A DNA stretch of 64,000 nt from Lachnospiraceae bacterium KH1T2. Its GTDB lineage: Bacteria > Bacillota > Clostridia > Lachnospirales > Lachnospiraceae. The position numbers and the translations under genes were made by a program. Positions within the stretch are counted from its first letter, which is position 1, and the number at the start of each line of letters is the position of its first letter. The stretch spans positions 1 through 64,000 of the forward strand of contig FOSY01000015.1 in assembly GCA_900114405.1 (NCBI GenBank), written 5' to 3'. The notes below the pieces were generated by a model that made no database searches, was not told where the DNA came from, and was given only the letters and a program-made list of their open reading frames with translations. Shown here piece by piece: positions 1 to 64,000 of the stretch.

Positions 1-126
1 CTTTTGACGTTTTCGAATTTTCAGGGTTGCATTGCTGTTTATTTGTCAATGTTCTTCCTTCAAAACCTTGTGTTTATCAGGTTTCTCAGTGTTTTTCTCT
101 GTCGCTCTCTCGCGGCGACATGTGTA

Positions 127-155
127 ATAATATCACTTTACTTTATATGTGTCAA
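127..155 (-). promoter_or_regulatory. strong rRNA-type promoter with UP-like element
   Basis: On the minus strand there is TTGACA (155-150), a 17-base spacer and TATTAT (132-127). A-tracts lie directly upstream on that strand (positions 159-176), like an UP element. The transcript would start near 120 and run left out of the window. The next 120 bases contain a GC-rich hairpin (GTCGC/GCGAC at 101-119) and resemble the leader that precedes 16S rRNA in Lachnospiraceae. No rRNA sequence is inside the window, so the rRNA operon itself is inferred. Confidence 0.6.
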
Positions 156-176
156 CACCTTTTTTTAATTTTTTTT

Positions 177-202
177 GTGGATACACCAAAAAGTGTATCC
201 AC
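177..202. terminator. perfect 10-bp hairpin downstream of the surface-protein gene
   Basis: GTGGATACAC and GTGTATCCAC form a perfect stem around CAAAAA. It sits just past the stop of the 214-4182 gene and just upstream of the rRNA-type promoter. In the minus direction it is followed by A-tracts rather than a T-tract, so it is not a classical intrinsic terminator. It may insulate the promoter from the upstream gene. Confidence 0.4.
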
Positions 203-213
203 GTCTAAATATA

Positions 214-3200
214 TCAGCTTTTTGCTATAAAGAATATAGGTATACAGCCCACATGTCCACTCAAAAGTGGATCTACTACTTTTCTATTCATCTCCCAAAA
301 TTCACTATCGTAGCGTTTTGGATAACATCCTTCCCTTAAGTTTATATACTCTTTATTCACTTGATTTAGCTCATATTCATTTGACCATATTGCTCTAAGT
401 ATGACCTTGTCACCATTTTCAATCCAATTCGCCAATTCTTTTCTTGTCTTTGGTTTCAATTCATATGGCAAATTATTTCCTTCACGCCTTTTTTTCTCTT
501 TGCGTTTTTCAATCTGTTTACTCAAGGCATCCACTTCATATTTTGATATTATCGAAATATTTTCCTTAACCTTGTATAGTTTACTTGCATATTCTGAATT
601 AATACTTCCTTTTTCGTATATTCCACTGTGTATCTTACTTTTAAGATCATTGCTTAGATCATTGTAAAATTCACCATTTAAGGTTTCATTGTAATCCCAA
701 TATCTGGTCATACCCCTGTAATGCCAGTCATTATTTTTCTTAAATTTTGCAACACTTATAGGGCATATTTTATCTATGCCTTCAGCCATAAACAAAAAGC
801 CTTTTTGACCATCAAGCACATAATCATTTCTTATACACGTAAAACCAGAAATGTTCCACTTTTTCATATTTGCTTCATTTTGGAAGTATGTCTTTCCTAC
901 TTCAAAATCATTAGCTGCTGCATGATAATCTCCCCACACAGCCTTTAAGCTTCCGGTTTTTCTCTCAAATCTGTATTTTTTACCTTCAACTTTACCGATT
1001 CCATTACCTTCCCATCGGATAAATTTATATCCTCTTTTAGTTGGAATCGGCATATCATAACTAATATTGTACTGACCAGACATTTTCATTGATTCAGACC
1101 CGTTACTGAATTTTCCGCCATCAGCATTAAGTATCACATCATATGTTATTGCTCTCCATTCAGCAGTATAGGTCTGATCCTTTGCTGGTACTGCGGAATT
1201 TTTATCCAACTTAACGTGCCCTTCCCCATACCATCCGAGGAATATATATTCTGGTCTTGATGGAATCGGAAGATCTCCAAATTTTGCCCCAAAAGGAAGC
1301 TGCTTTGACATAACTGCTGTGCCTCCTTTGGAATCAAAAGTAAATTTATATGTTTTAGGTGTCCAATTTGCTCTGTAACTCTTATTTCCAGTTGAACTTC
1401 CTTTTTTGAATTCTATATTTTGCTCAGGCTTAATCACCCCACTTCCTGTCCAACCAGCAAAAGTATATCCATTTCTGTTTGGACTTTTTATTACAAAAGA
1501 CTCAGATTCCACAGTATATGATGACGGATTTGATGGATTTTGACTTCCACCATTCAGATCATAAGTGATCGTATACTTTGTCGGTAGGGCAGAGATATGG
1601 ATTTCCTTATTCTTTGCCGGCATAGAAAATGGAAATTTAACTGCATTATTACTTTCATCTCTTGCCGTATAATTTGAATACCCAGTTTTCAGCTTTCCAC
1701 TCATCAAAATTTTCTCTTCGTATTTGCACTGTTTTTCACTATTTTTTTCTGCAAATCCTTTTTCAAAGATCATTTTAAGCGAATACTTTTTTCTTTCGTA
1801 GCGATAAGTAACTGATGCTTTGCCATCTGCTCTTATCTTTATTTTTTGAGTTTCAGGCTTTATGAATCCCTCATAATTTTTCACTGCGGGTGAAACGAAC
1901 GAGTCTGTTGTCCCTTTAAGTTCTTCTATACTCGTTTCATATTTTCCCTCTTCAAGCATTTCTCTTTCATGGTACACCCTATACGAAGTATCATTACGTA
2001 CATTCCAATTAGCAATAAATCTCTTTTCTCCATATGAGCCTTTAGATATTATTACTTTCTTTATTGGTACGCTGCCGCAATCTCCAGTCCACCCACTGAA
2101 GTCATAGCCCTGCCGCTGTGGTTCATCCAAAATAATATTTCCTGATTCTGTTGTATAGTTTTTTTTCAAAACGGTATTTTTTTCGTCATTCAGCTCCATA
2201 TTTATGGTATATATCACAGGAGCAGCATTTGCAGTCATAACAATATTTTCTGAAGGAATCGTAAGTATTGTCTCAAGCTTTTCTTTGTCTATAATTCCAA
2301 AGTCACCTGTCCAGCCATTAAATGTATATCCATTTGATGCCTCTGCCGAAATAACTATTTTCTGGCCATATTTGTATTTTCCGTTTCCGCTTACCGCCTT
2401 AATACCGCGGCCTTTATTCAAAGATACTGTGTAAAATTTTCTATCGTATCGATAAATAACTTTACCGCTGTCATCTGGCTTTATCTCGATATACTTTATG
2501 CCCGGTGTTTCAAATCCCTTAAATTGCAGTGGATTCGGCATCACTACTTCTCCTGTCGCTGCCATTTTTTCCTCTGTCTTTAATATTTCATAAGAGCCAT
2601 CAACTTTCTCTAACTCATGGACTACCGTGTATTTATGCAGTACTTTATATACTCCATTACCAACCTTTATCATTCCAGAAACATTATTTACACATTGATC
2701 TTCATTCTCTATCAAAATATCTACTGCCGCATTCCCATCTAAAGCATTACTTACAATGCTCTTTACCGGGTAACCGTTTATCTTATCCGGAACTACCAGT
2801 ACACGTTCCTTTTTCCCTTTTACTGTCAGACCGACAATTTCAATACCATATTCACCATCACCGTTCTTCATGTATTTATACTTAAAAGAACCACTTTCAT
2901 ACTCTTTATCTTCATCTATTCTTTTTTTATCTGATGAATTTCCTGATGGAGATGTCGTATTTGATGAATTATCTTTATCTGAACCCGTTTTATTTTCTGA
3001 AGGAACTTTGTTATCTGAGTTCGAAGATTCTTTATATGGTGTTTTATTTCCTGATGGCGTTATATTATCGTGTTCTTCTTCGTTTGTATATCTTTCTCTA
3101 ATATCTATGTTTTTATAAGCATTTATGTTTTCAATTCTGTATCTGCCGCATGAATAAAAATGGAGTTTTATAAAACGATTCTGATCCAATTCGTAAAAAT

Positions 3201-4182
3201 TATCATTTTCTCCTTTGTGATCATGAAAATCTGCAGTACCTTGAACATTTACACTTAATTTTATTTTTTTTCCACCAACACTACATGTTATCTTTGTCTT
3301 TCCTGCTGCAAGTCCTGTAACCACACCAAGTTCATCTACAGCGGCTATTTTTTTATTAGATGATTTCCATGTTCCAAAATTTCCATGTAAACCTTCTATT
3401 CGTATCTTTCGTGTTTCTCCTTCACTGATACTTATATCACTATCAATCGCATGCGGATCGATCACCGAATATCTGACTGTACCTTCACCACTATGTACGC
3501 CTTTTTTATCCTTGAATTCATATTTGTAGCTGACATTTGCTATACCTGATGATTTTGCTTTAAGGCTCTTTCCATCATTTTCCACACTCAGTACTTCAGG
3601 TCTATCTGACGAAAACCTAAGATACTTAACCTTTACCTTATTGAGTTTCGGGGATTTAATTTTCTTACCAACTTGTGCCAGATATTCAAGCTGTGATAAA
3701 CTGCCTATTTCATTTTTACCCTTTACCTTAACCTTAATCGTGTATTTTTTTCCGTTATACCAGGCGTAAACTTTTGTACTCCCCTTACCAATTGCCATAA
3801 TATATCCATTGGCATCAACCTGAACTTTTTCGGGCTTTGCCGAAATCCACGATATTCGTGATGATGGCTCAGAAAAATCAATTTTTCTTACCTGACCTAA
3901 TTCTAAGACTATCGATTTCTCCTTTAATTCTAACTTGTCAGATATATCATCATATTGAAGATTTCCGGATTTGGCATAACCAGAATTTACAGATACACTG
4001 TTATTTTTTTCAAAGCTTTCTGTATCAAATATTTTTTCATTTATACTCTGTTCTGCACGTATGTCAGCAATATTTTCTACAGAAATCTTTTTGTCATGAT
4101 TTATTTCTGCAATAACAGGATTACATGCCCCTATGCATATAGAAGCTGACAATAAACCTGCAAGAAATCTTGTATTTCTCAT
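214..4182 (-). CDS. large repeat-rich cell-surface protein (Ig-like and InlB-type repeats)
   Basis: A 1322-residue exported protein. The N-terminus is a signal peptide with two possible ends: a weak lipobox IGAC, or a signal peptidase I site after PVIA. Residues about 90-310 contain at least two bacterial Ig-like (Big_2) units, seen as 'WISAKPEKVQVDANG' and 'WKSSNKKIAAVDELGVV'. A Ser/Asn-rich low-complexity linker follows (about 375-420). From about 510 to 1030 there are MucBP-like and Listeria/InlB B-type repeats, recognised by recurrent 'GYTFNGWTGD', 'GYDFSGWTGD', 'GYTFAGWTGSG' and 'GYKFIRWEGNG' motifs. The last 280 residues resemble DUF6273-type surface domains ('NGEFYND'). No LPXTG, SLH or transmembrane anchor is visible, so lipid anchoring or release is possible. 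An adhesion or surface role is an inference. It is a single-gene unit ending next to the rRNA-type promoter. Confidence 0.75.
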   Translation of the reverse strand: MRNTRFLAGLLSASICIGACNPVIAEINHDKKISVENIADIRAEQSINEKIFDTESFEKNNSVSVNSGYAKSGNLQYDDISDKLELKEKSIVLELGQVRKIDFSEPSSRISWISAKPEKVQVDANGYIMAIGKGSTKVYAWYNGKKYTIKVKVKGKNEIGSLSQLEYLAQVGKKIKSPKLNKVKVKYLRFSSDRPEVLSVENDGKSLKAKSSGIANVSYKYEFKDKKGVHSGEGTVRYSVIDPHAIDSDISISEGETRKIRIEGLHGNFGTWKSSNKKIAAVDELGVVTGLAAGKTKITCSVGGKKIKLSVNVQGTADFHDHKGENDNFYELDQNRFIKLHFYSCGRYRIENINAYKNIDIRERYTNEEEHDNITPSGNKTPYKESSNSDNKVPSENKTGSDKDNSSNTTSPSGNSSDKKRIDEDKEYESGSFKYKYMKNGDGEYGIEIVGLTVKGKKERVLVVPDKINGYPVKSIVSNALDGNAAVDILIENEDQCVNNVSGMIKVGNGVYKVLHKYTVVHELEKVDGSYEILKTEEKMAATGEVVMPNPLQFKGFETPGIKYIEIKPDDSGKVIYRYDRKFYTVSLNKGRGIKAVSGNGKYKYGQKIVISAEASNGYTFNGWTGDFGIIDKEKLETILTIPSENIVMTANAAPVIYTINMELNDEKNTVLKKNYTTESGNIILDEPQRQGYDFSGWTGDCGSVPIKKVIISKGSYGEKRFIANWNVRNDTSYRVYHEREMLEEGKYETSIEELKGTTDSFVSPAVKNYEGFIKPETQKIKIRADGKASVTYRYERKKYSLKMIFEKGFAEKNSEKQCKYEEKILMSGKLKTGYSNYTARDESNNAVKFPFSMPAKNKEIHISALPTKYTITYDLNGGSQNPSNPSSYTVESESFVIKSPNRNGYTFAGWTGSGVIKPEQNIEFKKGSSTGNKSYRANWTPKTYKFTFDSKGGTAVMSKQLPFGAKFGDLPIPSRPEYIFLGWYGEGHVKLDKNSAVPAKDQTYTAEWRAITYDVILNADGGKFSNGSESMKMSGQYNISYDMPIPTKRGYKFIRWEGNGIGKVEGKKYRFERKTGSLKAVWGDYHAAANDFEVGKTYFQNEANMKKWNISGFTCIRNDYVLDGQKGFLFMAEGIDKICPISVAKFKKNNDWHYRGMTRYWDYNETLNGEFYNDLSNDLKSKIHSGIYEKGSINSEYASKLYKVKENISIISKYEVDALSKQIEKRKEKKRREGNNLPYELKPKTRKELANWIENGDKVILRAIWSNEYELNQVNKEYINLREGCYPKRYDSEFWEMNRKVVDPLLSGHVGCIPIFFIAKS

Positions 4183-4239
4183 ACAGTTCCTCTCGTATTT
4201 AATTTTATTTTTGAAAAAATTTGAAGAATATCAAATTGA

Positions 4240-4257
4240 TAAGTATCCGGATACTTA
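4240..4257. promoter_or_regulatory. perfect 18-bp palindrome upstream of the surface-protein gene
   Basis: TAAGTATCCGGATACTTA is a perfect inverted repeat about 60 bp before the start codon of the surface protein. It is followed by no T-tract and is short enough to be an operator for a dimeric regulator. Function is inferred from position and symmetry only. Confidence 0.4.
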
Positions 4258-4308
4258 ATAGAATATTTATAATATTAACATTTTGTATACATTTTTCAAG
4301 TATTATTT

Positions 4309-4349
4309 TAAAAACAAAAAGCATCACAGCAATTACTTACTGCGACGCT
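4309..4349 (-). terminator. intrinsic terminator of the YfhO-family gene
   Basis: On the minus strand AGCGTCGCAG pairs with CTGTGATGCT (4349-4340 with 4329-4320) and is followed by TTTTTGTTTTT. The two non-Watson-Crick pairs are G-U only on the minus strand, which fixes the direction. The stem overlaps the stop codon region of the gene. Confidence 0.8.
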
Positions 4350-6873
4350 TCTTGATTTCCCATAACATTAATATTGATAACGTGATAAGAGATATTATTA
4401 TCCCAACATTTTTCCCAGACGGTGTATAATAAAGCTCTACCTCATGTTCTCCTTTAGTAACGTCAAAAGACATGAGCATATTTATTGCAGGTTTTGCCTT
4501 AACAGCTTCTCCATCGACTTTTACCTTCCATGCCTCATCATAAGGAATTGAAATTACAGCTATCGAATCTGAATCATTAATATCAATCCTTCCTGAAAGA
4601 TGAGAACTCGTGATTTTCTTTAATTCTGCCTTATTCTCTTTTACCTCTGAAAAAAGCCCATCCACTTTATCCGCATTTTCATAATAAAAATATGCATCAG
4701 AATAATCTAATTCATCTGACTTCAAAAGAATTTTAATAGACAGTTTCTTGCCAACTTCAAAATCATGAAGGTTTATTATATTCCAACGGTATGTAGAAAA
4801 ATAGCTTTCTCTGTCCAGACCGTCACATATTATCTCTGCTTCACCTGTAGTCGGTGCTGTAAAATAACCATATATAACATCTTTAGAGGCAACATCTATT
4901 GTATATTCAATATATGCCTCACTTTCAGGATCAATTTTCGTATAATGAGTGTACCCATCTTTAGGCTGTACCTCAAGATTTATAATATCGACTTTACACG
5001 GTTCTATCCTTCTCAGAATCTCATTTTTCCTGCCATTAAGGCTATCTGCAATATCATTTTGAAGCATAAATGGATCATTATACTTTGTATAATCTATATC
5101 TCTTATTGATTCCTTTGCAGTAAATATCAGTGGAAGCGCTGAATCGTTCCCAAAAACCATATAATCTGACTTTTCCGTTAAAGCCGGATAATAATTAGGT
5201 GTACTATGGTGTTGAGATATTATATATCTGACTCCAAACAGTCCATCTATAAATCTTGTAGTGCTCTCATTATAAAATGCCCAGTTTCCATTATCTCTGA
5301 AACCAAGCTTTCCCATAAATTTTATCTTATTTTTCTTTTCGCTCGAACTAAAATGTGATAATCCAGCATAATTAAATTGCATTGCATCATTATTTGTCCT
5401 GCGGAAGTATTTTTCTATTCTGAAAAAGCCATCATCATTATCATTTATCCAGTTTACTTTTTCACCTGTCTGGCTTAAAAAGTTTTGATATTCTGTAAGT
5501 GATGCCAAATTAAACTTTCCCATCGCAGAATAAGCATTAAATGCCAGATCAAAAACTTGAAACAGCAAAAGTGTAGTTAACATAATTCGTTTACTATGAC
5601 TTTTATTCACAGCAGAAATTACAACACACATAAATACAATTGCTATATCAACTAAAATTCCCTTAGAATTCGCCTTATATAAAAGCAGAATAGCAATACC
5701 ATATAGTGCAATTATTATTCCCGGAAGTATCAGATTTGAACTATTTTCATCTGATACTGCAATTTCTCGATAAGCTACCCATAAAACCATAAAGGTTATG
5801 AAATATGAATTTCTATATGGAAATCCAATCGGCTGGTTAAATCCATGCCATACCACATTAAGTGTATTTAAATATAAATTTATGAATAAAAAAGCAATTA
5901 CAGTAAAATAAACAACTCTCTCTTTAAGTGCAAATCTTTTATCTGCAAAATACTTCAAAGCAAGTAATATGATTACTATTCCGCAAAAAATATTAGGAAG
6001 ACCATTACTTACATTTCCATCAAATGCACTTGTAAAGAATTGTGAAAAAACTTTATGCATCGGAAAAGTTCTGAAAAAACCTATAGAAAGGTTATCCTTT
6101 TCCCCTGCAAGTGACTTTACTGCAGGAATAAGATTAAATGCTGTTAGCATCGCACCAATTAAAGAGCTTAACATAAATACTGCTATAGTCGACTTATATA
6201 ACAAAATATCTTTTATGTTCTTAACTCTTAATAGCAACTGTGATGTAAAAAATATCACAGAAAAAATGCAAACCATATATCCTGCATAATAGTTAAACAA
6301 TATCGATAAAAAAAGTGTAGCGATATAAAGTCTATTTCTTTTTGGATCTTCAATAAGCCTTACTAACCCAAGTATTAGCAGTGGCAGCATAATCAAATTC
6401 CCAAAATATATTGTAAGCTGAAAATATGTGGCAGTAAAAGCCATCATAGAATACCCTAACGAAAAAGGTAAACTTTGATATTTTTCTCCATAAATCTTAC
6501 TGAGCATATATGTAAAACTCAAAGAGCTCAGACCAGAATATATCAATAACACTATCCCAACAGCGACTGGAAGCATCGTTGATGGAAATAGCAATGTCAA
6601 AAAATTCAACGGTGAATTATAGTAGTATGCAGAAAATCCCGCCATATTTCCACCAAGATTTTTGCTGAAGGAATAACTAAAATCATTATTTCCAAATACT
6701 ATTGTTTTTAGATATGACAGATAATCAATAAATTGATACTGCATATCTCCTGTCATTACAGTTGCATCTCCAAATGGCCAGATTCCATGCAGCTTGAATA
6801 TAATCAAATATAGAAAAATGGGCACAAAAAAAGATGAACCGTACAGAAGTTTCTTGTTCACTCTGTTGCTCAT
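4333..6873 (-). CDS. YfhO-family polytopic membrane protein
   Basis: An 846-residue integral membrane protein. Residues about 10-440 hold roughly a dozen hydrophobic segments. A large extracytoplasmic domain follows (about 440-810), then a final membrane segment ('VGIIISLITLSILMLW') and a short basic tail. The early 'WPFGDATVMTGDMQYQFIDYLSYL' region and this architecture match the YfhO (bacterial membrane protein, GT-C-like) family. In Bacillus, YfhO is linked to lipoteichoic acid glycosylation; here a role in glycosylating a surface polymer is inferred from family only. The start is supported by GGAGGTG six bases upstream. It is alone on the minus strand with its own terminator. Confidence 0.8.
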   Translation of the reverse strand: MSNRVNKKLLYGSSFFVPIFLYLIIFKLHGIWPFGDATVMTGDMQYQFIDYLSYLKTIVFGNNDFSYSFSKNLGGNMAGFSAYYYNSPLNFLTLLFPSTMLPVAVGIVLLIYSGLSSLSFTYMLSKIYGEKYQSLPFSLGYSMMAFTATYFQLTIYFGNLIMLPLLILGLVRLIEDPKRNRLYIATLFLSILFNYYAGYMVCIFSVIFFTSQLLLRVKNIKDILLYKSTIAVFMLSSLIGAMLTAFNLIPAVKSLAGEKDNLSIGFFRTFPMHKVFSQFFTSAFDGNVSNGLPNIFCGIVIILLALKYFADKRFALKERVVYFTVIAFLFINLYLNTLNVVWHGFNQPIGFPYRNSYFITFMVLWVAYREIAVSDENSSNLILPGIIIALYGIAILLLYKANSKGILVDIAIVFMCVVISAVNKSHSKRIMLTTLLLFQVFDLAFNAYSAMGKFNLASLTEYQNFLSQTGEKVNWINDNDDGFFRIEKYFRRTNNDAMQFNYAGLSHFSSSEKKNKIKFMGKLGFRDNGNWAFYNESTTRFIDGLFGVRYIISQHHSTPNYYPALTEKSDYMVFGNDSALPLIFTAKESIRDIDYTKYNDPFMLQNDIADSLNGRKNEILRRIEPCKVDIINLEVQPKDGYTHYTKIDPESEAYIEYTIDVASKDVIYGYFTAPTTGEAEIICDGLDRESYFSTYRWNIINLHDFEVGKKLSIKILLKSDELDYSDAYFYYENADKVDGLFSEVKENKAELKKITSSHLSGRIDINDSDSIAVISIPYDEAWKVKVDGEAVKAKPAINMLMSFDVTKGEHEVELYYTPSGKNVGIIISLITLSILMLWEIKKRRSK

Positions 6874-6906
6874 CTTAACACCTCCGAATTCCAGGTATTT
6901 ATAAAG

Positions 6907-6994
6907 CGGAGAAGGAGGGATTTGAACCCTCGCGCCGTTTTCACGACCTACACCCTTAGCAGGGGCGCCTCTTCAGCCTCTTGAGTACTTCTCC
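6907..6994 (-). tRNA. tRNA-Ser (anticodon GCU)
   Basis: Read on the minus strand, the acceptor stem GGAGAAG/CTTCTCC closes an 88-base class II tRNA. It has a long variable arm, an anticodon loop CTGCTAA (GCU, reads AGC/AGU), a T-loop GTTCAAATC and discriminator G. CCA is not encoded. It lies just downstream of the serS terminator region, so charging enzyme and substrate genes are neighbours. Confidence 0.95.
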
Positions 6995-7013
6995 AAATGC
7001 CTGAAAAAACACC

Positions 7014-7030
7014 GCATAACCAAGTTATGC
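7014..7030 (-). terminator. second hairpin between serS and tRNA-Ser
   Basis: GCATAAC/GTTATGC forms a perfect 7-bp stem with a 3-base loop. It may process or separate the serS and tRNA-Ser transcripts. Confidence 0.4.
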
Positions 7031-7043
7031 GCTTTGTTAAATT

Positions 7044-7071
7044 ATTGCGTCTGACATCAATCAGACGCAAT
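7044..7071 (-). terminator. 11-bp hairpin after serS
   Basis: ATTGCGTCTGA and TCAGACGCAAT form a perfect 11-bp stem with a 6-base loop, 36 bases past the serS stop. Only a weak T-rich tail follows on the minus strand. Confidence 0.6.
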
Positions 7072-7107
7072 ATTGATTATAGTTGCTCAAATCACATTTG
7101 TCAACAA

Positions 7108-8394
7108 TTATTTGTTAGGAATTAAAACTTCTTTTCCACCCATGTATGGCTGAAGCACCTTAGGGATAGATACAGAGCCATCCGCATTAAGATTATTCTC
7201 AAGAAAAGCGATAAGCATTCTTGGCGGAGCAACTACTGTATTGTTAAGAGTATGAGCAAGATAATTTCCATCTTCGCCCTTGATTCTTATGTGCAGTCTT
7301 CTTGCCTGTGCATCTCCAAGGTTAGAACAACTTCCTACCTCGAAATACTTTTTCTGACGTGGGCTCCATGCCTCAACATCGCATGACTTACACTTAAGAT
7401 CCGCAAGATCACCTGAGCAGCACTCAAGTGTACGTACCGGAATATCAAGTGAACGGAAAAGATCTACTGTATTCTGCCAAAGTTTATCATACCACTTCTT
7501 TGATTCTTCTGGCTTACAAACAACGATCATTTCCTGCTTTTCGAACTGGTGAATACGATATACACCACGCTCTTCAATACCATGTGCACCCTTTTCCTTA
7601 CGGAAGCATGGTGAATAGCTTGTAAGCGTGATAGGAAGCTGTGCTTCAGGTACCTGCTGATCAATAAAACGGCCAATCATTGAATGCTCTGAAGTTCCGA
7701 TGAGATAAAGATCCTCACCTTCGATCTTATACATCATTGCATCCATTTCAGGGAAACTCATAACGCCTTCTACAACATTTCCATGAATCATGAATGGAGG
7801 TATAACATATGTGAATCCACGATCGATCATAAAGTCACGTGCATATGCAAGAACTGCAGAATGAAGTCTTGCGATATCGCCCATGAGATAATAAAATCCG
7901 TTACCAGCTACTCTTCTTGCTGCATCAAGGTCGATTCCATTAAAGCTTTCCATTATCTCAGTGTGATATGGGATTTCGAACTCAGGAACTACCGGATCAC
8001 CATACTTCTGAATTTCAACGTTCTCGCTATCATCTTTACCGATCGGTACTGTCTCATCAAGCATCTGAGGGATTGTATACATAATCTTAAGAATCTTATC
8101 TTTAAGATCAGCATTTATCTTCTCAAGCTCAGAAAGTCTCTCTGCATTCTTTGTAACTTCTGCCTTTACTTTCTCAGCTTCTTCTTTCTTACCCTGAGCC
8201 ATTAAAGCACCAATCTCTTTTGAAAGCTTATTTTTGCTAGCTCTGAGATTGTCAGCCTCCTGCTGTGCAGCACGATTTTTTGCATCAAGCTCTATAACTT
8301 CATCAACAAGCGGAAGCTTTGAATCCTGAAATTTCTTTTTTATATTTTCTTTTACAATTTCAGGATTTTCACGTACGAATTTAATATCAAGCAT
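7108..8394 (-). CDS. serS: seryl-tRNA synthetase
   Basis: A 428-residue class II aminoacyl-tRNA synthetase, the usual length. The N-terminal arm (about 30-110) is a charged antiparallel coiled coil that binds the long variable arm of tRNA-Ser. Class II motif 2 is visible as 'CFRKEKGAHGIEERGVYRIHQF' (about 260-280) and motif 3 as 'HTLNNTVVAPPRMLIAFLEN' near 380-400. The start has AAAGGAG nine bases upstream. A promoter-like TTGCAA...TATAAA lies near 8425-8450. No T-box leader is visible: the conserved GGTGG antiterminator core is absent. The cognate-type tRNA-Ser(GCU) lies immediately downstream. Confidence 0.97.
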   Translation of the reverse strand: MLDIKFVRENPEIVKENIKKKFQDSKLPLVDEVIELDAKNRAAQQEADNLRASKNKLSKEIGALMAQGKKEEAEKVKAEVTKNAERLSELEKINADLKDKILKIMYTIPQMLDETVPIGKDDSENVEIQKYGDPVVPEFEIPYHTEIMESFNGIDLDAARRVAGNGFYYLMGDIARLHSAVLAYARDFMIDRGFTYVIPPFMIHGNVVEGVMSFPEMDAMMYKIEGEDLYLIGTSEHSMIGRFIDQQVPEAQLPITLTSYSPCFRKEKGAHGIEERGVYRIHQFEKQEMIVVCKPEESKKWYDKLWQNTVDLFRSLDIPVRTLECCSGDLADLKCKSCDVEAWSPRQKKYFEVGSCSNLGDAQARRLHIRIKGEDGNYLAHTLNNTVVAPPRMLIAFLENNLNADGSVSIPKVLQPYMGGKEVLIPNK

Positions 8395-8813
8395 CGTTTC
8401 TCTCCTTTGTTTACAGATAAATCGATTTTATATCATTGCATTTTACTTTGCAAGGTTAATAAGATTCTCAGCGCGCTTATAATCTCTATTTCTCAACATA
8501 GTATTAACATTTGTTTATAAATTTGAGTAAATTACATCAATTTTTTTGACCTCTTTAAAACCTTCCAACGTCAATTTAAAGCGCTTTGATGCTCTACTCT
8601 AATTTTTTTCAGTATTATCGCATCATATGCAGCCTGCCTTGATATAGACGTTTTTAAAGCTATATAAACGTTGCATTTAAACCAAACAATTTTGTATTAA
8701 AATCCAAACTATTTTTTTCAAAAAACTACAATTGATAGTAGAGACTTATTAACAACATATCAACATTTTGTTGATAAGTCCATAAAAAAGAGTTGCCTGT
8801 GCAACACTTTTCA
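8395..8813. other. AT-rich intergenic stretch upstream of serS
   Basis: About 420 bases with no supportable gene. It holds the likely serS promoter and ribosome binding site at its left end. It also has two small hairpins: TATCAAC/GTTGATA around 8767-8785 and GTTGC/GCAAC around 8792-8805. No known RNA family was recognised. Confidence 0.4.
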
Positions 8814-8924
8814 CTAGTGTTTTGACACATTCATAATTAAACTTATGTCATAGCTCTAATGAGCCTTATGTTGGCAATTTCGAGATATGACATTAGCTTG
8901 ATTTAGAACGTGTCAATACACTAG
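8814..8924. repeat. palindromic element B, 111 bp with CTAG ends
   Basis: The left end CTAGTGTTTTGACAC matches the reverse complement of the right end GTGTCAATACACTAG at 14 of 15 positions. The arms continue inwards: ATGTCATAGCTC on the left pairs with GAGATATGACAT on the right with one mismatch. The element is bounded by CTAG on both sides, like element A, and its right CTAG is the left CTAG of element A copy 1. The interior sequence is unrelated to element A. A degenerate end-like stretch (TTAGTGTATTGGCACA) lies at about 9097-9112. Confidence 0.6.
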
Positions 8925-9032
8925 TATTGCTGTTTTTAATTAGCTGGACTTATACTAACGATGTAAATTCTTTGCTGATGAGAGTTTGCATCGTTAGTGT
9001 TTAGTCCAGGTTATTAAAAACAGTTATACTAG
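8921..9032 (+). repeat. palindromic CTAG-bounded element A, copy 1 (112 bp)
   Basis: A near-perfect inverted repeat from CTAGTATTGCTGTTTTTAAT to ATTAAAAACAGTTATACTAG, with an inner stem CTAACGATG/CATCGTTAG and a tip stem AAATTCT/AGAGTTT. In the outer 30 pairs, 26 are Watson-Crick, one is G-U and three mismatch. It is nearly identical to copy 3 (one difference noted) and shares length and structure with copy 2. It sits between the gyrA terminator and element B. See copy 3 for evidence of insertion. Confidence 0.85.
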
Positions 9033-9057
9033 TATACTTTGATGCACTCTCATATGC

Positions 9058-9091
9058 AAAAGGTTCCGCCTTTTTACTCTGCGGAACCTTT
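9058..9091 (-). terminator. bidirectional intrinsic terminator of the dnaA-gyrA operon
   Basis: AAAGGTTCCGC (9059-9069) pairs perfectly with GCGGAACCTTT (9081-9091). It is flanked by T-runs on both strands. It lies about 80 bases past the gyrA stop. A weaker TTGGCA/TGCCAA stem lies closer to the stop. Confidence 0.7.
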
Positions 9092-9173
9092 ATTTTTAGT
9101 GTATTGGCACATTTTTATACAAGTTAAAATATAAAATTAAATCTAGATATGCCAAATCCCCTTACATACTGCA

Positions 9174-11672
9174 TCATTCTGTTTCTTCAACATTTTCAGA
9201 AACTTCATCAATTTCTGAATTACCGTCAGAAACTTTATCCCTAACCTTGGCTATCGATGCAATACTTACACCATCGTCAAGATTCATAAGCTTTACACCC
9301 ATTGTGATTCTGCCAAGTGTAGAAATATCATTAGCTCGGATCTGTATAATAATACCTTCGTTAGTGATTAACATAACTTCATGTTCATCATTAACCGCTT
9401 TGACACCTGCAACATTTCCTGTCTTATCTGTTATCTTGTAGCACTTAAGTCCTTTACCACCGCGATTTTGTATTGTAAATTCGTCAAGTTTAGTACGCTT
9501 ACCAAGTCCATTTTCTGTAACTATGAGTAATGAATCTCCCTGAGATTTCATCTGCATTCCTACGACTTCGTCTTCATCATCGAGATTCATACCGATAACG
9601 CCCATAGTATTTCTTCCTGTAGGACGTACATCTGACTCCTTGAAATGAATACACATGCCATATTTAGTAACAAGGAATAACTCCTCATTTTCTACAGTCT
9701 GTTTAACTTCGATAAGTTCATCATCATCGCGAAGATTAATCGCAATAAGACCATTTTTTCTTATATTTGAAAATTCTGTAACCTTTGTTTTCTTGACAAT
9801 TCCCTTTTTCGTGACCATAAACAAAAATTTATCGTCAGAAATTGCCTTTATCGGTATTGTTGCAGTTATTTTTTCATTCGGATTAAGCTGAAGCAGGTTA
9901 ACTATAGCCACTCCTCTTGCAGTTCTTGAGGTTTCCGGAATCTCATAAGCTTTCAGACGATATACTCTACCCATGTTTGTAAAGAACATCACATAATTAT
10001 GTGTTGTTGTCATCAACAAGTCTTCGATATAGTCGTTCTGTATAGTTGTAATTCCACGGATTCCTTTACCACCACGATTTTGAGCAGAGAAATTATCTAC
10101 GCTCATACGCTTGATGTATCCGAGAGAAGTCATCGCGATAACAGTATTCTCCTTCGGAATCATATCCTCAACAGAAATATCATAGGCATCAAAACCAATC
10201 GATGTTCTTCTGTCATCACCATATTTATCAGCAATTGCTGTAATTTCAGTCTTTATTACACCTAATAATTTTTTCTTGTCTGAAAGAATTGCTCTATACT
10301 CACTTATTTTCTTCTGAAGTTCATCATACTCACCCTGCAGTCTTTCTCTTTCCAAAGCTGCAAGTGCCCTAAGTCTCATATCAACAATTGCCTGAGCCTG
10401 AGGATCATCAATAGCCAGGAATGAAACAAGTTTTTCTTTTGCTTCTGCAACTGTCTTACTTGCACGTATAAGACGTATAACTTCATCTATCTCATCTATG
10501 GCTTTAAGAAGACCCTCTAAAATGTGAGCTCTGTCTTCTGCTTTGTTGAGATCATACTGCGTTCTTCTTGTAACAACATCTTCCTGATGAAGTAGATATA
10601 ACTTTAATGTTTCAAGAATTGTAAGAATATGCGGCTCATTATTTACAAGCGCAAGCATGATAATTCCAAACGAATCCTGAAGCTGAGTATGCTTATAGAG
10701 CTGATTCAAGATAATATTTGGATTAGCATCTCTTCGAAGTTCGATCACTATTCTCATACCTTCGCGATCTGATTCATCTCGAAGATCTGTAATACCATCA
10801 ATTCTCTTAAGTTTAACAAGATCAGCTATATTCTTTATCAACTTTGCCTTATTTACAAGATATGGCAGCTCTGTAACAATTATCTGTGACTTTCCATTTG
10901 CCATAGTTTCGATATCTGTCACAGCTCTGACCGTTACTTTACCACGTCCTGTTCTATAAGCTTCTTCGATACCTCTGGTTCCAAGTATTGTTCCGCCAGT
11001 TGGGAAATCAGGACCCTTTATAATCTTTAAGACTTCTTCAAGCTCAGTATCTCTGTCTTCATCAATTTTGTTATCAATAATTTTAACAACAGCATTAATT
11101 ACTTCACGAAGATTGTGCGGTGGTATGTTAGTTGCCATACCAACAGCTATACCTGTAGTTCCGTTTACAAGAAGATTTGGAAATCTTGCCGGAAGTACAG
11201 TTGGCTCCTGCTCAGTTTCGTCAAAGTTTGGAATAAAGTCTACTGTGTTTTTATTTATATCAGCAAGCATTTCCATGCAGATTTTGGAAAGTCTTGCTTC
11301 GGTATATCGCATTGCAGCTGCGCCATCACCGTCAACAGAGCCAAAATTACCATGACCGTCAACAAGACAATATCTCATTGACCAATCCTGAGCCATATTA
11401 ACAAGTGCGCCATAAATAGAACTGTCACCATGTGGGTGATATTTACCCATAGTATCACCAACGATACGTGCACATTTACGGTGTGGCTTATCCGGTCCAT
11501 TATTCAACTCGATCATTGAATACAAAATTCTTCGCTGAACCGGCTTTAATCCATCACGTACATCAGGTAACGCACGAGATGCAATAACACTCATAGCGTA
11601 ATCGATGTATGAAGTTTCCATAGTTTTTTTCAGATCGACTTCATTTATTCGGTCAAAAATCTGATCATCCAT
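9174..11672 (-). CDS. gyrA: DNA gyrase subunit A
   Basis: An 832-residue breakage-reunion subunit of DNA gyrase that introduces negative supercoils with GyrB. The catalytic tyrosine is Tyr123 in '[12 protein letters not shown]'. The quinolone-determining stretch reads '[17 protein letters not shown]': Ser84 is present, but position 88 (Asp87 in E. coli) is Gly. The C-terminal wrapping domain carries a GyrA-box variant QNRGGKG near 545, repeated near 760, which identifies gyrase rather than ParC. The tail is acidic. It lies 21 bases downstream of gyrB, last in the dnaA operon. Confidence 0.97.
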
Positions 11673-11693
11673 TTATCTTATTCCTTTCAGACA

Positions 11694-13613
<1,920 letters not shown>

Positions 13614-14708
13614 TTATTCCTCCATAACACTACCGTTAACGACGTTAAAAACTTTATCTATCTTAAATCTCATTTTAACAAATTCATCCAACCCTGTGCA
13701 TGTTATCAAAGTTTGAATTCCACCAATACTGTTCAGAAGATAATGTTGTCTGCTGCTGTCAAGCTCAGACAATACATCATCCAACAACAAAACTGGTTCA
13801 TCATTTACTGCAGTTCGCACAAGTTCAATCTCAGAAAGCTTCAACGCAAGTGATGCTGTTCGCTGCTGTCCCTGAGATCCAAATTTTCTGAGATCTGTTG
13901 TATTTAAAATAAAATTGATATCATCACGATGCGGTCCAACCGAAGTTGTACAATATCGTAAATCTGTATTTCTCGAGCTTTTCAATTTTGCTTCAAAATC
14001 ATCACATTCGACATCAGGTTCATAGCGAAGCTCTATTTTTTCTTTGTTTCCGCTAAGAGAGCCATGTATACCGTCTATTATTGGATTCAATGCATTAATA
14101 AATTTTTTCCTCGCTTCGATTACTTTTTTTCCAAAAGAAATCAATTGAATATCCCATATGTCTAATGTATCTAAGATTGAATTGTCACCCGAACGATTTA
14201 TCGAGATGTCCTTGAGAAGTTTATTTCTCTCTTCAAGACATTTGTTGTATGAAGTAAGATCGGAAAGATAAACCCTATCAAGTTGACATAATTCCATATC
14301 GACAAATCTTCTTCTCTCTGAAGGCCCATTTTTAATGATATTTAAGTCCTCCGGAGAAAAAAATACAATATTGGCAATTCCCAAAAGCTCTGAAGCTTTT
14401 TTAATTGGGATTCCATTTATTGCAACTGCTTTTCTTTTATTTTTGCGCAGATGCATATCAATTTTGTAATTTATACCTTTTTTTTGCAGATAAAGCCGTA
14501 TATGTGCTTCATCTTTTCCAAATTGGATAATTTCTTTATCTTTGCTGCGTTTATGCGACTTTGTAGTACATGCAACATAGATTGACTCAAGAATATTAGT
14601 TTTACCCTGAGCATTTTCACCATGAAAAATATTTGTGTCAGAATCAATATCAAGCTCTAATTTTTCATAGTTTCTGTAATTTTCCAACTCAATTTTCTGT
14701 ATGACCAT
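13614..14708 (-). CDS. recF: DNA replication and repair protein RecF
   Basis: A 364-residue SMC-like ATPase that helps load RecA at gaps. Visible motifs are Walker A 'GENAQGKTN' (about 30-38), the ABC signature region 'FGSQGQQRTASLALKLSE' near 280, and Walker B 'PVLLLDDVLSELD' near 320. The start overlaps the yaaA stop by one base (TAATG), and the stop abuts gyrB, which places it inside the dnaA-gyrA operon. Confidence 0.96.
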   Translation of the reverse strand: MVIQKIELENYRNYEKLELDIDSDTNIFHGENAQGKTNILESIYVACTTKSHKRSKDKEIIQFGKDEAHIRLYLQKKGINYKIDMHLRKNKRKAVAINGIPIKKASELLGIANIVFFSPEDLNIIKNGPSERRRFVDMELCQLDRVYLSDLTSYNKCLEERNKLLKDISINRSGDNSILDTLDIWDIQLISFGKKVIEARKKFINALNPIIDGIHGSLSGNKEKIELRYEPDVECDDFEAKLKSSRNTDLRYCTTSVGPHRDDINFILNTTDLRKFGSQGQQRTASLALKLSEIELVRTAVNDEPVLLLDDVLSELDSSRQHYLLNSIGGIQTLITCTGLDEFVKMRFKIDKVFNVVNGSVMEE

Positions 14709-14920
14709 TAAATTACTTTAATCTCATTTTCATTAAGTTTAACAATATCACCAGGATGGATTTTTTTACCACGCATAAGGCATACCTCGCCATTTACATA
14801 AACATTCCCATCCAAAATAACAATCTTAGCCTCAACTCCAGAAGATACCAGATCACAAGCCTTAAGAAGCTGGCCCAATTTTATAAACTCATCAGTTTCT
14901 CTTAATTTAAATTCTTTCAT
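14708..14920 (-). CDS. yaaA: S4-domain RNA-binding protein YaaA/YlmH-like
   Basis: A 70-residue single S4 domain ('FIKLGQLLKACDLVSSGVEAK...GNVYVNGEV'), the usual small ORF between dnaN and recF in Bacillota. It probably binds structured RNA; no specific partner is known. It is 13 bases downstream of dnaN and overlaps recF by one base. Confidence 0.9.
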   Translation of the reverse strand: MKEFKLRETDEFIKLGQLLKACDLVSSGVEAKIVILDGNVYVNGEVCLMRGKKIHPGDIVKLNENEIKVI

Positions 14921-14933
14921 AACGATTCCTTAA

Positions 14934-16037
14934 TCATGATTTAAAATTTACCGGAAGAACAATGTAGATGTACTTGTTATCCTCATCCCTAATAAAACAT
15001 GGTGCTTTAGCGCTCATGAGATACATAGAAATGTTGTCCTCATCAACAACTTTTAATACATCAATAAGGAATTTAGGATTAAATCCGATCATTATGTCAT
15101 TACCGGTTTTTTGAATTTCCACTTTTTCATCTAAAGATCCAAGTGCTGAATTTATTGAAATTTCCATGTTGTCATCAAGGATATTAACAACAACAGGTTT
15201 CTTTTCACCTTCTTTTATGAGAAGTGTAGTTCTTTCAATGCTGCTCAGGAAATCATTTTTATTTACATTGACCTGAGTAGAGTAATTATCAGTTATCATC
15301 TGATCAATATCGAAATAATCACCTTCGATAAGACGTGAAACAACAGTAGAATCATCAAATTCGAAAACAACATTTGTCTCGGCAAAATAAATATTTACGT
15401 CACTTTCAGTATTTCCTGAAAGAATTTTGCTGATTTCGTTTAGAGTTTTTCCAGGAATGATAACCTTTTTTGCTTCGTATGACTGGCTAAGCTCTATATT
15501 TCTTATTGCAATTCTGTGACCATCAAGAGCTACTGCTCTTAATCTGTTTCCAGAAATTTCAAAAAGTTCTCCTGTCATAATCTTGTTTGTCTCATTGTCA
15601 GCAAGTGAGAATGATGTTTGTCGAATAAGCTCTTTAAGAGAGTATTGAGAAATTGAAAGTACGTCATTCTTGCTTATATCTGGAAGATATGGAAAATCTT
15701 CTCCGGATTTGCCAGGAAGATTAAATTTTGTATTCATACAGGTTATGGTGGTAAGTAATGAAGCATCTGTTTCGATAGTTACCATTCCGTTTGGAAGTCT
15801 TCTTACCATATCTCCAAAAAATTTTGCGTTAATGGCAATAATACCGTTATCTTCGATTACACCATCAATTCGTGTTTCAATTCCAAGCTCCATATCGTTA
15901 GCTGTCATACGGATAATGCCATTAGATGCCTCGATGAGAATACATTCGAGAATAGGCATTGTAGTTTTTCCAGGGACTGCTTTTGAAACAATCGATACTC
16001 CGTTTACAAGACTTTCTTTAGTACATGATATTTTCAT
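14934..16037 (-). CDS. dnaN: DNA polymerase III beta clamp
   Basis: A 367-residue sliding clamp, the normal size of three similar domains that form the ring-shaped dimer. The start MKISCTKESLV and the C-terminal tail 'YIYIVLPVNFKS' are typical. It follows dnaA by about 160 bases, which contain no gene and no DnaA-box cluster that I can see. Confidence 0.97.
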   Translation of the reverse strand: MKISCTKESLVNGVSIVSKAVPGKTTMPILECILIEASNGIIRMTANDMELGIETRIDGVIEDNGIIAINAKFFGDMVRRLPNGMVTIETDASLLTTITCMNTKFNLPGKSGEDFPYLPDISKNDVLSISQYSLKELIRQTSFSLADNETNKIMTGELFEISGNRLRAVALDGHRIAIRNIELSQSYEAKKVIIPGKTLNEISKILSGNTESDVNIYFAETNVVFEFDDSTVVSRLIEGDYFDIDQMITDNYSTQVNVNKNDFLSSIERTTLLIKEGEKKPVVVNILDDNMEISINSALGSLDEKVEIQKTGNDIMIGFNPKFLIDVLKVVDEDNISMYLMSAKAPCFIRDEDNKYIYIVLPVNFKS

Positions 16038-16200
16038 TGTGTATAAATCTCCGGTTGTGCGTCTGATAAATATATAAAGCTTTAAAATACGCAGTAGTAA
16101 TAGTAAGGGGCGTTAATATGTTAAAAACCTCTGAAAGCCTTATAAATAGTGAATCAGACAAAAGAAAAAAATGGTTAATTAGTAGTTGGTTAAATGTTAA

Positions 16201-17583
16201 TCACTTTGGATAAATACGTTTTAAAATCTCATCGATATCGTTCCTAAGTTTATTATTTGTGGATAAATCACGCTCAATTTTGTCATGTCCGTGGATAACT
16301 GTTGTATGGTCTCTGTTACCCATAACTTTACCAATTTCAGCAAGTGCAGTATCGGTTTTTTCGCGGCACAGATACATTGCAATCTGCCTTGGAACCACAA
16401 TTTCCTTATTACGTTTACTTGAGTTGATCTCATCTGCAGAAGTATTAAAATACTTTGCAACTTCCTGAATGATAATTTCAGGAGTAACTTTTCTTGGAGA
16501 ATCAGGTGTGATCATGTCTTTAATGGCTTCTTCTGCAGTCATCATTGTGATCTCGCGATTGTCCAACTTATGTAAAGCAACTACTTTATTAAGTGCGCCT
16601 TCAAGCTCACGGATATTTGATTTAATATTAGAAGCTATATACTGAACAATTTCATCATCGATAGAAATACCGATAGTTTCAGCATATCTTCGAAGTATTG
16701 CCATCCTTGTTTCATAGTCTGGAGGATTTATGTCAACCGTCAATCCCCAGTCGAATCTTGAACGAAGTCTTTCTTCAAGAGTTTCCATATCCTTAGGTGG
16801 TTTATCTGATGAAAGGATGATGGCCTTATTCTGTGAATGAAGTTCATTGAATGTATTGAAGAATTCATTCTGAGTACTTTCTTTTCCTATAATGAACTGA
16901 ACATCATCGAGGAGAAGAACGTCAACTGTTCTATATTTTTCACGGAATTTGGACATTGCCTGAGTTCCGCCTATTTTAATAGATTCAATAACTTCATTAG
17001 TGAATGTTTCAGATGTTACATAACGTACATTCATATTAGGATTCTGCTGAATTATGTAATGACCGATAGAATGCATAAGGTGAGTTTTTCCCAGTCCTGG
17101 TCCTCCATAAAGGAAGAGTGGATTATAAACTTTTCCCGGTTCATCGGCAACTGCAAGTGCAGCAGAATGTGCAAGTCTGTTATTAGGCCCAACTACAAAC
17201 GTATCGAATGTATATTTGGGATTGAGATTTGACTTTAGAATACTTTCTGAATTAACAGAAGAATTTGAAACAGCAGGCATTGCGCTTTCAGACTCATTCT
17301 GCATCTTCATAGCATCAGCTTCAGAAATAAACTTTACTTCGTATCGTTTGTTCATAACTTCAGAAATCGCGATCTCAAATAAAAGTTTATATTTGTTTTC
17401 GAGAATACTTACACCACGAGGATTTTCTTCAGGAATCTGGATAAGCAGAGTGCCATTGGTAACAGAAAATACCTTCATAGGTACGATCCAGGTCTGAAAA
17501 GGAACATCCAGAATTTCATTTTCCGTTCTAACTACTTCTTTTATTTTATCCCATTTTTCAATGAGAGACTGTTTCTCATCCAT
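16201..17583 (-). CDS. dnaA: chromosomal replication initiator DnaA
   Basis: A 460-residue AAA+ initiator that binds DnaA boxes and melts oriC. The N-terminal domain (1-90) is followed by a low-complexity linker (about 100-125). Walker A is 'GGPGLGKTHLMHSIG', Walker B 'VLLLDDVQFI', sensor 2 'RSRFDWG', and the C-terminal DNA-binding signature is 'NRDHTTVIHGHDKI'. An in-frame TTG lies one codon before the ATG. The ATG at 17583 is chosen because it reads MDEKQSLIEKW with GGAG upstream. A promoter with TTGATA-N17-TAATAT precedes it, and DnaA boxes lie just upstream, consistent with autoregulation. Confidence 0.98.
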   Translation of the reverse strand: MDEKQSLIEKWDKIKEVVRTENEILDVPFQTWIVPMKVFSVTNGTLLIQIPEENPRGVSILENKYKLLFEIAISEVMNKRYEVKFISEADAMKMQNESESAMPAVSNSSVNSESILKSNLNPKYTFDTFVVGPNNRLAHSAALAVADEPGKVYNPLFLYGGPGLGKTHLMHSIGHYIIQQNPNMNVRYVTSETFTNEVIESIKIGGTQAMSKFREKYRTVDVLLLDDVQFIIGKESTQNEFFNTFNELHSQNKAIILSSDKPPKDMETLEERLRSRFDWGLTVDINPPDYETRMAILRRYAETIGISIDDEIVQYIASNIKSNIRELEGALNKVVALHKLDNREITMMTAEEAIKDMITPDSPRKVTPEIIIQEVAKYFNTSADEINSSKRNKEIVVPRQIAMYLCREKTDTALAEIGKVMGNRDHTTVIHGHDKIERDLSTNNKLRNDIDEILKRIYPK

Positions 17584-17630
17584 CAATTAATTCTCCAAAT
17601 GTATAATTTAGGCCACTTAGCCACTTATAT

Positions 17631-17659
17631 ATATTACCCCAAAAGAAATAAATTATCAA
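17631..17659 (-). promoter_or_regulatory. dnaA promoter
   Basis: On the minus strand TTGATA (17659-17654) and TAATAT (17636-17631) are separated by 17 bases. Transcription would start near 17624, about 40 bases before the dnaA ATG. A DnaA box lies 36 bases upstream of the -35. Confidence 0.65.
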
Positions 17660-17689
17660 CATAATTACGCACAGATGTGCACAACGCAA

Positions 17690-18000
17690 GTGAGTTATCC
17701 ACAAAGTTGTCAACAAATGTGCATAAATATATGTTATTTCAACTATGTTATGTAAACATATAATAGTAATATTAGCAACCATTATGTGGATAAGTGTGGA
17801 TAAGTGTTATCCACATGAAAACAGGCTAAAACAGTGGGATTGTGGATAAAAAAAGAGAATTATACGCTTTAAATTAATGGTTTATCCACCAGTTTTCCAC
17901 ATTATGTGGAAAAGGTTATGTAAATTAATTATTGAAATCTATATAATACAGAGTTTTACACATTATTAAATTTCCACATGTTTATAATTAAGTACAAAAT
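17690..18000. other. oriC: replication origin oriC (DnaA-box cluster and AT-rich region)
   Basis: Perfect TTATCCACA/TGTGGATAA boxes are at 17695-17703 (+), 17785-17793 (-), 17795-17803 (-), 17807-17815 (+) and 17841-17849 (-). Near matches are TTATCCACC at 17882-17890, TTTTCCACA at 17893-17901 and TGTGGAAAA at 17905-17913. A strongly AT-rich stretch follows to about 18000 and is the likely unwinding region. The position between divergent dnaA and rpmH is the standard Bacillota origin. Confidence 0.92.
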
Positions 18001-18003
18001 TAT

Positions 18004-18032
18004 TTGACTATGTAATAGGAAGAAACTATTTT
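18004..18032 (+). promoter_or_regulatory. upstream promoter of the rpmH region
   Basis: TTGACT (18004-18009), 17 bases, TATTTT (18027-18032). Transcription would start near 18039 and meet the hairpin set at 18048-18100. Confidence 0.5.
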
Positions 18033-18047
18033 ATATCAGTCAGAGAA

Positions 18048-18100
18048 ATTCCTTTCTTCTAAGTGAGCGTATGAAGGAATCCAGTCGGGATTCCTTTTTT
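18048..18100 (+). ncRNA. candidate attenuator or short RNA in the rpmH leader
   Basis: Three segments are mutually exclusive. ATTCCTT (18048-18054) can pair with AAGGAAT (18074-18080). Alternatively AAGGAATCC (18074-18082) pairs with GGATTCCTT (18088-18096), followed by Ts. The second pairing is an intrinsic terminator. The result is either a regulated leader or a roughly 60-base RNA from the 18004 promoter. Confidence 0.45.
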
Positions 18101-18139
18101 GTGAATATTGTTTTTATAATGAACAAAAATAATTTTTCC

Positions 18140-18168
18140 TTGACGTAAATGCCTATAATCCGTATAAT
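18140..18168 (+). promoter_or_regulatory. main rpmH promoter
   Basis: TTGACG (18140-18145), 17 bases, perfect TATAAT (18163-18168). It lies downstream of the candidate attenuator, so rpmH does not depend on read-through. Confidence 0.8.
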
Positions 18169-18247
18169 TGAAGCGATGTTTTCCAGTATTGAATATTAGT
18201 GTGCATTTTTTATGCATTATGTTTTTTTAAACAGGAGGTAATTAACT

Positions 18248-18382
18248 ATGTGGATGACATATCAGCCTAAGAAGAGACAGAGATCTAAAGTACACGGTTT
18301 CCGTGCAAGAATGGCAACACCAGGCGGACGTAAGGTTCTTGCTGCAAGACGTAGAAAAGGCAGAGCTAAACTTACAGTTTAA
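18248..18382 (+). CDS. rpmH: 50S ribosomal protein L34
   Basis: A 44-residue basic protein, the normal length, beginning [14 protein letters not shown] and ending '[11 protein letters not shown]'. AGGAGGT lies about ten bases before the ATG. It is too short for simple ORF calling but unmistakable by sequence and by position next to rnpA at the origin. Confidence 0.98.
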
Positions 18383-18405
18383 GACCGCAGAAATGTGGTC
18401 TTTTT
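18382..18405 (+). terminator. rpmH terminator / rpmH-rnpA attenuator
   Basis: AGACCGCA (18382-18389) and TGTGGTCT (18394-18401) form an 8-bp stem with a GAAA loop and a T-run. Being between L34 and RNase P protein, it would lower rnpA expression relative to rpmH. Confidence 0.75.
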
Positions 18406-18428
18406 CTTATATTAAGAAGAGATTTTAA

Positions 18429-18794
18429 ATGAGAAGTTTTACTTCAATTAAAAGTAATATTGATTTCAAGAAGGTTTATAATGCCCATAATTCAAGGGCG
18501 AATAAGTATTTGGTAATGTATGTACTGGAAAATCATCGAGAATATAACCGACTTGGAATTTCCGTTAGTAAGCGTGTTGGCAATAGTGTTGTCAGACACA
18601 GGCTAACGAGGTTGATAAGAGAAGCGTATCGACTGCATGAGGATGAGTTCAATAGTGGTTTGGATATCGTAGTCGTGGTAAGGGTTTCGGCCAATCCTCA
18701 AAAAGATTCAGAACAGAAACCATTGAAATGCGCAAATATAGAAAGTGCATTGTTACATCTTTCAAAACTGCATAAAATTTTATCAGAAAAGTAA
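18429..18794 (+). CDS. rnpA: ribonuclease P protein component
   Basis: A 121-residue protein subunit of RNase P that aids 5' maturation of tRNAs. The family signature appears as '[28 protein letters not shown]' (about 40-68). The usual RNR triplet has His in place of Asn. It follows the rpmH attenuator and ends one base before yidD. Confidence 0.96.
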
Positions 18795-18795
18795 T

Positions 18796-19005
18796 ATGAA
18801 AACAGTTTTAATCAGTTTGATTAAATTTTATAGAAAGTATATTTCGCCTCTTAAGTCAACAAAGTGTCCATATGTGCCAAGCTGTTCTGAGTATTGTCTT
18901 CAGGCAGTAAAAAAATATGGTTCAATTAAGGGTGGTTTGCTGGCTTTATGGCGAATACTGAGATGTAATCCTTTTTCAAAGGGCGGATATGATCCGGTTC
19001 CTTAA
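18796..19005 (+). CDS. yidD: membrane protein insertion efficiency factor YidD
   Basis: A 69-residue protein with the conserved 'YRKYISPLK', '[14 protein letters not shown]' (paired cysteines) and '[15 protein letters not shown]' motifs. The start at 18796 is chosen because family members begin with MKxxLIxLIxFYRKYIS; the reading frame is open further upstream inside rnpA, but that extension has no family similarity. It lies between rnpA and yidC, the usual place. Confidence 0.95.
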
Positions 19006-19025
19006 CAAACAAGGAGGAAAATAAT

Positions 19026-20252
19026 TTGTCAGGAATAATGCTTACACAATATTCCGGAGCAATTCTCGGACCCATTGCAAGAGTACTTGGTGTAATCTTG
19101 AATGCCGTTTTTAATATTGTTCCCAATGTTGGTGTTGCAATCATCATTTTTACCGTAATTATTTATATTTGTCTGCTACCACTTACGTATAAGCAGCAGA
19201 AGTTCTCAAAACTTTCAGCGAAAATGAATCCTGAGATTCAGAAGGTTCAGGCAAAGTATAAGGGAAAAAACGACCAGGCTTCTATGCAGCGCCAGAATGA
19301 GGAAATTCAGGCAATATATGGAAAGTATGGCGTTTCTCCAACAGGAAGCTGCCTTCAGCTCTTCATTCAGATGCCTATTCTGTTTGCTCTGTATAGAGTA
19401 ATTAACAGTGTACCGGCATATGTAACTAAGATTTATAGTGATCTTTCAGTTCTTGCAAATGAAATTCTTTCTACAGATACTGGTGTAAGTGTTATTTCAG
19501 GACTTGATACTACAAAAAGATCATTTGCAAAGTATACTTTTACAGGTGACAATGCAGTTTCTTCAGTTATTGATGTATTGAATCGTGCTTCTTCGAAGGA
19601 GTGGGATGCAATTGGTGCAATACCTGGAATCAATACAGATGTTTATGAAAAGATAAGAGCAACATTTGAAGGTTATAATTCATTTCTTGGATTGAATATT
19701 TCAAATACACCGATGTTTCTTATCAGTGAAGCTCTTAAGACAGGAGCATGGCTTCTTCTTGTAGGCGCTGTTATGATTCCTGTGCTCGCTGCTGCTACAC
19801 AGTGGATAAATACATTATTTATGCCGCAGCCAACGGGTGATGGAAATGGTTCTGCCGCTGGTATGATGAAGTCAATGAATGTGACAATGCCGCTTGTTTC
19901 AGCTTTCTTCTGCTTGAGCCTGCCTTGTGGTATGGGTATATATTGGATAGCTGGTGCAGTGATCAGAAGTATTGAGCAGGTTATCATTAATAAGCAGATT
20001 GATAAGATGGACATCGATTCACTTATCGAAAAGAATGCAGAGAAGTATAATAAGAAAATGGAAGGCAGAAAGTCAATTGCAGACAGCATTTCTAATTCAT
20101 CAATTGCTTCAAAAAGTAAGATGACTTCTAATGCTGATAAAGATGCTGCAATGGCTAAGGCAGAGGAATATTATAATAACCATGCAAAGCCGGGAAGTAT
20201 TGCATCAAAGGCTAACATGGTAAAGAAATATAACGATACGAATAAGAAATAA
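19026..20252 (+). CDS. yidC: membrane protein insertase YidC/Oxa1
   Basis: A 408-residue insertase with about five membrane segments: 'VGVAIIIFTVIIYICLLPLTYKQQ', the hydrophilic-groove region after it, and 'FIQMPILFALYRVI'. A TTG start at 19026 is preferred because AGGAGG (19012-19017) is eight bases upstream; the ATG at 19038 is twenty bases away. No lipobox is visible, unlike Bacillus SpoIIIJ. A loop insert of about 90 residues (150-240) separates the central helices. The tail is highly charged. Confidence 0.95.
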   Translation: MSGIMLTQYSGAILGPIARVLGVILNAVFNIVPNVGVAIIIFTVIIYICLLPLTYKQQKFSKLSAKMNPEIQKVQAKYKGKNDQASMQRQNEEIQAIYGKYGVSPTGSCLQLFIQMPILFALYRVINSVPAYVTKIYSDLSVLANEILSTDTGVSVISGLDTTKRSFAKYTFTGDNAVSSVIDVLNRASSKEWDAIGAIPGINTDVYEKIRATFEGYNSFLGLNISNTPMFLISEALKTGAWLLLVGAVMIPVLAAATQWINTLFMPQPTGDGNGSAAGMMKSMNVTMPLVSAFFCLSLPCGMGIYWIAGAVIRSIEQVIINKQIDKMDIDSLIEKNAEKYNKKMEGRKSIADSISNSSIASKSKMTSNADKDAAMAKAEEYYNNHAKPGSIASKANMVKKYNDTNKK

Positions 20253-20270
20253 GGGGGGTGCGATTTTAAG

Positions 20271-20999
20271 ATGGATTATATCGAAGTTTCGGGTAAGTCT
20301 CTTGAAAATGCAATCAGCGAGGCATGTAAGCAGCTTTCGGTAACAGCTGATCATCTTGAATATGAGATTGTAGATCTTGGTACATCCGGTTTTCTTGGAT
20401 TCAATTCAAAGCCAACTATCATTAAAGCCAAAGTTAAAGAAGCTAAGGCGGCAACTTTAGACGTTCAGAAGGATGAAGAAGTTGTAAGTGAAGTATCAAG
20501 TGATAGTTTGACTTCAGGGGAGACTGTATCTGTTATAGATGCAGATGATCTCAAAAAAAAGGTAAACGATTTTCTTAATGATGTCTTCGGCGCTATGAAG
20601 ATGGATGTCACAATTACTGTCGATTATGACGAAAAAGATTCTTGTGTAAATGTTGATCTTGAAGGTGATGAAATGGGTATACTCATTGGTAAGAGAGGAC
20701 AGACTCTTGATTCACTTCAGTATCTTATCAGCCTTATCGTAAATAAGGGTAAAGCTGGCTATATAAGAGTAAAGGTTGATACAGAGAATTATCGTGCAAG
20801 ACGACAGAAGACATTGGAAAATCTTGCCAGAAATCTTTCATTTAAGGTTAAGCGTACAAAGAGACCTGTTTCTCTTGAGCCTATGAATCCTTATGAGAGA
20901 CGTATAATTCATTCTGCTTTGCAGAACGATAGATATGTTACAACTCATTCTGAGGGAGAAGAACCTTTCCGTAGAGTAGTTATAACATTAAAGAAGTAA
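20271..20999 (+). CDS. jag: RNA-binding protein Jag/KhpB (EloR)
   Basis: A 242-residue protein with Jag_N (1-50), an acidic linker, a KH domain ('MGILIGKRGQTLDSLQYLISL', about 140-165) and a C-terminal R3H domain ('YERRIIHSALQNDRYVTTHSEG'). In related species it works with KhpA and affects cell elongation. It follows yidC by 18 bases with a GGGGGTG ribosome binding site. Confidence 0.94.
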   Translation: MDYIEVSGKSLENAISEACKQLSVTADHLEYEIVDLGTSGFLGFNSKPTIIKAKVKEAKAATLDVQKDEEVVSEVSSDSLTSGETVSVIDADDLKKKVNDFLNDVFGAMKMDVTITVDYDEKDSCVNVDLEGDEMGILIGKRGQTLDSLQYLISLIVNKGKAGYIRVKVDTENYRARRQKTLENLARNLSFKVKRTKRPVSLEPMNPYERRIIHSALQNDRYVTTHSEGEEPFRRVVITLKK

Positions 21000-21014
21000 G
21001 TTTCATGTATTTTT

Positions 21015-21057
21015 CAGGCAGTGGAGAGTATTTTATACCCCTACTGCCTGTTTTTTT
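21015..21057 (+). terminator. intrinsic terminator after jag
   Basis: CAGGCAGT (21015-21022) and ACTGCCTG (21043-21050) form an 8-bp stem, with an inner GTAT/ATAC stem, followed by T7. It lies only about 20 bases before the mnmE start, leaving no room for a separate promoter between them. Confidence 0.85.
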
Positions 21058-21076
21058 AGCTATTAAGCTGTGGGTA

Positions 21077-22462
21077 ATGACTATGGATAACGATACAATT
21101 GCTGCTATTGCTACGGCACTTAGTCCTTCAGGAATAGGTATAATCAGGATGAGTGGTGCTGAATCTTTTAGCATTACAGATAAAATTTTTAAAACAAAAA
21201 GCGGAAAATGCTTAAATATTTCATCAAAGCCGACACATACTATTCATTATGGTTATATATATGATGGTGATGAGGCTGTGGATGAAGTGCTTGTAATGAA
21301 AATGGATGGTCCAAGATCATATACGGCAGAAGATACGATTGAAATAAATTGCCATGGTGGCCCGTATTTGATGAAGCGTGTATTAGATATTGTTATCAAG
21401 TATGGTGCGAGAGCGGCTGATCCAGGTGAATTCACAAAACGTGCTTTTATGAATGGAAGAATTGATCTGACTGAAGCTGAATCGGTCATGGAACTTATTT
21501 CTTCAAAAAATGAATTTGCCAGAAGAAATTCCCTGAGAACATTGAGAGGATCAGTTTATAAGATCATCGAGGAACTAAGAGAAAAAATACTTCATGAAAC
21601 GGCATTTATAGAAGCTGCATTAGATGACCCTGAGCATTATGATCTTGATGGATATCCACCTAAGTTGAGAAAAATAGTCGTAGGACTTATAGATAAAGTT
21701 TCTGGGTTATTAGAAAATTCCGGAAGTGGTAAATTATTGGCAGATGGTATTCAAACTGTTATAGTAGGAAAACCAAATGCAGGAAAATCTTCATTACTTA
21801 ATATGCTCTTGGGCGAGGAAAAGGCTATCGTGACTGATGTCGCAGGAACTACTCGCGATGCAGTCGAAGCTAATCTAAAGCTCGGAGAGATAGTTCTTAA
21901 CATTGTGGATACTGCAGGTATAAGAGATACTGATGATACTGTTGAGAGCATTGGTGTTGATAAATCAAAAAAGCTTGCAGATGAGGCTGAACTGATCCTT
22001 TATGTCATTGATTCTTCAGTTCCGTTGGATGAAAATGATAAAGAAATCATAGACATAATATCTGGTCATAATGTGATCGTTATTCTTAATAAGAGTGATC
22101 TGGAGACAGTTGTAAGCGAAGAAGATATAAATGACATGTTGGAATGTCCGATAGTTTCCGCATCAGCTAAAGATGAAAAGGGGATAGAAGAATTAAAAAA
22201 CTCAGTTGAAAAGATGTTTTTTGATGGAGTTCTTGAACATAATGATGAGGTTTACATAACTAATAAACGACAGATCGAAAGTCTAAAAAATGTTAAGGAA
22301 AGCCTGAAACTTGTCATCAATTCAATTGATAGTCAGATGAGTGAAGATCTGTTTTCAATTGATCTTATGGATGCATATAATTGTCTTGGCTCGATCATAG
22401 GTGAAGATACGGATGATGATCTGGCTGATAAGATTTTCAGTGATTTTTGTATGGGAAAGTAA
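21077..22462 (+). CDS. mnmE: tRNA modification GTPase MnmE
   Basis: A 461-residue GTPase that, with MnmG, makes 5-carboxymethylaminomethyluridine at wobble U34. The N-terminal folate-binding part begins '[23 protein letters not shown]'. The G domain has '[12 protein letters not shown]' (about 229-240), '[10 protein letters not shown]' and 'NKSD'. The protein ends in CMGK, carrying the catalytic C-terminal Cys of the CxGK motif. The frame is open back to 21005, but that 24-residue extension is hydrophobic, overlaps the terminator and is not family-like. ATG at 21077 or 21083 is preferred. Confidence 0.95.
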
Positions 22463-22479
22463 TTAAGCAGGAAATAAAG

Positions 22480-24381
22480 ATGAAAACAACAATGGTAATT
22501 GATGATTATGATGCTGCAGTAGTTGGCGCAGGACATGCAGGTTGTGAAGCAGCTTTAGCATGTGCAAGACTTGGATTAAAAACAATTGTTTTTACAGTAA
22601 GTGTTAATAGTATAGCACTTATGCCGTGTAATCCTAATGTCGGCGGAAGTTCAAAAGGTCATCTTGTGCGTGAGATCGATGCTTTGGGCGGAGAAATGGG
22701 AAAAAACATTGATAAGACATTTATTCAGTCTAAGATGTTAAATTCTTCAAAAGGACCGGCGGTACATTCGCTGAGAGCACAGGCAGATAAAGATGATTAT
22801 TCAAGGACAATGAGAGAAGTTCTTGAGAAACAGGAAAACCTTGATATAAAGCAGGGCGAAGTTACAGATCTGCTGATTGAAAATGGTAAAGTTACTGGTG
22901 TGAAAATTAATACAGGTATTGTATATACAGCTAAAACGGTTGTACTTTGCACAGGAGTGTATTTGAAAAGTCGTTGTCTTTGCGGTGAGGCAATCACTTA
23001 TACTGGACCAAATGGTCTGCAGAGTGCAAATCATCTTTCTGATTCCTTGAGAGAAGCCGGAATTGAATTACAGAGATTTAAGACAGGAACACCTGCAAGA
23101 ATTGCAGCCAAGAGCATTGATTTTTCAAAGATGGAACCGCAGTATGGAGATAAGAGAGTAGTTCCTTTTTCTTTTTCGACAGATCCGGAATCGGTCCAGA
23201 AAGAACAGGTGCCTTGCTTCCTTACATATACTAATGCTAGAACTCATGAGATTATCAGAAATAATCTCGATAGATCACCGATGTACTCAGGTGTGATTGA
23301 AGGCAAAGGACCGCGATATTGCCCTTCAATAGAGGATAAGGTTGTTAAATTTTCTGATAAAGACAGACATCAGGTTTTCCTTGAACCTGAAGGACTTCAT
23401 ACTGACGAATGGTATGTTGATGGAATGAGCAGTTCTATGCCGGAAGATGTTCAGATTCAGATGTACAGGTCAGTTCCGGGACTTGAACATGCACAGATAG
23501 TTAGAAATGCTTATGCAATTGAGTATGATTGTATAAAAGCTAAGCAGCTTAAACCTTCTTTGGAATTTAAGAAAATAGAAGGTCTGTTTTCAGGTGGTCA
23601 GTTTAATGGAAGCTCTGGATATGAAGAGGCTGCAGCGCAGGGGCTTATCGCCGGAATAAATGCTGCAATGTACTTCAAAGGTCAGGAACCGCTTGTTATT
23701 GACAGATCAGAAGGCTATATTGGTGTTTTGATCGATGATCTTGTTACTAAAGAAAGCTTTGAACCATATAGAATGATGACAAGCCGAGCAGAGTATCGAC
23801 TTCTGTTGAGACAGGATAATGCGGATATAAGACTTAGACGAATGGGTTACAGAGTTGGCTTGATATCGGATGAGCAAATGCAGCATTTGGAGAATAAGGA
23901 AAAATGTATTAAGCAAGAAATCGAGCGCTTGAAGAATGTTAAAGCAGGTGCAAATAAAAAAATGTCAGATTTCCTTGTTTCTATCGGAAGTACACCACTT
24001 ACTACAGGCTCTTCGCTTGAGGAACTTATCAGAAGACCAGAGATCACTTACGAAATGCTTGAACCTGTCGATGTGGACAGACCTAAACTTGATAAGGAAA
24101 TCATAGAGCAGATCAATATCGAGATAAAGTATAGAGGATATATTGAGAGAGAAGAACGCCAGGTAAATCAGTTCAAGAAACTTGAGAAAAAACGTATTCC
24201 TGACGATATAGATTATAATGATGTTTCAGGTATTAGGCTCGAAGCAAGGCAAAAACTTTCAGACTTCAGACCGGTATCAGTTGGTCAGGCTGTTAGAATA
24301 CAGGGCGTTTCTCCAGCTGATATTCAGGTTCTTCTTGTTTACCTGAAGTCTAAAAAAATAAAGGGATCAGATGATGAATAA
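22480..24381 (+). CDS. mnmG: tRNA uridine-5-carboxymethylaminomethyl modification enzyme MnmG
   Basis: A 633-residue FAD enzyme, partner of MnmE in U34 modification. The N-terminus has the dinucleotide fold '[21 protein letters not shown]'. Further landmarks are '[24 protein letters not shown]', 'FKTGTPARI' and '[17 protein letters not shown]'. The start at 22480 is chosen over an upstream in-frame ATG inside mnmE because an AGCAGGA ribosome binding site precedes it. It overlaps rsmG by 11 bases. Confidence 0.97.
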
Positions 24382-25093
24382 TGACATAACAATTCTTACT
24401 TCTTCATTAGATGAATTGGGAATCAAATATACGGACGAACAAATAGATAAGCTTATAAAGTACTTTAAAATGCTTATTGAGAAGAATAAAGTACTTAATC
24501 TTACAGCTATCACAGATTTTCAGGGTGTTATGATAAAACACTTTGTTGATAGCCTTTCAATATTAAAATACATTGAAATTGAAGATAATTCAAAGGTTTT
24601 GGATATAGGAACAGGAGCAGGTTTTCCAGGAATACCGCTTAAAATCTTTTTACCTGAAGTAGAATTTCTTTTGATGGATTCATTAAATAAGAGGCTTAAT
24701 TTTATACTTGAAGTAATTGATGAATTAAAACTTGAAAAAATTTCAGTTATGCATGGAAGAGCAGAAGATTTAGCACATGATAAAGAGTATAGAGAAAACT
24801 TTGACTTCTGCTTTTCAAGAGCTGTAGCTAATCTTTCTACGTTAAGTGAACTGTGCCTGGGATTTGTAAAAAAAGGTGGCATGTTTATACCTTATAAATC
24901 TGCACTAGCTGAAGACGAAATTTCCAATGCAGGAAATGCAATAAAACTGATGGGTGGTAAATTTATTAAGACTGAAAAGTTTGAATTGCCTGTACTTAAG
25001 GAAGAGAGAGATTTTGTCTTTATAAAGAAAGGAATAAATACTCCGGGAAAATATCCTAGAAAAGCAGGAACTCCTGCTAAAAATCCTTTGTGA
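24371..25093 (+). CDS. rsmG: 16S rRNA (guanine-527-N7) methyltransferase RsmG
   Basis: A 240-residue Rossmann-type methyltransferase. The SAM-binding motif is '[17 protein letters not shown]' (about 75-90), preceded by the family hallmark '[24 protein letters not shown]'. It uses S-adenosylmethionine to methylate the 530 loop of 16S rRNA. The start overlaps the end of mnmG, giving coupling. The first parS site lies five bases after the stop. Confidence 0.96.
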
Positions 25094-25097
25094 GAAA

Positions 25098-25113
25098 TGT
25101 TTCACGTGAAACA
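25098..25113. promoter_or_regulatory. parS: parS site 1
   Basis: A perfect 16-bp TGTTTCACGTGAAACA, the ParB-binding consensus, between rsmG and parA. Confidence 0.95.
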
Positions 25114-25221
25114 ATTTCAAAAAACAGAATTCTCAGCTGTGTAAAACAAAATTTTTGCTGATGCACAACAGAACGGTTTAAAAAAGTATATAAGTTAATC
25201 TATTTTTACAAGTTAAATAAA

Positions 25222-25237
25222 AGTTTCACGTGAAACA
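25222..25237. promoter_or_regulatory. parS: parS site 2
   Basis: AGTTTCACGTGAAACA, 15 of 16 matches to the parS consensus, 124 bases after site 1. Confidence 0.92.
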
Positions 25238-25251
25238 ATTTTTTTATAAAA

Positions 25252-25267
25252 TGTTTCACGTGAAACT
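25252..25267. promoter_or_regulatory. parS: parS site 3
   Basis: TGTTTCACGTGAAACT, 15 of 16 matches, 30 bases after site 2 and about 65 bases before the parA start. It abuts the likely parA promoter (a TATACT -10 at 25290-25295), so ParB could repress or bridge there. Confidence 0.92.
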
Positions 25268-25333
25268 TTTTTATTGAGATAAATAGTGATATACTTTTAT
25301 CGGATAAATCAAAAAGGGTTTGAAAGGTAAAAA

Positions 25334-26104
25334 ATGAGTAGAATAATAGCGATAGCAAATCAAAAGGGTGGAGTAGGAAAATCTACTACAGCAATAAATT
25401 TATCAGCAAGCCTCGCCGCAAGGGGTAAAAAAGTTCTTACAATTGATATGGACCCACAGGGAAATACTACAAGTGGTCTTGGAGTTGATAAGAATGGATT
25501 AGAAAATACAATTTATGAACTTATGCTTGGTAATGCAGAAATGAAAGAATGCATTATAGAAAAAGTATATGATCATTTGTCTTTGCTGCCGGCAAATGTA
25601 AATCTGACAGCAGTTGAAATTGAACTTATAGATCAGGAAAACAAAGAATTTATCTTGAAAGAGGAAATTGAAAAAATCAGAGATAAATTTGATTATGTGA
25701 TTATTGATTGTCCTCCTTCTTTGAATCTTTTAACATTGAATGCACTTGTAACAGCAGATAGTGTACTCGTACCAATACAATGTGAATATTATGCATTGGA
25801 AGGTTTGGCACAGCTGGTTAATACAGTAAATCTTGTTAAGGAAAGACTTAATGAAAACCTTAAGATAGAAGGAATAGTATTTACTATGTATGATGCAAGA
25901 ACAAATCTTTCTTCTCAGGTTGTAGAAAATGTTAAAGAAAATCTGGGGAATGAAGTGTATTATGCATTGATTCCAAGAAACGTAAGATTAGCAGAGGCAC
26001 CAAGCTATGGTCAGCCTATAAATGTTTATGATCCTAAGTCAGCCGGAGCGGAAGCATATGATCTTCTTGCCAAGACAGTAATCGGAAAGAAAAAGAAAAA
26101 ATAA
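25334..26104 (+). CDS. parA: chromosome partitioning ATPase ParA/Soj
   Basis: A 256-residue ATPase with the deviant Walker A 'KGGVGKSTTAINLSASL' at residues 11-27, Walker A' 'LTIDMDPQGNTTSG' and Walker B 'YVIIDCPPSLN'. It binds DNA nonspecifically, and ParB at parS stimulates ATP hydrolysis; Soj also regulates DnaA in relatives. The C-terminus ends in poly-lysine. It lies directly after three parS sites and 24 bases before parB. Confidence 0.97.
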   Translation: MSRIIAIANQKGGVGKSTTAINLSASLAARGKKVLTIDMDPQGNTTSGLGVDKNGLENTIYELMLGNAEMKECIIEKVYDHLSLLPANVNLTAVEIELIDQENKEFILKEEIEKIRDKFDYVIIDCPPSLNLLTLNALVTADSVLVPIQCEYYALEGLAQLVNTVNLVKERLNENLKIEGIVFTMYDARTNLSSQVVENVKENLGNEVYYALIPRNVRLAEAPSYGQPINVYDPKSAGAEAYDLLAKTVIGKKKKK

Positions 26105-26128
26105 ACACAGGCAATAATGGAGGAAAAA

Positions 26129-26998
26129 ATGGCAAGAAAAGCTCTTGGCAAAGGTATAGATATTTTGATCAAACCTGGGAATAAAGAAAAAAATAACGAT
26201 GGAAATATGGCAGCAGATGGAAAAGCGCTTGAATTAAATATAGGAAGTGTTGAACCAGATAGAAATCAGCCGAGAAAAAACTTTAGTGAAGATGAATTGA
26301 ATGACCTCGCCGATTCTATAAGAAAGCATGGCATTATTCAGCCTCTTTTGGTAGAAAAGACCGGAAATCATTACACTATCGTTGCAGGTGAAAGAAGATG
26401 GAGAGCTGCAAAGATTGCAGGTTTGAAAAAAGTCCCTGTGATTTTAGGTGAATATAGCGATCAAGAAAAAATGGAAATTCAGCTTATCGAGAATATTCAG
26501 AGAGAAAAGCTGAATCCTATTGAAGAAGCAAAGGCATATAAGAGACTTATAGAGGAATTTCAGTTAAAACAGGATGATTTGGCTGAAAGTATTGGAAAGA
26601 ACAGAACAACAATCACAAATACAATGCGTCTTTTGAACCTTGATGAAAGAGTTCAGGAAATGCTTATAGAGGAAAAACTTTCACCGGGACATGCCAGAGC
26701 ATTACTTGCAATAGAAGATAAGGAATTGCAGTACGAAATGGCAAGTAAAGTTTTTGATGAAAAACTTTCTGTACGCGAAACAGAAAAGCTTGTGAAAAAT
26801 CTTGCTAAGCCTGAAAGGGAAAAATTTAAGCCTGCAGAAGCTGTACAGTTAATCTATAATGACATGGAAGAAAAGTTCAGAAATCGTCTTGGAACTAAAG
26901 TAAAGATTCTTCCTAAAAATGAGAAAAAAGGTAGAATTGAGATCGAGTATTATTCACAGGATGAACTTGAAAATATTTTCGATAAGATTGTTAAATAA
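26129..26998 (+). CDS. parB: chromosome partitioning protein ParB/Spo0J
   Basis: A 289-residue CTPase and parS-binding protein. Box I is 'DRNQPRKNF', the CTP-binding box II is 'VAGERRWRAAKIAG' with 'QLIENIQREKLNPIEEA', followed by the helix-turn-helix 'LAESIGKNRTTITNTMRLL'. The C-terminal part is the dimerisation domain. The start at 26129 is used because GGAGG lies seven bases upstream; a start at 26117 would read through that ribosome binding site. Confidence 0.97.
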   Translation: MARKALGKGIDILIKPGNKEKNNDGNMAADGKALELNIGSVEPDRNQPRKNFSEDELNDLADSIRKHGIIQPLLVEKTGNHYTIVAGERRWRAAKIAGLKKVPVILGEYSDQEKMEIQLIENIQREKLNPIEEAKAYKRLIEEFQLKQDDLAESIGKNRTTITNTMRLLNLDERVQEMLIEEKLSPGHARALLAIEDKELQYEMASKVFDEKLSVRETEKLVKNLAKPEREKFKPAEAVQLIYNDMEEKFRNRLGTKVKILPKNEKKGRIEIEYYSQDELENIFDKIVK

Positions 26999-27010
26999 TT
27001 GAGGAAATAA

Positions 27011-27541
27011 ATGCAGAGCGAGATTTTTAATTATATAGGTTTGTATGGAGCAGATCCGGCATGGTTTTTCATAGGATTTGCGGTAGTCATTATTATTTTG
27101 CTGATCGTAATAATCGTTCAGGGAATCAAGATAGGTAAGATCAGAAAAAAATATGAGAAGTTTATGAAAGGAAAGGATGCTGCAAGTCTTGAAGATGAAA
27201 TCAAGAGTGTTTTTGATGATATTTCTTTCCTTAAAGAAGCTCAGAGCAAAGACAGTGAGGATATAAAAGTTCTTTACAATAAAGCAAAGAGTTGTTATCA
27301 GAGAGTTGGATTAGTAAAGTACGATGCTTTTCATGAAATGGGAGGCCAGCTTAGTTTTGCACTATGCATGCTTGATGAAGAGAATAATGGTTTTATCATA
27401 AATTCAGTACATTCAAATGCAGGCTGTTATGTGTATACAAAGAATTTAGTGAATGGAGTTTCGTCTATAGACCTTGGTGATGAAGAAGCAGAGGCACTTA
27501 ATAAAGCATTAGGTCAGGCTATAGTTGAAGTACAGGAATAA
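27011..27541 (+). CDS. DUF4446 family membrane-anchored protein
   Basis: A 176-residue protein with one N-terminal membrane segment (about 18-38, 'FFIGFAVVIIILLIVIIVQ'), a short coiled region and a conserved C-terminal domain 'GLVKYDAFHEMGGQLSFALCMLDEENNGFII' typical of DUF4446. This family is regularly found after parB in Bacillota; function is unknown. It starts 12 bases after parB and is followed after 3 bases by the next gene, so all four share an operon. Confidence 0.85.
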   Translation: MQSEIFNYIGLYGADPAWFFIGFAVVIIILLIVIIVQGIKIGKIRKKYEKFMKGKDAASLEDEIKSVFDDISFLKEAQSKDSEDIKVLYNKAKSCYQRVGLVKYDAFHEMGGQLSFALCMLDEENNGFIINSVHSNAGCYVYTKNLVNGVSSIDLGDEEAEALNKALGQAIVEVQE

Positions 27542-27544
27542 AAG

Positions 27545-28426
27545 ATGCACAAATATTTGAGGGCAGTAGGCTTCAGTAAACTCAGAAAGAAAAGTGAATT
27601 AAAAAAACTATTAAAACGTATTCTTAAGGAAGCGGAGAATAAAAGGTATGTTTCACTTTCAGATGAGAGTATTGCGGTCGAATATGATAAAAAAATTTCT
27701 GAATCGACAGGAATTGTAGTATATGGTGAATATGCAGATGATGTGGAGTTTAATTTTGAATATTTTTATCCATACGTAAATGGGATGAATGTAAGCTCAC
27801 ATGAAGAAGTTACAGTCGAAAAAAGATATGACAAGGATTCATATGAGGGAATATGTGACGATATAAAGCTTGGTATATCTACAATTTTTTATCTTCAGAA
27901 TCAAATGGAATATGTCAAACTTGTAAATGCAAATGAATTTCCGGTTACAAGAACATCAGTAACGTTGGCAGCATTTTCTGTAGATGGTTCGATAATGCTT
28001 CCGCTGAATAAGACGACAATACAGAGACAGAATAATGAGCAGGTCGAGAAAAACAGGACGAAATTAATAGAAGCTGCCAGAAATGGTGATGAAGAAGCTA
28101 TGGAAAACTTAACGCTGGATGATATTGATACATACAGCGCTATTTCCAGAAAGATAAGAAGCGAGGATGTCTATTCGCTTGTAGACACATATTTTATGCC
28201 ATATGGCATAGAATGTGATCACTATTCAGTTTTAGGAGAGATAATTGATTATCATACTGAAATTAATAGTTTGACAAAAGAGCTGATTTATATTATAACT
28301 ATTAATTGTAACGGCTTGATTTTTGATGTTTGTATAAATAAAAAAGATCTTGTCGGAGAACCTGCAGTAAAAAGAAGATTCAAAGGAATCATATGGATGC
28401 AGGGCAGGATAAATTTTATAAAATAA
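27545..28426 (+). CDS. DUF3881-like protein of unknown function
   Basis: A 293-residue protein beginning MHKYLRAVGFSKLRKKSELKKLL. It has no signal peptide and no membrane segment. It is acidic in the middle ('ARNGDEEAMENLTLDDIDTYSAISRKI') and ends in a hydrophobic, beta-rich stretch. The opening resembles DUF3881 proteins of Lachnospiraceae, which I recall as a parB-neighbour family; that assignment is from memory. It is last in the parA-parB operon, before a CGGGTTCG/CGAACCCG hairpin. Confidence 0.65.
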   Translation: MHKYLRAVGFSKLRKKSELKKLLKRILKEAENKRYVSLSDESIAVEYDKKISESTGIVVYGEYADDVEFNFEYFYPYVNGMNVSSHEEVTVEKRYDKDSYEGICDDIKLGISTIFYLQNQMEYVKLVNANEFPVTRTSVTLAAFSVDGSIMLPLNKTTIQRQNNEQVEKNRTKLIEAARNGDEEAMENLTLDDIDTYSAISRKIRSEDVYSLVDTYFMPYGIECDHYSVLGEIIDYHTEINSLTKELIYIITINCNGLIFDVCINKKDLVGEPAVKRRFKGIIWMQGRINFIK

Positions 28427-28456
28427 TCTGAATACTATAATATGTAAGATAAGATT

Positions 28457-28480
28457 CGGGTTCGGATAAAAACGAACCCG
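28457..28480 (+). terminator. terminator of the parAB operon
   Basis: CGGGTTCG and CGAACCCG form a perfect 8-bp stem with an A-rich loop, 31 bases after the last stop. The T-tail is weak. Confidence 0.65.
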
Positions 28481-28515
28481 ATTATTATGAAAAAGATTAT
28501 AGTGTTTGAGGATTT

Positions 28516-28589
28516 GTTTACGTAGCTCAGTTGGATAGAGCGTCCGCCTCCTAAGCGGAAGGTCGCGCGTTCGAATCGCGTCGTGAACA
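28516..28589 (+). tRNA. tRNA-Arg (anticodon CCU)
   Basis: A 74-base cloverleaf with acceptor GTTTACG/CGTGAAC, D-arm AGCTCAGTTGGATAGAGC, anticodon loop CTCCTAA (CCU, reads AGG) and T-loop GTTCGAATC. Discriminator is A; CCA is not encoded. Confidence 0.95.
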
Positions 28590-28599
28590 TTAATGCAGA

Positions 28600-28628
28600 G
28601 ACTTTCGAGTGATCGAAAGTCTTTTTTT
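28600..28628 (+). terminator. tRNA-Arg terminator
   Basis: GACTTTCGA and TCGAAAGTC form a perfect 9-bp stem with loop GTGA, followed by T7. Confidence 0.92.
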
Positions 28629-28661
28629 CTTATAGGAAATTCCGTTGGAATTCTTATAAGT
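28629..28661. repeat. hairpin of the ATAGGAAATT type, copy 1
   Basis: CTTATAGGAAATTCC and GGAATTCTTATAAG form an imperfect palindrome around GTT, just after the tRNA terminator. The same core, ATAGGAAATT, recurs in the palindrome at 29275-29312 on the other side of the next gene. Confidence 0.4.
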
Positions 28662-28776
28662 AACAGGATGCAAATATATTTGTAATGAATAAATATGTTG
28701 AGTATAATTAGCAGAGAGAGACAAAGTGCTTTAAGCTTCGCCTCAAAGATACAATATAATCTGGAGGTTTACTAAA

Positions 28777-29214
28777 ATGGATTTCAAAACATTACAGAGT
28801 GACATGATAGCAGCAATGAAGGCACATGACAAAGAGAGAAAGGAAGTAATCTCATCTTTGGTTTCTGCTGTAAAGAAAATTGCTATTGACGAAGGAAAAC
28901 GTGACGATATTACGGAAGAAATCGTCAACAGAGGAATCCTTAAAGAACTTAGGACTGCACAGGAACAGCTTGATACTTGTCCGGAAGCAAGAGAGGATCT
29001 TAAAAAGGAATATTCATTCAGAGTTTCTGTTATTAGCGAATACGCACCTAAGATGATGAGTGAAGAAGAAATTGAGACTGTTCTCAAAAATGATTTTGCA
29101 GAGGTAATTGCTACAAAGAATAAAGGACAGATCATGAAGTCAGTTATGCCTGCACTTAAAGGGAAAGCTGATGGAAAGATGATTCAGGCAGTTGTAGCAA
29201 AAATGATAGGCTAA
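28777..29214 (+). CDS. GatB/YqeY domain protein
   Basis: A 145-residue YqeY-like protein, the typical length. The core 'RKEVISSLVSAVKKIAIDEGKRD' leads to the C-terminal helical domain 'NKGQIMKSVMPALKGKADGKMIQAVVAKMI', which resembles the tRNA-binding tail of GatB. A role in tRNA-dependent amidation is only suggested by that similarity. A CTGGAGG ribosome binding site precedes the ATG. It is a single-gene unit with its own terminator. Confidence 0.88.
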   Translation: MDFKTLQSDMIAAMKAHDKERKEVISSLVSAVKKIAIDEGKRDDITEEIVNRGILKELRTAQEQLDTCPEAREDLKKEYSFRVSVISEYAPKMMSEEEIETVLKNDFAEVIATKNKGQIMKSVMPALKGKADGKMIQAVVAKMIG

Positions 29215-29237
29215 TCAGATAGTATCAGTGAAGTAGG

Positions 29238-29270
29238 AGCGGCAAAGATTCATAAGATGATTTGCCGCTT
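29238..29270 (+). terminator. yqeY-like gene terminator
   Basis: AGCGGCAAA (29238-29246) and TTTGCCGCT (29261-29269) form a perfect 9-bp stem followed by TTATTTA. Confidence 0.8.
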
Positions 29271-29274
29271 TATT

Positions 29275-29420
29275 TATGATATAGGAAATTTCTCCGAAAT
29301 TCCTATATCATAAAAAGCGCTCCGCTATGGATGCGCACTCGCGCGATAGGAATATGTTGCCTTCAGCAACCGCGCTCGGCGCGAGCATGTTACAAGCAAC
29401 ATGCTTTCTTGTAGTAGATG
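29275..29420. repeat. GC-rich mosaic of hairpins between the yqeY-like gene and cobJ
   Basis: TATGATATAGGAAATTTC pairs with GAAATTCCTATATCATA (29275-29312). It is followed by an unusually GC-rich stretch (GCGCACTCGCGCG, GCGCTCGGCGCGAGC) and a GCATGTT/AACATGC hairpin at about 29383-29403. Composition differs sharply from the surroundings. It looks like a dispersed structured repeat; no gene is seen. Confidence 0.4.
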
Positions 29421-29450
29421 ACAAATGATCATTGTCGTTCAATAAATATA

Positions 29451-29467
29451 AAAAACAGCTATACTAG
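29451..29467 (+). repeat. solo terminus of element A
   Basis: AAAAACAGCTATACTAG matches the right end of element A (AAAAACAGTTATACTAG) at 16 of 17 positions. No left arm is present upstream. It lies in the leader of cobJ. Confidence 0.5.
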
Positions 29468-29495
29468 GATGACCAACAGATTAAAAAGGATATAT

Positions 29496-30239
29496 ATGAA
29501 GAAAATAATTAACGTAGTAGGAATCGGACCGGGTGAGAGAGAACATATCACGGATGAAGCTATAGAAGCTATGAAAAATTCGGATATTATCATAGGTTAT
29601 ACAGTTTATGTAGAGCTGATAAGGAAGATATTGCCAGAGAAAGAATATGCTTCCACACCTATGAAAAAAGAGATAGAACGCTGCAGACTTTGCTTTGAGG
29701 AAGCCGAAAAGGGTAAGGTGGTTTCGATGATATGCAGCGGAGATGCCGGAGTTTATGGAATGGCAGCGCCTATGCTCGAACTTTCACCTGAGTATGAAGA
29801 TATAGATATTAATATAATTGCCGGGATCACTGCCGCAAATAGTGGAGCAGCAGTACTTGGAGCGCCGCTGGGACATGACTATTGTGTCATAAGCCTGAGT
29901 GATTTGCTTACGCCGTGGGAAATCATCGAGAAAAGATTAAAAGCGGCAGCAATGGGAGACTTTGCTGTGGCAATATATAATCCTTCAAGTCACAAGAGGA
30001 AAGATTATTTAAAGAGAGCGTGTGAGATAATGCTTGAATGCGGCACAGATGAAAATACTATCTGTGGTTATGTTGAAAATATCGGAAGAGAGGGGACTAA
30101 TTCTCAGATATGCAGCCTAAAAGAGCTGAAGGATAGAGAAGTAAATATGTTTACGACTGTTTACATCGGAAGTTCAAATACAAGAGAGATAAATGGGAAA
30201 ATGGTAACTCCTAGAGGATATAGATATGAAAGAGAGTAA
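29496..30239 (+). CDS. cobJ: precorrin-3B / cobalt-factor III C17-methyltransferase
   Basis: A 247-residue SAM-dependent tetrapyrrole methylase (CobJ/CbiH family) that contracts the corrin ring. Seen: 'NVVGIGPGEREHITDEA' at the N-terminus, 'VSMICSGDAGVYGMAAPMLE' and 'YNPSSHKRKDYL'. The start at 29496 is chosen for the typical MKKIINVVGIGPG beginning with an AAAAAGGA ribosome binding site; the frame is open upstream through a partial element A end. It overlaps cbiD by 14 bases. Confidence 0.93.
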   Translation: MKKIINVVGIGPGEREHITDEAIEAMKNSDIIIGYTVYVELIRKILPEKEYASTPMKKEIERCRLCFEEAEKGKVVSMICSGDAGVYGMAAPMLELSPEYEDIDINIIAGITAANSGAAVLGAPLGHDYCVISLSDLLTPWEIIEKRLKAAAMGDFAVAIYNPSSHKRKDYLKRACEIMLECGTDENTICGYVENIGREGTNSQICSLKELKDREVNMFTTVYIGSSNTREINGKMVTPRGYRYERE

Positions 30240-31359
30240 AAATCTCAGGCATGGATTTACAACCGGAAGCTGTGCGGCTGCGGCGGCAAAAGCTGCATTA
30301 ATAATGCTGCTGGGATCTACTGAAAAAAATGAGATTTCCATAATCACACCGAAGGGGATAGAATTCAAGGCGAAAATCGAAAATATCTCAAAGGGAGAAA
30401 ACTTTGTGAAATGCTCTGTAAAAAAGGATGGCGGAGATGATCCGGATATTACTACGGGAGCAGATATTTATGCTGAGGTTTCGCTTATGAATGAGGTGAG
30501 CGGAGATATTATCATTGATGGAGGCTTCGGAGTTGGAAGAGTTACTATGCCGGGGCTTGACCAGCCGGTTGGAAATGCAGCTATCAATCATGTTCCACGT
30601 GAAATGATAGAAGAAAACATACGTGAAGTATGTAGTATATATGATTGGAATGGTGGAGTGAAGGTATTAGTTTCAGTTCCGGATGGAGAGAAACTTGCAA
30701 AAAAGACATTTAATCCGAGACTTGGAATAGTTGGCGGTATCTCAATCTTAGGAACGAGTGGGATCGTTGAGCCGATGAGTGAGCAGGCATTGCTTGATAC
30801 GATAAAGGTAGAACTTCATCAGCATAGGGCTAAAGGGCTTGAGGCTGCAGCAGTATCACCGGGAAATTATGGAATAGAATTTATGAGAGATACATATGGA
30901 TATGATCTCGATAAGAGTGTGAAATGCAGTAATTTCATAGGTGATACGATAGATATGGCGGTTGAAGAAGGATTTAAGACGATCCTTATAACAGGTCATA
31001 TAGGAAAATTGATCAAGTGCTCCGGCGGCATAATGGATACTCATTCAAAAAAAGGCGACTGCAGAATGGAATTAATGGCGGCAGCTGCATTAAGAGCAGG
31101 ATGTGATAGTGCAACAGCACTGGAAATATTAGAGTCTGTAACTACAGAAGAGGGGCTGAGGATACTTAAAGAAAAAAATATATGCAGAGAAACTATGGAT
31201 AAAGTGATGGACAAGATAATGTTTTACCTGAAAAAGAAAGCTGATGAGAAAATTCAGGTAGAATGTATGATATACAGCACAGTGTATGGCTTGCTTGCCT
31301 CATCAGAAAATGCTGAAAAAGTTGTAAAGGAGCTTGTTGAAAAATGGTCTACTTTGTAG
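30226..31359 (+). CDS. cbiD: cobalt-precorrin-5B (C1)-methyltransferase
   Basis: A 377-residue CbiD protein of the anaerobic cobalamin pathway. The hallmark 'LRHGFTTGSCAAAAAKAAL' opens the protein, followed by 'DDPDITTGADI' and 'GFGVGRVTMPGLDQPVGNAAINHVPR'. It methylates C1 of cobalt-precorrin-5B. It overlaps both neighbours (14 and 16 bases), so the three genes are one translationally coupled unit. Presence of CbiD rather than CobF favours the anaerobic route. Confidence 0.95.
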   Translation: MKESKNLRHGFTTGSCAAAAAKAALIMLLGSTEKNEISIITPKGIEFKAKIENISKGENFVKCSVKKDGGDDPDITTGADIYAEVSLMNEVSGDIIIDGGFGVGRVTMPGLDQPVGNAAINHVPREMIEENIREVCSIYDWNGGVKVLVSVPDGEKLAKKTFNPRLGIVGGISILGTSGIVEPMSEQALLDTIKVELHQHRAKGLEAAAVSPGNYGIEFMRDTYGYDLDKSVKCSNFIGDTIDMAVEEGFKTILITGHIGKLIKCSGGIMDTHSKKGDCRMELMAAAALRAGCDSATALEILESVTTEEGLRILKEKNICRETMDKVMDKIMFYLKKKADEKIQVECMIYSTVYGLLASSENAEKVVKELVEKWSTL

Positions 31360-32105
31360 GAGCTGGATGTGGTGCTGCAGATTTGATAACTATACGCGGA
31401 AAAAATATGCTTGAAAAAGCTGATGTGATAATTTATGCAGGTTCATTGGTGAATCCGGAACTTCTTAAATATGCGAAAGAAAATGCGGAGATTCATAATA
31501 GTGCATATATGACGCTGGAAGATGTCATCGATGTTATCAGGCAGGCAGAAAAACAGGGAAAAATAACTGTTAGACTTCATACCGGAGAACCTAGTTTATA
31601 TGGTGCTGTCAGAGAGCAGATGGATATTTTAGATGAGCTTGAAATCAGCTATGAAAGCTGCCCGGGAGTGAGTGCATGCTTTGGTGCGGCAGCAGCACTG
31701 AATTTAGAATATACACTGCCGGAGGTTTCGCAGTCACTTATAATAACAAGGATGGAAGGCAGGACAGGAGTACCGGAAAAGGAATCTATAGAATCATTTG
31801 CGGCACATAGAACTTCGATGGCAATATATCTTAGTGCGGGAATGATAGGCGAGCTTTCGAAAAGGCTGATAAGAGGTGGGTATGATAAGGATACACCGGC
31901 AGCAATAGTGTACAAGGCAACGTGGAAAGATGAGAAAAAGTTTATATGTACAATAGAAACACTTGAGCAGACTGCGAAGGAAAATGAAATTAGTAAAATT
32001 GCAGTTATTTTAGTCGGAGATGTTATTGGAAAAGGTAAGTATGAAAGATCCAGACTATATGCTCCAGAATTTGAGACAGAATATAGAAAAGTCAGATCGA
32101 AATAA
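31344..32105 (+). CDS. cobM: precorrin-4 / cobalt-precorrin-4 C11-methyltransferase
   Basis: A 253-residue CobM/CbiF methylase: 'MVYFVGAGCGAADLITIRG', 'VRLHTGEPSLYGAVREQMD', 'CPGVSACFGAAAAL' and 'MAIYLSAGMI'. It methylates C11 of the corrin ring. It begins inside the end of cbiD. The stop codon lies in the loop of a strong bidirectional terminator. Only three corrin-ring genes are here; other pathway genes must be elsewhere if the pathway is complete. Confidence 0.94.
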   Translation: MVYFVGAGCGAADLITIRGKNMLEKADVIIYAGSLVNPELLKYAKENAEIHNSAYMTLEDVIDVIRQAEKQGKITVRLHTGEPSLYGAVREQMDILDELEISYESCPGVSACFGAAAALNLEYTLPEVSQSLIITRMEGRTGVPEKESIESFAAHRTSMAIYLSAGMIGELSKRLIRGGYDKDTPAAIVYKATWKDEKKFICTIETLEQTAKENEISKIAVILVGDVIGKGKYERSRLYAPEFETEYRKVRSK

Positions 32106-32120
32106 ATTCGGTCTGACTTT
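32088..32120. terminator. bidirectional terminator between cobM and the EAL gene
   Basis: AAAGTCAGATCGAA pairs with TTCGGTCTGACTTT around a 5-base loop that contains the cobM stop codon. T-tracts occur on both strands, serving convergent genes. Confidence 0.9.
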
Positions 32121-32124
32121 TATC

Positions 32125-34911
32125 TTATGAGTGAAAAGCATTTGGATTATAGTCTTTTATCAATTCCATAAGAAGGCGGCCATCAGTACGAGGCACAGCC
32201 ATGCAGGTGTGTTCCTGCCAGGTATAGTCACCTGTTTCTGAGTTAAAAGTTCTAAAGTAGGCATTTATAAAGCCCTTTCCGGACTTTTTTATACGCTTTA
32301 CCAATGTAGTAGAATCTGAATAAGCCATATATTTTTCACGATCTTCAGGATATACGTAATGCTCGGCGTAAAATTCCGTTACCTGACTAAGTGATGAAGC
32401 TTTTTCATTGTCGAGATTATTGAATGATCCGTTTTCCATGATAGTTTCAACATAATCTTCATATGGGTGAAGAAGATATATTGAATTGTAAAGCATGGAA
32501 ATGTCTCGGATATATGCATCGGTATCAGCCTGCTCCTCAGAAGCCAGAAGATTCATGGCATCTAACGATGTCTTAAAAATATATCGGTCATCATGCTTTG
32601 CAATTTTTGAGGAATAAAGTTTTACATAACGCTCGCCAATATTGAAGATTATGGTCTGCGGATCATCATTTTTGATGATATGCTTTGCAAAATTCTGATA
32701 CATTCTTCCGGAAGGCACATTAAAATTATTGAGCTCATATTCTCTGCTTGCCAATGAGGAATAACCAAATTCCTGAAGTGTATGTCTATAACTGTCATTA
32801 GCAAAAAGATATTTAAAGCCATTTTCACAATATTCTATCAATGCAAGTGATGAATCACTCATCAGGTTAATGCGCCCGATAGCATCATAGTAATTTTTCC
32901 ATTCTCTTGCTTCGATATCGATTGACTGCTTGGAAAGATTTTCTTCAAATTCACCAAGCGGAAGAGGGCGTCCAAAGAGAAAGCCCTGAATCTTTTCGCA
33001 GCCTATCTGCTTTAGGAAGCGGTATTGCTCTGCAGTTTCAACACCTTCGGCAAGTGTTTTGATCCCGATTTTCTTTGACATATTCACGACAGATGAAATG
33101 ATGTCCTTTGAGCGTCGGGTAAAGCTTGAGATAAAGTCAATATCTATTTTCAGCTCGTCAAATTCATAGTCTTTAAGAACATTTAATGATGAATAGCCAG
33201 AGCCAAAATCATCCATCCATACTTCGTAACCTGCATTTCGGAATTTTGCAACCTCTGAACGAATGAAGCCCGTACTTACCATGATGCTCTCGGTGATTTC
33301 GATATTGATCAGGTCTCGTGGAATATCATATTCAGTGATGATCTCTTCGATCATAGAGAATATATCACAGGTTATAAAATCCAATCTGGAGAGATTGAAA
33401 GATACTGGTACATATGGTTCATTATTGTCCATCTTGTGACGAATATCTTTAGCAATCTGTGAGATGATACAGCAGTCGAGCTTGTATATCTGGTGTGTAT
33501 CCTCGAGAGCGGCTATAAAGCTATGAGGATTCAGAACTCCGCGTTCAGGATCTTCCCAACGGGCTAATGCCTCAGCGCCGCATAAGCAGCCGGAAATGGT
33601 TCGTACAACCGGCTGATAATATACTTTTATATAACCATTTTTAATCGCAGAGTCGATATTATCAACTACATAAAAGTAAAGTTCGTTGTCGGAACGCATT
33701 GATGGCAAATAAAAACGATAAAATGAAGACAGATCGTTTTTTATGCTGTTGCATGCAAGTTTTGCATTGTCTCCGGCTGTGCTGATTTCATGAATATCAG
33801 GTGTGATACGGCATATACCCGCATTCATATTTATAGTCATGCCCTGACCAAATGCCATGACCTTTTTATAAATTTTTGTAATATGCTCGACGATTTCATC
33901 ATCTTCTGTAAGAACAGCAAAATGGTCATCAGCTAAACGACTTATCAGACCGGGAGCAGGAAATTCCTCTTTAAGGACAGAAGCAATCTGTATAAGAAGA
34001 ATATCACCACTATGAAAACCATAAGTACGGTTATAGTTTTTCATTCCGCGGATGTCATAATATATAAGTACAGCGTCTTTGCCGGATTTTCGTATATCTT
34101 CAACGACACGGCTTCCCTGTGAAAGAAAATAATTCATGTTTGAAAGACCGGTAAGGATATCAAAGTATTTATTGTCTTTGAGTGCTGTTTTTATAAGGTA
34201 CGCGTCGATACCGCGCCAGGTTATCTGAGAAATATGTACGAAAAAATCTTCCCCGTTTGAAGGATTGGGAATTATAGTTTCACCTTTTCCAGCCAGCTGA
34301 TTGAAATCAAGCGCGCATAAGCCGGAATTATCAATAAAATATTCTTCAAAAGTTATGCCGGCGTAGTAGCGGTGCTGAGGCTGGATAATATCTTTCATTG
34401 CAGAATTAACCAGTAAAATTTCATGTGTATCAGCACTGATAACACATGTTCCCTCGGATTCAAGCTCTATAACAGACTGTATGGAATGATCAAAATCTAT
34501 GATATTTGCCTGAGCTTCAGTGACATCTTCATATCTTAAAATGGCATATCTTGAGCCATCAGAAAAATGACGATGATAGCCTATAGCATGAAGAATGCGA
34601 TATTCTTCACGACCATATAGCTTTTGATGATAGACGATGTCATAATCAGATGAGCCTTCCATAAATTTCTTAAATGCCGCAGCGACGCGCATAGAATCGC
34701 TTGGATCGACATTGTTTAATGCTTTATCCGTAAGCTGATTTAAGATGGATTCTCTTCCAAGACCAGGATCGCAAAGGCGCAGATAACCATTAGAAACGGC
34801 AACGGCTTTTGCTTTATTATTTTCGTAAATATAAATAACAATTGGAATTTCAGATCTGCTTATATACTTCTGAAAAAATGGAGAAGTGTATTCTGCGCTA
34901 CTTTCACTCAC
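32125..34911 (-). CDS. PAS-GGDEF-EAL protein, probable c-di-GMP phosphodiesterase
   Basis: A 928-residue cytoplasmic signalling protein. The N-terminal 250 residues look like PAS-type sensing modules. The GGDEF-like domain (about 255-400) has a degenerate active site, ADDHF in 'SRLADDHFAVL', so diguanylate cyclase activity is unlikely. The EAL domain (about 410-660) keeps the catalytic motifs 'EALARWEDP', 'NIEITES', 'DDFGSGYSSL', 'LKIDID', 'AEGVET' and 'QGFLFGRPL'. The last 260 residues resemble another PAS-like sensor. GTG is the start, with AGGGG upstream. No membrane segments are visible. It is a single-gene unit convergent with cobM. Confidence 0.88.
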   Translation of the reverse strand: MSESSAEYTSPFFQKYISRSEIPIVIYIYENNKAKAVAVSNGYLRLCDPGLGRESILNQLTDKALNNVDPSDSMRVAAAFKKFMEGSSDYDIVYHQKLYGREEYRILHAIGYHRHFSDGSRYAILRYEDVTEAQANIIDFDHSIQSVIELESEGTCVISADTHEILLVNSAMKDIIQPQHRYYAGITFEEYFIDNSGLCALDFNQLAGKGETIIPNPSNGEDFFVHISQITWRGIDAYLIKTALKDNKYFDILTGLSNMNYFLSQGSRVVEDIRKSGKDAVLIYYDIRGMKNYNRTYGFHSGDILLIQIASVLKEEFPAPGLISRLADDHFAVLTEDDEIVEHITKIYKKVMAFGQGMTINMNAGICRITPDIHEISTAGDNAKLACNSIKNDLSSFYRFYLPSMRSDNELYFYVVDNIDSAIKNGYIKVYYQPVVRTISGCLCGAEALARWEDPERGVLNPHSFIAALEDTHQIYKLDCCIISQIAKDIRHKMDNNEPYVPVSFNLSRLDFITCDIFSMIEEIITEYDIPRDLINIEITESIMVSTGFIRSEVAKFRNAGYEVWMDDFGSGYSSLNVLKDYEFDELKIDIDFISSFTRRSKDIISSVVNMSKKIGIKTLAEGVETAEQYRFLKQIGCEKIQGFLFGRPLPLGEFEENLSKQSIDIEAREWKNYYDAIGRINLMSDSSLALIEYCENGFKYLFANDSYRHTLQEFGYSSLASREYELNNFNVPSGRMYQNFAKHIIKNDDPQTIIFNIGERYVKLYSSKIAKHDDRYIFKTSLDAMNLLASEEQADTDAYIRDISMLYNSIYLLHPYEDYVETIMENGSFNNLDNEKASSLSQVTEFYAEHYVYPEDREKYMAYSDSTTLVKRIKKSGKGFINAYFRTFNSETGDYTWQEHTCMAVPRTDGRLLMELIKDYNPNAFHS

Positions 34912-35189
34912 TATTCTACCCCTTTTATACTACCTATAATATGTACAATTATATTATGTCTAAATTAAAAATAAAAGTACATTATAGAATAGTTTTACAA
35001 AAGGAAACACTTATCAGCGGCAAGGTTTTAAAGTAATGATAAGGATATCTTCATAAAAAGTACATAATGTGACCTTAATTTCGACACAAGGGTATTGTAT
35101 TATAAAACCATCAAAAGCAAAGACATCCGAGACCACACTGAATCGGATGATTTGATTCTGATAACTAAATCCCTTTTTTCATACTTCCA
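34912..35189. other. intergenic stretch between the EAL and MATE genes
   Basis: About 320 bases upstream of the EAL gene without a supportable ORF. It is AT-rich and should hold the EAL gene promoter. I looked for a c-di-GMP riboswitch on the minus strand and saw no GEMM-like core. Confidence 0.4.
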
Positions 35190-35215
35190 GCCGCATGGAA
35201 TGACCACCGTGCGGC
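35190..35215. terminator. hairpin terminator after the MATE gene
   Basis: GCCGCATGG and CCGTGCGGC form a 9-bp stem with one wobble, 20 bases past the MATE stop. A T-rich stretch follows on the plus strand; the minus-strand T-tail is poor. Confidence 0.6.
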
Positions 35216-35234
35216 TCTCCCTTTTAAAAGAAAA

Positions 35235-36572
35235 TTATCCTTTGAGAATCTTTTTTTGCTTCCACGTGAAATAGAAAATAAATAAGATACCGCAAGTTAT
35301 CCATGTGAGAGGATAACATGAAAGAATTTGTGTGAGAGTTCCGGATGGAACGATCACTTTTATCCAGACTATCCTGAAAATACAAGTACCACAAAGAGTT
35401 ATAAGCGTAGGGACTAAAACTGTGCCTTCGGCCTGAAGGACAGCAGCGAATATCTGAACAAAGGTGTAAGCGATGTAACCTCTTGCGAGAATATTCAGCA
35501 TTAAGATTCCGATGTCGGTAACTTCTTTATCGGTGGTAAAGATGGAAAGCAATGTTCCTGAAAATGTCACCAATAAGAGTGTTATCACGCCGATAGAGGC
35601 AAAGCACATGGCAAAGGTTACAGCAGTGCCCTTGCGGATACGGTCATACTTGCCTGCACCATAATTCTGCCCGACAAATGTAGTTATAGAAATTGCGAAA
35701 GCACCATAAACCATCCAGATTATTGAGTCGATTTTGCCCAAAGCACCCCATGCGGCAACGGTATTTACGCCGAAAGCATTAAGGGCAGTCTGGATTATTA
35801 TATTTGATATATTGTACATACTAGACTGGATTCCGCTTGGAAAACCGATTCGAAGAATCTGCGTCAATATACCTTTGTCGATACGTATATCCTTTAATCG
35901 GAGCGTAAGCTGAGGAGTTCGGAACATCAGAAGAAATGTGACTAGCAGCGAGCTTACGGCCTGCGATAAAAGTGTTGCGACGGCAGCACCGAGTACGTTG
36001 AGGTGAAATGCGCATACAAATAAAACATCAAGAATAATGTTTATGCCGCAGCAGATCATCAAAATGTACAGCGGACGTTTGGAATCACCTATAGCTCTGA
36101 GGATTGAAGAGCCAATGTTGTAAACAAAGACAAAGATCAGCCCTGCAAAGTAGATCCTAAGGTAGAGGAGTGAGCCGGCAAGTAAAGACTCAGGCGTGTC
36201 CATTACCTTAAGGATAGAAGGAGCAAAAACTATGCCAATAATTCCGAAAATTATGCCGCCGATACATGCAAAAGCATAAGAGGTATGAAGTGAAGTATCG
36301 AGTCGTTCTTCATCTTTTGCGCCGAAAAACTGTGATATAACGACTGTCGAACCGGCTGAAAGTCCGGTGAAGAAGCCAACAATAAAATTAACAAATTGCG
36401 CAGAAGAGCCGCTTACGCATGAAAGGGCTTCCTTACCTGCGAAACGCCCTACGACAACAGCATCGACAGTGTTGTAGAGCTGTTGAAAAAATGTACCTAT
36501 GAGTATCGGGAAGAAGAATAGTAAGATCTGCTTCCAGATAACTCCTTCGGTTATGTTGTTTTTAGAGTTCAT
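35235..36572 (-). CDS. MATE family efflux transporter
   Basis: A 445-residue membrane protein with about 12 segments in two halves, typical of MATE cation/drug antiporters. Seen: 'PILIGTFFQQLYNTVDAVVVGRFAGKEALS' near the N-terminus and 'VVISQFFGAKDEERL'. The second half repeats the pattern ('FVGQNYGAGKYDRIRKG'). The substrate cannot be told. It starts six bases after the pseudouridine synthase gene and is likely co-transcribed with it. Confidence 0.92.
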   Translation of the reverse strand: MNSKNNITEGVIWKQILLFFFPILIGTFFQQLYNTVDAVVVGRFAGKEALSCVSGSSAQFVNFIVGFFTGLSAGSTVVISQFFGAKDEERLDTSLHTSYAFACIGGIIFGIIGIVFAPSILKVMDTPESLLAGSLLYLRIYFAGLIFVFVYNIGSSILRAIGDSKRPLYILMICCGINIILDVLFVCAFHLNVLGAAVATLLSQAVSSLLVTFLLMFRTPQLTLRLKDIRIDKGILTQILRIGFPSGIQSSMYNISNIIIQTALNAFGVNTVAAWGALGKIDSIIWMVYGAFAISITTFVGQNYGAGKYDRIRKGTAVTFAMCFASIGVITLLLVTFSGTLLSIFTTDKEVTDIGILMLNILARGYIAYTFVQIFAAVLQAEGTVLVPTLITLCGTCIFRIVWIKVIVPSGTLTQILSCYPLTWITCGILFIFYFTWKQKKILKG

Positions 36573-36578
36573 GAAATA

Positions 36579-37286
36579 TCATCTCTTTCCTTTTAAGGCA
36601 GTGATCTCTGAAGTAGTTAAAACTCTGTACTCGCCTTCTTTAAGGCTCTCGTCCAAAGTAAGAGGTCCCATGGAAACACGCTTAAGCCATGTCACTTCAT
36701 GACCAAGTGCGGAAAACATCCGCTTTATCTGATGAAACTTACCTTCACGTATAGTTACTTCTGCTTCAGAAATATCTCCGGAAGAAATTATTTTTAACCT
36801 GGCAGGAAGCGAGGTGAATTCATCATCAATCTTTATTCCCTGAGCGAAGCTCTTAACATCACTTTCATCAAGAGCACCGGTGACTTTAGCTCTATATAAT
36901 TTATCGACATGCTTTGCAGGGCTGAGAAGATCATGGGCCAACTGTCCGTCATTAGTTATCAGCAGAAGTCCTACAGTATCTTTATCTAGTCTGCCTACCG
37001 GGAAAAGATCTTTGCGGTGTCTTTCATCAAGCAGATCGATGACAGTTTCCTGACGCTTGTCTTCACTTGCAGAGATGACGCCGGCAGGCTTATTCAACAT
37101 GATGTATTCATATTCCTGATAAGAGATAAGCTCTCCATTAAATGATATTTCATCGTTAGAAGTGACACTCACCCCGGAATCTTTTATAACTTCATTATTT
37201 ACAGTAACAAGCCCTTTGCGGATCATTTTTTTAATCTCACTTCGGGTACCGATGTTCATATCGGCCAGGAATTTATCTAATCTCAT
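36579..37286 (-). CDS. RsuA/RluB-type rRNA pseudouridine synthase
   Basis: A 235-residue enzyme with an N-terminal S4 domain ('MRLDKFLADMNIGTRSEIKKMIRKG') and the catalytic motif 'GRLDKDTVGLLLITNDG', whose Asp is the nucleophile. It makes pseudouridine in 16S or 23S rRNA; length and single S4 suggest the RsuA branch. Element A copy 2 lies 26 bases upstream of its start, within the presumed promoter or leader. Confidence 0.92.
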   Translation of the reverse strand: MRLDKFLADMNIGTRSEIKKMIRKGLVTVNNEVIKDSGVSVTSNDEISFNGELISYQEYEYIMLNKPAGVISASEDKRQETVIDLLDERHRKDLFPVGRLDKDTVGLLLITNDGQLAHDLLSPAKHVDKLYRAKVTGALDESDVKSFAQGIKIDDEFTSLPARLKIISSGDISEAEVTIREGKFHQIKRMFSALGHEVTWLKRVSMGPLTLDESLKEGEYRVLTTSEITALKGKR

Positions 37287-37311
37287 AGTAATACCTCATC
37301 ATTAAAATATA

Positions 37312-37423
37312 TTAGTATTGCTGTTTTTAATTAGCTCGACTTATTCTAATGATGTAAATCCTCTAATGGTGAGGGTTTGCATCATTAGAATTTAGTCGAG
37401 ATTATAAAAAACAGTTATACTAG
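37312..37423 (+). repeat. palindromic CTAG-bounded element A, copy 2 (112 bp)
   Basis: Same length and architecture as copies 1 and 3 but diverged: left end TTAGTATTGCTGTTTTTAAT, right end AAAAAACAGTTATACTAG. Compared with copy 1 the arm CTGGAC/GTCCAG has become CTCGAC/GTCGAG, CTAACGATG/CATCGTTAG has become CTAATGATG/CATCATTAG, and the tip pairs CCTC/GAGG. Pairing is preserved each time. It sits between the pseudouridine synthase gene and hflK. Confidence 0.85.
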
Positions 37424-37440
37424 ACAGTATATGATAACAC

Positions 37441-37474
37441 ATGTCATTCGTCACATAATATATGTTATTCGTCA
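37441..37474. promoter_or_regulatory. direct repeats upstream of hflK
   Basis: ATGTCATTCGTCA (37441-37453) and ATGTTATTCGTCA (37462-37474) match at 12 of 13 positions and are 21 bases apart, about two helical turns. They lie just upstream of a TATAAT-like box near 37503. They may bind a regulator of the hflK-hflC pair. Confidence 0.4.
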
Positions 37475-37560
37475 GTAAATGTTTTAATTTAAAAACTTTT
37501 TTTATATAATGAAGGCGTGGAGTAAGAAGACCATAACAAGTGAAAAGGAAGGGAAAATAA

Positions 37561-38589
37561 ATGGGATTTTTTGACAAGAAACGAAAATATGGAAATGTCA
37601 TTGACATGAATCCGGGACCAGACATGAAGAAATCTTTAAAAATAGTGGGGATAGTTGTAATCATTGGTATAGCTGCACTTGTGCTCAATTCATGTTTTTA
37701 CAGCGTTGGAGAGCAGGAACAGGCAGTGCTTACACAGTTTGGACAGGTGCAGAGTGTAAAAACTGCAGGTCTTTATTTCAAATTGCCATTTATTCAAAGA
37801 GTACATAAGATTTCTACGACGACAGTGGGAATGCCTATCGGTTATGCACCAAGTAGTGCAGGAGGAGAGTCTGACCCGGAAGGTGCGGAAAGCACTGGCG
37901 ATTCTCTGATGATCACATCTGATTTTAATTTCATCAATATTGATTTTTATCTGGAATACAGAGTTTCTGACCCTGTAAAATACATTTATAATGCGAGCAA
38001 CCCGACAGCGATAGTTGAAAACGAAGCAATGGCTGCCATAAGAGCAACTGTTTCTGACTATACGGTTGATGATGCGATCACAACAGGTAAGAGCCAGATT
38101 CAGTCAGCAGTAAAGGAAAGACTTGTTGAAGAACTTGCAGAAGATGATATAGGAATTGAGGTAGTAAATATAACAGTTCAGGATTCTGAGCCTCCGACGG
38201 ACGAAGTAAGAACAGCTTTTAAGTCAGTAGAAAATGCTAAGCAGGGAGCTGATACTGCAGTAAATAATGCAAAAGCATATCAAAGTGAGAAGATACCTGC
38301 AGCTGAGGCTGCAGCAGATAAGATAGTTCAGGATGCAACAGCTGAAAAAGAAACAAGAATAAGCGAGGCGGCAGGTCAGGTAGCCCGTTTTAATAAGACA
38401 TACGAAGAATATCAGAAATATCCGCTTATCACAAAGCAGAGAATGTTTTACGAAACTATAGAAAATGTTTTGCCTGAGGTCAAGCTTTATATTGATGATG
38501 GCGGAACAAATAAACTTCTTCCGCTGGAAAACTTAAGTGCGGCAGCGGCGATGTCATCTGCAGTAGTTTCTGAAAATAGCGCGGAATAA
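37561..38589 (+). CDS. hflK: SPFH-domain membrane protease regulator HflK-like
   Basis: A 342-residue protein with one N-terminal membrane segment ('IVGIVVIIGIAALVLNSCFYSVG', about 28-50) and an SPFH/band 7 domain ('VGEQEQAVLTQFGQVQSVKTAGLYFKLPFIQRV'). The long coiled C-terminal part ('AYQSEKIPAAEAAADKIVQDA') is typical of HflK. In E. coli, HflKC forms a cage round FtsH; FtsH is not encoded nearby. It starts 12 bases after an AAGGAAGGG ribosome binding site and precedes hflC by 11 bases. Confidence 0.88.
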   Translation: MGFFDKKRKYGNVIDMNPGPDMKKSLKIVGIVVIIGIAALVLNSCFYSVGEQEQAVLTQFGQVQSVKTAGLYFKLPFIQRVHKISTTTVGMPIGYAPSSAGGESDPEGAESTGDSLMITSDFNFINIDFYLEYRVSDPVKYIYNASNPTAIVENEAMAAIRATVSDYTVDDAITTGKSQIQSAVKERLVEELAEDDIGIEVVNITVQDSEPPTDEVRTAFKSVENAKQGADTAVNNAKAYQSEKIPAAEAAADKIVQDATAEKETRISEAAGQVARFNKTYEEYQKYPLITKQRMFYETIENVLPEVKLYIDDGGTNKLLPLENLSAAAAMSSAVVSENSAE

Positions 38590-38600
38590 GGGAGGATCGT

Positions 38601-39479
38601 ATGTTAAATAAGATCAGAGTTGCTATAATTCTAATTTTGGTGGTTGGAATCGTAGTAGTAGGAAATTCATTATACACAGTAACAAATGATAGATACGCTG
38701 TAGTAAGACAGTTTGGAAAGATCGTGAATGTAACTGATGCTGCAGGACTTTATATGAAAGTTCCTTTCATTCAGGAAGTCACAGAAGTACCGAGAAATAT
38801 CCAGCTTTACGATATTGCACCGTCTGATGTTATAACTATGGATAAAAAATCTATGATCGCAGATGACTATGTTATGTGGAAGGTAGTCGATCCGACAAAG
38901 TTTGTAAAGTCACTTAATGGCTCGATCACAAGTGCTCAGGACAGAGTTAGCGTAGCAGCTTACAATGCTACAAAAAATATCATCAGTTCTATGTCGCAGG
39001 ATGGAATAATCGAGGCAAGAGGTGAGAAGCTTACAAATATGATCACAGACAGTGCTAATTCATATGTAGGAAACTACGGAATCAGCATTAATAAAGCAGT
39101 TATCAAGGTTCTTGACCTGCCGGATGATAATAAGTCAGCTGTCTATGACAGAATGATCTCAGAGCGTCAGAATATTGCAGCTGCTTATAAGGCAGAAGGC
39201 GAAGCTGATGCGCAGAAGATCAAGAATGAGACTGATAAGGAAGTTGCGATAAAGAAGGCTGAGGCGAATAAGCAGGCTGAAGTGATAAAGGCTGAGGGTG
39301 AAGCAGAATATATGAAGACTCTTCAGGATGCATATAATACACCGGAAAAAGCTGATTTTTACAACTTTACAAGAAGTCTTGATGCATTGGAAAAGTCACT
39401 TAAAAGTGGAAATAAGACTGTGATCCTTGATAAAGATTCTCCGCTTGTTCAGGTTCTTTATGGACAGGGCTTGAGATAA
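38601..39479 (+). CDS. hflC: SPFH-domain membrane protease regulator HflC-like
   Basis: A 292-residue partner of the preceding protein. It has an N-terminal membrane anchor ('VAIILILVVGIVVVGNSLY'), band 7 domain ('YAVVRQFGKIVNVTDAAGLYMKVPFIQEV') and Ala/Glu/Lys-rich coiled coil ('AYKAEGEADAQKIKNETDKEVAIKKAEANKQ'). Expected to oligomerise with HflK at the membrane. A very strong bidirectional terminator follows. Confidence 0.9.
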   Translation: MLNKIRVAIILILVVGIVVVGNSLYTVTNDRYAVVRQFGKIVNVTDAAGLYMKVPFIQEVTEVPRNIQLYDIAPSDVITMDKKSMIADDYVMWKVVDPTKFVKSLNGSITSAQDRVSVAAYNATKNIISSMSQDGIIEARGEKLTNMITDSANSYVGNYGISINKAVIKVLDLPDDNKSAVYDRMISERQNIAAAYKAEGEADAQKIKNETDKEVAIKKAEANKQAEVIKAEGEAEYMKTLQDAYNTPEKADFYNFTRSLDALEKSLKSGNKTVILDKDSPLVQVLYGQGLR

Positions 39480-39516
39480 ATATGTAGAATGAGAAATCCT
39501 TAGATACAAAGGGTGG

Positions 39517-39558
39517 AAATACAAAAGAGGCTGCGTAAAAGCAGCCTCTTTTGTATTT
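39517..39558. terminator. perfect bidirectional terminator hflC / DUF1294
   Basis: An 18-bp perfect stem (AAAGAGGCTGC/GCAGCCTCTTT core, extended by AAATAC/GTATTT) with loop GTAAAA, between convergent genes. Confidence 0.95.
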
Positions 39559-39832
39559 ATGCGATGAATTTACGGTAAAAATACAGTATGACTATATGCA
39601 CTATGAGTATGAGTGGAAGTGATATGCGGAACTTAAGATGCTTTGTCTTATGATGAAAGAACTGCATTCCGCATAACGCACCGATAGAGCCGCCAATTGC
39701 GGCGACGCCGATGAGAGTTGCTTCGGGAGTGCGCCAGACATGACGCTTGGCTTTGCGCTTGTCGAGACCATACATTGTAAAAGCAATGATATTTATGAGC
39801 AGGATATAGATGATAAAAATTTCATTGAACAT
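39557..39832 (-). CDS. DUF1294 family small membrane protein
   Basis: A 91-residue protein with hydrophobic ends ('FIIYILLINIIAFTMYGLDKRKA' and 'ISLPLILIVHIVILYFY') and the family motif 'GLDKRKAKRHVWRTPEATLIGVAAIGGSIGALCGMQFFHHKTKH'-like core, given here by its key residues DKxxAxxxxWRxPE and HHKTKH. Function is unknown. It is a lone gene facing hflC. Confidence 0.9.
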   Translation of the reverse strand: MFNEIFIIYILLINIIAFTMYGLDKRKAKRHVWRTPEATLIGVAAIGGSIGALCGMQFFHHKTKHLKFRISLPLILIVHIVILYFYRKFIA

Positions 39833-39930
39833 ATATTTTACTCCGTTTTTTGTTCAATATTATAGACTTTCGGCGAGAAAAATGAAAGACAGCCGGCCGT
39901 GCTAATGACAAGAAAATCCTATTGACAGTG

Positions 39931-39947
39931 AAAAACAGTCATACTAG
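39931..39947 (+). repeat. solo terminus of element A
   Basis: AAAAACAGTCATACTAG matches the right end of element A at 16 of 17 positions, without the rest of the element. Confidence 0.5.
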
Positions 39948-40037
39948 ATTTCTGCATTAAAGTGCCAAATCAAGTACTCTGAATGTAAAAATACAAATTG
40001 CATTTTTGTGCATACTTTATAAAAATTATGGTAATTG

Positions 40038-40065
40038 TTGAAATTTTTGCGCAATATGTTATAAT
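40038..40065 (+). promoter_or_regulatory. promoter of the alcohol dehydrogenase gene
   Basis: TTGAAA (40038-40043), 16 bases, TATAAT (40060-40065), about 80 bases before the start codon. Confidence 0.7.
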
Positions 40066-40147
40066 GAATATTGCATTGTTAAATTTCTAACAAAGCGTTA
40101 TTTTAGATTTTTGGCTCGACTGATAAGTCGTAGAATAGGAGGACATA

Positions 40148-41365
40148 ATGGCACGTTTTACATTACCTAGAGATCTCTATCACGGAAAAGGAGCTCTTGA
40201 AAATCTTAAGACACTTAAGGGAAAGAAAGCTATCATTTGTGTAGGCGGCGGCTCTATGAAGAGAGGCGGTTTCCTGCAGAGAGCTGAGGAGTACCTTAAA
40301 GAAGCAGGGATGGAAGTTAAGATCTTCGAAGGTATCGAGTCTGATCCGTCTGTAGAGACAGTAATGAAGGGTGCTGCTGTAATGCAGGAGTTTGGTCCGG
40401 ACTGGATCGTAGCTATCGGCGGCGGCTCACCTATTGATGCAGCTAAGGCAATGTGGATCAAGTATGAATACCCGGATTGCACATTTGAAGATATGTGTAA
40501 AGTATTCGGCATTCCTGAGCTTCGTAAGAAGGCTCACTTCTGTGCTATTTCCTCAACATCTGGTACAGCTACAGAGGTTACAGCATTCTCTATCATCACT
40601 GATTATGCAAAGGGAATCAAGTATCCTATAGCTGACTTTGAGATTACTCCGGATGTTGCTATCGTTGATCCTGAGCTTGCAGAGACAATGCCGAAGAAGC
40701 TTGTAGCTCACACTGGTATGGATGCACTTACACATGCTATCGAGGCATATGTTTCTACAGCAAACAGCGCATATGCTGATTCACTTGCAATTCATGCTAT
40801 CGAGCTTATCCAGGCAAATCTTGTAAAGTCATATAATGGCGATATGGAAGCAAGAGATATCATGCACGACGCTCAGTGTCTTGCTGGTATGGCATTCTCA
40901 AATGCTCTTCTTGGAATAGTACACTCAATGGCTCATAAGACAGGCGCAGTATTTGCTGATCAGGGCGCACACATCATCCATGGTGCTGCAAATGCAATGT
41001 ATCTTCCAAAGGTAATCGCATTCAACGCAAAGGACGAAACAGCTAAGAAGCGCTATGGCGTGATCGCAGATTATATGCACCTTGGCGGAAGCAACGACGA
41101 TGAGAAGGTTGAGTTACTTATAAAGTATATCCGTGGAATGAATGATGAACTCAATATTCCTCATTGCATCAAGAACTATGGTGCTGACTCATTCCCAACA
41201 GAGCAGGGATTTGTTCCGGAAAATATCTTCAAAGAGAGACTCCATGATATTGCTGCAAATGCAATTCTTGATGCATGCACAGGTTCAAATCCTCGTCAGC
41301 CAAGTCAGGAAGAGATGGAGAAGCTTCTTGAGTGCTGCTACTATGATGCAGAGGTTGATTTTTGA
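40148..41365 (+). CDS. iron-containing alcohol dehydrogenase
   Basis: A 405-residue group III (iron-type) dehydrogenase. Seen: the nucleotide-binding 'AIGGGSPIDAAKAMWIKYE' (about 95-113), 'STSGTATEVTAFSIIT' and metal-ligand regions 'HTGMDALTHAIEAYVS' and 'GIVHSMAHKTGAVF...HGAANAM'. It likely interconverts an aldehyde or ketone with its alcohol using NAD(P)H. Substrate is unknown; butanol/ethanol fermentation is plausible. Codon choice is noticeably optimised, suggesting high expression. AGGAGG precedes the ATG. Confidence 0.94.
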   Translation: MARFTLPRDLYHGKGALENLKTLKGKKAIICVGGGSMKRGGFLQRAEEYLKEAGMEVKIFEGIESDPSVETVMKGAAVMQEFGPDWIVAIGGGSPIDAAKAMWIKYEYPDCTFEDMCKVFGIPELRKKAHFCAISSTSGTATEVTAFSIITDYAKGIKYPIADFEITPDVAIVDPELAETMPKKLVAHTGMDALTHAIEAYVSTANSAYADSLAIHAIELIQANLVKSYNGDMEARDIMHDAQCLAGMAFSNALLGIVHSMAHKTGAVFADQGAHIIHGAANAMYLPKVIAFNAKDETAKKRYGVIADYMHLGGSNDDEKVELLIKYIRGMNDELNIPHCIKNYGADSFPTEQGFVPENIFKERLHDIAANAILDACTGSNPRQPSQEEMEKLLECCYYDAEVDF

Positions 41366-41414
41366 TCAATTCAGAGTTGAAATGGCTTTTTGAAAGAGAA
41401 ATATAAAAGTTTAA

Positions 41415-41446
41415 GGGTAGGTGATCTTCGGATCATCTACCCTTTG
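41415..41446 (+). terminator. alcohol dehydrogenase terminator
   Basis: GGGTAGGTGATC and GATCATCTACCC form a 12-bp stem capped by a TTCG tetraloop, followed by TTT. Confidence 0.92.
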
Positions 41447-41511
41447 TCGTTTTAATAGAATGTGTTAATATCAGGGTGAAGTGTTTTTTATCAAAAAGGA
41501 GTTTACATAAT

Positions 41512-42300
41512 ATGATTAAATTAATAGCGACAGATGTAGACGGAACTCTTGTAAAGGATTCATCACCGGAGGTTTACCCAGAGCTTCTGGATGTGATAAA
41601 AGAACTTAGAAAAAAGGATATAATCGTTTGTATTGCGAGCGGCAGGCAGTGCCCGAGTATCGAGTGGATGTTTAAGGATATCGCACACGATCTTATCTTC
41701 ATAGCTGAGAATGGAGCACATATCAAATGCCGTGGAACTAACATGCATGTCGTCCCGATGAATAGAGAATATTTTGAAGGAATAGTAAGAGAGGCAAGAG
41801 AAACAGGCGAGCTTGAGGTAATGGCGAATGCGCCGGATGTGTGCCTGCTGGAGTCAAAAAATGAAAAGTTCGTCGAGCTTATACGCGATGGATATAAAAA
41901 TAAATATAGATTGGTTGAGGATATCCTTAAAGAGCCGGATGAGATCGTGAAGGTTTCTATATGGAAGCAGCCTTCGGTCAGAGATTTCGGAGAAAAGAAA
42001 TTTATCCCGGAATGGAAGGATAAAGTCACAGCGGTAATGGCAGGTGAAGACTGGGTTGATTTCATGGACAGCTCTGTAAATAAAGGCAGTGCGCTTAAGA
42101 CGATTCAGGACTTTTTCCATATTAAACCGGAGGAAACAATGGTCTTTGGTGATAATGGAAATGACATCGGAATGTTTAAGGCAGCGGGCGAAAGCTATGC
42201 GGTAGAAAATGCCAAGGATTTTGTAAAGGAAAATGCAAAACATATATGCGGTTCATGGAAGGAAAAAGGTGTACTTAAAGTTCTTAAAGAGCTCCTTTGA
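41512..42300 (+). CDS. Cof-type HAD family hydrolase
   Basis: A 262-residue HAD phosphatase with motif I 'DVDGTLVKD' (residues 7-15), a C2-type cap, and motif IV 'VFGDNGNDIGMFKAAG' near 215. It probably dephosphorylates sugar phosphates or similar metabolites. The start at 41512 (MIKLIATDVDG) is chosen over an upstream ATG because AAAAGGAG lies before it. Confidence 0.93.
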   Translation: MIKLIATDVDGTLVKDSSPEVYPELLDVIKELRKKDIIVCIASGRQCPSIEWMFKDIAHDLIFIAENGAHIKCRGTNMHVVPMNREYFEGIVREARETGELEVMANAPDVCLLESKNEKFVELIRDGYKNKYRLVEDILKEPDEIVKVSIWKQPSVRDFGEKKFIPEWKDKVTAVMAGEDWVDFMDSSVNKGSALKTIQDFFHIKPEETMVFGDNGNDIGMFKAAGESYAVENAKDFVKENAKHICGSWKEKGVLKVLKELL

Positions 42301-42308
42301 TAGTCGGC

Positions 42309-42872
42309 TTAATTGCGGGTCATGCGTTCGATCAAGAGTCCGCCGTTTTCTTTGAGCCACTTTTGACTCTCCCGATAGTCTGGAATTATTGACTTTACAA
42401 GAGCCCAAAAGTGTTGGGAATGGTTCATTTCTATCCTATGACATAATTCATGTACCACGACGTAGCGCTGAACAGACTCAGGTGTAAGCATTAAGAGACA
42501 ATTAAAGTTGAGATTACCTTTTGCAGAGCAGCTTCCCCAGCGTGTGCGCTGATTGCGGATAGTGATCCTGCCGACGGAAACACCAAGTTGGGGAGCATAT
42601 TCGTGTACTAATTCGGGTAATTTTTTGGAAGCCATATCAGCAAGTTTTTTTAGCTCTTCCATGGTGATCTTTTCACTATTTTCTGAGCTCATCGTCTCTT
42701 GACGTGAGCTCATTTTTTTTAAATTTTTCTCAATCCATGACCGATTTGATACAACAAAAGAGTTTATAGCTGTATCGGATATGTGATATGGGGCCCGGAC
42801 AATTATTTCCTGAGAATGTGTTATTTCTAAGGCCAATGTTTTGCGTGAACTTCTTATCAATTTTATTTTCAA
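42309..42872 (-). CDS. YgjP-like (M48-type) metallopeptidase
   Basis: A 187-residue zinc metallopeptidase-like protein. The zinc motif is 'VVHELCHRIEMNHSQHFWALV' (HExxH plus a downstream HxxxFW), preceded by 'RTRWGSCSAKGNLNFNCLLMLTP', both typical of the YgjP/DUF45 family. Substrates are unknown. Its start overlaps the stop of the upstream gene by 4 bases, so it is translationally coupled to the small membrane protein. Confidence 0.9.
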   Translation of the reverse strand: MKIKLIRSSRKTLALEITHSQEIIVRAPYHISDTAINSFVVSNRSWIEKNLKKMSSRQETMSSENSEKITMEELKKLADMASKKLPELVHEYAPQLGVSVGRITIRNQRTRWGSCSAKGNLNFNCLLMLTPESVQRYVVVHELCHRIEMNHSQHFWALVKSIIPDYRESQKWLKENGGLLIERMTRN

Positions 42873-43525
42873 AATGATCCTCTTTTTCTTATACCTGCAA
42901 TAATGCCAAAGATCATTACCGTCCCGACTATTGCTAATATGGAATTAATTCTGATTTGATTATACTCATACTCACTGAGCTCATTCACAGTATTATAGAT
43001 TTCATTCTTTATGTCAGACATACTTTCATATATTTCATCCGGAGTGCGATCACTTTTTTCATAAAAATATTGTTCATCGCAATCCTCATAATCTACTTCG
43101 CCCTGCTTATAAATATGATCAAATGGATTTTCCTTGAATTCATCAAGTTCGAACAATGAACAATCTGCATAAAGATCATCTACAATATGATATTTTATAT
43201 TTGCATATTCCGGTAATGTATCATTATTATAACAAGTTATTTTGTAATTTTCTGCTTCGAAGCCATAATAGAATTTTGGAGTGATAGGGTCATCAACATA
43301 TTTTGTATATCCAACTTCTGTATCTGCCCACAAATTACTTTTAGGAAGCAGATACCAGAATTGACGCTGTGTATCACTTTCCTTTGTTGAAAGCATCACG
43401 CTTTTTATCATCCATATAGGCTTATTTCCGCCGGGCGCATCGATCATAAATACAAACTTATACAACACCAGTACTGCTGCAGCCAAAAGTATTGCTGACA
43501 GTATATTCAACTTTTTTTCAGACAT
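42869..43525 (-). CDS. small two-pass membrane protein, unknown function
   Basis: A 218-residue protein not recognised by family. An N-terminal membrane segment ('ILSAILLAAAVLVLYKFVFMI', about 9-29) and a C-terminal one ('ILAIVGTVMIFGIIAGI', about 194-211) flank an acidic, Tyr-rich extracytoplasmic domain. The fragment 'EYNQIRINS' precedes the second segment. It lies 48 bases downstream of a putative secreted effector and overlaps the metallopeptidase gene. The position and topology would suit an immunity protein that neutralises the effector at the membrane; this is an inference. Confidence 0.55.
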   Translation of the reverse strand: MSEKKLNILSAILLAAAVLVLYKFVFMIDAPGGNKPIWMIKSVMLSTKESDTQRQFWYLLPKSNLWADTEVGYTKYVDDPITPKFYYGFEAENYKITCYNNDTLPEYANIKYHIVDDLYADCSLFELDEFKENPFDHIYKQGEVDYEDCDEQYFYEKSDRTPDEIYESMSDIKNEIYNTVNELSEYEYNQIRINSILAIVGTVMIFGIIAGIRKRGSF

Positions 43526-43573
43526 TTTTCTCCAACTTTCCTTAAATGTAATTATTAGTGATCCGTACGTTAC

Positions 43574-44923
43574 TTAATCTTCAAGATTATTTTTTCCTTC
43601 ATACAAAGACTTTCTAAATTTTTGTATAAGTGGATATTCATATGATTTCAGATTTTTGTTATAGCACGGTTTATAATTTTTCCAATGATGTTCATATTCC
43701 ATACATACTATATCTGTTTCATACGGACTAAGTGTCTTTCCTTTAACTATTTCAAGAATTCTATTATATTCTTCATCATTCTTTTTATCTAAGTTTTGTC
43801 TGAAAGTACAATTATCATGTATATCTTTTTCTATTACAGCTTTTCCCTTCTCGATATCACCGTCACCTAAATTTTTCAAAAATTCCTCTGCTCTGTTTTT
43901 ATTTCCTGTTCTTATATCGCTATAATAATCCTTCATATATTCCATCAAATTTTTACCTTTTGGAACTTTTGAAAAATTATATGCATCTAGATCTGCCTTA
44001 TAATCATCATTTCCCATACTTGGTTTTGCTCCATTAACTCCAAATAAATCCCCTGCATAACCGGCATTTTTATCAACATCATATATACCGTTTTGATGAC
44101 CTGAATATTTTGATGCAGCATAGTCTGTAAGTGGATCATTGATATTAGCTGCTGCTGTTATGCACATATGTGCAAAATCTGTCTTGCCACCATATCCTTT
44201 TGATTTCTCATTTTTATTATCTAATTGACATTGAATATGTTGATCCTTTATGGCCTTGACAAATTTTTCATATTCACCATCGGTTAAGCCTAGATTTTTT
44301 GGGCTTAATAGAATACTTTCATATTGGTCTGGTCCGCTTGCCAAAAGTTCCCATTTCGGTAAATCGAAAATTGAGTCCTTGTGATATACAATTCTTCCCA
44401 TAAATCTAAAGAATGCCAAATTTCTTTGATCTTCATTTTTATAAAAAGTCGCCAATTTATCATAAATCTTTTTTATTATTGCAGAGGTTTCTTTATCAAA
44501 ACCATATTCTGTCTCGAGCATTTCTTCGATACTTTTATACTCTCCTTGATCTCTGTTTCTGCTATTTTTTGCTTCTGTATTTACTTTAACAGGTGCAGAG
44601 ACGGTTTTTTTAGTTGATTTGAGACTTGAGGTGTTTATTATAGTTTTCTCTGTCGTTTCATATATACATGCCGCATTCTCAAGTGCCTTAGCCAGATTTT
44701 TTGTTTTAACGGCTGCTTCATCACTTTCTTTTGATATTTTTTCTATAACAGGAACAAGCTTTGCATATTCTGACATAGAGGATAGCACTTTAGTTGTCCT
44801 CATTATTCCAATGTTTATCTCGAATATCTTATCTGATATTTTATTTAATTCGTCAGCCTGCGATTTACTCGCAGATGTTTTAATAAAAAACTTACTCAAA
44901 TTATTAATCTCCATTTCTGCCAT
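43574..44923 (-). CDS. putative type VII-type secreted effector
   Basis: About 449 residues, no signal peptide. The first 100 residues are helical and charged, like ESAT-6/LXG-type export domains, followed by a basic Ser/Lys linker. The C-terminal half contains 'KTDFAHMCITAAANIND', 'NAGYAGDLFGVNGAKPSMG' and 'NDDYKADLDAYNFSKV'. I recall this pattern (DFxH...GD...GNDDYKADLDA.N) from C-terminal regions of LXG/T7SS proteins of Bacillota; I cannot verify it here. The start is uncertain: TTG at 44932, ATG at 44923 or ATG at 44914, none with a good ribosome binding site. Its downstream partner could be immunity. AT content is high relative to neighbours. Confidence 0.5.
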   Translation of the reverse strand: MAEMEINNLSKFFIKTSASKSQADELNKISDKIFEINIGIMRTTKVLSSMSEYAKLVPVIEKISKESDEAAVKTKNLAKALENAACIYETTEKTIINTSSLKSTKKTVSAPVKVNTEAKNSRNRDQGEYKSIEEMLETEYGFDKETSAIIKKIYDKLATFYKNEDQRNLAFFRFMGRIVYHKDSIFDLPKWELLASGPDQYESILLSPKNLGLTDGEYEKFVKAIKDQHIQCQLDNKNEKSKGYGGKTDFAHMCITAAANINDPLTDYAASKYSGHQNGIYDVDKNAGYAGDLFGVNGAKPSMGNDDYKADLDAYNFSKVPKGKNLMEYMKDYYSDIRTGNKNRAEEFLKNLGDGDIEKGKAVIEKDIHDNCTFRQNLDKKNDEEYNRILEIVKGKTLSPYETDIVCMEYEHHWKNYKPCYNKNLKSYEYPLIQKFRKSLYEGKNNLED

Positions 44924-44988
44924 CTGTGGCAATTTTTATATTCTGTAACTGGTTCGAATGATATCACTTTTTTTCTTTTTTTTGTGAA

Positions 44989-45141
44989 AAATGGTATGAA
45001 CGTACCCTCGAAATGGTATGAATTGACGTTTACATAATATTTTGTATTTTATTTCGCTGTATAAAAGCACGATTGCATACAAAAATCTGTTTTGCATAGG
45101 GTTACGATTGCTTTTTACAAAGTACAAATAAATGCTATGAA
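44989..45141 (+). promoter_or_regulatory. iteron-like repeats upstream of the FIST kinase operon
   Basis: AAATGGTATGAA occurs at 44989-45000 and 45011-45022, 22 bases apart. A third copy, AAATGCTATGAA, lies at 45130-45141. Copies 2 and 3 extend the match (AATTGAC/AACTGAC). A TTGACG box at 45023-45028 follows copy 2 directly. They lie between divergent genes and may bind a regulator. Confidence 0.45.
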
Positions 45142-45220
45142 CTGACAGTAAATAGTCCGAAAAATATAGAGAAGATAAAGCTTATTGTCTGCATAGAGTA
45201 TGAAAACTCAGGAGATATTT

Positions 45221-48200
45221 ATGAGGCAGTTTTCTTTTGCAGTAGAAAGAAAAGAGGAAGTAAGTCAATTCGTTGAGAAGGTGAAAGCATGCCCAGAATA
45301 CAAGAATGCATCAGCTGTTCTGGCGCATTTATATATCGGACTTACGGACAGATCTCTTGCTGAGGAAATAATTAAATTTACGAAAGATGAGTTTCCGGGA
45401 GTAAAGGTCGTCGGACACACTAATTCAAACAGCATTATAAGTAATGGCGTCAGAAAGATTGCAACAGAAGGGGTAACGTTCCTTCTTTTTGAAAATTCTG
45501 ACATTGATGTTTTTGAATATGAGTGTACAAATATGTCACCGGAAAAAGCCGGAGATGAATTTTCACAAAAAGTTAATAGCATGAAGAATGTCAAAGGCAT
45601 TCAGTTGATCGTAGATACGGTTCATGTGGAAGTTCAGTCATTTCTGGATCACCTGTATATAGAAGATGATAATATTCGAATATTCGGAAATGGCGCAGGC
45701 GGCGAATATGAAGACATGAATAAAATATTCGATTTCACAGATCACATATTAGACGCGGGAATCATTGCTGTGGTTTATAGCGGAGAAGATCTGGAAATCG
45801 AAACACTTTATGGTTTTGGCTGGTGCCCTATAGGAAAAGAGATGACCGTCACCAAGACAAAAGGACTCCAGTTTTTGGCTGAGCTTGATGGTGAGCCGGT
45901 TTATGATGTATTTAAGAGATACTTAAAAGTTAAGAATGATCAGTATTTTGCAAGGAATACGCTTGATTTTCCTTTGATAGTGCACCGGAAATATATGGAT
46001 GTGGCAAGAGGCTCGCTCGGTCTTAAAGAGGATGGGAGCCTTATAGTTGCGTCTGGAATCCGTGAAGGGGAGAAAGTTCAGCTTTCCTATGGAAACACAC
46101 GTGAGATGCTGGAATCAGCGATTGAAAATGCTAATTGTGCACTTGATTTTCAAGCTCAGGGAATGATCCTGACAGTGTGCGGAAATCGAGAGCAGTATCT
46201 GCAGGGAGATGAGGATACTGAAATTGAGTATTACAGGATTGCCTGCCCCACTGTGAGCGGTCAGTCTGCATATGGGGAGATTGTAAGAGCGGGGAAGAGT
46301 GCAGAACTTCTTAACTGCGCGTTAGTTTCTATGATGTTTCGCGAAGGAAAGAAAAATGATGAAATCTGTAAGACTAATATTTGCGAGATCAAGAAAGAAC
46401 GAGTTCATAATATCATTCCATTATATGAGCGTTTATATACGTTTTTGAATGCGGCATCTGTAGAATATGCAGAACTTAAAGAAGCGCAGAAAGAACAGGA
46501 ACTTAGAAATCAGATAGAAATAGAAAAAGCTGCAAATGAAGCCAAGTCTACATTCCTTTCAAATATGTCTCATGAGATCAGAACTCCGATAAATGCTGTA
46601 CTTGGAATGAATGAGATGATATTGAGAGAATCTCATGAGGAAAGGATACTTGAATATGCGAGAAACATCAGTAATGCAGGAAATACTCTTCTTGGGCTTA
46701 TTAACGATATATTAGATTTTTCAAAGATTGAAGCCGGGAAAATGGAGCTTGTGGAAGCAAATTACAGCATTTCGTCGCTTTTAAATGACTTGTATGTGAT
46801 GATACTTCCAAAGGCAAGGGATAAGGATCTTGAGCTTACCTTTAATGTAGACCCGCAGATACCGGATGAACTCTACGGAGATGAGATAAGGCTAAGACAG
46901 GTAATCTTGAATATAGTCAACAATGCAGTTAAGTATACGAGAGAGGGCGGTGTAACGGTCGAAGTGATGCGCCATCCTGTTTCGGATGAAATTGTTGAAC
47001 TTGAATTTCATATAAAGGACACGGGTATAGGCATAAAAGAGGAAGATCGTGAAAAGTTATTTATGCCTTTTATGCGAATCGAGGAAAACAGAAACCGCGC
47101 GATCGAGGGAACCGGTCTCGGAATGAATATTACGATAAGCCTCTTAAAGCTCATGGATTCAAAGCTTGAGGTGGAGTCGGTATATGGAGAAGGCTCTGAC
47201 TTTTACTTTAAGATAAGGCAGAAGATCATAGATGCAAAACCTGTAGGAAACTTTGAGAAACGTGCAAGGGAAGTACTTGCCTTGCAGAAGGTTCATAAAG
47301 AGTCATTTATCGCGCCGGAGGCAAAAATCATGGTGGTGGATGATACGCCGATGAATCTCATGGTATTCACGGGACTTTTGAAGCGTACCCAGATACAGAT
47401 AGACACAGCTTCAGGCGGTGAAGAGAGCATAAAAAAGGCTCGGAATAAAAAGTATGACATCATTTTTCTTGATCATCGAATGCCAAAGATGGATGGCTCT
47501 GAGGCAATGAGAATTCTAAAAACTGATGAAAAAGGCATGAATAGAGATACGCCTATAATCATACTTACGGCGAATGCTATTGTCGGAATGAAAGAAAATT
47601 TCTTAAAAGAAGGATTTGATGATTATCTTTCGAAGCCGATAGATCCTGATGCGCTTGAAGCTATGATAAGGAAATTCCTAGATGAAAGCAAGGTTGTACT
47701 AACTGGATATATTGAAGGAGTTAATCAGGTGATAAGCTTGATTCCTCAGGATATCAAAAACATCAAAGGAGTGGATATAAAAGCCGGACTTTCTGCTTCG
47801 GGCGGGGAAGAAACTTATATAAGAGTATTAAGAGAGTTAGCCGAAAATTATAAAGGAGTGGAACTAAGGCTTAAAAAAGATGTTTTAGAAGAAGATTTCA
47901 AAGATTACGTGATCAAGGTTCATGCATTGAAAAGTTCGGCAAGGCTTGCAGGAGTTATGGGGCTTTCAAAGCTTGCGGAAAAGCTTGAGCTTGCGGGAGA
48001 TAAAGGCGACTATGAGCTGATACGCAGGACAAATGAGGAGCTCTTGGATAATTATAAAAATCTTGCTGAAAAGATTTTTGACGCATTTAAAAATGAAGAT
48101 ATAAAAATGCCTGGGATAACAAGAGAAAAACTTGGGGAGGCATATGAGGCAATACGTGAGTGCGTTGCAGCCTTTGATTTTGACAGTGCCGACAGTATTA

Positions 48201-48331
48201 TGAAATCTTTGCTGAAGTATAGAATACCGGAGGACAGAAAAGCCGGATTTGAGAAACTGAAGGCATTTATGAATGCTGTAGACAGGGATAAGATTATTGA
48301 ATTACTCATAAAGGAAAGAGGCAGCTTATGA
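45221..48331 (+). CDS. FIST-domain hybrid histidine kinase 1
   Basis: A 1036-residue multidomain kinase with no membrane segments. Order: FIST_N (about 20-215), FIST_C (about 225-390), a short coiled helix, HisKA with phospho-acceptor His451 in 'NMSHEIRTPINAVLGMNE', HATPase ('NIVNNAVKYTREGG', 'DTGIGIKEEDREKLFMPFMR', 'GTGLGMNITISLL'), a receiver domain with Asp751 in 'IIFLDHRMPKMDG', and an HPt domain with His901 in 'KVHALKSSARLAGV'. FIST domains are thought to bind small ligands, perhaps amino acids. The start at 45221 is chosen because AGGAG precedes it and its paralogue starts at the same point. It overlaps the next gene by 4 bases. Confidence 0.92.
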   Translation: MRQFSFAVERKEEVSQFVEKVKACPEYKNASAVLAHLYIGLTDRSLAEEIIKFTKDEFPGVKVVGHTNSNSIISNGVRKIATEGVTFLLFENSDIDVFEYECTNMSPEKAGDEFSQKVNSMKNVKGIQLIVDTVHVEVQSFLDHLYIEDDNIRIFGNGAGGEYEDMNKIFDFTDHILDAGIIAVVYSGEDLEIETLYGFGWCPIGKEMTVTKTKGLQFLAELDGEPVYDVFKRYLKVKNDQYFARNTLDFPLIVHRKYMDVARGSLGLKEDGSLIVASGIREGEKVQLSYGNTREMLESAIENANCALDFQAQGMILTVCGNREQYLQGDEDTEIEYYRIACPTVSGQSAYGEIVRAGKSAELLNCALVSMMFREGKKNDEICKTNICEIKKERVHNIIPLYERLYTFLNAASVEYAELKEAQKEQELRNQIEIEKAANEAKSTFLSNMSHEIRTPINAVLGMNEMILRESHEERILEYARNISNAGNTLLGLINDILDFSKIEAGKMELVEANYSISSLLNDLYVMILPKARDKDLELTFNVDPQIPDELYGDEIRLRQVILNIVNNAVKYTREGGVTVEVMRHPVSDEIVELEFHIKDTGIGIKEEDREKLFMPFMRIEENRNRAIEGTGLGMNITISLLKLMDSKLEVESVYGEGSDFYFKIRQKIIDAKPVGNFEKRAREVLALQKVHKESFIAPEAKIMVVDDTPMNLMVFTGLLKRTQIQIDTASGGEESIKKARNKKYDIIFLDHRMPKMDGSEAMRILKTDEKGMNRDTPIIILTANAIVGMKENFLKEGFDDYLSKPIDPDALEAMIRKFLDESKVVLTGYIEGVNQVISLIPQDIKNIKGVDIKAGLSASGGEETYIRVLRELAENYKGVELRLKKDVLEEDFKDYVIKVHALKSSARLAGVMGLSKLAEKLELAGDKGDYELIRRTNEELLDNYKNLAEKIFDAFKNEDIKMPGITREKLGEAYEAIRECVAAFDFDSADSIMKSLLKYRIPEDRKAGFEKLKAFMNAVDRDKIIELLIKERGSL

Positions 48332-51300
48332 GACAGATTTCATATACATTTACCCGCCCCGAGGAATTATGGCCGATCCTTGATTATCTTCAGTTTCAAG
48401 ATTATTTCAGGAATTCGTCAGAAATATTTGTGCATATAGCGCTCGGTATTCAGAAGTTCGAATATGCAGAAAGGATCATTGAGATCTTAAGGGCTGTAGA
48501 ACATCCGATAAAGATATTTGGATTTACTACAACTATGGAGATCTGCAGCGGACATCAACAAAGCAGCAGTATAGTGGCAAGTTTCATCTTTTTGGAAAAG
48601 AGCAGTGTAGAAATAAAGGTATTTGACTGTGAGTATATAAGCGAAAAAGAAGCAGCGAAGGAAGCGAGCGAGTGGATAGATCAGTTCCCGGACGCTGTAC
48701 TTGCAGAACTTGTTCAAAATGAGCTTAATCTCACGAATGCGATGGACTTTAGAAATAATCTGAAGCCGGCAAATAAAGATCTGAAGATTGTTGGATGCTG
48801 TGCTTCTACAACGATGGATGAGCATGGAAAAATATTTGTTTTTTCTGACAGGACGGTAGTTAAGGGAATAATGCTGGCTGTTTTCAGAGGAGAAGATCTG
48901 CATTGCACAACGGCTTATACTCTCGGATGGACTCCGGCAGGAAGAAAGCATACTGTCACCAAAAAGCTTGGAAAAAACTGGATATATGAAATTGACGGAA
49001 GACCAATAAAGGAGCTCTATTATAAATATTTTGGGATAGAAGATGATGAAAAATTCTGCTCAAATGTGATGGAGTTTCCGGTCATTGTAAATCAAAATGG
49101 CGTGGATGTTGCGAGATGCCCGATAAGGGATAATAAGGACGGCGGACTATTTTTTGCAGCAGATGTGAAAGAAGGCGACAGGATATCCTTTTCAGTCGGA
49201 AATACTTCGGAAATTCTGCGTCAGTCAAATGAAAATGCCAAGAAGATAATACTGTTTGAACCACAGGCGATGATAATGAGCATATGTGTGAACAGGCAGT
49301 CGTATCTGGACGCTGAGCAGCAGTTTGAGATAAATTTTTATAAGAAGGCAGGTATTGATATAAGCGGATGCTCGGCATTTGGAGAGTTATATGGAACAGG
49401 TGAGCTGATCTACTATTTTAACAGCGCGCTTGTTGTGATGGCTTTACGGGAAGGACCGATAAAGAATTATGATAAAAGCAGGGAATTGGTAGAGTCTGAT
49501 GAAATGAAATGGCCGGATAAGACAATTCCGCTTTTTGACAGGATAGCGAGATTCATGAGGGTCTCAACTCAGGAATACATGGAACTGCAGGAGAAGGAGC
49601 ATGAAAGAGAGCTTGAACAGATGGTGGAGATCGAGAAAGCTGCTAATGAAGCTAAATCGAGCTTCCTTTCAAATATGTCTCACGAGATCAGAACTCCGAT
49701 AAATGCAGTGCTTGGTATGAACGAAATGATACTTCGTGAGTCGAAAGACAAGCAGATACTTGAGTATGCGCGGAATATCAATAACGCCGGAATAACTTTG
49801 CTGGGGCTGATAAATGATATTCTGGACTTCTCAAAGATCGAGGCCGGAAAGATGGAGATCATCTCGGCAGAGTATTCGGTAAGTTCGATGCTTAATGACC
49901 TGATAGTGATGGTTAATACAAAAGCAAGAGATAAAGGGCTTAACCTCACTGCCAGAGTAGATGAAGAAACGCCGGATATACTCTGCGGCGATGAGATGCG
50001 CATAAGGCAGGTAATATTAAATATCCTGAATAATGCTGTTAAATATACTGAAAAGGGAAATGTAACTCTTACCATGGATTACAAAGACCTTTCGGAAGAT
50101 GAGATAGAGCTTGAATTTCATGTGCTCGACACAGGAATAGGAATCAAGAAAGAGGATATAGACAAGCTTTTTTCACCATTTCAGAGGATTGAGGAAAACA
50201 GGAACCGTACAATCGAAGGAACAGGCCTGGGAATGAGTATAACCAAGAAACTGCTTGAGATGATGGGAAGTCAGCTAGAGGTGAGCAGTGAGTATGGGAA
50301 AGGCTCTGACTTCGGCTTTAGGCTGAGGCAGCAGGTGATAAGACGTGATCCGGTAGGCAACTTTGAAGAAAAGGCAAGGCATAACAGTGCAGCACAAAGG
50401 GCGTTTAGAGAAAGCTTCACTGCGCCGGATGCAAGAGTGCTTGTGGTTGATGACACATCGATGAATATAACGGTGTTTGTAAATCTGCTTAAACGTACTG
50501 AAATTCAGATAGATACGGCAGAGAGTGGACCGGAAGCTATCGCGCTGTCGGCAATGAAGCGCTATGACATTATTTTTATGGATCAAAGGATGCCGAAGAT
50601 GAGCGGAACTGAGGCGATGAAACGCATAAGGTCTGAGAGCAGATGCAGGAATAATCATGGAACCCCGATAATCGTGCTGACGGCTAATGCGGTGACAGGA
50701 ATGAAGGAGCAGTTCCTTAGGGAAGGCTTTGATGACTATATCTCAAAGCCGGTAGACCCGCAGATGCTTGAGGCAATGATCCAGAAATATCTGCCGAAGG
50801 AATTGGTCAAGAAGATAGAAGTTTCTTACGAGGAAGAAGAGGAAGTACTGATAATACCGGAACTTCCGCCGGAGATTCAGCGGATCGAGGATATTAATGT
50901 ACGTTCCGGTCTGACATATTGCGGAGGCGAGGAAACTTATATAAGGGTGCTTAAGGAATTTGCTGCAGGTGCGCAGACAAATATTGAAAACCTTGAAAGA
51001 TTTATAGAAGAGGGCGATTACAGAAATTACACGATCAAGGTACATGCTCTTAAGAGTGCGGCAAGACTTGCTGGAGCTATGAAAATTTCTTCACTTGCAG
51101 AGCAGCTTGAAGCTAGTGGAGATAGTGGCGATTATGAAAATATTCAAAGACAGAATCCTTGGCTTATGAAGCAGTATGCGGCGGTAGCGTATAGACTTAG
51201 AGAATTGTTTGAGGAGTTCGCAAATTCAGACAAAAGGGAGCTTATCGATATGGAAAGTCTTAGGGAAGCGTATGAGGGAATCTCCGAATGTATGGAGGCC

Positions 51301-51444
51301 TTTGACTTTGACAGTGCAGACAGTATATTGAAGTCTCTTAAGAAATATGCAATTCCGGATGAAGAGAAGGAAAGATTTTCTAAGCTGGAGCTGCTTATGG
51401 CATCGGTTGAACGCGATGGGATAATTGAGCTGCTTAAGCAGTGA
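48328..51444 (+). CDS. FIST-domain hybrid histidine kinase 2
   Basis: A 1038-residue paralogue of the preceding kinase with the same domain order: FIST_N, FIST_C, HisKA (His452 in 'NMSHEIRTPINAVLGMNE'), HATPase ('DTGIGIKKEDIDKLFSPFQR', 'GTGLGMSITKKLL'), receiver (Asp752 in 'IIFMDQRMPKMSG') and HPt (His906 in 'KVHALKSAARLAGA'). The kinase cores are highly alike, whereas the FIST sensors are much more diverged, so the two may sense different ligands. Catalytic residues look intact. Start and stop overlap both neighbours, giving a coupled three-gene operon. Confidence 0.92.
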   Translation: MRQISYTFTRPEELWPILDYLQFQDYFRNSSEIFVHIALGIQKFEYAERIIEILRAVEHPIKIFGFTTTMEICSGHQQSSSIVASFIFLEKSSVEIKVFDCEYISEKEAAKEASEWIDQFPDAVLAELVQNELNLTNAMDFRNNLKPANKDLKIVGCCASTTMDEHGKIFVFSDRTVVKGIMLAVFRGEDLHCTTAYTLGWTPAGRKHTVTKKLGKNWIYEIDGRPIKELYYKYFGIEDDEKFCSNVMEFPVIVNQNGVDVARCPIRDNKDGGLFFAADVKEGDRISFSVGNTSEILRQSNENAKKIILFEPQAMIMSICVNRQSYLDAEQQFEINFYKKAGIDISGCSAFGELYGTGELIYYFNSALVVMALREGPIKNYDKSRELVESDEMKWPDKTIPLFDRIARFMRVSTQEYMELQEKEHERELEQMVEIEKAANEAKSSFLSNMSHEIRTPINAVLGMNEMILRESKDKQILEYARNINNAGITLLGLINDILDFSKIEAGKMEIISAEYSVSSMLNDLIVMVNTKARDKGLNLTARVDEETPDILCGDEMRIRQVILNILNNAVKYTEKGNVTLTMDYKDLSEDEIELEFHVLDTGIGIKKEDIDKLFSPFQRIEENRNRTIEGTGLGMSITKKLLEMMGSQLEVSSEYGKGSDFGFRLRQQVIRRDPVGNFEEKARHNSAAQRAFRESFTAPDARVLVVDDTSMNITVFVNLLKRTEIQIDTAESGPEAIALSAMKRYDIIFMDQRMPKMSGTEAMKRIRSESRCRNNHGTPIIVLTANAVTGMKEQFLREGFDDYISKPVDPQMLEAMIQKYLPKELVKKIEVSYEEEEEVLIIPELPPEIQRIEDINVRSGLTYCGGEETYIRVLKEFAAGAQTNIENLERFIEEGDYRNYTIKVHALKSAARLAGAMKISSLAEQLEASGDSGDYENIQRQNPWLMKQYAAVAYRLRELFEEFANSDKRELIDMESLREAYEGISECMEAFDFDSADSILKSLKKYAIPDEEKERFSKLELLMASVERDGIIELLKQ

Positions 51445-51455
51445 AGGGGGATAAG

Positions 51456-52217
51456 ATGGATAATAATGTGATTGTTATTAGTAAGGGTCTGACATTCATG
51501 GTTAATACGATATTTGAAAAGCTTAAGGAATCAGGCTATGAACCGATAGATGCGAGACCGGCGGTGGAGGACCTTAAGGAAAAGCTGGAAATGTCGGATC
51601 TTATAGTGGTATATCTGGGAGATTTTATATCGGAATCCGGCGAGGCTTTTATCTACCTTAGGGATGTCTGCCTTGAGAGTGAAAAATTTTTGTACCTCAT
51701 AGGCTCTAAAGAAGAACTCAAAGAAGTGAAGAAGCTGCTGGCAGCGGATGTCGTGAGCTGTGAGTTTGAGAGACCTATCAACGTTAAGGATCTTATCAAC
51801 ACCATGGGAGAGACAAGGGACGAGAGTGTAAGGAAAAAGTCTATACTCGTGGTGGATGATGATGGAATGTTCCTTAGGTCTGTTCATGACTGGCTTTCGG
51901 ACAAGTACAGAGTTACTATGGTTAATTCGGGGATGAATGCGATAACCTATCTGGCGAAGCATACACCGGATCTGATACTGCTTGACTATGAAATGCCGAT
52001 AGCTAGCGGTCCTAAGGTGCTTGAGATGATACGCTCTGAAACTTCGACTAGTGACACCCCTGTAATGTTCCTTACGGGAAAAGGTGATAAGGAAAGTGTT
52101 ATGAAAGTTCTAGCACTTAAGCCGAATGGATATCTCTTAAAGACAATGAAGCCGATGGAGATCCATCAGGCAGTAGATGATTTCTTCAGAGCAAATAAGT
52201 ATAAAAAGATGGAATGA
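51456..52217 (+). CDS. two-receiver response regulator without output domain
   Basis: A 253-residue protein. The first 120 residues look like a degenerate receiver ('VIVISKGLTFMVNTIFEKLKESGYE', 'DLIVVYLGDF') lacking a clear acidic pocket. The second half is a canonical receiver: 'SILVVDDDGMFLRS', phospho-acceptor Asp177 in 'DLILLDYEMP', 'TGKGD' and Lys in 'YLLKTMKP'. No DNA-binding or enzymatic output follows. It is the likely target of the HPt domains of the two upstream kinases. The ATG at 51456 with AAGGGGG before it is preferred over a GTG at 51441. Confidence 0.88.
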   Translation: MDNNVIVISKGLTFMVNTIFEKLKESGYEPIDARPAVEDLKEKLEMSDLIVVYLGDFISESGEAFIYLRDVCLESEKFLYLIGSKEELKEVKKLLAADVVSCEFERPINVKDLINTMGETRDESVRKKSILVVDDDGMFLRSVHDWLSDKYRVTMVNSGMNAITYLAKHTPDLILLDYEMPIASGPKVLEMIRSETSTSDTPVMFLTGKGDKESVMKVLALKPNGYLLKTMKPMEIHQAVDDFFRANKYKKME

Positions 52218-52222
52218 TGTTT

Positions 52223-52269
52223 AAGGCGCACTGACCTGTGTGAAATAGGCGGTGTGCCTTAATTTTTTT
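52223..52269 (+). terminator. terminator of the FIST operon
   Basis: AAGGCGCAC and GTGTGCCTT form a 9-bp stem with one wobble, followed by AATTTTTTT. Confidence 0.88.
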
Positions 52270-52360
52270 CAAATAATATGTGAATCTGTGCATAAATACG
52301 CTCTTTTGTGGTAAAGTAATAAAATAGTAATGAATGAAAGGTACCGTAAAAAGAGGAATT

Positions 52361-53509
52361 ATGCAGGGATATTTTGAGGGAGAAACATCAGGGGATAATC
52401 GTAGACGCAGAAGGGAACTTAGAAGAAGGAGAAAAAGAAGACGGGCAATTAAGATAATACTTACGCGGTGGGTTCCGTTTTTGGTTGTATGTGTAGTTGT
52501 CGTAGTAATGCTTGTATCGGGAGTAAAAGCAGTAGCTAAGGCACTTTCAGGGGACAAAGAAGCACAAGTGAAGGAAGAGGCTGCAACAGTTCAGGAAAAT
52601 GAGACTGTTTCGCTTGATGATATAGTATCAGAAAATACAATATCGGAGGACGCGGTATCAGAAAATATTGCAGAGCCGGAGCCGCTGAAAAAACTGGAGG
52701 CGGTAGATGATGGAACGGCGGGAGCAGTTCCGGGAGATGTAGTAAGTGAACATGCTGTACTTATATCTCTTTCAGAAAATAAGGTGATAGCCGGAAGAGA
52801 TTACAATTCTGTGATCAATCCGGCTTCTATGACTAAGGTTCTTACGGTTTTGGTCGCTGCCGAAAAGATGCAGGAAAATGGTGATGACCTTGATACTCAA
52901 TTTACCATGACTGAGGAGATAGAGAACTTTAGCTATGTCCATGAATGCAGTAATGTAGGCTTTTCAGTAGGCGAGGTCATCACGATGAGAGACCTTTTTT
53001 ATGGAACAATACTTCCGTCTGGCGGAGATGCTGCATATGGACTTGCAACTTATGCCGGAGGCTCTATGGATGGATTCGCAGAGCTGATGAATGAGAAGCT
53101 TAGGGAGATAGGATGCTCTGAGAATGCGCATTTTACCAATAGCATCGGACTTTATGATGAAAATCATCACTGCACGACGATGGATATGGCGAAGATAATG
53201 TACTGTGCGATGCAGAATGATCTCTGCCGTGAGGTGCTTTCCGCACATAAATATACGACATCAAAGACGCCTGAACATCCGGATGGAATCGAGGTTTCTA
53301 ATTGGTTTTTGCGAAGAATCGAAGATAAGGATACAAATGGAATCGTAGTCGCAGCGAAGACAGGTTTTGTGGTACAGTCAAAGAACTGCGCAGTGAGCTA
53401 TGCTGAGGATAATTACGGAAATCCGTATATCTGTGTAACCGGCGGTTCTTCAAGTTCGTGGAGATGTATATACGACCACGTGTCGATATATAAGAAGTAT
53501 TTAGCTTAA
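52361..53509 (+). CDS. D-alanyl-D-alanine carboxypeptidase-like serine peptidase
   Basis: A 382-residue penicillin-binding-protein-type enzyme that trims peptidoglycan stem peptides. A very basic N-terminus (RRRRR...KRRRR) precedes one membrane anchor ('WVPFLVVCVVVVVMLVSG'), then an acidic linker. The catalytic SxxK is 'PASMTKVLTV', the KTG is 'AAKTGFVV'. The second motif reads SGG in 'LPSGGDAAYGLA' rather than the standard SxN. The start at 52361 is chosen because AGAGGA lies just before it; an upstream in-frame ATG lacks a ribosome binding site. Confidence 0.88.
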   Translation: MQGYFEGETSGDNRRRRRELRRRRKRRRAIKIILTRWVPFLVVCVVVVVMLVSGVKAVAKALSGDKEAQVKEEAATVQENETVSLDDIVSENTISEDAVSENIAEPEPLKKLEAVDDGTAGAVPGDVVSEHAVLISLSENKVIAGRDYNSVINPASMTKVLTVLVAAEKMQENGDDLDTQFTMTEEIENFSYVHECSNVGFSVGEVITMRDLFYGTILPSGGDAAYGLATYAGGSMDGFAELMNEKLREIGCSENAHFTNSIGLYDENHHCTTMDMAKIMYCAMQNDLCREVLSAHKYTTSKTPEHPDGIEVSNWFLRRIEDKDTNGIVVAAKTGFVVQSKNCAVSYAEDNYGNPYICVTGGSSSSWRCIYDHVSIYKKYLA

Positions 53510-53573
53510 TAAGTAACAGGAAAATGACCTTTTCAAAACCTATAGATTTTTGCAGCAAAGCTTCAAAAATCCC

Positions 53574-53627
53574 GCAAACAAGCCATTTAAATGCAGCTGC
53601 GCTGCGGGCTTGTTTGCCGCTTGTTTT
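53574..53627 (+). terminator. terminator after the carboxypeptidase
   Basis: GCAAACAAGCC (53574-53584) and GGCTTGTTTGC (53607-53617) form a perfect 11-bp stem, with an inner GCAGC/GCTGC hairpin, followed by a T-run. Confidence 0.8.
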
Positions 53628-53670
53628 TTGCTTTCAGACGGAACCCGCAGTAAATGCGTGTTCCTGTAAT

Positions 53671-53832
53671 TTACGTACAAGAATTCATACCATGCGAAGT
53701 CTTCTGGATGAGCTTGATGTTATTGAATGTTTCGAAGTTCCTGGAAATGCATTGGCTGTAGGGGAAGTACTAAAGAAGCAGGAAGAACTATATAAGAGCC
53801 TTGGCGTTGAACCGCTTCCGGCAAAGGAATAG
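53671..53832 (+). pseudogene. C-terminal remnant of an IS1634-type transposase
   Basis: The last 53 codons of an open frame read 'RIHTMRSLLDELDVIECF...GEVLKKQEELYKSLGVEPLP'. This closely resembles the C-terminal end of IS1634-family transposases (xELDVIExFxxPGxxxxxGEITKKQxELYExLGVxPP), as I recall it. The catalytic body is absent, and upstream codons do not look like transposase. It is therefore a decayed insertion sequence fragment next to the broken toxin locus. Confidence 0.6.
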
Positions 53833-53880
53833 TCATGTAACGCGGGAATTTGGGATTAAAGTTGTATGATAATAATTCCG

Positions 53881-53909
53881 TTGAATCCTTGTGTGGAAAA
53901 TGTTATATT
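53881..53909 (+). promoter_or_regulatory. promoter of the candidate antitoxin RNA
   Basis: TTGAAT (53881-53886), 17 bases, TATATT (53904-53909). Transcription would start near 53916. Confidence 0.65.
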
Positions 53910-53917
53910 GAATATAG

Positions 53918-53944
53918 AAAAAGCACCCACTCCAAAGTGGATGC
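53918..53944 (-). terminator. terminator of the toxin transcript
   Basis: On the minus strand GCATCCACT pairs with AGTGGGTGC (one G-U) around TTGG, followed by TTTTT. It overlaps the 5' end of the antitoxin RNA. Confidence 0.75.
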
Positions 53945-53977
53945 CTCGTAGAGTCTTTAGCTCACATAATGTGAGCC

Positions 53978-54013
53978 GCCTCTCCCGTTTGCAGACAGGA
54001 GAGGCATTTTTTA
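53978..54013 (+). terminator. terminator of the antitoxin RNA
   Basis: GCCTCTCC (53978-53985) pairs perfectly with GGAGAGGC (53998-54005), followed by ATTTTTT. It overlaps the stop codon of the toxin gene on the other strand. Confidence 0.85.
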
Positions 54014-54238
54014 TTTACGTTTGTCGTTTCTCTTGTCGAGAAAGCTCAGTAACGTAATTAACAAACTACAGCTTGAAATCAGCAACGCCAGGATTCCTAG
54101 TATAACTGTTTTTAATAACCTGGACTAAACACTAACGATGCAAACTCTCATTAGCAAAGAATTTACATCGTTAGTATAAGTCCAGCTAATTAAAAACAGC
54201 AATACTAGCATTACCATCATTATTTCGTAATCTGTCAT
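54011..54238 (-). pseudogene. small hydrophobic type I toxin (TxpA/BsrG-like), split by element A copy 3
   Basis: From the ATG at 54238 the frame reads MTDYEIMMVML, then enters element A and stops at 54125 with an unrelated tail. After the element the same frame resumes as GILALLISSCSLLITLLSF followed by LDKRNDKRK and TAA at 54011-54013. Removing 108 bp (leaving one CTAG) joins them into a 39-residue protein: short polar start, one membrane helix, basic tail. That is the pattern of the Hol_Tox/TxpA/BsrG toxin family. GGGAGGTGA lies five bases before the ATG. The reading frame is restored only if one CTAG is counted as the target. Confidence 0.75.
54097..54208 (-). repeat. palindromic CTAG-bounded element A, copy 3 (112 bp), inserted in a toxin gene
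   Basis: In minus orientation it begins CTAGTATTGCTGTTTTTAAT and ends ATTAAAAACAGTTATACTAG. It is nearly identical to copy 1; the difference I noted is in the apical loop (CTAATGAG here, CTGATGAG there). The host toxin gene is intact when 108 bp are removed, so this copy is an insertion, with CTAG at each end as a duplicated or shared target. No protein is encoded within it. Confidence 0.88.
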
Positions 54239-54720
54239 TTGCGTCACCTCCCTTCCTGATCTTGTGTCAGTAGAGAGGCAGCCACCCTGTCATGGATACT
54301 TTTCCCGCGTTTACACGCGATTATTAGCTTATCATTTGATCATTGCTTTTTCAAGTGATCATTCTGCAAGATCTTTATAGAAATATTCATCTCTACCCAT
54401 ATTTGAAGATATCATTTATACACCCTAATATATCTCCTTGGATATGACACTTTCTTAAATAGTATTCAGCATTTCAATACACTTTTTATAATTATATTTT
54501 TATATAACTGATTTTCATACTTATCGCAAAATTCTTCGTAGTATAACCGCCTATTATTATATACTGTAATTTAATTATATACTATGTATTTTTTTGTCTG
54601 TGAGTCTAAAGAATAAATTAAGCACAAGTGCATTTATTACTAAAAAATTGTACTAAATTTATTCTGCGATACATTATCTTGTACTTTCTAAATTTATCAA
54701 CACATTTTTAAAGAATCTGG
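54239..54720. other. leader of the toxin gene and AT-rich spacer before the feo operon
   Basis: Positions 54239-54330 hold the toxin ribosome binding site and 5' leader, with a CGCG/CGCG hairpin near 54307-54320 and a GCCTCTC motif (minus strand, about 54270-54290) echoing the terminator stem. A candidate TTGAAA -35 lies near 54350 on the minus strand. The rest to 54720 is AT-rich with no gene or recognised RNA. Confidence 0.4.
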
Positions 54721-54749
54721 TTGACAATGATTCTCAAAAAGTTCATAAT
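54721..54749 (+). promoter_or_regulatory. feo operon promoter
   Basis: TTGACA (54721-54726), 17 bases, CATAAT (54744-54749). The -35 region is overlapped by a Fur-like box. Confidence 0.75.
54722..54736. promoter_or_regulatory. Fur-type box 1
   Basis: TGACAATGATTCTCA matches the 7-1-7 Fur consensus TGATAATGATTATCA at 13 of 15 positions. It covers the -35, so a bound Fur would block transcription when iron is plentiful. Confidence 0.7.
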
Positions 54750-54767
54750 AAACACGCTTAAGGAATT

Positions 54768-54782
54768 TGATAATGGTTTTCA
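54768..54782. promoter_or_regulatory. Fur-type box 2
   Basis: TGATAATGGTTTTCA matches the same consensus at 13 of 15 positions, 46 bases downstream of box 1, just after the transcription start. Confidence 0.65.
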
Positions 54783-54882
54783 ATTTGCTCTATAAACCAT
54801 AGGATACAACGTTTTACATCGAAGTGACAGATTCATATAGTGTATGAAAATGTCTTCTAAATTATTTTTGAAAGGAGATTGC

Positions 54883-55095
54883 ATGATGCCGTTAACGATG
54901 GCTAACCCTGGCGAGACACTTACTGTAGCGAAAGTCGGTGGATTGGATGATACAAAAAGATTTCTAAGTAATCTTGGCTTCACGGAAGGTGCTGAAGTGA
55001 AGGTCATTTCAAAAATAGGCGGAAATCTGATAGTTAACATCAGAGATTCGAGAGTAGCACTTGATAATGCTATGGCGAAGAAAATTATGGTATAA
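54883..55095 (+). CDS. feoA: FeoA-domain protein 1
   Basis: A 70-residue SH3-like FeoA protein ('NPGETLTVAKVGGLDDTKRFLSNLGFTEGAEVKVISKIGGNLIVNIRDSRVAL'-type pattern, recognised by the GxxxxVxxxxG and LGF/GMxxGxxV motifs). FeoA assists ferrous iron import by FeoB. The start at 54883 has AAAGGAG seven bases upstream. It is first in the operon, behind two Fur boxes. Confidence 0.92.
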   Translation: MMPLTMANPGETLTVAKVGGLDDTKRFLSNLGFTEGAEVKVISKIGGNLIVNIRDSRVALDNAMAKKIMV

Positions 55096-55168
55096 GCAGG
55101 ATATTAAGGAGTCCTGTGTGATATAGAGGTGCGCTTGCGTAAATGCAGCACGAGAAAGGAAAGGGAAA

Positions 55169-55390
55169 ATGCGTACATTAAAAGATGTAAAAGTCGGCGA
55201 GACAGTGAAGGTAAGAGGCATTATCGGTGACGGCGCTCTTAAGAGACGTGTCATGGACATGGGTATTACAAAGAATGCTCAGGTTTTCGTAAGAAAGGTT
55301 GCACCGCTCGGAGATCCTGTTGAGATCACTATTCGCGGATATGAGCTCTCTCTTAGAAAAGCAGATGCTGAAATAGTAGAAGTAGAGTAA
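55169..55390 (+). CDS. feoA: FeoA-domain protein 2
   Basis: A 73-residue second FeoA: 'VGETVKVRGIIGDGALKRRVMDMGITKNAQ' and 'PVEITIRGYELSLRKADAEIVEV'. It is closer to the FeoA consensus (DMG...EITIRGYELSLR) than the first. Two FeoA proteins before FeoB are common in Clostridia and may form a complex with it. AAAGGGAAA precedes the ATG. Confidence 0.94.
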   Translation: MRTLKDVKVGETVKVRGIIGDGALKRRVMDMGITKNAQVFVRKVAPLGDPVEITIRGYELSLRKADAEIVEVE

Positions 55391-55399
55391 GTAAAAGCA

Positions 55400-55429
55400 G
55401 CAGATGATTATAAGCCATCTGCATTTTTT
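55400..55429 (+). terminator. attenuator between feoA2 and feoB
   Basis: GCAGATG (55400-55406) and CATCTGC (55416-55422) form a 7-bp stem followed by ATTTTTT. It would reduce feoB relative to feoA. Confidence 0.65.
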
Positions 55430-55470
55430 AAGTACAAAAGTTAGCTTTATCTAACATTATGGAGGAAAAA

Positions 55471-57639
55471 ATGTCAGTAAGAATCGCATTAGTAGGTAAT
55501 CCGAACTGTGGTAAGACAACATTATTCAATGCTCTTACAGGATCAAGCCAGTATGTAGGTAACTGGCCGGGTGTTACAGTAGAAAAGAAAGAAGGAAGAC
55601 TCAAGAGTGATAAGGATGTTATTGTGACTGACCTTCCGGGTATTTATTCACTTTCACCGTACACTCTTGAGGAAGTGGTTAGCCGAGACTATCTCTTAAA
55701 AGAGAAGCCTGAGGCAATCATCAATCTCGTTGATGCAACAAATATCGAGCGTAATCTTTATCTTACAACACAGGTTATCGAGGTCGGAATCCCTGTAGTT
55801 ATAGCGCTTAACATGATGGATGTTATCGAGAAGCGCGGTGATAAGATCGACACAAAGAAGCTTGCTGCAGAGCTTGGATGTGAGGTTGTTGAGATCTCTG
55901 CTCTTAAAGAAAAAGGTCTTGATAAAGTCGTATCTGCTGCAAAGAAGTTAGCCAAGGCAAATATTAAAGAAGCACCTGAGAAGAAATTCTCAGCTGAGAT
56001 TGAAGCTGCTATTGATAGAGTAGATGCATTTATTCCTCAGAACGTTTGCTCTGATGTTCAGAGAAGATGGTATGATATTAAACTTATCGAGCAGGATTCA
56101 AAGGTTCTTGAGTCAGTGTCTCTTCCTGCATCTGCCAGTGCTGAGATTAAGTCTGTCGTAAGTGAGCTCGAAGCAAAGTATGATGATACAACTGAGTCTA
56201 TCATTACAAATGAGAGATATGACTATATCGTTAAGGTGGTTTCATCTTGTGTTAAGAAGCCAAAGCAGAAGGATTCTATCTCAGATAAGATCGACCGTAT
56301 AGTAACAAACCGTATCCTTGGTATCCCGATCTTCATCGTTATCATGGGATTCGTATACTATATCTCTGTTGGTTCAGGACTTGGTACTATGGGTACTGAC
56401 TGGGTAAATGATGTATTATTTGGAGCTATCATCCCTAAGGCTGTTACGAATGCTCTTACAAGTGCCGGAGCAAGTCCTGTGCTTATCGATGTAATTGTAA
56501 ATGGTATTATCAACGGTGTTGGTTCTGTACTTGGTTTCCTTCCACAGATGATAATGCTCTTCCTTTGCCTTTCTATCCTTGAAGATATCGGATATATGGT
56601 AAGAATCGCATTTGTTATGGACCGTGTATTCCGTCACTTCGGACTTTCAGGAAAGAGCTTCATCCCGCTTATCATCGGCGCCGGATGTGGTGTTCCTGGT
56701 ATTCAGGCTTCAAAGACTATCGAAAACGACAACGACCGTCGTCTTACGATCATGACAGCTACATACATCCCTTGTGGAGCTAAGCTTCCTGTTATCGCAC
56801 TTCTTGAAGGTGTAATCTTTGGCGGAAGCTGGTATCTTGCTTCACTTATGTATGTCATCGGTGTATTTGCAGTTCTTCTTGTAGCTATCATCCTTAAGAA
56901 GACAAAGCCTTTCCATGGTCAGGCAGCACCATTCGTTATGGAGCTTCCGGCTTACCACATTCCATCTGCTAAGACTGTACTTATGCATGTTTGGGAGAGA
57001 ACATGGGCATTCATTAAGAAAGCCGGAACAGTCCTCTTCCTCGCTTGTATCGTTATGTGGTTCATCTCATCTTATGGATTTACAAATGGTGCATTCGGAC
57101 TTGTAGAAGATGCAAATGATTCACTTATCGCAGCAATCGGTGGAATTTTTGCACCAATCTTTACACCGGCAGGATTTGGTTCATGGCAGGCAGTAGCATC
57201 TTCACTTTCAGGCTTCGTTGCAAAGGAGTCAATTGTTTCAACAATGTCTATCCTTGCAATGGCAGGTCAGGAACTTGCAGAAGACGATCCTTCACTTTGG
57301 AGTGGCGTTCAGGCATTCTTCCCTGCAGCAACAATGGGTGTAGCAGCATTTAGTTTCCTTCTTTTCAACCTTCTTGACTCTCCTTGTCTTGCAGCTATAA
57401 CAACAGGTATGAAGGAAATGGCATCAGCTAAGTGGTCAGCATTTATGATCATCTTCCAGAATGTATTTGCTTATCTTGTAGCAGTAATGGTTTACCAGCT
57501 TGGATCATTCCTTGTTTATGGAGTGTTCACAGCAGGAACAGTTGTAGGATTTATCATCCTTGCAGCGCTTCTTGTGGCTGTATTCCGTCCAGACCCTTAT
57601 AAAAACGCAGATCTTGAGGCTCGTCGTTCAGTAGCATAA
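55471..57639 (+). CDS. feoB: ferrous iron transport protein B
   Basis: A 722-residue iron permease. The N-terminal G domain has G1 'GNPNCGKTTLFNALTG', 'VGNWPGVTVEKKEG', G3 'DLPGIYSL' and G4 'NMMD'. A helical linker follows, then about 10-11 membrane segments with the gate motifs 'GAGCGVPGIQASKTIEN' and 'PCGAKLPVI' and, in the second half, 'FVAKESIVSTMSIL'. Strong codon bias suggests high expression. The start at 55471 uses GGAGG just upstream; a start at 55459 would encode the ribosome binding site. Confidence 0.97.
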   Translation: MSVRIALVGNPNCGKTTLFNALTGSSQYVGNWPGVTVEKKEGRLKSDKDVIVTDLPGIYSLSPYTLEEVVSRDYLLKEKPEAIINLVDATNIERNLYLTTQVIEVGIPVVIALNMMDVIEKRGDKIDTKKLAAELGCEVVEISALKEKGLDKVVSAAKKLAKANIKEAPEKKFSAEIEAAIDRVDAFIPQNVCSDVQRRWYDIKLIEQDSKVLESVSLPASASAEIKSVVSELEAKYDDTTESIITNERYDYIVKVVSSCVKKPKQKDSISDKIDRIVTNRILGIPIFIVIMGFVYYISVGSGLGTMGTDWVNDVLFGAIIPKAVTNALTSAGASPVLIDVIVNGIINGVGSVLGFLPQMIMLFLCLSILEDIGYMVRIAFVMDRVFRHFGLSGKSFIPLIIGAGCGVPGIQASKTIENDNDRRLTIMTATYIPCGAKLPVIALLEGVIFGGSWYLASLMYVIGVFAVLLVAIILKKTKPFHGQAAPFVMELPAYHIPSAKTVLMHVWERTWAFIKKAGTVLFLACIVMWFISSYGFTNGAFGLVEDANDSLIAAIGGIFAPIFTPAGFGSWQAVASSLSGFVAKESIVSTMSILAMAGQELAEDDPSLWSGVQAFFPAATMGVAAFSFLLFNLLDSPCLAAITTGMKEMASAKWSAFMIIFQNVFAYLVAVMVYQLGSFLVYGVFTAGTVVGFIILAALLVAVFRPDPYKNADLEARRSVA

Positions 57640-57649
57640 TGGAGGCTTT

Positions 57650-57904
57650 ATGAGCAATTCTCAGGTTTTGGAGAAACTACGAGAGAATGGATGCCGTATT
57701 ACGAAACAGAGGCGTCTGATCGTAGATGTTATAATGCAGAATGATTTCACAACTTGTAAGGACATCTATTATCAAGTTGCCGGCAGAGACCGTACGATCG
57801 GTATGGCTACGGTTTACAGAATGATACGTCAATTAGAAGAGCTTGGAATAGTAAATCGTGTTGAGCGTATAGAAGTCTGTGCAAATATAAATGATAAGAA
57901 TTAA
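57650..57904 (+). CDS. short Fur-like protein with only the DNA-binding domain
   Basis: An 84-residue winged-helix protein: 'LRENGCRITKQRRLIVDVI' and 'TIGMATVYRMIRQLEELGIVNRVE' are Fur-family DNA-binding motifs. It stops where the metal-binding dimerisation domain of Fur should start. No frameshifted continuation is visible downstream, so it is probably a genuine short protein. It is last in the feo operon, the position FeoC (also a small winged-helix protein) takes in enterobacteria. GGAGG precedes the ATG. Confidence 0.85.
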   Translation: MSNSQVLEKLRENGCRITKQRRLIVDVIMQNDFTTCKDIYYQVAGRDRTIGMATVYRMIRQLEELGIVNRVERIEVCANINDKN

Positions 57905-57917
57905 AAAAAGGAATAAT

Positions 57918-57950
57918 GCGTTGTGTCTTAAAATAGGCACAGCGCTTTTT
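57918..57950 (+). terminator. feo operon terminator
   Basis: GCGTTGTG (57918-57925) pairs with CACAGCGC (57938-57945, one G-U), followed by TTTTT. Confidence 0.85.
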
Positions 57951-57987
57951 CTTTTCTTAAAGACATTTATAAGGTATACTTTAGATT

Positions 57988-59013
57988 ATGAAGAATTATA
58001 TTATTATGGATCTTGAATGGAATCAGGGGTCTGCGCTCACAGAGAACCCGAATATTCCTTTTGAGGTTATAGAAATAGGAGCTGTTAAGCTCGATGAAAA
58101 TAGAAATATTGTAGATACTTTTGACAGTTTGATACGTCCACAGGTCTATAAAAAAATGAATGCGATGACGCAGAAGGTCATTCATATGGAAATGAAGGAT
58201 CTTCAGAATGCAGAGATCTTTCCTCATGTTTTCAGAAAATTTATGAAATGGTGTGGTGATGATTATATATTCTGTACGTGGGGAAATCTGGATCTTACAG
58301 AGCTTCAGACAAATATGAGATATTATGGGCTTGAGCCGTTTTCAGACGGTCCGTTGAAGTATCTGGATCTGCAGAAGCTGTTTAGCATTGTCTACTCTGA
58401 CGGACGGACCAGACGAGCGCTTGAAACAGCTGTTGAATTCATGCAGATAGAGAAGAAGGAAACTTTTCACCATGCGGACGGAGATGCGTGGTATACTGCG
58501 CAGATAATGCGTAAGATGAACCGGCCGGATGTCGAAGTGTATTACTCCTATGATACTTTCCACATTCCAAGAGATGCGGAGCATGAGGTGCATGCAAAGT
58601 TTCCGACGTATTCGAAGTATATTTCAAGGGCATTTTTGGATAAAGCAGAAGCGATGAAGGATAGTGAGGTTAGATCAGCAAGATGCTTTATCTGCGAAAG
58701 AGAACTTCGTCAGACAGTACAATGGTTCTCGCTGAACAGTAAGAACTACTTTAACGTGGGAATTTGCGAAAAGCATGGTTTGATGAGGTCAAAGCTCAGA
58801 GTAAAGAAGAATGAAAAAGGCAATGTCTATGTCGTAAAGACTTTGAGAAGATGTGATCAGGATGAGGCTGATGAGCTTAAAAAGAAAGAGCGTAAGGCTA
58901 AAGTTCAGGCGGAGAAATATGAGGCGATCGAGCGTGCAAAAGCGAAGCGGGGGCGCAATCATGTGCGCAAAAAGAAAACTATAGGTAAGATCAGTAAGAA
59001 AACCAAGGCATGA
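57988..59013 (+). CDS. DEDDh 3'-5' exonuclease (KapD/ERI1-like)
   Basis: A 341-residue nuclease. Exo I is 'IIMDLEWN' (catalytic Asp8, Glu10), with 'EVIEIGAVKLDE', 'TWGNLDLTELQ' (Exo II) and 'HHADGDAWYTA' (Exo III, His and Asp). The C-terminal 140 residues include two Cys in 'ARCFICERELRQTVQW' and a very basic tail rich in Lys and Arg. No ribosome binding site is visible, and a TATACT box ends only seven bases before the ATG, so the mRNA may be leaderless. Confidence 0.85.
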   Translation: MKNYIIMDLEWNQGSALTENPNIPFEVIEIGAVKLDENRNIVDTFDSLIRPQVYKKMNAMTQKVIHMEMKDLQNAEIFPHVFRKFMKWCGDDYIFCTWGNLDLTELQTNMRYYGLEPFSDGPLKYLDLQKLFSIVYSDGRTRRALETAVEFMQIEKKETFHHADGDAWYTAQIMRKMNRPDVEVYYSYDTFHIPRDAEHEVHAKFPTYSKYISRAFLDKAEAMKDSEVRSARCFICERELRQTVQWFSLNSKNYFNVGICEKHGLMRSKLRVKKNEKGNVYVVKTLRRCDQDEADELKKKERKAKVQAEKYEAIERAKAKRGRNHVRKKKTIGKISKKTKA

Positions 59014-59014
59014 G

Positions 59015-59055
59015 AAAAGCTGTGAAATTGGAGAAGTTCCTTTTTCACAGCTTTT
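59015..59055. terminator. bidirectional terminator, exonuclease / carboxypeptidase
   Basis: AAAAGCTGTGAAA and TTTCACAGCTTTT form a perfect 13-bp stem between convergent genes, with T-runs on both strands. Confidence 0.93.
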
Positions 59056-59063
59056 TACTTTAA

Positions 59064-60539
59064 TTACTTAAAATCAAAATCGTCAAATTCGGATGAGTAA
59101 CGTCTGTTGTGCTTTAAGATATTTTTGCGGCGACGGTTTGCGTAGTGATTATGCCTGAAAATAAGCCAAAGTATAAATATTATCAATAGCAAAGCGCCGA
59201 GAATGATGCCTGCGATCCAAAGATATTTAACGTTTACATAAATTATGCTGTTTGCTGATACAGAATTAGCCGAAGCGGAGTGAACTACAGGCTCGTCATC
59301 ACCCTGCACAGAAGCAGTACCGAAGCTAAAGCTTTGAGTATCAGAAGAGGTGAGGATAAGCGAAGTCCTTCCAACGTAGACATCACCATATGCATAGTCG
59401 ATATCTGCAATGGCATTCTTTGATTCCGGCTCGTAGTTGATGGTGTAAGTCAGGTCACTGAAACTTGCTGTGTTCGGGATGATGACGCTTCCGTTAGGAT
59501 CAAGCCCGAGCATTGCCTTGGAGCTTCCGAAAATATCGGCATCGGTATCAAAGAAATCAGAATTATCGATGCTGAAACTTGAGTCATTATCGGCGACATT
59601 GAGCTTCTGAAAATTATCAAAGCCATAATCCAGAAGCGTTGCTGTGTCGGTGTACTGTGCCGGCGGCTCAGCTTTCATAACGACGCAGATAAGATTCATC
59701 CCGTTTCGCTCAGCAGCAGTTACCAGTGTAGAACGAGCTACATTTGTATAGCCTGTTTTTCCCCATGTAACACCGTCGTATGCATAGTCCTTGCCGGGAT
59801 ACATGCCGTGGTGGTTAGGTATCACGAAAGTATCAGGCTGTGTTGCTGTCGCCTTTACTTCATAGCGTGAAGTGCTTGCTATACGAACGCAGGTCTCGTT
59901 ATTATTGAAGGCTCTGGCGATGAGCGCAAGGTCGTGAGCAGTTGTCCAATGTTCGTCGTTTGGAAGACCGTTCGCATTCATAAAGTGAGTATTGGTACAG
60001 CCAAGCTCTGCAGCACGCTTATTCATAAGCTTTGCGAATTCCTCGGTAGAACCTGAGATATGCTCGGCGATAGCGGCAGCTACTTCGTTTGCAGAGGCGA
60101 GCATTACACAATATATCGCCTCTTCCATGGTGATAGACTCACCGACGTCTATACCGACGTTTGAAGAGCCTCTGTCGATTCCGAAAACGGCTTCTTTGGA
60201 GAAGGTAACAGTTTCGTCCATAGAACAGTTTTCGGCGGCTAAAAGGCAGGTCATGATCTTGGTAGTACTTGCCGGGAAATGGATGGTGTCCATATTTTTG
60301 TTGTAAAGGATCGTGCCTGTGTCAGCATCCATTAATACGGCGCTTTCAGAGGCAATCTCCTGAGCTTGAGGCCAGCCGGGGATGGAATTACTAGAAGCCG
60401 GCATTGCCATTCTGGCGGCATTTATATCTTCACGAGTGACTTCTGCTGCAAAAGCAGTGGCAGAGGTTGACATAACCTGAGTGGCAACAGTTATAAATGC
60501 AACTCCTGCGTAAATTATTTTTTTTAATCTATTAATCAA
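59064..60539 (-). CDS. D-alanyl-D-alanine carboxypeptidase (PBP5/DacA type)
   Basis: A 491-residue exported peptidase. A signal peptide ends at 'SATAFAAE'. SxxK is 'PASTTKIMT', SxN is 'ASANEVAAA', KTG is 'WGKTGYTN', all canonical. A beta-rich C-terminal region leads to a membrane segment ('YLWIAGIILGALLLIIFILWLIF') and a basic cytoplasmic tail, so the enzyme is anchored at its C-terminus. A TTG start at 60539 is preferred: GAGG lies nine bases upstream, and the alternative ATG at 60590 falls inside the promoter. Confidence 0.92.
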   Translation of the reverse strand: MINRLKKIIYAGVAFITVATQVMSTSATAFAAEVTREDINAARMAMPASSNSIPGWPQAQEIASESAVLMDADTGTILYNKNMDTIHFPASTTKIMTCLLAAENCSMDETVTFSKEAVFGIDRGSSNVGIDVGESITMEEAIYCVMLASANEVAAAIAEHISGSTEEFAKLMNKRAAELGCTNTHFMNANGLPNDEHWTTAHDLALIARAFNNNETCVRIASTSRYEVKATATQPDTFVIPNHHGMYPGKDYAYDGVTWGKTGYTNVARSTLVTAAERNGMNLICVVMKAEPPAQYTDTATLLDYGFDNFQKLNVADNDSSFSIDNSDFFDTDADIFGSSKAMLGLDPNGSVIIPNTASFSDLTYTINYEPESKNAIADIDYAYGDVYVGRTSLILTSSDTQSFSFGTASVQGDDEPVVHSASANSVSANSIIYVNVKYLWIAGIILGALLLIIFILWLIFRHNHYANRRRKNILKHNRRYSSEFDDFDFK

Positions 60540-60581
60540 TTTAAAATACCTCGTATACAAACTTGAAAAAAACACGTACTT

Positions 60582-60610
60582 ATCATACACTAATTAAGTT
60601 TATGAATCAA
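60582..60610 (-). promoter_or_regulatory. promoter of the PBP5-type gene
   Basis: Minus strand TTGATT (60610-60605), 17 bases, TATGAT (60587-60582). The start site near 60575 is downstream of the ATG at 60590, which rules that ATG out and supports TTG at 60539. Confidence 0.65.
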
Positions 60611-60641
60611 TTGCAGTAATCAACAGTCAAAGGAGATTAAG

Positions 60642-61289
60642 ATGAGGCTGAGAAATATACCCGGAGCGAAGGATGTAGTTGCGGCAGATGTACGTTGTAT
60701 GAATACTCCGGAGGAGACAAAGGGTAAATGGAAAGAAATTTTTGGAAATGATGCGCCCGTCAGAGTTGAAGTAGGCATGGGCAAGGGACGCTTTATCATA
60801 GATATGGCTGTCAAATATCCGGATATTAATTTTGTGGGAATTGAAATGTATGAGTCAGTGATGATCAAAGCTCTTAAGCATCTCGATGATATGGAAGATC
60901 AGCCGAAGAACGTCAGATTCATCAGGATGGATGCGAGGATGATCTCTGAGTGGTTTGAGCCGGGAGAAGTTGACAGGATCTACCTGAATTTCTCTGATCC
61001 ATGGCCGAAGGCAAGACATGCAAAGAGAAGGCTTGAATCAAAGGAATTTCTCACAAGATTTGCACGTATAATTAAGAAAGACGGAGTTATAGAGTTTAAA
61101 ACAGATAATCAGGACCTTTTCAGCTTTGCATTAGAGGAAGTTGAGCCTGCAGGCTGGGAGCTTCTTTACCAGACAAGGGACCTTCACAATGATGCTGAGC
61201 AGATGAAGGACAATGTTATGACAGAGTATGAAGAAAAATTCTCATCAAAGGGAAATCCGATCTGTAAATATATAATTAAACAGAAGTAA
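60642..61289 (+). CDS. trmB: tRNA (guanine-46-N7) methyltransferase
   Basis: A 215-residue TrmB. Motif I is 'RVEVGMGKGRFIIDMA', and the family hallmark 'NFSDPWPKARHAKRRL' contains the catalytic region, with 'EFKTDNQDLF' further on. It uses S-adenosylmethionine to make m7G46 in the tRNA variable loop. AAAGGAG precedes the ATG. It is divergent from the carboxypeptidase gene. Confidence 0.97.
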   Translation: MRLRNIPGAKDVVAADVRCMNTPEETKGKWKEIFGNDAPVRVEVGMGKGRFIIDMAVKYPDINFVGIEMYESVMIKALKHLDDMEDQPKNVRFIRMDARMISEWFEPGEVDRIYLNFSDPWPKARHAKRRLESKEFLTRFARIIKKDGVIEFKTDNQDLFSFALEEVEPAGWELLYQTRDLHNDAEQMKDNVMTEYEEKFSSKGNPICKYIIKQK

Positions 61290-61290
61290 T

Positions 61291-61329
61291 AAAACACGTC
61301 CATGTGATAGAACGCATGGGCGTGTTTTT
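61291..61329 (+). terminator. trmB terminator
   Basis: AAAACACG...CCATG pairs with CATGG...CGTGTTTT across a 10-base loop, followed by T's. A-tracts also make it usable for the convergent minus-strand gene. Confidence 0.85.
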
Positions 61330-61337
61330 GTTAGACA

Positions 61338-62411
61338 TTATTTATTTTTTTTACCCACAAGGGATGGGGCAAACTTGTTTATCAGGTTTATCATCACGAC
61401 TTCTGCGATAATGACGAAGATGAGACTTAGTATACTCAGGACTGCGTCGTGTGATACCGGGTTTGTGAGTGGCTTTGAAAAATGCAGTCCACCTACTTCG
61501 GCTACGTAAAGGATGTAAAAATCGAGATGGGTGACCATTATCACCAATGAGTTTTTACCAAGCCATGAAAGCCACTTTAAGATTCCTTTTTCTGAAGCCT
61601 CCTCTGTACTGCGGCAGAGAAGTATCAAGCCCAGACTTCCGCATACGGCAGCCACGAGATAAAGAAGTATATTTCCAAACACAAGGAAGTGCAGGTCAGT
61701 CATTCCGTTGTAGGATGCAGCGTAGCATGTGATGCACATGAGACCTGTACCTGTAACGAAGTCAAGTGACGAGAATGAATTATAGCTGAGCACCTTTTTA
61801 AGTAAAAATCCTATGTTTAGAAGCAGCATGCAGAAGAAGATCCTGAGTACTGCAACTGCAAAAAAGTGAAAGACTGCAAACGGTATTGATGCGCCATATG
61901 CAGCATTTGCTGCTTCTAAAACAGGTGATAGCAGCAGGCTCAATGCAGCAAGAACAATGGAAATCACAGTTGATGCTGCAGTTTTGAACTTTTTCAGCAA
62001 GGCGATAAGGATAAGCTCAGAAAAAAACAGAGCAGGCAAAAACCAAAGTACGGAAATTCCATAAAGTGTCAAAGTCTGGAGTGAATCCATGAAAACAGTA
62101 TTCCAGCCGCCATCACGTTTGGTTAACATAAAGTAACATATGTAGATTATGATATCCAAAACTGAAAAATAGAGATATGGAAGAAAAATGCGGCGTATGC
62201 GCTTGCTGAGTATAGTTTTAAATTTGCGCTCGTGAGCACCGGAAATATTAAGCAGTATGCCGGAAATAATGAAAAAGAGCGGCATATGAAAGGACACAAT
62301 GAATACACGCAAGTCCTTGCTGATATATTCAATGTGTCCGAGTACTACTAATATTATACCGATTCCCTTTGCAAGATCGAGATAATTATAATGTTTTTTA
62401 GTTTGTGTCAT
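61338..62411 (-). CDS. acyltransferase-3 family membrane protein
   Basis: A 357-residue polytopic protein of the acyltransferase_3 (OatA/WecH-like) family. Seen: 'YNYLDLAKGIGIILVVLGH' with the conserved His, 'SFHMPLFFIISGILLN' and 'KRIRRIFLPYLYFSVLD', then about ten membrane segments. It may O-acetylate a cell-wall or capsule sugar. The start at 62411 (MTQTKKHYNYLD) lies one base beyond the amidase stop; longer starts would overlap the amidase gene and encode non-family sequence. Confidence 0.88.
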   Translation of the reverse strand: MTQTKKHYNYLDLAKGIGIILVVLGHIEYISKDLRVFIVSFHMPLFFIISGILLNISGAHERKFKTILSKRIRRIFLPYLYFSVLDIIIYICYFMLTKRDGGWNTVFMDSLQTLTLYGISVLWFLPALFFSELILIALLKKFKTAASTVISIVLAALSLLLSPVLEAANAAYGASIPFAVFHFFAVAVLRIFFCMLLLNIGFLLKKVLSYNSFSSLDFVTGTGLMCITCYAASYNGMTDLHFLVFGNILLYLVAAVCGSLGLILLCRSTEEASEKGILKWLSWLGKNSLVIMVTHLDFYILYVAEVGGLHFSKPLTNPVSHDAVLSILSLIFVIIAEVVMINLINKFAPSLVGKKNK

Positions 62412-62412
62412 T

Positions 62413-63150
62413 TTAGTTGGCAGCTGTTCCGGCTGCAAGTGATGCAAAGTATTGATCGATTCCATTAGCGATTCCTGTAGCCATGAGCGTCTGATAGTCG
62501 CCATTAGCCATGTTCAGATCCTCTGTAGGGTTTGTCATGAAACCAAGCTCAAGGATTGAAACAGGAACCTGACTCCAGTTGATACCACTCATGGTATCGC
62601 TCTGAGATACGCCTTTATTCTTCTGACCTGTAGCGGCTGTCTGTCCATTGACGATGCATGAAGAGAGCAGCTGGCTTGCAGGAGCGATGCCGGCACAGTA
62701 AGGATTAGCGGTAGAAGGCGCAAGGGCAAGTACACCGGAAACAGCGCTGGAATTTACACCATTCGCATGAATTCTGATAAAGGCGTCTGCCTTTGCATTA
62801 TTTGCAATCTGAGCACGCTCGGCATTACTGATGTTCACATCGTCAGAAGTTCTTGTCATGATAACCGTGTATCCACGAGCTGTAAGGACAGACTGAAGCT
62901 TGAGTGAAACCTGAAGGTTCAGCTGAGCTTCTGTAAGTCCGCTCCAGGCGCCGTGTGTACCTGCGGCAACTTTAGCCTTTGTAATAGCTGAGCCGGGAGC
63001 GATAGGCTCCGGAGCAGTGTTTGCTTTTGCCTGATGACCGGGGTCGATGCAGATGATCTTTCCATTGGAAGCAACGGAAGCAGCAAAAGCTGATGTACTT
63101 AAAGAAAAAGTAACGATGGCAGCCATTAAAAGAGCCGCAAATTTTTTCAT
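62413..63150 (-). CDS. N-acetylmuramoyl-L-alanine amidase (Amidase_3)
   Basis: A 245-residue secreted zinc amidase that cleaves the bond between muramic acid and stem peptide. The signal peptide MKKFAALLMAAIVTFSLS ends at AFAA. Zinc ligands and catalytic Glu are in 'IICIDPGHQA', 'IRIHANGV' and 'SILELGFMTNPTED'. There is no cell-wall-binding repeat, so it is a minimal enzyme. It lies 23 bases downstream of udk and just before the acyltransferase gene. Confidence 0.94.
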   Translation of the reverse strand: MKKFAALLMAAIVTFSLSTSAFAASVASNGKIICIDPGHQAKANTAPEPIAPGSAITKAKVAAGTHGAWSGLTEAQLNLQVSLKLQSVLTARGYTVIMTRTSDDVNISNAERAQIANNAKADAFIRIHANGVNSSAVSGVLALAPSTANPYCAGIAPASQLLSSCIVNGQTAATGQKNKGVSQSDTMSGINWSQVPVSILELGFMTNPTEDLNMANGDYQTLMATGIANGIDQYFASLAAGTAAN

Positions 63151-63173
63151 AGATATTTTCCTCCCTGAGATAA

Positions 63174-63896
63174 TTAGTATTTAAGAGACTTGCTTGCCTC
63201 TGAGAAATATTGCTCTTCCTCATTAGTATTCTGACGTACAGCGACTTTACCGCCATCAAGTAATGACTGGATCTTAGTAGCTACGAGGTCGAGTGCGACA
63301 TCGTTCATTCCGCTGTTTGTCACGAAGTCGGCATACATCTTTGTAGGCTCGACATAAAGATAGTGCATAGGCTTAACTGTTGTAAGGTATTGATCGATGA
63401 TGTTCTCGATATCACGACCGCGCTCCTTAACATCTCGCTGTACACGACGAAGGATTCTCTCATCTGCATCTGCATCAACAAAGATACGGATATCCATCAT
63501 CTTGCGAAGTCTTTCGTCTGCAAGTACAAGGATACCTTCGAGAAGGATGATGCGGCTTGGCTTAACGACAGTAACTTCATTGGAACGGTTGTGATTTGAG
63601 TAGTCGTAAATAGGACACTGTACTGCGTGACCATTCTTGAGCTCTCTTAAGTGCTCGATGAGAAGATCTGTCTCAAACGCTGAAGGATGGTCATAGTTCA
63701 TCTTTTTACGCTCTTCGAAAGAAAGGTCGTCCTGTGCTCTGTAGTAGTTGTCGTGGTAGAGAACTGTTACGTGGTCACCGAATTTATCCTTAAGGCGGTT
63801 AGTGAATGTTGACTTTCCTGAGCCTGTTCCACCGGCAATTCCGATAATGATAGGCTTCTGTGATACTTCTTCGTTTTTAACTTCTGTGTTGCTCAT
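63174..63896 (-). CDS. udk: uridine kinase
   Basis: A 240-residue P-loop kinase that phosphorylates uridine and cytidine for pyrimidine salvage. Walker A is 'GIAGGTGSGKSTFTNRL' (about 18-34). Typical stretches are 'YHDNYYRAQDDLSFEERKKMNYDHPSAFETDLL' given by key residues DxYY and NYDHPxAF, and 'FVDADADERILRRVQRDVKERG'. Length is slightly above the usual 210, with an extra charged tail. The remaining 104 bases to the right edge hold its upstream region. Confidence 0.95.
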   Translation of the reverse strand: MSNTEVKNEEVSQKPIIIGIAGGTGSGKSTFTNRLKDKFGDHVTVLYHDNYYRAQDDLSFEERKKMNYDHPSAFETDLLIEHLRELKNGHAVQCPIYDYSNHNRSNEVTVVKPSRIILLEGILVLADERLRKMMDIRIFVDADADERILRRVQRDVKERGRDIENIIDQYLTTVKPMHYLYVEPTKMYADFVTNSGMNDVALDLVATKIQSLLDGGKVAVRQNTNEEEQYFSEASKSLKY

Positions 63897-64000
63897 TTGA
63901 TCCTCATTTCATTTTAAATCTCATTATAACTTCCACTTAGTCTATCATTTTTAAAACGTCAGGGCAATAATTCAGGGAAGAAGTTGTACTTTTTTAAGAA

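Follow-up and report, generated by a model that had tools for sequence, protein, structure and literature searches.

The hybrid histidine kinases BarA, ArcB, and TorS receive periplasmic or membrane input. Both receivers of the regulator FrzZ are functional, and the Vibrio regulator LuxO has an output domain. FrzZ consists solely of a pair of receiver folds in tandem (PMC4618731), and the Vibrio kinases LuxQ, CqsS, VpsS, and CqsR converge on LuxO via the HPt protein LuxU, with a FIST gene, vpsV, located upstream of vpsS (PMC4398556). In PleD, phosphorylation alters the interaction between receiver and pseudo-receiver (PMC12632262). Among FIST proteins, NosP binds heme and senses NO (PMC12570481). 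Structures of the FBXO22 FIST domain are also available (PMC11185555 and PMC13316043), the first of which describes a solved domain with no obvious ligand pocket; ligand sensing by FIST domains is therefore not a given.

Here, a locus is described from the gut-type bacterium Lachnospiraceae bacterium KH1T2 (contig FOSY01000015.1), in which two FIST-bearing hybrid kinases, K1 and K2, and a regulator, RR2, are encoded consecutively on the forward strand. The features are listed in Table 1, and the window refers to the whole stretch of 64,000 nucleotides that was analyzed. The locus is real and encodes a putative, mostly ordinary phosphorelay. Its single parts belong to an ordinary signaling family that is locally expanded, and the unusual feature is the side-by-side K1-K2 pair; no second tandem pair of FIST kinases was seen in this analysis.

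Table 1. Features of the K1-K2-RR2 locus (positions in the window)
Feature	Position	Strand	Basis
K1, cytosolic hybrid histidine kinase, 1036 aa	45221..48331	+	ORF, Pfam, catalytic residues
K1 FIST N domain	45347..45895	+	PF08495, 73.6 bits
K1 FIST_C domain	45905..46285	+	PF10442, 53.6 bits
K1 HisKA	46541..46738	+	PF00512
K1 HATPase_c	46877..47221	+	PF02518
K1 receiver	47327..47671	+	PF00072; D-D/D/T/K present
K1 HPt	47768..48076	+	Home-built HMM (locus L215); Pfam Hpt sub-threshold, 21.8 bits; HALKS motif
K1 C-terminal helical domain (CT)	48110..48307	+	No Pfam/NCBIfam family near cut-off
K2, cytosolic hybrid histidine kinase, 1038 aa	48328..51444	+	ORF, Pfam, catalytic residues
K2 FIST N domain	48463..49002	+	PF08495, 77.7 bits
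K2 FIST_C domain	49012..49392	+	PF10442, 52.2 bits
K2 HisKA	49651..49848	+	Pfam
K2 HATPase_c	49987..50331	+	Pfam
K2 receiver	50437..50784	+	Pfam
K2 HPt	50890..51198	+	Pfam Hpt, 31.3 bits; fold match 3myf_B, Z 16.6
K2 C-terminal helical domain (CT)	51235..51435	+	Home-built HMM; predicted four helices, block pLDDT 93-98
RR2, pseudo-receiver + receiver regulator, 253 aa	51456..52217	+	ATG start; family alignment, predicted fold
RR2 REC1, pseudo-receiver	51456..51818	+	Profile comparison, predicted fold
RR2 REC2, intact receiver (VVDDD, LLDYEMP, FLTG, LLK)	51834..52199	+	PF00072, 79.3 bits; Z ~20 to solved receivers

The explanation that best accounts for K1-K2-RR2 as a whole, and that we hold with moderate confidence, is a single operon in which two relays run into RR2 and the output occurs at the protein level. 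In this model, the three genes would form one signaling operon, and the FIST domain of each kinase would sense a cytosolic ligand or state. K1 and K2 would autophosphorylate on the HisKA histidine, from which phosphate would pass to their own receivers and then to their own HPt domains, and both HPt domains would deliver it to the REC2 aspartate of RR2. Phosphorylation of REC2 may then alter its packing against REC1 and, in a protein with no enzyme or DNA-binding part, the two-domain surface would act on another protein. The second FIST kinase would have been added in this lineage through an old duplication in tandem.

Translation of K1 was assigned to the ATG at 45221: by eye, the ribosome-binding site ahead of it (aggag) is good, and its position in the alignment matches the MRQ start of K2; the ORF finder gave an alternative start at 45200 (1043 aa). 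The start of K2 falls within the stop codon of K1, which confirms a 4-bp overlap proposed in the initial annotation and favors coupled translation. The same annotation had RR2 overlapping K2, which depends on a GTG at 51441 (258 aa). The ATG at 51456 is the likelier start and leaves an 11-bp gap after K2; it has the better Shine-Dalgarno sequence (aaggggg, by eye) and corresponds to the first methionine kept in most aligned members of the RR2 family. Searches for terminator signals (4 matches versus 4.0 in shuffled sequence) and promoter signals (19 versus 17.9) gave nothing that could be claimed. By eye, RR2 is followed by a longer hairpin that is imperfect and has a run of T.

In both kinases the FIST, FIST_C, HisKA, HATPase_c, and Response_reg families scored above their Pfam cut-offs, which places the sensors in the FIST family. 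The Hpt cut-off of 24.6 bits was exceeded by K2 but not by K1. In support of the HPt assignments, the best solved matches to the K2 model were HPt domains (3myf_B, 112 residues aligned, rmsd 2.0), and K1 carries the same HALKS motif. The H box, the N, G1, and G2 boxes, the receiver D-D/D/T/K residues, and the HPt histidine are all kept in K1 and K2, and by these residues both are HPt-containing hybrid histidine kinases. No stretch of either protein is hydrophobic in the manner of a membrane helix (19-residue Kyte-Doolittle means peak at 1.18 in K1 and 1.28 in K2). The earlier description of two soluble kinases of identical architecture thus holds, except that it missed the CT domain following the HPt in each. 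Comparison of CT with PDB profiles gave weak matches that appeared to be chance helical ones, and the matches listed in the fold search with HPt-CT were taken up by the HPt part. A sequence search for a solved FIST relative likewise returned only chance matches.

K1 and K2 are 27.5% identical in FIST_N and 36% in FIST_C, compared with 89% in HisKA, 66% in HATPase, 62% in the receiver, 50% in HPt, and 59% in CT. The initial annotation took this conserved core and diverged sensor as a sign of two inputs. The difference itself is real, but core identity exceeded FIST identity in 1274 of 1275 pairs drawn from 51 FIST hybrid kinases. Conserved core and diverged sensor is thus the rule of this family, and the comparison does not single out the inputs of K1 and K2 as specially diverged; FIST domains as alike as the cores, which had been named as evidence against two inputs, were not found, yet hardly could be among such kinases. 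Across the 36 pairs with a core identity of 64-69.5%, K1/K2 included, median FIST identity was 33.2%, compared with 30.8% for K1/K2, and 7 pairs (K1/K2 counted) were at or below the latter value. In a quadratic fit, 17 of the 1275 pairs gave a lower residual than K1/K2, which therefore lies along the lower margin of the trend.

The phylogenies that had been suggested as a check gave a divided result. Core sequences recovered K1 and K2 as sisters with support of 98/83 (45 rows, 7 truncated or near-identical sequences of 52 kinases having been left out) and 96/96 (18 rows), as did HPt-CT (88/84, 17 rows). By contrast, K1 fell outside a branch of K2 and its kin in the 45-row FIST tree (97/90), and the same branch was obtained (91/92) with the 18-row set, which was picked after inspection of that tree. 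The failure of the FIST trees to join K1 and K2 counts against the proposal, although a K1+K2 FIST clade was not rejected (AU p 0.11, 18 rows), and with this value a sensor swap, in which K1 or K2 acquired its FIST region elsewhere, is not shown. For the core, grouping of K2 with other kinases to the exclusion of K1 gave p 0.059, and with the L160 group p 0.0385. There was no sign of recent gene conversion between the cores, identical codons at shared residues ranging from 26 to 66% along the gene, as in unlinked pairs. An old split would fit the apparent saturation of synonymous sites.

The same identities bear on a rather unlikely alternative, namely that K1 and K2 form a mixed dimer on which the two FIST sensors produce a joint response, AND-like or by ratio, before the relay. 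The HisKA dimer domain is the region cited in its favor, together with the gene overlap and with K2 residues 451-500, over which K1/K2, at 88% identity, ranks first among the seven pairs examined. However, the six other FIST-kinase pairs, from different genomes, reach 74-82% over this segment, and the likeness of the K1 and K2 HisKA regions is therefore little above the norm.

The C-terminal half of RR2 is a canonical receiver by Pfam with intact catalytic residues, and these, together with those of K1 and K2, count in favor of the two-relay proposal. The N-terminal half had no Pfam match at E 1, and the matches listed in a fold search with RR2 were taken up by the C-terminal half. The predicted fold of REC1 is (βα)5, and its profile matched those of kinase receivers weakly (probability 55.8%, E 1.1e-4) and that of the RR2 C-terminal half with a probability of 57.7%, compared with 1.0 and 0.3% for HPt and CT controls. 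In the alignment, REC1 is without the acid pair, acceptor aspartate, threonine, and lysine; tyrosine occupies the phospho-aspartate position, glycine that of the threonine, and Arg-Pro that of Lys-Pro, and this signature (Y53, G83, R106, and P107) is present in at least 90% of 30 rows. REC1 is thus, by profile and predicted fold, a putative degenerate receiver. Response_reg was the only Pfam family detected and the protein ends after REC2, in agreement with the earlier view of one degenerate and one intact receiver with no output domain.

Sink receivers are known in other systems, and RR2 could serve as a sink or buffer for phosphate, tuning two redundant old duplicates, and not itself be an output protein. 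The lack of an output domain and the saturated-looking synonymous sites fit this account, but we regard it as doubtful, since a plain sink would not need REC1, a domain that the family has kept together with a signature of its own, and since a fusion of a pseudoreceiver-REC to an HD-GYP-type domain occurs at L306.

RR2 fits a family, defined here with the window protein among the defining rows, in which a REC1 bearing the Y/G/R-P signature precedes an intact REC2. An RR2 paralogue set was found in 46 of 48 genomes of the genus and in 9 of 391 sampled genomes of the class, all from one family; a search of viral contigs yielded no relative of RR2 or of the K2 FIST, and no description of the family was recognized among the open-licence PubMed Central papers listed by literature searches. 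Within a kinase set selected through FIST and RR2 matches (loci L143-L202, L234-L253, and L284-L295), RR2 lies 3′ of 45 of 75 HPt-bearing hybrid kinases, versus 0 of 11 without HPt (Fisher p 1.3e-4), and the sensors of the kinases preceding RR2 are varied. Viewed from RR2, a hybrid kinase is directly 5′ on the same strand in 28 of 33 non-redundant cases (none in 4, a contig end in 1), these loci having been fetched via an RR2 match and being mostly closest matches rather than a random sample. A separate REC-HPt-CT protein adjoins RR2 at L308, L309, and L149, in the last case beside a kinase that also has an HPt, and L307 encodes a single REC-HPt-pseudoreceiver-REC fusion. The occurrence of RR2 after HPt kinases only in the selected set, the separate HPt proteins, and the fusion support a predicted HPt-to-RR2 phosphotransfer.

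Three observations on gene order also count against the proposal: 30 of the 75 HPt kinases have no RR2 after them; in four congeners the RR2s closest to that of the window have no adjoining kinase and lie apart from the FIST kinase; and in L250 RR2 directly precedes a kinase without HPt. In favor of the proposal, distances between RR2 and kinase correlated in 48 linked pairs (Mantel r 0.58-0.77, p 0.0005), but this was seen for all kinase domains and FIST, and the partial correlation of HPt with REC2 given the core was 0.52 in these pairs but 0.01 in 14 FIST-linked pairs. Common descent can therefore explain the correlation, and HPt-specific coevolution with RR2 is not established. That the relays end on unlinked regulators, the operon being co-inheritance only, would agree with the first two observations but is quite improbable given the absence of RR2 after all 11 kinases without HPt and the separate HPt proteins adjoining or fused to it. 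Two inputs merging on RR2 with protein-protein output, as originally suggested, is still the best reading, because RR2 often adjoins HPt kinases and has no output domain; the evidence first offered for it does not discriminate.

Regarding the output, 40 co-directional genes located ≤150 bp downstream of an RR2 were all scanned with Pfam. GGDEF and/or EAL domains were present in 5 and HD_5 in 1 further gene; these neighbors and the HD-GYP-type fusion at L306 are hints as to the output. The other 34, mostly metabolic, transport, or without assignment, contain none of these domains, and in the window the gene 3′ of RR2 encodes a D-alanyl-D-alanine carboxypeptidase by Pfam; both findings argue against a c-di-GMP output. 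Among candidate classes of RR2 targets, c-di-GMP enzymes have the best support, albeit with low confidence. A broader scheme, to which we assign a small probability, is that a Lachnospiraceae-restricted, genus-amplified Tyr/Gly/Arg-Pro pseudo-receiver and receiver switch exists in which every copy is connected to its own hybrid kinase, the sensors differing from kinase to kinase, and in which all copies share one output, at the protein level, within the c-di-GMP network; here, two FIST kinases, possibly as a heterodimer, would act on one switch.

If two relays do run into RR2, this would be one way in which bacteria merge signals without a transcription factor, with many kinases each acting on their own copy of a pseudo-receiver/receiver adaptor. 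A 2025 review (PMC12632262) describes the switching of pseudo-receivers as a mystery, and the RR2 family, in which the signature is fixed, the partner domain within the chain is phosphorylatable, and natural HPt and HD-GYP-type fusions occur, would make it testable.

Compared with known systems, K1 and K2 share the HisKA-HATPase-REC-HPt order of BarA, ArcB, and TorS, and their best NCBIfam matches are BarA and TorS, but the scores (362.9 for K1 against BarA and at best 350 for K2) are far under the equivalog cut-off of 890. They differ in their cytosolic FIST sensor, the extra CT domain, and the separate pseudo-receiver regulator. A FIST domain also controls a histidine kinase in NosP-NahK/NosK; there, NosP is a separate protein, whereas in K1 and K2 the FIST region is fused to the kinase, and the NCBIfam NosP cut-off of 450 was not reached (23.9 bits for K2 FIST, no match for K1). 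PleD, like RR2, combines a receiver and a pseudo-receiver, and the RR2 model aligned with PleD (2wb4) over residues 2-253 with Z 18.5 but rmsd 15.2; in RR2 the order is reversed, with the pseudo-receiver first, and GGDEF is absent. FrzZ resembles RR2 in having two receivers and no output domain, but the first receiver of RR2 is, by alignment, without catalytic residues, so that the two would not both be phosphorylatable, and RR2 probably has an HPt hybrid kinase as its partner rather than a chemosensory CheA-type kinase. Finally, the merging of several hybrid kinases on one regulator through HPt, as proposed here, is found in Vibrio, where the HPt is a separate protein, unlike that of K1 and K2.

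The positions of the two FIST hybrid histidine kinases (K1 and K2), of the two-receiver regulator behind them (RR2, also the name of its family) and of the helical domain that ends each kinase (CT) are tabulated below. FIST, FIST_C, HisKA, HATPase_c and Response_reg exceeded the Pfam cut-off in both kinases, and Hpt did so in K2 but scored below it in K1. The phosphorelay residues were found in the window proteins, and no membrane helix was evident in K1 or K2. For K1, position 45221 is the better start because it is preceded by a ribosome-binding site, reproduces the 1036 residues of the initial annotation and places at position 3 a Gln that is invariant among 27 aligned FIST domains. RR2 had been described as overlapping K2. 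Given that ATG 51456 coincides with the first Met retained in most family members, RR2 probably starts there, 11 bp past K2. A 452-residue ORF lies divergently upstream of K1 (43574-44932, minus strand).

Features of the FIST kinase-regulator locus (window positions)
Feature	Position	Strand	Type
K1	45221-48331	+	ORF
CT (K1)	48110-48307	+	
K2	48328-51444	+	ORF
CT (K2)	51235-51435	+	
RR2	51456-52217	+	ORF

The C-terminal half of RR2 is a canonical receiver. Pfam returned nothing for the N-terminal half (REC1) at E 1. In profile-profile comparison, REC1 aligned with the kinase receivers across 116 columns (E 1.1e-4, with a probability of only 55.8 %), and the control profiles reached 1.0 % (HPt) and 0.3 % (CT). 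An AlphaFold model of RR2 contained two (beta-alpha)5 domains with a mean pLDDT of 83.6, although it was built on a four-row alignment and its pTM of 0.57 makes the relative domain placement unreliable. Tyr-53, Gly-83, Arg-106 and Pro-107, retained in at least 90 % of the rows of a 30-row alignment, occupy the receiver phospho-Asp, Thr and Lys-Pro positions according to the profile-profile alignment. On the basis of this alignment, the predicted fold and the conserved residues, REC1 is most likely a pseudo-receiver carrying its own signature rather than a randomly decaying receiver, in keeping with the degenerate and intact receivers initially annotated.

A REC1 profile, built partly from sequences among its own matches, detected RR2 in all but two of the 48 genus genomes (46 genomes, 184 matches in sum, 0-8 copies per genome). 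In a class-wide sample, RR2 occurred in at least 9 of 391 genomes, the window's own included, a lower bound because at most 11 candidates were scored per genome; all nine belong to one family. Among 33 non-redundant RR2s fetched through an RR2 match, and taken mostly from the closest matches, a hybrid kinase lay directly upstream of 28, was absent from 4 and was obscured by a contig end in 1. The sensors of RR2-linked kinases are diverse, comprising FIST, membrane N termini with a HAMP-like stretch under the Pfam cut-off (locus L187) and a Reg_prop propeller (L252). RR2 followed 45 of 75 kinases with HPt versus 0 of 11 without (Fisher p 1.3e-4), as counted in loci L143-L202, L234-L253 and L284-L295, a non-random set chosen via FIST and RR2 matches. 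In L250, RR2 lies before a kinase without HPt; the hybrid kinase directly after RR2 there (1458-4373) has an amino acid permease as its N-terminal half. In L308, L309 and L149, RR2 has a separate REC-HPt-CT protein as its neighbor, although in L149 the kinase also contains an HPt. L307 encodes one protein (4435-6051) ordered REC-HPt-pseudoreceiver-REC, in which HPt and the RR2 pair are naturally fused. This linkage (kinase association, adjoining HPt proteins and the L307 fusion) is the strongest evidence in support of HPt-to-RR2 transfer, and the two kinases and RR2 most likely constitute one phosphorelay, as judged from sequence. Elsewhere in the genome of the window, a hybrid kinase with a membrane-like N terminus and no adjacent RR2 (L234:6354-9359, G000:C42) shares 47 % identity with K2 across the final 600 residues and might feed the window's RR2 as a third input.

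The proposal that two inputs merge on one regulator is carried by the RR2-HPt association; it had originally been argued from conserved kinase cores and diverged sensors, and that argument carries little weight. The divergence itself is real (K1/K2 identity 66.7 % in the core and 30.8 % in FIST). Core identity exceeded FIST identity in 1274 of the 1275 pairs among 51 of the 52 FIST hybrid kinases, near-copies being kept and one kinase with a truncated FIST dropping out (medians 53.9 and 26.1 %, respectively). K1/K2 lies near the low edge of the trend, with a lower residual in 17 of 1275 pairs, but of the 36 pairs with comparable core identity, 7 (K1/K2 itself included) do not exceed the K1/K2 value for FIST. 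Sensor divergence is therefore the family norm and says little about distinct ligands. The core phylogeny united K1 and K2 (support 98/83 in one tree and 96/96 in another), whereas the FIST tree did not, a K1+K2 grouping remaining unrejected (AU p 0.11). Synonymous sites between K1 and K2 appear saturated. The simplest account is a single old tandem duplication with rapidly evolving sensors.

No second locus with two FIST ORFs was seen among the fetched loci besides the window and L215, which is the same place, although many loci stop at contig edges and tandem pairs may be missed. Likewise, when 299 genomes of the family were searched twice (E 1e-15), the matches listed placed two FIST matches close together in the window genome only. 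In the genus list, G019 has two FIST places ~4 kb apart; to judge by their frames (363 and 1479 residues, on opposite strands), these are not two kinases in tandem. The RR2s closest to that of the window (68-69 %), in G023, G024, G039 and G040, are orphans, and these genomes carry their FIST kinases, among the closest to K1/K2, at other loci (L155, L156, L005 and L151); L005, from uncultured Lachnospiraceae bacterium Rumen_Coassembly_mag_2069, has the same sequence as G039 locus L157. We infer that kinase and orphan RR2 remain partners in these genomes.

An HPt-CT terminus was present in 43 of 52 FIST hybrid kinases; four had HPt without CT and in five no HPt was seen, at least one of each being cut off. 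CT comprises ~70 residues with an FDxDSxD...Y motif, is common to many hybrid kinases, including records labelled Synergistales (L006 and L007), and came close to the cut-off of no Pfam or NCBIfam family. An HPt-CT model (mean pLDDT 94.0) showed CT as four helices. CT distances correlated with those of both RR2 halves (r 0.74), similar to other kinase domains.

No one gene type sits downstream of RR2, and in the window the gene is a D-alanyl-D-alanine carboxypeptidase. For 65 RR2s the downstream gene could be inspected, and in 40 of these it was co-directional and within 150 bp. Pfam scanning of all 40 revealed GGDEF and/or EAL in five (L163, L288, L311, L317 and L318) and HD_5 in one further neighbor (L252), the others being mostly metabolic, transport or unassigned, with two kinases. 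The genome of the window has 45 GGDEF and 17 EAL places, counted as ~35 proteins; with 3,400 genes assumed, this is 1.0 %. Because the 40 include orthologue groups, ~29 are independent by our grouping, four of them GGDEF/EAL; the chance of 5/40 is 6e-5 and of 4/29 is 2e-4 at a 1.03 % background, or 0.007 and 0.011 at 3 %. Given that signaling genes cluster generally, this enrichment is a hint that may point to RR2 output. In L306 (2556-3959), a pseudoreceiver-REC pair is joined to an HD-GYP-type HD domain, although its REC resembles by eye the ordinary HD-GYP kind. The next gene after RR2 encodes an FGGY-family carbohydrate kinase in L193, L194, L200, L202, L241 and L129 and an amino acid kinase family protein in L188, L189, L190 and L118, possible hints of a regulon. 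The genome of the window also encodes a 587-residue frame with FIST and GGDEF (L239, G000:C33) and a stand-alone FIST protein beside a soluble protein that by eye is chemoreceptor-like (L240, G000:C34).

No description of a tandem FIST pair or of an HPt-linked pseudo-receiver and receiver family was found among the open-licence PubMed Central papers listed by the literature searches. The types of part are already known, and the tandem pair and the HPt-linked RR2 family are variants of them.
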